This document shows positions 1 to 16,166 of a stretch of 16,166 nucleotides of DNA, one piece after another. The position numbers and the translations under genes were made by a program. How positions within the stretch are numbered: the first letter of the stretch is position 1; every line of letters begins with the position of its first letter. Below the pieces are notes generated by a model. It did not search any database. It saw only the letters and a program-made list of their open reading frames with translations, and was not told where the DNA came from. This DNA is from Acidimicrobiaceae bacterium (GTDB lineage: Bacteria > Actinomycetota > Acidimicrobiia > Acidimicrobiales > Salinilacustritrichaceae), in assembly GCA_003476595.1 (NCBI GenBank), contig DMTU01000254.1, positions 1,712-17,877 on the forward strand, given 5' to 3'.

Positions 1-2
1 AG

Positions 3-581
3 CTGTCCGGCGGCGAGCAGCAGCGGCTGAGCCTGGCGATGGCCCTCGTCGGGCGCCCGCAGGTCGCGTTCCTCGACGAGCCGACCGCGGGCGTCGACGT
101 GCGGGGCCGCCAGGTCATCCGCCAGCTCGTCCGGGAGCTGGCCGACGGGGGGTGCGCCGTCGTGCTCTGCACCCACGAGCTGGACGAGGCCGAGAAGGTG
201 GCCGATCGGGTCGTCATCGTCGACCGCGGCAAGGTCGTGGCCACCGGCACGCTCGACGAGCTGCGGTCCGGCACGAGCGGCGAGGTGCGGTTCTCCGCCA
301 TCCCCGAGCTCGATGTCGACGCCCTCGGCCAGCACCTCGGGGCCGATGTCACCGAGGTCGGGCCCGGCGAGTACGTCGTCGCCGGCGGGGGCCACGACGC
401 CCACCTGGCCGCCAAGCTCACCGGGTGGCTGGCCAACCACGACGTCGCCCTCGGCGACCTCCGGGCCGGGCGCCAGCGGCTCGAGGACGTGTTCCTCCTG
501 CTCACCGCCGACGAGGCCGAGCCCGACGTGCGACGGGCGATGGCGCCGAAGCGGCGCGGCCGCCGGGGGCGGCGATCGTGA
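3..581 (+). CDS. ABC exporter ATP-binding protein (3' part only)
   Basis: This is the C-terminal part of an ABC transporter ATPase whose Walker A region lies left of the window. The frame is open from base 3. It shows the signature LSGGEQQRLSLAMAL, Walker B (VAFLDEP), the D-loop (AGVD) and the switch histidine in LCTHELDEAEK. The rest is the regulatory tail typical of DrrA/CcmA-like ATPases, which energise small ABC-2 exporters. The first ATG inside the window (base 39) falls within the signature motif and is not the true start. The stop overlaps the permease start by 4 bases (GTGA), so the two are translationally coupled. The substrate cannot be told. In mycobacteria a similar ABC pair lies beside a ctaA homologue, so a link to heme/oxidase biogenesis is possible but unproven here. 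Confidence 0.93.
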   Translation: MSGGEQQRLSLAMALVGRPQVAFLDEPTAGVDVRGRQVIRQLVRELADGGCAVVLCTHELDEAEKVADRVVIVDRGKVVATGTLDELRSGTSGEVRFSAIPELDVDALGQHLGADVTEVGPGEYVVAGGGHDAHLAAKLTGWLANHDVALGDLRAGRQRLEDVFLLLTADEAEPDVRRAMAPKRRGRRGRRS

Positions 582-1321
582 GGGCGCTCCTCGCCCAGCT
601 GCGCACGGAGCTCACCCTCACGCTGCGCAACAAGGAGTCCCTCCTGCTCACGCTCGGCATCCCCATCGGGCTGCTGGTCTTCTTCTCCCTCGTCGACGTC
701 TTGCCCCTCGACGCCCTGCTCGGCCCCGGCGACGAACCGGTCGACGTGCTGGCCCCGGGGGTCCTCGCCCTGGCGATCATGTCGATGGCGATGACCGGCC
801 TCGCCATCGCCACCGGCTTCGAACGGTCCTACGGCGTGCTCAAGCGCCTCGGCACCACGCCCCTCGGCCGGCCCCGCCTGCTCGCCGCCAAGATCGGCGC
901 CGTCGTCGTGGTCGAGGTCATCCAGGCCACCGTGCTCGTGCCCGTCGCCCTGGTCCTCGGGTGGGATCCGTCGCTCGACCTCGTGCCCCTGCTCGGCGCC
1001 GTCGTGCTCGGCACCGCCGCGTTCGCCGGTCTGGGCCTGTGGATGGCCGGCACGCTGCGCGCCGAGATCACCCTCGCCCTCGCCAACGGCCTCTACATCG
1101 TGCTGCTGCTGCTCGGCGGGTTCGTGATCCCCCTCGCCGAGCTACCCGATCCGCTGCGCCGGTTCGCCGAAGCGCTGCCATCGTCGGCGCTCGTCGACCT
1201 GGTGCGGGCCGGCTTCGACGGCGCCACCGGGCCCGGCCGGGCCTGGATCGTGCTCGCCGTGTGGGCCGTCGCCATGCCGCTGGTGGCGGCGAGGACGTTC
1301 CGCTGGTCCCCGGCCCGCTGA
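578..1321 (+). CDS. ABC-2 type exporter permease
   Basis: A 247-residue integral membrane protein that forms the channel for the preceding ATPase. About six hydrophobic segments are visible, near residues 22-40, 57-80, 104-127, 134-157, 165-188 and 222-240. After segment 2 lies the cytoplasmic stretch YGVLKRLGTTPLGRPRLLAAK (about residues 85-105), the R/K-rich coupling region common in DrrB/ABC-2 permeases. The length fits the 240-260 residues usual for the family. The GTG start at 578 is chosen because it overlaps the ATPase stop and places the first helix correctly; the open frame continues upstream only as a shadow of the ATPase. It is the last gene of its transcript, since a strong hairpin follows directly. 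The substrate is unknown. Confidence 0.92.
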   Translation: MRALLAQLRTELTLTLRNKESLLLTLGIPIGLLVFFSLVDVLPLDALLGPGDEPVDVLAPGVLALAIMSMAMTGLAIATGFERSYGVLKRLGTTPLGRPRLLAAKIGAVVVVEVIQATVLVPVALVLGWDPSLDLVPLLGAVVLGTAAFAGLGLWMAGTLRAEITLALANGLYIVLLLLGGFVIPLAELPDPLRRFAEALPSSALVDLVRAGFDGATGPGRAWIVLAVWAVAMPLVAARTFRWSPAR

Positions 1322-1325
1322 CCCC

Positions 1326-1387
1326 AAACTGGCAGCGGAGACGGAACGTGGCCCGCCAGGGCCTTGTTCCGTGGCCGCTGCCAGTTT
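1326..1387. terminator. Long nested hairpin between convergent genes, likely bidirectional terminator
   Basis: A 62-base, almost fully paired inverted repeat. The outer 13-bp perfect stem is 1326-1338 with 1375-1387. After a 2x2 mismatch comes a perfect 7-bp stem, 1341-1347 with 1366-1372. Inside is a 5-bp stem, 1350-1354 with 1359-1363, with a 4-base loop. On the + strand the outer stem runs into TTTT (1385-1388); on the - strand it ends in TTTG. It lies 4 bases after the permease stop and 29 bases beyond the mshC stop, exactly where a shared terminator is expected. Confidence 0.8.
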
Positions 1388-1416
1388 TCCGGGACGTGGC
1401 CCCGTCGCCAGCTCCC

Positions 1417-2514
1417 CTACAGGAGCGCCAGGACCTTGGCGACGGTGCGGGCGGCCTCGCCGCCGGACTCGATCGCGAGGTCGACGGCCCGGGGCACGTC
1501 GAGGTCGTCCATGAGCGCCTCGAGCGCGGCGTGGACGGCGTCGTCGTCGCCGCCCGGGGTGCTGCCAGCGGTCCACAGGGCCTCGAGGCGGGTGGCGGTG
1601 GCGGCGAGGTCGGCCTCGTCGAAGTCCCACGGCTCGGCCCAGGGCCGGTCCAGCAGGTGGAGGCGCAGCACCTGGGGCGCCCACCGCTGCAGCAGGTCCA
1701 TGACGAAGACGAGGTTGCCGGTGGACTTGGCCACCTTCTCGCCGTTGCGGCGCACGGTGCCGACGTGCATCCAGCGCCGGGCGAAGGGCGTGACGCCCGT
1801 GGCGGCCTCGACGATGGCCTGCTCGTAGACGTGGTGCGGGTAGGCCAGGTCGGCGCCGCCGGCGTGGACGTCGATGGACAGCCCGAGGATGGAGGTGGCC
1901 ATCGCGGCGCACTCGGCGTGCCAGCCCGGGCGACCCCGGCCCCACGGCGAGTCCCACGACGGCTCCCCCTCGGCCGAGGTCTGCCAGATCGCGGCGTCGG
2001 CGGGATCGTCCTTGGCCGGGTCGTCGATGCGACCGCCCCGGCGGCCGTAGAGCTCGACCGCCTCGGCCTGGTCGAGGCCCGACCGCTTCCACAGGTCGCC
2101 GGCCCGGAAGTAGACCGACCCGTCGCGCTCGTAGGCCACCCCCCGGTCGAGCAGCACCCGGGCCAGGAAGACGACGTCGGTCACGTAGTCCCGGGACGCC
2201 GGCTCGAACGCCGGACGCTGCACCCGCAGCTTGCGCATGTCGTCCTCGAACTGGAACGTCTGCTGGGTGGCGAGCGCCGACCACGTCGTGCCCCGCTCGT
2301 TGGCCTCCCGGATCAGCTCGTCGTCGACGTCGGTGATGTTGCGCACCACCTCGGGCTCGATGCCGACGTGGGCCAGCACCCGGGTCAGGGCGTCGACCCA
2401 CACGAAGGTGGCGGCGTGGCCGATGTGGGTCGTGTCGTAGGGCGTGATGCCACAGACGTAGATGCGGGCTCTCGACAGCGAGGGCAGCGGTTCGGAGGCG
2501 AGTCGCAGGAGCAC
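1417..2514 (-). CDS. mshC: Cysteine ligase of mycothiol synthesis (MshC-like, class I tRNA synthetase fold)
   Basis: A 365-residue cysteinyl-tRNA-synthetase-like enzyme. MshC joins cysteine to glucosaminyl-inositol with ATP, the penultimate step of mycothiol synthesis in actinobacteria. The N-terminal motif CGITPYDTTHIGHA (residues 21-34) is the MshC version; CysS normally has CGPTVYD. Putative zinc ligands are C21, C202 and H227/H228 with E231 nearby. HIGH is at 30-33. The KMSKS loop is degenerate, KVAKS at 260-264. It is shorter than mycobacterial MshC (about 410 residues), mostly at the N-terminus, and lacks the long CysS tail. The GTG start at 2514 is chosen because a TAGCCT -10-like box lies 7 bases upstream, implying a leaderless mRNA. 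Alternative: a short CysS paralogue. The ligase fold is certain; the substrate assignment is fairly so. Confidence 0.8.
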   Translation of the reverse strand: MLLRLASEPLPSLSRARIYVCGITPYDTTHIGHAATFVWVDALTRVLAHVGIEPEVVRNITDVDDELIREANERGTTWSALATQQTFQFEDDMRKLRVQRPAFEPASRDYVTDVVFLARVLLDRGVAYERDGSVYFRAGDLWKRSGLDQAEAVELYGRRGGRIDDPAKDDPADAAIWQTSAEGEPSWDSPWGRGRPGWHAECAAMATSILGLSIDVHAGGADLAYPHHVYEQAIVEAATGVTPFARRWMHVGTVRRNGEKVAKSTGNLVFVMDLLQRWAPQVLRLHLLDRPWAEPWDFDEADLAATATRLEALWTAGSTPGGDDDAVHAALEALMDDLDVPRAVDLAIESGGEAARTVAKVLALL

Positions 2515-2521
2515 GGGGTGC

Positions 2522-2527
2522 AGGCTA
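2522..2527 (-). promoter_or_regulatory. -10 box of mshC (leaderless)
   Basis: TAGCCT on the - strand (TANNNT pattern), 7 bases before the GTG start of mshC. No Shine-Dalgarno sequence is visible, so transcription probably begins at the start codon. Confidence 0.55.
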
Positions 2528-2535
2528 CGTTCCGG

Positions 2536-2541
2536 CACACT
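2536..2541 (+). promoter_or_regulatory. Candidate -10 box of the divergent unknown gene
   Basis: CACACT lies 6 bases before the GTG at 2548, matching a YANNCT-at-6-9-bases pattern seen before several starts here. TACGTT at 2526-2531 is an alternative that shares its TA with the mshC box; it would give a leader of about 10 bases. Confidence 0.35.
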
Positions 2542-2547
2542 TGGTCC

Positions 2548-3249
2548 GTGCCTGCCCGCTCCGAGCCGCGTCCCGTCGACACCGACGGCGGCGGCATCGG
2601 CACCCGGGGCGAGAGCTCGCTCCACGCCGCGGTGAAGCTGCTGGTGAGCGAGCCGGGCGACCGCTTCGAGGTGCCCGTCGACGGCTTCGTCGTGGACGTG
2701 GTGCGGGGCGACACCTGCATCGAGGTGCAGACCGGCGGGGTCGCCGCCATGGGCAACAAGCTCGACCGGCTGCTCGGGGACTTCCACGTCCACGTCGTGC
2801 ACCCGATCGCGGTGGAGTCCTGGCTCGAGCGCCGGGACCGGCCGACCCGCAAGTCCCCCAAGCGCGGCTGCCTCCACGACGTGTTCGGCGAGCTCGTGTC
2901 GGTGCCCACCATGCTGGACCACCCCAACCTCACCATCGAGGTCCTGCTCGTCCAGGTCGACGTCGTGAAGGTGGAGGACCCGAGCCTGCGGCGGCGCCGG
3001 GGCGGCTGGCGAACGGTCGACCGCCGCCTGCGGGCGGTGGTCGGACGCCACGGCCTGCGCACGCCGGCCGACCTCGTCGCGCTCCTGCCCGGCGGCCTGC
3101 CCGCGGAGTGGACCACCAAGGACGTGGCCGACGGCGCCGGGATCCCCCGCCGCACCGCGCAGCAGATGGCCTACGTGCTCAAGGCGAACGGCCTGGCGAT
3201 CGAGGTCGGGCGGGACCGGGCCGGCTCCCGCTACGTCACGGCGCGCTGA
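2548..3249 (+). CDS. Unknown protein: PD-(D/E)XK-like N-domain plus C-terminal winged helix
   Basis: A 233-residue soluble, basic protein that I cannot name with certainty. The N-terminal half reads like a small restriction-endonuclease-like fold: E22 in a helix (GESSLHAAVK), then strands with D50 (VDGFVVDVVR) and E59-V-Q61 (CIEVQT). This spacing resembles the E...D...ExK/ExQ active site of PD-(D/E)XK nucleases. A conserved-looking basic patch, RKSPKRG (101-107), follows. Residues about 186-233 look like a winged helix-turn-helix (WTTKDVADGAGIPRRTAQQ then a wing with GSRYV). It is probably a nucleic-acid-binding or repair-type protein, but no activity is shown. The GTG at 2548 is the first sensible start in frame, with a -10-like box just upstream. 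It is divergent from mshC with only 33 bp between them. Confidence 0.82.
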   Translation: MPARSEPRPVDTDGGGIGTRGESSLHAAVKLLVSEPGDRFEVPVDGFVVDVVRGDTCIEVQTGGVAAMGNKLDRLLGDFHVHVVHPIAVESWLERRDRPTRKSPKRGCLHDVFGELVSVPTMLDHPNLTIEVLLVQVDVVKVEDPSLRRRRGGWRTVDRRLRAVVGRHGLRTPADLVALLPGGLPAEWTTKDVADGAGIPRRTAQQMAYVLKANGLAIEVGRDRAGSRYVTAR

Positions 3250-3264
3250 CGCAAGCCTCGAACG

Positions 3265-3296
3265 GCGTTCTGGGCCGCGGCACGCGCCCAGGACGC
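3265..3296. terminator. Hairpin between convergent genes
   Basis: An 11-bp stem with one G-T pair (3265-3275 with 3286-3296) and a 10-base loop, placed between the convergent stops at 3249 and 3330. There is no T-tract, so termination is inferred from position only. Confidence 0.4.
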
Positions 3297-3329
3297 GCGG
3301 GCACCGCGTCCCGGAACGAGGGGGGAGCG

Positions 3330-4253
3330 CTACGGGGCCGGTTCGCGGGGTGGCGGCGACGTGCGCTCGAAGGCTTCGGCGACGTCTTCGTAGGTGAGGG
3401 CGGGCGGGCCCTCGACGGTGACGGAGCCGTCCTCGGCGACGACCGCACGCCGGGCCGTGGTGCCCCGGTCCTGGCCCGAGCTCCACTTGAAGAAGAGCAC
3501 GATGATGACCGCCCAGAGGAACATGCCGCCGCCGAGCTTCATGATGAGGCCCGCCACCTGCTGGTCGTGGGTGGCCGAGAGGCCCCAGAGCCGGGCGGGC
3601 TTGTCGTAGACCTCGTACAGGACGCCGTCGGACAGCGCGAGCCAGGCCGCCGGGACCGTGGGGACGATGGAGATGAGGAAGAGGTGGACGCACTGGGCCG
3701 GGATCGTGGTGCGCAGCTCGGGCAGCGGGGAGACCACCGGCATCCAGACGGCGAACGCGGTGACGACCACGATCGTGTGCAGCGCGTAGTGCAGCAGGCC
3801 GTTCTCGACACTGGCGTTGACGACGACGCTCCAGTGGGTCAGCAGCTGGACGGCGTTGAACACCACGGCGGCCGGCACGGGTCGGGCCAGCTTGAGGAAC
3901 CAGCGGCCCACGTTGCCGTCGCCGATGACGAGGCGGGCCAGCCACTCGGGCGTGGCGAGCAGCATCACGGGCGGGATGAAGAAGGCCAGCATCATGTGCT
4001 GGAACATGTGCACGGAGTACAGGTACTGCTCGCCCACGTCGTGCATCGGCCAGTCTGCGGCGACCCACAGGAGCACGATGCCGAGGGCGAACCACCGCTT
4101 CTGCGCGGTGGTGACCACCGGTTGGCCGGCGGGGACGGCCCGGGGGCCGAGGTTGCGGACGGCGTAGGTGTAGAGCCCGACGAGCCCGAGGACCAGCACC
4201 CAGATCTCGGGGTGCGGCTGCCAGCGGAAGAAGTCCTCGGCGGCGAAGAGCAC
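3330..4253 (-). CDS. ctaG: Cytochrome c oxidase assembly factor CtaG (caa3-type)
   Basis: A 307-residue polytopic membrane protein of the caa3_CtaG family, required for assembly (probably copper delivery) of caa3-type oxidases in Gram-positive bacteria. Family features seen are a conserved block with H71, H82 and H86 (DWPMHDVGEQYLYSVHMFQH), then AFFIPPVMLLATPEW, and about seven hydrophobic segments up to residue 265. The last 40 residues are hydrophilic and acidic/proline-rich. The GTG start at 4253 has no Shine-Dalgarno sequence, but TAGGCT ends 6 bases before it, so a leaderless mRNA is likely. It is separated from the oxidase operon by the MOSC gene and transcribed alone. It is not the unrelated Cox11-type CtaG of proteobacteria. 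Confidence 0.92.
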   Translation of the reverse strand: MLFAAEDFFRWQPHPEIWVLVLGLVGLYTYAVRNLGPRAVPAGQPVVTTAQKRWFALGIVLLWVAADWPMHDVGEQYLYSVHMFQHMMLAFFIPPVMLLATPEWLARLVIGDGNVGRWFLKLARPVPAAVVFNAVQLLTHWSVVVNASVENGLLHYALHTIVVVTAFAVWMPVVSPLPELRTTIPAQCVHLFLISIVPTVPAAWLALSDGVLYEVYDKPARLWGLSATHDQQVAGLIMKLGGGMFLWAVIIVLFFKWSSGQDRGTTARRAVVAEDGSVTVEGPPALTYEDVAEAFERTSPPPREPAP

Positions 4254-4259
4254 GGCTGG

Positions 4260-4265
4260 AGCCTA
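4260..4265 (-). promoter_or_regulatory. -10 box of ctaG (leaderless)
   Basis: TAGGCT on the - strand, 6 bases before the GTG of ctaG. The identical hexamer precedes ctaB. Confidence 0.55.
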
Positions 4266-4324
4266 CGGCGCACCCCCCGATCGGCGACAGTCGGCCGCCG
4301 GTGGCAGGGGGCACGCCGGTCGGC

Positions 4325-4330
4325 CAGACT
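4325..4330 (+). promoter_or_regulatory. Candidate -10 box of the MOSC gene
   Basis: CAGACT lies 8 bases before the ATG at 4339. It differs by one base from TANNNT; no Shine-Dalgarno sequence is present. Confidence 0.35.
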
Positions 4331-4338
4331 CGCCGGCC

Positions 4339-5175
4339 ATGACCGTCGTCGGCACCGTCGCCTCCATCCACCGCTTCCCCATGAAGTCCATGCAGGGCGA
4401 GCAGCTGGCCGAGGTCGAGATCGGCCCCGATGGCATGGTCGGCGACCGGGAGTGGGCGCTGCGCGACATCGAGACCGGCAAGCTGGTCAGCGCCAAGCGG
4501 CCCCGACCGTGGCGGGCGGCGCTGGACTGCACCGCCACCGGCCTCGACGACGACGTCGAGATCACCATGCCCTGGGGCGACGTGTTCCACGTCCACGATG
4601 GCGGCCTCGCCGTCGCGCTCGAGGCGCTGTTCGGTCGCAGCGTGTCCCTGGAGCGGTCCGAGCGCCGCCAGCAGGGCACCTACGACTCGGAGTGGCCCGA
4701 GCTCGAGGGGATCACACTCTCGGGGGACATCGAGCTGCCCACCAACCTCGCCGGCGAGGGGCGCGGCTTCATCGACCTCGGCGTCCTGCACCTGCTGACC
4801 ACGTCGTCGATGGCGACGCTGGAGGCCGAGGACGACGACCTGGTGGTCGACGTCCGCCGGTTCCGGCCCAGCATCGTGGTCGACACCCCGGGCCTCGACG
4901 GGTTCCCGGAGAACGACGACTGGGCGGGCGCCACCCTGCGGATCGGTCGTGGCGACGACGCCGTGGAGGTCTCGATCGGGATCCCCACGCCCCGCTGCAT
5001 CATGACCACCGTGGCCCAGCAGGACGACCTGCCGCGCCAGCCCGGCGTGCTCCAGGCCATCGCCCGCCTCAACCGGCGCACCGACGAGCTCGGCACGTTC
5101 GCCTGCCTCGGCGCCTACGCGAACGTCGCCCGCCCCGGCACGGTGCGGGCGGGCGACGAGATCGAGCTGGTCTGA
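4339..5175 (+). CDS. MOSC-domain protein with N-terminal beta-barrel domain
   Basis: A 278-residue cytosolic protein. The start, GTVASIHRFPMKSMQGEQL, followed by GMVGDREWALRD, is the MOSC N-terminal beta-barrel domain. The C-terminal MOSC part has RRFRPSIVVD (173-182) and the conserved cysteine C220 in PTPRCIMTTVAQQ. MOSC proteins carry sulfur or molybdenum cofactor, as in MOCOS, mARC, YiiM and YcbX. The exact substrate of this stand-alone member is unknown, possibly N-hydroxylated compounds as for YcbX. The length is typical. It is the only gene in the ctaG-ctaA interval not obviously tied to the oxidase; it faces away from ctaG and converges on ctaF with just 7 bases between the stops. Confidence 0.9.
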   Translation: MTVVGTVASIHRFPMKSMQGEQLAEVEIGPDGMVGDREWALRDIETGKLVSAKRPRPWRAALDCTATGLDDDVEITMPWGDVFHVHDGGLAVALEALFGRSVSLERSERRQQGTYDSEWPELEGITLSGDIELPTNLAGEGRGFIDLGVLHLLTTSSMATLEAEDDDLVVDVRRFRPSIVVDTPGLDGFPENDDWAGATLRIGRGDDAVEVSIGIPTPRCIMTTVAQQDDLPRQPGVLQAIARLNRRTDELGTFACLGAYANVARPGTVRAGDEIELV

Positions 5176-5186
5176 CCGGAGGTCAG
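5172..5186. terminator. Short hairpin containing both convergent stop codons
   Basis: CTGACC-gga-GGTCAG is a perfect 6-bp inverted repeat with a 3-base loop. The TGA of the MOSC gene is in the left arm and the TGA of ctaF in the right arm. It could act as a minimal two-way terminator; no T-tract. Confidence 0.35.
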
Positions 5187-5605
5187 CCGGCGGGTGCGTC
5201 CTCGACGAGGAACGAGTCCTGGTCGTAGGTGCCGTCCTCGTACCGATCGGTCCAGAACTCGAAGGCGGTGAGCACGGCGAGGTACACGCCGACCGCCAGC
5301 AGCAGCCCGGCGACGAAGACGTTGCGGAACAGACGGTTGTCGAACTTCAGGTGCATGAAGTAGGCGCCGATCACGACGAACTTCAGCACCATCATGAAGA
5401 TGAGGCTGCCGATGAGCAGGGGCGCCAGCTCGTGGTCGTAGGGCGGATCGGCGATGAAGTACGTGCCGACCTCGAGCAGCGTGATGAGGCCGAGGGCGAG
5501 CCCGACCTTCCAGTACTGGGCGTCGCTCGGGTGGTGCTCGTGGCGGGCCTCGTCGGTGGCGGCCTCGTAGCCGGCGTCGGCCGTGCCCTCGTGGGTGACG
5601 GTCAT
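5183..5605 (-). CDS. ctaF: Cytochrome c oxidase subunit IV (CtaF/CoxD-like)
   Basis: A 140-residue small subunit of the caa3 oxidase, last gene of the operon. It has three hydrophobic helices (about residues 32-50, 61-83 and 93-115). The second contains MMVLKFVVIGAYFMHLKFDN, the hallmark of the prokaryotic COX4 family. The N-terminus is hydrophilic and His/Glu-rich (EARHEHHPSDAQYWKVG); the C-terminus is acidic. The subunit probably stabilises subunits I and III and has no cofactor. The ATG at 5605 has a good Shine-Dalgarno sequence (GGAGGAG, 9-11 bases upstream). It lies 22 bases after ctaE. Confidence 0.9.
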   Translation of the reverse strand: MTVTHEGTADAGYEAATDEARHEHHPSDAQYWKVGLALGLITLLEVGTYFIADPPYDHELAPLLIGSLIFMMVLKFVVIGAYFMHLKFDNRLFRNVFVAGLLLAVGVYLAVLTAFEFWTDRYEDGTYDQDSFLVEDAPAG

Positions 5606-5627
5606 CGGTGCGTGCTCCTCCGTGGCT

Positions 5628-6293
5628 TCACGGGATGAGGTAGACGATCGTGAAGATCAGGACCCACACGATGTCGACGAAGTGCCAGTACAGGCCGACG
5701 ATCTCGACGGTCTCGGCCCGGTCCTGCTTGAGCCGGCCGGTGAGCGAGAGCACGAACAGCGACATCAGCATGATGATGCCGACGGTGACGTGGACGCCGT
5801 GGAAGCCGGTGAGGCTGTAGAAGGCCGACGAGAACAGGTTCGTGGTGTAGCCCAGGCCCTCGCGGTAGAAGGACGTGAACTCGTAGACCTGGCCGGCGAT
5901 GAAGGTGCCGCCGAGGAGCGAGGTCACCAGCAGCCACAGGCGCAGCTTCTGGTCGTCGCCCCGGGCGATCGCCGAGACGGCGAACACCATCGACATCGAC
6001 GACATCAGCAGCACGAAGCTCGACACCGACGTGAACGGGATGTCGAAGACGTCCTCGGGGCCGATGCCGGTGCCGCGGTGGCGCATCAGCAGGTACGTGG
6101 AGATCAGGGCGCCGAACAGCAGGCAGTCGGAGCCGAGGAACAGCCACATGCCGAGCTTGTTGTTGCTGAGCCCGGTGGCGTTGTTGGTGCCGAGGCCCCA
6201 GCTCTCGAGGTCGACGCCGTCGAGGTGGTCGGGGGCCGGGCCGGTCGCCTCGGTGGGCGTCGCTGCCACGCGGGTGGGGGCGTTGTCAGTCAA
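5628..6293 (-). CDS. ctaE: Cytochrome c oxidase subunit III
   Basis: A 221-residue membrane protein, the standard subunit III of heme-copper oxidases, which supports proton uptake and turnover stability of subunit I. The motifs are intact: GMWLFLGSDCLLFGALIST (48-66, with Asp where Glu is usual), GFHGVHVTVG (163-172) and LYWHFVDIVW (201-210). Five helices are evident, matching short bacterial forms. The start is a judgement: a TTG at 6293, overlapping the ctaD stop by 8 bases and preceded by AAGGAG about 10 bases upstream. A GTG at 6269 is the alternative. A longer frame with an ATG at 6344 would lie 59 bases inside ctaD and is unlikely. Confidence 0.93.
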   Translation of the reverse strand: MTDNAPTRVAATPTEATGPAPDHLDGVDLESWGLGTNNATGLSNNKLGMWLFLGSDCLLFGALISTYLLMRHRGTGIGPEDVFDIPFTSVSSFVLLMSSMSMVFAVSAIARGDDQKLRLWLLVTSLLGGTFIAGQVYEFTSFYREGLGYTTNLFSSAFYSLTGFHGVHVTVGIIMLMSLFVLSLTGRLKQDRAETVEIVGLYWHFVDIVWVLIFTIVYLIP

Positions 6294-8331
6294 CGAGGGT
6301 CGTCTCCTTGTCGGCGTCCCCGTCGGTGGGGGACGCGGCGGCATCGGAGCCGTCGGTCGGAGTGTGGTCGGCGTGCCCGTCGTGGTGGCCGTGGCCGCCG
6401 TCGGGGTCGTCGGCGGGCTCCATCGCGAGCCCGTAGATGGCGAGCAGCGCCAGGGCGCCGCCGGCGAATGCGATGCCGAGGTTGAAGATCAGGCCCCATC
6501 CGATGAGCGGGAAGGACGCGCACAGCAGGATCGGCCAGTAGGACGGCGCGGGGAGGTGGACGTCGCGGCGGTGGCCGGTCTGGGCGACGTCCTCGGCGGC
6601 GGCGATTCGCACGATGCGGTGGTCGTCGGTCTCGCCGTACTTGCGGTACCAGAACTCGTCGCGGTGGGTGACGACGGGGACGTGGTCGAAGTTGTGCGTC
6701 GGCGCCGGCGAGGCCGTCATCCACTCGATCGACCGCGCATCCCACGGATCGGGACCCGGGGCGACCCACTCGGGCTTCCTGGCGTCGCGCCTGGACACGA
6801 AGATGTTCCAGAAGAAGATCAGGAACGACAGGGCGATCATGAAGGCGCCGATGGTGGACACCAGGTTCCAGACGTTGAAGCCGTAGCCGTCGAAGTAGCT
6901 GTGCGTCCGGCGCGGCATGCCCTGCAGGCCCAGGACGTGCATCGGGCCGAAGGTCAGGTTGAAGCCGAGCAGCATCGTCCAGAAGTGGGCCTTGCCGAGG
7001 CCTTCCCGGAGCATGTGGCCGAAGGCCTTGGGCCACCAGTAGTAGAAGCCGCCGACGAAGCCGAACAGGGCGCCGCCGAAGAGCACGTAGTGGAAGTGGG
7101 CGACGATGTAGTACGTGTCGGTCTGCTGGGTGTCGGCCGGGGCGACGGCGTGGGACACGCCCGACAGGCCGCCGATGGTGAACATCGTGACCAGGCCGAT
7201 CGAGAACAGCATCGGTGTCGTGAACGTGAGCTTGCCGCCCCACATGGTGGCCATCCAGTTCAGGATCTTCACGCCCGTCGGCACGGCGATGAACATCGTC
7301 GAGACGGCGAAGGCTGCCACGGAGATCGGCCCGATGCCCGAGGCGAACATGTGGTGGGCCCACACGCCCCAACCCATGAAGCCGATGGCGGCGCCGGAGA
7401 AGACGATGAACTCGTAGCCGAAGATCGGCTTGCGGGAGAACACCGGGATGGTCTCCGACACGATGCCGAAGGCCGGCAGGATCATGATGTAGACCTCGGG
7501 GTGGCCGAAGATCCAGAAGAGGTGCTCCCAGAGGAGCGGATCGGCCCCGGCGCTCACATCGAAGAAGTTGGCGTCGAAGAGCCGGTCGAAGGTGAGCAGG
7601 AACAGCGCCACCGAGATGACCGGCATCGCGAAGAGCAGCAGGAACTGCGTCACGAGCGACATCCAGGTGAACACGGGCATCTTCATGAGCGTCATGCCCG
7701 GCGCCCGCATGTTGAGGATCGTGGCGATCAGGTTGATGGCACCGACCAGCGAGGCGATGCCGGTGATCTGCAGGCCGATGGCGTAGAAGTCCATGCCGTG
7801 GCTCGGGCTGAAGATGACCGAGGTGTTGGGGGCGTAGGCGAACCAGCCGCCGTCGGCGGCGCCGCCGCCGAGGAACCACGAGCTGTTGAAGAAGAGCCCA
7901 CCGAAGAGGAAGCACCAGAACGAGAAGGCGTTCAGGCGGGGGAACGCCACGTCCCGGGCCCCGATCTGCAGGGGCACCAAGAAGTTGGCGAAGGCGGCGC
8001 CGATGGGCATGACGACCAGGAAGATCATCGTCACGCCGTGCATGGTGAACAGCTGGTTGTAGAGGTCGGCGGAGACGATCTCCTGCTCCGGCGCCGCCAG
8101 CTGCGTGCGGATGATCAGGGCCTCGATGCCGCCGACCAGGAAGAAGAACAGCGCGGCGGCGCCGTACATGATGCCGATGCGCTTGTGGTCGACCGTGAAG
8201 AGCCAGGAGCGCCAGCCCGTGTCGCCCTGGGGCCGGCGGAAGACGCCGAGGGCGTCGTCCGGCGAGGCGTGGCGGGGCCCGGCTTCGAGCTCGAGCGCCT
8301 CGGAGGTGGTGGGTCGTTCGACGATGGCCAT
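6286..8331 (-). CDS. ctaD: Cytochrome c oxidase subunit I with C-terminal TM extension and His-rich tail
   Basis: A 681-residue catalytic subunit of an A-type (aa3/caa3) oxidase that reduces O2 to water and pumps protons. All key residues are present. Low-spin heme a: H98 and H414. Heme a3: H412. CuB: H277, H326, H327. The cross-linked tyrosine is Y281 (GHPEVYI), with E279 of the D-channel. D-channel entry is D127 and N134; K-channel is T352 and K355. GMPRRTHSY (471-479) contacts heme propionates. It exceeds the usual ~550 residues: after about residue 540 a linker leads to an extra hydrophobic hairpin (597-636) resembling subunit IV and then a tail, GGHGHHDGHADH (645-656). The ATG has GAGGAA upstream. 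It starts 11 bases after the ctaC stop. Confidence 0.97.
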   Translation of the reverse strand: MAIVERPTTSEALELEAGPRHASPDDALGVFRRPQGDTGWRSWLFTVDHKRIGIMYGAAALFFFLVGGIEALIIRTQLAAPEQEIVSADLYNQLFTMHGVTMIFLVVMPIGAAFANFLVPLQIGARDVAFPRLNAFSFWCFLFGGLFFNSSWFLGGGAADGGWFAYAPNTSVIFSPSHGMDFYAIGLQITGIASLVGAINLIATILNMRAPGMTLMKMPVFTWMSLVTQFLLLFAMPVISVALFLLTFDRLFDANFFDVSAGADPLLWEHLFWIFGHPEVYIMILPAFGIVSETIPVFSRKPIFGYEFIVFSGAAIGFMGWGVWAHHMFASGIGPISVAAFAVSTMFIAVPTGVKILNWMATMWGGKLTFTTPMLFSIGLVTMFTIGGLSGVSHAVAPADTQQTDTYYIVAHFHYVLFGGALFGFVGGFYYWWPKAFGHMLREGLGKAHFWTMLLGFNLTFGPMHVLGLQGMPRRTHSYFDGYGFNVWNLVSTIGAFMIALSFLIFFWNIFVSRRDARKPEWVAPGPDPWDARSIEWMTASPAPTHNFDHVPVVTHRDEFWYRKYGETDDHRIVRIAAAEDVAQTGHRRDVHLPAPSYWPILLCASFPLIGWGLIFNLGIAFAGGALALLAIYGLAMEPADDPDGGHGHHDGHADHTPTDGSDAAASPTDGDADKETTLVD

Positions 8332-8342
8332 GGTGTGGTTCC

Positions 8343-9548
8343 TCAGTCGAGACTGGTCAGGTAGGCGACCAGGGAGTCGATGTCGGCCTCGCTGAGGCCG
8401 AGGTTCGGCATGCCGCGGTTGTCGTCTGCGGCCATGGGCTTCTCACCGGGCGGGTTGCGCAGCCAGGCTTCGAGCTGGTTGCGGTTGAGCTCGCCACCGA
8501 TCTCGTCCCAGTCGACGGCCTCGTTGCCGTCGGCGTCCTGCCACAGGTTGAAGATCGAGCCGGCGTAGGTGCCCCGGCTGGCGAAGTGGGTGAGGTTCGG
8601 GGCGGCCCCGGACACGACGGTGGCGCCGTCGTACTCGTCGTTCGTGCCCTCGACCAGGTGGCAGCTGGCGCAGCGGCCGGCGAAGACCTCGGCGCCGGCC
8701 TGCTCCTCCGCGCCCTGGGGCTCGGTGGCGGGGGCGAGCTGCTCCTCGACCCAGGCCTCGTACTCGGCCTCGGGGAGGGCGTGCACGACCATGCGCATGT
8801 AGGCGTGGGACAGACCGCAGTACTCGGTGCACTGGCCCACGTAGGTGCCGGGCTCGTCGGCCTCGAGGGACAGGTAGTGGGTGCGGCCGGGGACGGCGTC
8901 CTTCTTGCCGTTGAGCGCCGGGATCCAGAAGCTGTGGATCACGTCGCGGGCCTCGATCTCGAGGTACACGGGCTTGCCGGCCGGGATCACCATCTCGTTG
9001 GCGACCTCGATGTCGGTCTCGTACTCCTCGGGGTTCTCGATGCCCGGGGCGATGACGTCGTCGTCGGCGTAGACGCCGTCGCCGTCGATGTCGTAGTCGT
9101 AGGACCACCACCACTGCTGGCCCACGACCCGGATGCGGGTGGCCTCCTCGCCGGGGTCCTCGGCGAGGTCGAGGATGGTGCTGACCGTGAACACGGCCAT
9201 GAAGGCGAGGATGACGGCGGGCAGGGCGGTCCAGCCGATCTCGAGCTTGGTGTTGCCGTGGAGCTGCTCGGGCAGCTCGTCGCCGGTGTCGTCCTTGCGC
9301 TTGCGGAACTTCCACACCACGAACAGGACGCCGACCTCGACGAGGACGAACACGATGCCGGCCAGGATGAAGGTCAGGTCGGACAGGCCGTCGATCTTGG
9401 AGGCGGCGGGGCCCTCGGGCTCGAGGGTGGTCTGGGGCGTGTCGCCGTCGAGGCTCATGGCGCAGCCCGACAGGACCAGTCCGGCGAGCGCGAGCAGGCC
9501 GAAGAGGCGGACCCGGACGCTGCCGACGGTGGAACGGAAGCGGTGCAT
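8343..9548 (-). CDS. ctaC: Cytochrome c oxidase subunit II fused to cytochrome c (caa3 type)
   Basis: A 401-residue lipoprotein that takes electrons from cytochrome c or its fused heme domain to CuA and then heme a. In order: signal peptide with lipobox LSGC (C29); two transmembrane helices (about 57-80 and 104-126); electron-entry aromatics QQWWWSYDY (144-152); CuA centre H205, C240, E242, C244, H248, M251; linker; cytochrome c domain with CASCH (C293, C296, H297) and likely axial M380. An acidic insert directly after the tryptophans (151-164) matches an EF-hand-like DxDxDG pattern. The ATG at 9548 shares its A with the TGA of the upstream gene (TGATG), with GAGGAG as ribosome-binding site, so the genes are translationally coupled. 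Confidence 0.96.
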   Translation of the reverse strand: MHRFRSTVGSVRVRLFGLLALAGLVLSGCAMSLDGDTPQTTLEPEGPAASKIDGLSDLTFILAGIVFVLVEVGVLFVVWKFRKRKDDTGDELPEQLHGNTKLEIGWTALPAVILAFMAVFTVSTILDLAEDPGEEATRIRVVGQQWWWSYDYDIDGDGVYADDDVIAPGIENPEEYETDIEVANEMVIPAGKPVYLEIEARDVIHSFWIPALNGKKDAVPGRTHYLSLEADEPGTYVGQCTEYCGLSHAYMRMVVHALPEAEYEAWVEEQLAPATEPQGAEEQAGAEVFAGRCASCHLVEGTNDEYDGATVVSGAAPNLTHFASRGTYAGSIFNLWQDADGNEAVDWDEIGGELNRNQLEAWLRNPPGEKPMAADDNRGMPNLGLSEADIDSLVAYLTSLD

Positions 9549-10375
9549 CAGTTGCTCTCCTCGGAGGCGCCTTCGTCGGTGCTCTCGTCGCTGGCCCCGG
9601 CCTCGGCGCCGCCCTCTTCGGCGTGCTCCTCGGAGAGGTCGTGGAACTCGCGCTCGCCGGCCACGGCACCGAAGATGCCGAGGCCGATGGTGACCACGGC
9701 GGCCGCGGCGAGCACGCCGGCGACGAGGTCGGTGCGGATGCGGGGGCGGAGCGAGAGGATCGTGCCGATGACGAAGATGGTGGCCGCGATCGCCAGCGCG
9801 ATCCAGACAGCCCCCAGCTTGCTCACGGCGAGGAACACCCGCGAGTAGCCGACGATGACGATCGCGATGGCGAGGATGCCGGCCAGCGGGACCTCGATGG
9901 GGAACATGATCCGGTTGCGGATCTCGCGGTTGACCGCGGGGTCGCCGGTGGCCCGGTCGGCCCAGGCCTGCATCGTCCACTCGATGGCGACCGCGCCCAG
10001 GGCGATGAGGCCGGCGACGAAGAAGACGTTGTTGAGCACGACGCCGACGACGGTGAGGACGACGCCGAAGGCGCCCACGACCGGCCAGAAGGACGAGCCG
10101 GTGGTGGTGGCGGCGGGGACGGTGTCGGCGCCGAGCAGGGCGGCGGTGGGCTCGGGATCGGCGTCGCGGAACGCGGTGACGCAGAACCCGGCGAACAGGG
10201 CCGACACCGCACCGGCGAGCAGGATGCCGTAGCCGAGGTGCTCGCCGACGCCGCCCTTGTAGCCGAAGCTGATCGGGCCGACGCCCCCGCCGCCGCTGGC
10301 GTAGCCGTAGACCACGGCGGCGAACGCCAGGAGGGCGGCGACGCCGTAGAAGAACTTGGAACCGGTGGTGATCAT
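9548..10375 (-). CDS. Unknown 7-TM protein of the oxidase operon, with subunit IV-like hairpin
   Basis: A 275-residue polytopic membrane protein that I cannot assign by name. Hydrophobic segments lie near residues 8-26, 46-68, 96-113, 114-133, 161-182, 186-208 and 217-239. The acidic Ser/Glu-rich tail (241-275) is probably cytoplasmic. Residues 95-122 align without gaps to the extra hairpin of CtaD (597-624), sharing S, WP, L, G, N and AG, so this stretch looks like the actinobacterial subunit IV fold. No CxxCH or obvious heme-ligand pattern is seen; the few histidines are H46, H245 and H251. Its place between ctaE2 (10-base gap) and ctaC (1-base overlap) makes it very likely an oxidase subunit or assembly partner. 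Confidence 0.85.
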   Translation of the reverse strand: MITTGSKFFYGVAALLAFAAVVYGYASGGGGVGPISFGYKGGVGEHLGYGILLAGAVSALFAGFCVTAFRDADPEPTAALLGADTVPAATTTGSSFWPVVGAFGVVLTVVGVVLNNVFFVAGLIALGAVAIEWTMQAWADRATGDPAVNREIRNRIMFPIEVPLAGILAIAIVIVGYSRVFLAVSKLGAVWIALAIAATIFVIGTILSLRPRIRTDLVAGVLAAAAVVTIGLGIFGAVAGEREFHDLSEEHAEEGGAEAGASDESTDEGASEESN

Positions 10376-10385
10376 CGGTGCTCGC

Positions 10386-11024
10386 CTACTTCACGATCAA
10401 GATGCCGTACCAGAGGACCACGAAGATCCCGACGGTCACGTACCAGTACAGAGCGGCAGCGGACAGGCCCTCGACGTCGCGGCCGGTGAACTGGCCACCG
10501 AGGCTGCGGAGCAGCATGAGGGTGAAGAAGATCAGGGCCGCGGCGGCCATGGCGACGTGGAGCCCCATGATCGTGAAGAGCAGCACGGCCTGCATGGTGG
10601 GCTCGCCGTTGAGGGGGAGCTCCCACTGCGTGAACAGGAAGCCGAGCTGCACGACGTGGGCGATGCCGAGGAGCACGGTGAGGCCGAGGGCGAAGTAGGC
10701 GTGGCCACGGTCCTGCTGCTTGCCGGCGTGCACGGCCCACTGCGCGGTGATCAGCGACATCACCAGCGTGACCATCGTCATGTTGCCCGGGGACAGCGGG
10801 ATGGAGGCGCCGTCGGGCAGCCACTGCTCGCCCTGGCCGATCACCTCGGCCCGGAGGGCGAAGTAGGCCGAGAGCAGACCGCCGAACAGGGCGATCGAGG
10901 CGGCGGACGCCAGCGCGGTGCCGACGAGGAGCACCCGGGGCCGCCGAGGCGGTGCCGGTGGCACGTCCTCCAGGCGCAGCGGGAGCCGTTCGGGGGTCGG
11001 GGTGGTCGCGGTGGCCGTGGCCAT
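10386..11024 (-). CDS. Second, degenerate oxidase subunit III-like protein
   Basis: A 212-residue membrane protein of the heme-copper oxidase subunit III family. It has about five helices: 32-58, 80-99, 108-131, 144-173 and 188-210. The family pattern is recognisable (LFGGLLSAYFALRA, LFTIMGLHVAMAAAALIFF, ALYWYVTVGIFVVLWY). However, the usual YWHFVD motif is YWYVTV (193-198), so the conserved His and Asp are lost, and the Glu of helix 1 is missing. It probably pairs with the equally degenerate ctaD2 just upstream rather than with CtaD. The ATG at 11024 shares a base with the ctaD2 stop (TGATG) and has GGAGG 7 bases upstream. An ordinary subunit III (ctaE) exists downstream, so this is a second copy. 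Confidence 0.88.
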   Translation of the reverse strand: MATATATTPTPERLPLRLEDVPPAPPRRPRVLLVGTALASAASIALFGGLLSAYFALRAEVIGQGEQWLPDGASIPLSPGNMTMVTLVMSLITAQWAVHAGKQQDRGHAYFALGLTVLLGIAHVVQLGFLFTQWELPLNGEPTMQAVLLFTIMGLHVAMAAAALIFFTLMLLRSLGGQFTGRDVEGLSAAALYWYVTVGIFVVLWYGILIVK

Positions 11025-12637
11025 CACTTCGCCTCCGTGGTCGAGGGGCCGGCGCCGTGGCGGGCGTCGTACACCGGGGCCTCCGAGGTGATCGCGGGGG
11101 TCGCACCAGCGGGCGCCCACTCGAGGGTGTTGCCCTCCCACGGGTCGTCCCCGTCGTGGTCCCGCCCGACCGCAGCCTTCAGGACGAGCCCGACGAAGGC
11201 GACGGCGACGAGCACCAGGAGCAGGCCACCGACGATGCTGACGACGTTGAGCACCTCGACGGCGTCGACGTCGTCGCCGCTCACGCCCTGCAGGCGCCAG
11301 GCCTGCTCGAGGAAGCCGGTGATGACGTCGGGCAGGCAGAGCAGGATCGTGCCGACCAGCCCGAGCGCGGCCAGCGCCTTCGACGCGACCTCCTGCACCG
11401 GGGTGCCGAGCAGTCGGGGCGCCCAGTGGGCGAGGCCGGCGAAGAGCCCGAGCAGCGAGGCGACGAGCACGTAGTGGATCTGGGCGGTCTGGGCCGTGGT
11501 CTGGATCAGGTCGAGCGGCTCGATCGCCACCAGGATCCCGTTGAGGATGCCGGTGAGGAGCATCAGCAGCGAGGCCACACCCCACAGCAGCGGGCTGGTG
11601 ACCCGGAGCGAGCCCCGGCGCACCGTGTCGCCGAGCAGGCCGGCGAAGGCGAGGGCGGGCAGCAGGATCAGGATCGAGAAGGCGTAGAAGGGCACGTCGC
11701 CGACGTGGAGCAGCGGTGCCGCACCGTCGGCCCCGAAGCCGGGCATGGCCCAGGCGCCGAAGGCGAGGGCGCCGAAGGCACCGATGGCGCCCTGGGCGAT
11801 GCGGTGCTTGGAGAGGCGGGTGCGGGCCGACACCGGGACGATGTCGCCGATGATGCCGAGGACCGGGATGGCGAACAGGTAGACGCTGGGCTGGGACCAG
11901 GCCCAGGCGATGCGGTCGAGGACGCCGCCGCTGCCGCCGAGGAAGGTCGGGCCGTAGCGGTGGTCGACGTAGACCAGCAGCATCAGGCCGGCGAGGACCG
12001 GGAGCTGGAGGACGACCAGTGCGGCGGTGACGAGGCTCGACCAGGCGAACAGCGGCGTGCGGTGGAGGCCCATGCCGGTGGTTCGCAGCGCGACCGCCGT
12101 GGTGGCGACGCAGATGGTGCCGAGGACCAGGGCGAGCAGCACGGCGATGAAGGAGGCGACGAACAGCTCCACGAAGCGGCTGTCGGCGCCGAAGGGGCCG
12201 CCGTCGGCCACGAAGGAGGCGATGAGCACCGCCCCGCCGAGGAGGTAGGTCCAGTAGGCCGCGGCGGTGGCTCGGGGGAAGGCGACCGTGGCCGCGCCGA
12301 CCTGGGCCGGCACCACGTGGATGCCGAGGCCGATGAAGAGCGGCAGCAGGAACAGGAAGGTGCCGGCGATGCCGTGGAGGCTGAGGGTCTCGCCGAAGAC
12401 GTCGGCGCCGAGCACGTCGCCCAGGCCGTCGGTGTCGACCTTCTCGACGCCCACCAGGGCGCCGGCCACGCCGGCGACGAGCAGGTAGGCGAAGGAGGTG
12501 AAGATCCACAGCCGTCCGATGGTGCGGTGCTCGCCCGTGCCCAGCACGGCGGCGAGGCCGGTGGAGGGGCGAGGCGGCTCCAGAGCCGGAGCGGGGGTGG
12601 TGGCCGCAGGCGGCGCTTGGGTTTCAGTCACGGTCAT
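11024..12637 (-). CDS. Catalytically dead oxidase subunit I paralogue keeping only the low-spin heme site
   Basis: A 537-residue, roughly 12-TM protein clearly homologous to CtaD. LHGIAGTFLF (87-96), VPAQVGAATVAFPR (109-122), WSQPSVYLFAIPVLGII (247-263) and IHYVL (387-391) all align. The low-spin heme ligands H88 and H388 are kept. Every ligand of the O2-reducing centre is replaced: the CuB histidines are Q249, M298 and P299, and the heme a3 histidine is Q386. The channel residues are gone too: Glu is S251, Asp is T117, and the K-channel TGVK motif is absent. Y253 remains. It therefore cannot reduce O2 but could hold one heme for electron transfer, or be structural. The ATG at 12637 follows GGAGGAG by 12 bases. 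It is first in the operon, and automatic annotation would probably call it a normal subunit I. Confidence 0.92.
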   Translation of the reverse strand: MTVTETQAPPAATTPAPALEPPRPSTGLAAVLGTGEHRTIGRLWIFTSFAYLLVAGVAGALVGVEKVDTDGLGDVLGADVFGETLSLHGIAGTFLFLLPLFIGLGIHVVPAQVGAATVAFPRATAAAYWTYLLGGAVLIASFVADGGPFGADSRFVELFVASFIAVLLALVLGTICVATTAVALRTTGMGLHRTPLFAWSSLVTAALVVLQLPVLAGLMLLVYVDHRYGPTFLGGSGGVLDRIAWAWSQPSVYLFAIPVLGIIGDIVPVSARTRLSKHRIAQGAIGAFGALAFGAWAMPGFGADGAAPLLHVGDVPFYAFSILILLPALAFAGLLGDTVRRGSLRVTSPLLWGVASLLMLLTGILNGILVAIEPLDLIQTTAQTAQIHYVLVASLLGLFAGLAHWAPRLLGTPVQEVASKALAALGLVGTILLCLPDVITGFLEQAWRLQGVSGDDVDAVEVLNVVSIVGGLLLVLVAVAFVGLVLKAAVGRDHDGDDPWEGNTLEWAPAGATPAITSEAPVYDARHGAGPSTTEAK

Positions 12638-12719
12638 CGCTGCGGGTTTCTCCTCCGGCCGGGCGACGTCGCGGCGTCGCAACCGGGAACGGTCCGGGTC
12701 GGCTGCCGAATCCGAGCGG

Positions 12720-12725
12720 ACAGTA
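12720..12725 (-). promoter_or_regulatory. Candidate -10 box of the seven-gene oxidase operon
   Basis: TACTGT is the only TANNNT on the - strand in the last 115 or so bases before the operon's first ATG. It implies a start of transcription near 12713 and a leader of about 76 bases with a clear Shine-Dalgarno sequence, unlike the leaderless neighbours. No convincing -35 box was found. Confidence 0.35.
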
Positions 12726-12748
12726 CCCAACGCCCACTTGGCGGCACG

Positions 12749-12769
12749 AACCAGGTCTCCGGACCGGTT
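12749..12769 (-). terminator. Possible hairpin after ctaB
   Basis: Arms AACC(a)GGTC (12749-12757) and GACCGGTT (12762-12769) pair over 8 bp with one bulged base and a 4-base loop. It lies about 40 bases beyond the ctaB stop and upstream of the oxidase -10 box. No T-tract follows on the - strand. Confidence 0.3.
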
Positions 12770-12809
12770 TCGCGATGACCGCGGACCCTCGACATCCGAG
12801 CGGGCACGG

Positions 12810-13706
12810 TCAGAATCCGCTGCGCACCAGCTGGTCCAGCGCCATGGCACCGAACAGGAGGCTCACGTACGTGATGGACCACCCGAAGAGGCGCATGGCC
12901 CGGGCGTAGGAGGCGTCGCGGAGCAGCCGGTACGCCTGGTAGGTGAAGATGGCGCCGAGCACGGTGGCGGCGGCGACGTACAGGGCGCCCATGCCGGCCA
13001 CCGGGGCGAACAGGAGCGTCAGGGCCCAGGTGACCACCGTGTAGGCGATCATCTGGCGCACCGTGGAGCGCACGTCGGCGACCACCGGCATCATCGGCAC
13101 CTCGGCCGCGGCGTAGTCGTCCTTGTACTTGATGGCCAGCGCCCAGAAGTGGGGCGGGGTCCAGAAGAAGATGACCCCGAACAGGATCACCGGCGCCCAG
13201 TCCAGGGAGTTGGTGACGCTGGACCAGCCGATGAGCACCGGCACGGCCCCGGCCGCACCGCCGATCACGATGTTCTGCGTGGAGGTCCGCTTCAGCCACA
13301 GCGTGTAGACGAACACGTAGAACAGGCAGGCGGCCACGGCCAGCACGGCCGAGAGCAGGTTGACCGTCGACCACAGGAGGGCGAACGCGGCGACCTCGAG
13401 GGCGATGGCGAACACGAGGGCGTTGCGGGGCTCGATGACCCCGGTGACCAGCGGGCGGTTGCGGGTGCGGGCCATCAGGGCGTCGATGTCGCGGTCGACG
13501 TACATGTTGACGGCGTGGGCACCACCGGCGGCGAGGGTGCCGCCGACCACGGTGGTGACGATGAGCCACAGCGACGGGATGCCCCGGGCGGCCACGATCT
13601 GGACGGGCACCGTGGTCACCAGCAGCAGCTCGATGATCTGCGGCTTCGTCAGCGAGACGTAGGCGCCGACCTTGGACCGGAGCGAGGGGGTGGCGGCCAC
13701 GAGCAT
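12810..13706 (-). CDS. ctaB: Heme O synthase (protoheme IX farnesyltransferase)
   Basis: A UbiA-family membrane prenyltransferase that adds farnesyl to heme B, giving heme O for the aa3 oxidase. With the ATG start it is 298 residues. The first Mg-diphosphate motif NMYVDRDID gives N67, D71 and D75. YTLWLKRTSTQN (134-145) and the second acidic motif DDYAAAEVPMMP (from 196) are the CtaB-specific loops. Eight to nine helices are seen and the length is normal. The frame also has a GTG at 13712, but the -10-like TAGGCT ends only 3 bases before it, whereas the ATG at 13706 is 9 bases away. The ATG is therefore preferred, on a leaderless mRNA. It is divergent from ctaA, the next enzyme of the pathway. 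Confidence 0.95.
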   Translation of the reverse strand: MLVAATPSLRSKVGAYVSLTKPQIIELLLVTTVPVQIVAARGIPSLWLIVTTVVGGTLAAGGAHAVNMYVDRDIDALMARTRNRPLVTGVIEPRNALVFAIALEVAAFALLWSTVNLLSAVLAVAACLFYVFVYTLWLKRTSTQNIVIGGAAGAVPVLIGWSSVTNSLDWAPVILFGVIFFWTPPHFWALAIKYKDDYAAAEVPMMPVVADVRSTVRQMIAYTVVTWALTLLFAPVAGMGALYVAAATVLGAIFTYQAYRLLRDASYARAMRLFGWSITYVSLLFGAMALDQLVRSGF

Positions 13707-13715
13707 GACCACGTG

Positions 13716-13721
13716 AGCCTA
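13716..13721 (-). promoter_or_regulatory. -10 box of ctaB (leaderless)
   Basis: TAGGCT on the - strand, 9 bases before the ATG at 13706. A TTGGTC lies 18 bases further upstream as a possible -35 box. The same hexamer precedes ctaG. Confidence 0.5.
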
Positions 13722-13792
13722 CGTCCGTCGGGACGGGGGGACCAAGACGCCCCCTGCCCCGCGGCGCCTGGCACCGGCGGCACCGCAGCGGC

Positions 13793-13798
13793 CACGCT
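13793..13798 (+). promoter_or_regulatory. Candidate -10 box of ctaA
   Basis: CACGCT lies 6 bases before the GTG at 13805. The spacer GGAGGG could instead be read as a Shine-Dalgarno sequence, but it abuts the start codon too closely to work well as one. Confidence 0.35.
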
Positions 13799-13804
13799 GG
13801 AGGG

Positions 13805-14740
13805 GTGCGTCGCCCGACGATCTCTCCCACGGCGTACCGCCGGATCACCCTGCTCGCGCTGGCGCTGCTGGGCATCATCGTGGTCACCGGCGCCGGCGTG
13901 CGCCTCACCGGGTCCGGCCTGGGCTGCTCCACCTGGCCGAGCTGCGAACCCGGCACCCTCGTCCCCCACGACGAGTCCGGCGTCCACGGCGTCATCGAGT
14001 CCACGAACCGCTACTTCACCGGGTTCGTCTCCGTCGGCGTGATCCTCGCCGTGGCCGGCTCGTTCTTCCGGGTGCCCCGCCGGCGAGACCTCACCCTGTG
14101 GTCCTGGACGCTGGTCGCCGGCGTCCTCGGCCAGATCGTGCTCGGTGGGCTCACCGTGCTGTTCCACCTGTCCCCGCCGTTCGTGATGGGCCACTTCCTG
14201 CTCTCGGCCGTGCTGGTCGGCTGCGCCGTCGTGCTGCACCACCGAGCCGGCGAGCCGGACTCGGGCGAGCGCCGCCCGGTCGCCACCCCCGAGGTGCGGC
14301 TGCTGGCCAAGGTGCTGCTGGCCGCGGCATCCATCGTCCTGCTCACCGGCACGGTGGTCACCGGTTCGGGGCCACACGGCGGCGATCCGGACGTCGAGCG
14401 CCTCCCGTTCTTCCTGCCCGACGTCGCCCGGGTCCACGCCGTCGCGGTGTGGATCCTGCTCGCCGCCACGCTGTGGACGCTGCGCCTCGTGCGCCGGGGC
14501 GGGGCGTCGCCGTCGGTGGAGCGGGCGCTGAAGGCGCTGGTCGTGCTCGAGGTCGCCCAGGGCGCCGTCGGCTACCTCCAGTACGAGCTCGGCGTGCCGG
14601 TCGGCCTCGTCGCCGTCCACATCCTGGGCTCCATGCTCGTGCTCGGTTCCACCATCGTCGTCCTGCTGCGCACGAGCGTGGTCGAGCCGACCCGCACCAC
14701 CACCCCCCGCGCCCCCGACCCCGTCGCGACGGGGGTGTGA
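13805..14740 (+). CDS. ctaA: Heme A synthase (CtaA/Cox15)
   Basis: A 311-residue, eight-helix membrane enzyme that oxidises the C8 methyl of heme O to the formyl group of heme A. It shows the [11 protein letters not shown] start of the family and a Cys pair in the first outer loop (C41 and C47, CSTWPSC). The essential E65 is in IESTNRYFT. Heme-ligand histidines are H130 (VMGHFLLS), H211 (RVHAVAVW) and H272 (AVHILGS). The position of the first ligand of the N-terminal heme site (H60 in Bacillus CtaA, three after the Glu) is N68 here; I believe Asn also occurs in other actinobacterial members. The GTG start at 13805 is positioned by the promoter-like CACGCT. Its stop overlaps the clpS start (GTGA). 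Confidence 0.95.
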
Positions 14741-15054
14741 GCGTGGTCGGCTCCCCCTGCGCCGGCGGCACGGCACCGGCCGAGATCCGACCCGACGTCG
14801 ACGAGGGCAGCGAGGTCGACACCGACACGCCCTGGGTCGCCATCGTCTGGAACGACCCGATCAACCTGATGTCCTACGTGTCCTACGTGTTCCGCAAGCT
14901 GTTCGGCTACTCCCAGGCCAAGGCCGACGAGCTCATGCTCGACGTCCACGAGAAGGGCCGGGCCGTCGTCACCAACGGCCCCCGGGAGAAGGTGGAGCTC
15001 GACGTGTTCCGCCTCCACGAGCACGGACTGTGGGCGACCATGGAGCAGCAGTAG
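14737..15054 (+). CDS. clpS: ClpS adaptor protein
   Basis: A 105-residue adaptor that binds the ClpC/ClpA N-domain and delivers N-degron substrates to the Clp protease. After a flexible 32-residue N-terminus comes the ClpS core: [20 protein letters not shown] (33-52), [18 protein letters not shown] (57-74) and [11 protein letters not shown] (93-103). N39 and D40 and the H71 of the substrate pocket are kept; Pro replaces the third pocket acid of E. coli ClpS, as is common in actinobacteria. The GTG at 14737 overlaps the ctaA stop by 4 bases; a GTG at 14743 is equally possible and costs two residues. It is followed after 2 bases by the DUF2017 gene, the usual actinobacterial neighbour. Confidence 0.92.
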
Positions 15055-15056
15055 CG

Positions 15057-15533
15057 GTGGGGCTGTTCTCCACCCGACGGGTCAAGCGCGTCGCGCCCGG
15101 CCGCTACCGCATCGCCCTGCCCGGGCCCGAGCGGGAGCTGCTCACGACCCTCGTGCCCCAGCTGCGCGAGCTGCTCACCACCGACGACCCGTCGCTGAAC
15201 CGCCTCTTCCCCACCGCCTACGCCGACGATCCCGAGCGCGACGCCGGCTACCACGCCATGGTGCGCGACGAGCTGCTGGAGAAGCGGTTCCACTCCCTGG
15301 ACGTGCTGGAGCGCACCGTGGAGGGGGGCGAGGTCGACGAGGAGACGCTGGCCTCGTGGATGCGGGCGCTCAACGACCTGCGCCTGGTGCTCGGCACCCG
15401 CCTCGACGTCTCCGAGGACGACGACCCGATGGACATCGACCCCGACGATCCGCTCGCTCCGGCCTGGTCGATCTACCACTACCTCGCCGCCCTCCAGAGC
15501 ATGATCATCGACGCCCTCAGCCAGGAGCTCTGA
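15057..15533 (+). CDS. DUF2017 family protein
   Basis: A 158-residue soluble, acidic protein of unknown function in the actinobacterial DUF2017 family, typically encoded right after clpS. Visible features are an N-terminal VGLFSTRRVKRVAPGRYRI with a short beta-strand, then long helices (ERELLTTLVPQLRELL; EKRFHSLDVLERTVE). There is a central RLFPTAYADDPERDAGYH (about 51-67) and a C-terminal helix following WSIYHYLAALQSM. A DLRLVLGTRLDVSEDDD stretch is also seen. The GTG at 15057 is chosen, 2 bases after the clpS stop; an ATG at 15030 in the same frame would overlap clpS by 25 bases. A role in Clp-dependent proteolysis is suggested only by gene order. Confidence 0.87.
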   Translation: MGLFSTRRVKRVAPGRYRIALPGPERELLTTLVPQLRELLTTDDPSLNRLFPTAYADDPERDAGYHAMVRDELLEKRFHSLDVLERTVEGGEVDEETLASWMRALNDLRLVLGTRLDVSEDDDPMDIDPDDPLAPAWSIYHYLAALQSMIIDALSQEL

Positions 15534-15558
15534 CCCGCCGCCCGGGGAGGCGACCAGC

Positions 15559-15573
15559 CCGACGGCACGTCGG
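15559..15573 (+). terminator. Small hairpin after the clpS-DUF2017 unit
   Basis: CCGACG-gca-CGTCGG is a perfect 6-bp stem, 25 bases after the DUF2017 stop and just before the next promoter-like box. There is no T-tract. Confidence 0.3.
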
Positions 15574-15586
15574 ATCGATGTCGCCC

Positions 15587-15592
15587 TACGCT
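15587..15592 (+). promoter_or_regulatory. -10 box of the last gene (leaderless)
   Basis: TACGCT ends 9 bases before the ATG at 15602, with no Shine-Dalgarno sequence between. It is the fourth good TANNNT box at this distance in the window. Confidence 0.5.
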
Positions 15593-15601
15593 CCGACGCC
15601 C

Positions 15602-16166
15602 ATGCGCGCCTGCCTGCTCACCCCGCCCCACCCGGCGTTCGACGTCCTGGCGCCCGGCGCGGCCCCGGTCGCCGTCGACGACGGCCCCGACGTGGTGCTC
15701 GTGGCGGGCGACCCCGCCGCCGCCCCGGTCGAGGTGCTGGCCGACGTCACCGCCGCCGTCGAGCGCGGCGCGGTGCTGGTCTGCCTCGGCGTGCCCGAGG
15801 GCGAGGGCTGGGCGGCGATCACCGGCGTCCACCCCGGCGAGGTCGTCCCCGGCGGCGAGGTCTTCGCCACCGTGGCCGCCCGCACGGCGGCGACCGCTCG
15901 CATCACCGGGGAGTTCCCGGTGGCCGGCACGTTCCGCTGGCTGGAGCCGGTGGCCGACGTCGCCACGCTGCTGACCTCCAGCATCCGGTTCGCGCACCGA
16001 CCGGCGCTGGTCCAGCGCCGCCTCGGCGCGGGCCGGGTCGTCACCTGCGGCTTCGGGCCCGACGCCGTCGTGCACGGGTCGTCGGGCAACGGCGAGCTCG
16101 TCCGGGTGCTGCGCCGCCTCGTCGAGGGGGCCGCGGCAGCCGACCGGGCCGACCTCGGCGTCGGCG
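15602..16166 (+). CDS. N-terminal part of a ThuA/GATase-like domain protein (runs off window)
   Basis: An open frame of 188 codons with no stop before the window edge. The sequence begins MRACLLTPPHPAFDVLAPG. It has alternating beta-strand/helix segments (DVVLVAGDPAAAPVEVLADV; AVLVCLGVPEGEGWAAITGVHPGEV) and later LVQRRLGAGRVVTCGFGPDAVVHG followed by ELVRVLRRLVEG. This order resembles ThuA-like domains of the class I glutamine amidotransferase superfamily, which are often fused to Gfo/Idh/MocA oxidoreductases. No catalytic Cys-His pair is obvious. Codon use is strongly GC-biased like the neighbours. The ATG is supported by the box at 15587. The coding call is firm; the family call is tentative. 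Confidence 0.72.
   Translation, partial: MRACLLTPPHPAFDVLAPGAAPVAVDDGPDVVLVAGDPAAAPVEVLADVTAAVERGAVLVCLGVPEGEGWAAITGVHPGEVVPGGEVFATVAARTAATARITGEFPVAGTFRWLEPVADVATLLTSSIRFAHRPALVQRRLGAGRVVTCGFGPDAVVHGSSGNGELVRVLRRLVEGAAAADRADLGVG

What the first reader, a model, noticed from the sequence alone, without database searches (positions are those of the whole stretch)
11024..12637. Oxidase subunit I paralogue with the O2-reducing centre erased but the low-spin heme site kept
Aligned by eye to the intact CtaD of the same operon, this protein keeps both low-spin heme histidines (H88 and H388, matching CtaD H98 and H414). It replaces all four ligands of the binuclear centre: CuB H277 is Q249, H326/H327 are M298/P299, and heme a3 H412 is Q386. 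The D-channel Asp, the Glu before the Tyr and the K-channel motif are gone as well. The frame is intact over 537 codons and the fold motifs are conserved, so this looks like a retained function, not decay. A single-heme subunit I could relay electrons to the real oxidase, accept them from quinol or another donor, or act as a structural dimer partner. I know of no described system of this kind.
Basis: partly seen in the sequence, partly recalled or inferred. Interest (0 to 1): 0.85.

Follow-up and report, generated by a model that had tools for sequence, protein, structure and literature searches.

The report
Dead oxidase module kept for structure
Next to a working oxygen-reducing enzyme, this bacterium carries a second, incomplete copy that can no longer reduce oxygen; the copy is kept in many relatives, even where it has also lost its heme sites, so it probably works as a structural partner rather than as an enzyme.

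Summary
The 537-aa protein at 11027-12637 (-) has the fold of a type-A oxidase subunit I, keeps both low-spin heme histidines (H88, H388) and has lost all CuB ligands and the heme a3 ligand. It is not a one-off and not a stand-alone gene. It heads a three-gene module: subunit I', CtaE-like III' and a CtaF-like protein, together resembling a complex IV without subunit II. In 64 of 64 named loci the genes present are collinear: ctaB, module, caa3 operon. No homologue examined has a full CuB site. The low-spin site is kept in the window's clade (79 of 82) and in a basal clade (120 of 120 listed), but 52 of 97 dereplicated rows have lost one or both of its His. Versions without the pair remain under purifying selection (dN/dS 0.04-0.24 in 11 pairs, 9 of them lacking both His). 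So one-heme electron relay cannot be the role family-wide. Structural partnership fits best, perhaps as a dock for the split-cytochrome-b complex III; module and split b agree in 57 of 59 genomes, a link not shown to be independent of ancestry. I found no description in the searched library. Complex formation, heme content and function are untested.

The parts
11024..12637 (-). Subunit I' (pseudo-CtaD): type-A oxidase subunit I fold, low-spin heme His pair kept, CuB and heme a3 ligands gone
10386..11018 (-). Subunit III' (CtaE-like, 210 aa); best NCBIfam match actinobacterial CtaE (55.7 bits, under its cut-off), best PDB match C. glutamicum subunit 3
9548..10375 (-). TMx (275 aa): N-terminal half CtaF-like (inconclusive by Pfam, supported by profiles); C-terminal half related to a membrane domain that is fused to a cupredoxin in basal relatives and in other orders and classes
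8343..9551 (-). CtaC, subunit II with CuA-type domain and fused cytochrome c (caa3 type)
6286..8331 (-). CtaD, intact subunit I of the same operon (all ligands present)
5628..6344 (-). CtaE, subunit III of the same operon
5183..5605 (-). CtaF / subunit IV (COX4_pro)
12810..13712 (-). CtaB (UbiA family, heme O synthase), found upstream of the module in 62 of 64 named loci (the other two end there)
3330..4253 (-). CtaG (Caa3_CtaG) oxidase assembly factor

Best explanation
Subunit I', subunit III' and TMx form a complex-IV-like membrane module that cannot reduce O2 and has no subunit II. It is kept as a structural partner of the caa3 oxidase encoded next to it. Most likely it packs against that oxidase and/or serves as its dock for the bc complex. 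Shown: the residue losses, the conserved locus, the homologies, purifying selection with and without the low-spin His pair, and the co-occurrence with split cytochrome b. Inferred: the physical complex, the docking surface, and that the low-spin heme in the window's clade is bound and acts mainly as a structural strut. Also inferred, from distribution on the tree: descent from a redox-active ancestor, with CuB absent in every row examined, the a3 ligand absent in most, the low-spin pair absent in about half, and the cupredoxin of TMx absent in most.
For: (1) Locus: of 64 named loci with I', III' is found in 61, TMx in 60, CtaC in 59, and the genes found are collinear in 64. The absences lie at contig ends, except L038, where a III'-like start breaks off. 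(2) None of 88 I' ORFs at genome loci has three CuB His; 68 of 73 CtaD ORFs there are exactly HHEYHHHHKD. (3) Loss of the heme site without loss of constraint: in 11 close pairs lacking one (2 pairs) or both (9 pairs) low-spin His, I' dN/dS is 0.04-0.24; 38 columns are at least 90% conserved both in rows with and in rows without the pair. (4) III' and TMx resemble CtaE and CtaF. In the M. smegmatis III2IV2 supercomplex the main III-IV contacts run through CtaE, CtaF and QcrB (PMC8361435, passage seen). (5) Module and split cytochrome b: both in 39, neither in 18, one only in 1 and 1, of 59 genomes of the order.
Against: No complex has been observed or modelled. The co-occurrence is not shown to be independent of ancestry: on a poorly supported 52-genome rpoB tree the module changes 5 times and only 1 contrast lies on well-supported branches. 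The module lies beside the caa3 operon wherever the contig of a named locus reaches, so split b may go with the operon rather than with the module. In the window's clade 79 of 82 sequences keep both heme His and in a basal clade 120 of 120 listed, so a heme-dependent role is under selection in some lineages. TMx as CtaF is supported by profiles only; the window protein has no PF12270 match.
Confidence: 0.55

Rival explanations
1. Single-heme electron relay: I' takes electrons through its low-spin heme from the bc complex, from quinol, or (in basal members) from the TMx cupredoxin, and passes them to the real oxidase or stores one.
For: Low-spin His pair kept in 79 of 82 close sequences and in 120 of 120 listed basal-type homologues, which also carry an invariant Arg at the first CuB position and mostly (97 of 120) the a3 His. 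In five basal loci TMx ends in a Pfam-detectable cupredoxin and I' has both low-spin His. The residue aligned to a heme-propionate Arg (role recalled) is R in 66 of 82 window-clade sequences, and in 18 of the 45 rows with the pair on the wider set.
Against: 52 of 97 dereplicated rows lack one or both low-spin His, and tested pairs of such species are under purifying selection. The window's TMx has no cupredoxin, and the module has no subunit II. The residue aligned to the Arg that binds the heme a formyl group (role recalled) is Gly or Ser in 61 of 97 rows. A counter-case: L178 has a cupredoxin-like tail (by eye) but no low-spin His pair, in a gene that reads in pieces.
Confidence: 0.2
2. Heterodimer partner only: I'-III'-TMx replaces the second protomer of an oxidase dimer and does not touch complex III.
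For: Constant linkage to ctaC-D-E-F; subunit I-mediated oxidase dimers exist, e.g. Aquifex CoxA2 (PMC8251803, abstract seen).
Against: Does not by itself explain the match with split cytochrome b or the retention of CtaE- and CtaF-like parts.
Confidence: 0.15
3. Assembly or heme/copper-loading factor: I' is a scaffold used while CtaD is matured (it lies next to ctaB and the operon holds ctaG).
For: Position behind ctaB in 62 of 64 named loci.
Against: A set of I', III' and a CtaF-like protein is an odd design for a chaperone; caa3 operons without the module elsewhere in the phylum (L162, L167, L168) also have ctaB and ctaG nearby.
Confidence: 0.07
4. Decaying pseudogene set.
For: Metal ligands missing to different degrees in different lineages; a few loci read in pieces (L178, and I' of G027).
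Against: The 88 I' ORFs are open over 521-909 codons stop to stop; dN/dS 0.04-0.24; presence in 40 of 59 genomes of the order.
Confidence: 0.02

Closest known systems
Type-A heme-copper oxidase subunit I (CtaD/CoxA; caa3 and actinobacterial aa3)
   Same: Fold, COX1 domain, C-terminal DPW...EW motif, low-spin heme His pair in the window's clade
   Different: No CuB, no a3 ligand, no D- or K-channel residues, no cognate subunit II in the module; many relatives have lost the low-spin His too
CtaE/CtaF of the actinobacterial III2IV2 (bcc-aa3) supercomplex
   Same: III' and TMx resemble CtaE and CtaF, the subunits that contact complex III in M. smegmatis (PMC8361435, passage)
   Different: Here they accompany a second, catalytically dead subunit I, and the genome has a split cytochrome b; TMx has an extra membrane half, with a cupredoxin in basal members
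Aquifex aeolicus oxidase dimer through CoxA2 (PMC8251803, abstract)
   Same: Shows that subunit I can be a dimer interface with functional effect
   Different: A homodimer of active B-family subunits
Core proteins of mitochondrial complex III (inactive processing-peptidase paralogues; recalled)
   Same: Works-like precedent: paralogues that lost catalysis but are kept as structural subunits of a respiratory complex
   Different: Unrelated fold and complex

Membership tests
Catalytic heme-copper oxygen reductase subunit I | COX1 fold / Pfam PF00115 | tested here: met
   (188 bits, cut-off 34.8); Foldseek E 6e-20
Catalytic heme-copper oxygen reductase subunit I | Three CuB His ligands | tested here: not met
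   Q249, M298, P299
Catalytic heme-copper oxygen reductase subunit I | Heme a3 proximal His | tested here: not met
   Q386
Catalytic heme-copper oxygen reductase subunit I | Two low-spin heme His | tested here: met
   H88, H388; both kept in 79 of 82 close sequences
Catalytic heme-copper oxygen reductase subunit I | D- and K-channel residues of type A | tested here: not met
   D->T, K->F at the two key positions
CtaD_CoxA equivalog (NCBIfam TIGR02891) | Score over curated cut-off 670.75 | tested here: not met
   240.6 bits
Subunit III / actinobacterial CtaE (for III') | Match over curated cut-off | tested here: inconclusive
   PF00510 COX3 26.5 bits, over its cut-off of 23.8, but NF050119 actinobacterial CtaE 55.7 bits, under its cut-off of 190; best PDB match C. 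glutamicum subunit 3, E 3e-9
Actinobacterial CtaF (for the TMx N-half) | PF12270 or clear profile match | tested here: inconclusive
Structural pseudo-subunit | Catalytic residues lost but sequence under purifying selection | tested here: met
Structural pseudo-subunit | Present in the purified complex | not testable with these tools
   needs biochemistry

The most novel reading that the evidence does not exclude
The basal form of this module is a new kind of redox machine: an oxidase fold with an invariant low-spin heme site, usually the high-spin heme ligand, an invariant Arg where CuB should be, no subunit II in the module, and a blue-copper-like domain on its CtaF-like partner. It would be a copper-fed 'half oxidase' that relays or senses electrons inside a bc-caa3 supercomplex, with the window's protein a later, one-heme stage of its conversion to a scaffold.
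Probability: 0.2. Interest if true: 0.92.

Novelty: new variant of a known kind. Interest (0 to 1): 0.72.

Why it matters
Oxidase surveys can be blind to it by design: the HCO classifier paper states that sequences lacking the six conserved His were discarded (PMC3084760, passage seen). A dead complex-IV module kept in many families of one order offers a natural experiment. It shows which oxidase surfaces are still needed, perhaps for assembly or supercomplex contact, when catalytic ligands, proton-channel residues and finally heme ligands are gone, and it makes the role of III-IV contacts directly testable.

Tried and rejected
Sulfolobales FoxA/FoxA' as a precedent (recalled lead): the search listing and passages of PMC10654088 describe FoxA as a putative oxidase subunit and mention no ligand loss; not pursued further. 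Nitrospina oxidase (PMC3578206, passages): a Trp->Gly and other changes near CuB; the passages report no loss of the CuB His ligands, so not of this kind. Assembly-factor review (PMC9145763, passages): nothing on such a paralogue in the passages seen. Ten literature searches listed no paper that, by title or abstract start, describes the family; the library holds only open-licence PMC papers and only the top listings were seen, so absence is weak evidence.

Origin of I' from aa3 or caa3 CtaD: the tree puts it on a long branch between them, unresolved. Foldseek with the TMx model found nothing at E <= 0.001; ferritin-like and GPCR rows look like common helical matches. Sign test for joint loss of the two low-spin His on the tree: too few independent pairs. 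Third COX1-like hit of the genome, G000:C115 (19.3 bits): ORFs of the contig listed, not pursued.

First rpoB tree split into two groups of 13 and 39 rows on very long branches, apparently because the script picked wrong open frames; it was redone with the stated strands. Of 59 genomes 52 had a usable rpoB segment; for G054, with two rpoB hits, I took contig C8; three segments are shorter (G012, G040, G023).

Rows dropped or capped before counts: greedy clustering at 75% identity cut 215 rows to 97, L178 not included. Only the best 120 of 484 and of 361 homologues were listed. Only 80 loci were kept of 575 confirmed, ranked by similarity to the window, and 16 of the 80 gave no I'. The 88 I' ORFs are 24 from genome-search loci plus 64 from named loci and include at least one organism twice (the L005 and L034 stretches). 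Of these 88, 18 have a His aligned to some CuB column. In one search L054 is used in two pairs, and dS exceeds 1 for L052/L062 and L087/L089. In one search one weak TMx hit (G050, 2e-4) was counted as absent.

Full report
WHAT IS THERE. The window lies in a draft genome of 4.24 Mb in 358 contigs, 79.8% complete. The nearest named genome found is Acidimicrobiia bacterium EGI L10123 (97% identity over the protein). On the minus strand run ctaB, subunit I', a subunit III-like gene (III'), a 275-aa membrane protein (TMx), ctaC with fused cytochrome c, ctaD, ctaE, ctaF and, after a MOSC gene on the other strand, ctaG. I' is 537 aa with an ATG start that homologues share: M1, T2 and T4 are invariant in 39 aligned sequences.

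IT IS A FAMILY WITH A FIXED LOCUS. A protein search found 484 homologues and listed 120. In the window protein plus these 120, none has a His at any of the three CuB positions, and 3 have a His at the a3 position. A named-genome search kept 80 loci of 575 confirmed; 64 of the 80 have I'. In these 64, ctaB is found in 62, III' in 61, TMx in 60, CtaC in 59, CtaD in 55, CtaE and CtaF in 49, and the genes found are collinear in 64; the absences are contig ends, except L038, where a III'-like start breaks off. In one basal locus (L175) the module lies about 5 kb away from its caa3 operon. Among 88 I' ORFs at genome loci 0 have three CuB His, 18 have a His aligned to some CuB column, and 9 keep both low-spin His. 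Of 73 CtaD ORFs from the same loci 68 are exactly HHEYHHHHKD at the ten positions; the other five are one truncated, one with an X, and three with a change outside the His ligands.

THE LIGANDS ARE MISSING TO DIFFERENT DEGREES. A tree of 97 dereplicated I' rows with 15 CtaD rows, ligand columns removed, gives one I' clade (SH-aLRT 100, quick method). In it 45 rows keep both low-spin His, 36 lack both, 13 keep only the first and 3 only the second; the pair changes at least 7 times. The basal rows and most of the window's wider clade keep the pair; none of the 40 rows of the large sister clade does. A second search seeded with a basal member (361 homologues, 120 listed) gave 120 of 120 with both low-spin His, 120 of 120 with Arg at the first CuB position, and 97 of 120 with the a3 His. 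In the window's own clade 79 of 82 sequences keep both low-spin His, so the site is maintained there, which speaks for a bound heme in this lineage. The residue aligned to the Arg that binds the heme a formyl (role recalled; CtaD R75, R in 15 of 15 CtaD rows) is Gly or Ser in 61 of 97 I' rows, so heme A is not assured. That losses rather than gains are seen is inferred from the CtaD outgroup.

SELECTION. Against EGI L10123, dN/dS (NG86) is 0.21 for I', 0.15 for III', 0.25 for TMx and 0.11 for CtaD. Against a more distant same-genus genome (L006) the estimates are 0.51, 0.34 and 0.52 for I', III' and TMx and 0.35 for CtaB; NG86 ignores base composition, so I take these as upper estimates. In 11 pairs of species whose I' lacks both low-spin His (9 pairs) or one (2 pairs), I' dN/dS is 0.04-0.24, III' 0.03-0.20 and TMx 0.04-0.25; CtaD, measurable in 9 of the pairs, is 0.02-0.10. 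So I' mostly evolves faster than CtaD but is clearly constrained without the His pair. 38 columns are at least 90% conserved both in rows with and in rows without the pair.

RESPIRATORY CONTEXT. The own genome has a split cytochrome b (b6-like 263 aa plus a separate C-terminal part) with a Rieske protein, a cytochrome c with two CxxCH motifs (by eye) and a 2x[4Fe-4S] ferredoxin. In 59 genomes of the order the module marker TMx (E < 1e-20) is in 40, split b (E < 1e-60) in 40, both in 39, neither in 18; G048 shows only the module and G027 only split b, both incomplete (88% and 80%). Three genomes without the module whose loci I read have long QcrB and aa3-type CtaD (L127-L129). On a 52-genome rpoB tree (poorly supported) the module changes 5 times and split b 6 times; only one contrast lies on well-supported branches, so the association is not shown to be independent of descent. 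In a class sample of 296 genomes (completeness filter 90%) every TMx match under 1e-20 is in the same order. In a phylum sample of 296, matches from outside the class cover mainly profile positions 137-265; the rest are weak (E 1e-7 or worse) and cover other parts of the profile.

MECHANISM. Best supported: a structural, non-catalytic complex-IV-like module that partners the caa3 oxidase and may dock the bc complex. Its redox centres seem to have eroded roughly in the order CuB, a3, low-spin heme, while structural positions stayed; the order is inferred. The window's protein is a stage that still holds the low-spin site, probably as a cofactor that stabilises the helix bundle. Electron relay remains possible for basal members with cupredoxin and for the window's clade, but not for the family as a whole.

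KNOWN OR NEW. Ten searches of the open-licence library (listings seen) and passages or abstracts of six papers show no description of such a module. One HCO database paper discarded sequences lacking the six His (PMC3084760, passage), which may explain the gap. Subscription literature was not searched.

Noticed in passing
window 6418-6552 (-), C-terminus of CtaD: The C-terminal extension of the intact CtaD matches the second half of PF12270 (actinobacterial CtaF) at 22.4 bits, below cut-off, as in several relatives: CtaF-like helices may be fused to CtaD here.
   Followed up: no
window 4339-5175 (+): A MOSC-domain gene (PF03473, PF03476) stands between ctaF and ctaG, against the operon direction.
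   Followed up: partly
L130 (G000:C16:4000-14000): Split cytochrome b operon with a 2x[4Fe-4S] ferredoxin directly before cytochrome b6, which seems unusual for a respiratory bc complex (recalled).
   Followed up: partly
L160, L161, L163, L165, L172 (other orders and classes): A membrane protein with C-terminal cupredoxin-type domain follows ctaG in caa3 operons and is related to the C-half of TMx; possibly a membrane-bound electron donor of these oxidases.
   Followed up: partly
L173, L174, L176, L177 and P0122-P0241: Basal I' proteins with an invariant Arg at the first CuB position (120 of 120 listed) and mostly the a3 His (97 of 120): a possible two-heme, CuB-free oxidase fold.
   Followed up: partly
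L178 (G043:C9:41000-54000): I' and CtaD read in overlapping pieces, suggesting frameshifts or assembly errors; TMx keeps a cupredoxin-like tail while I' lacks the low-spin His.
   Followed up: no
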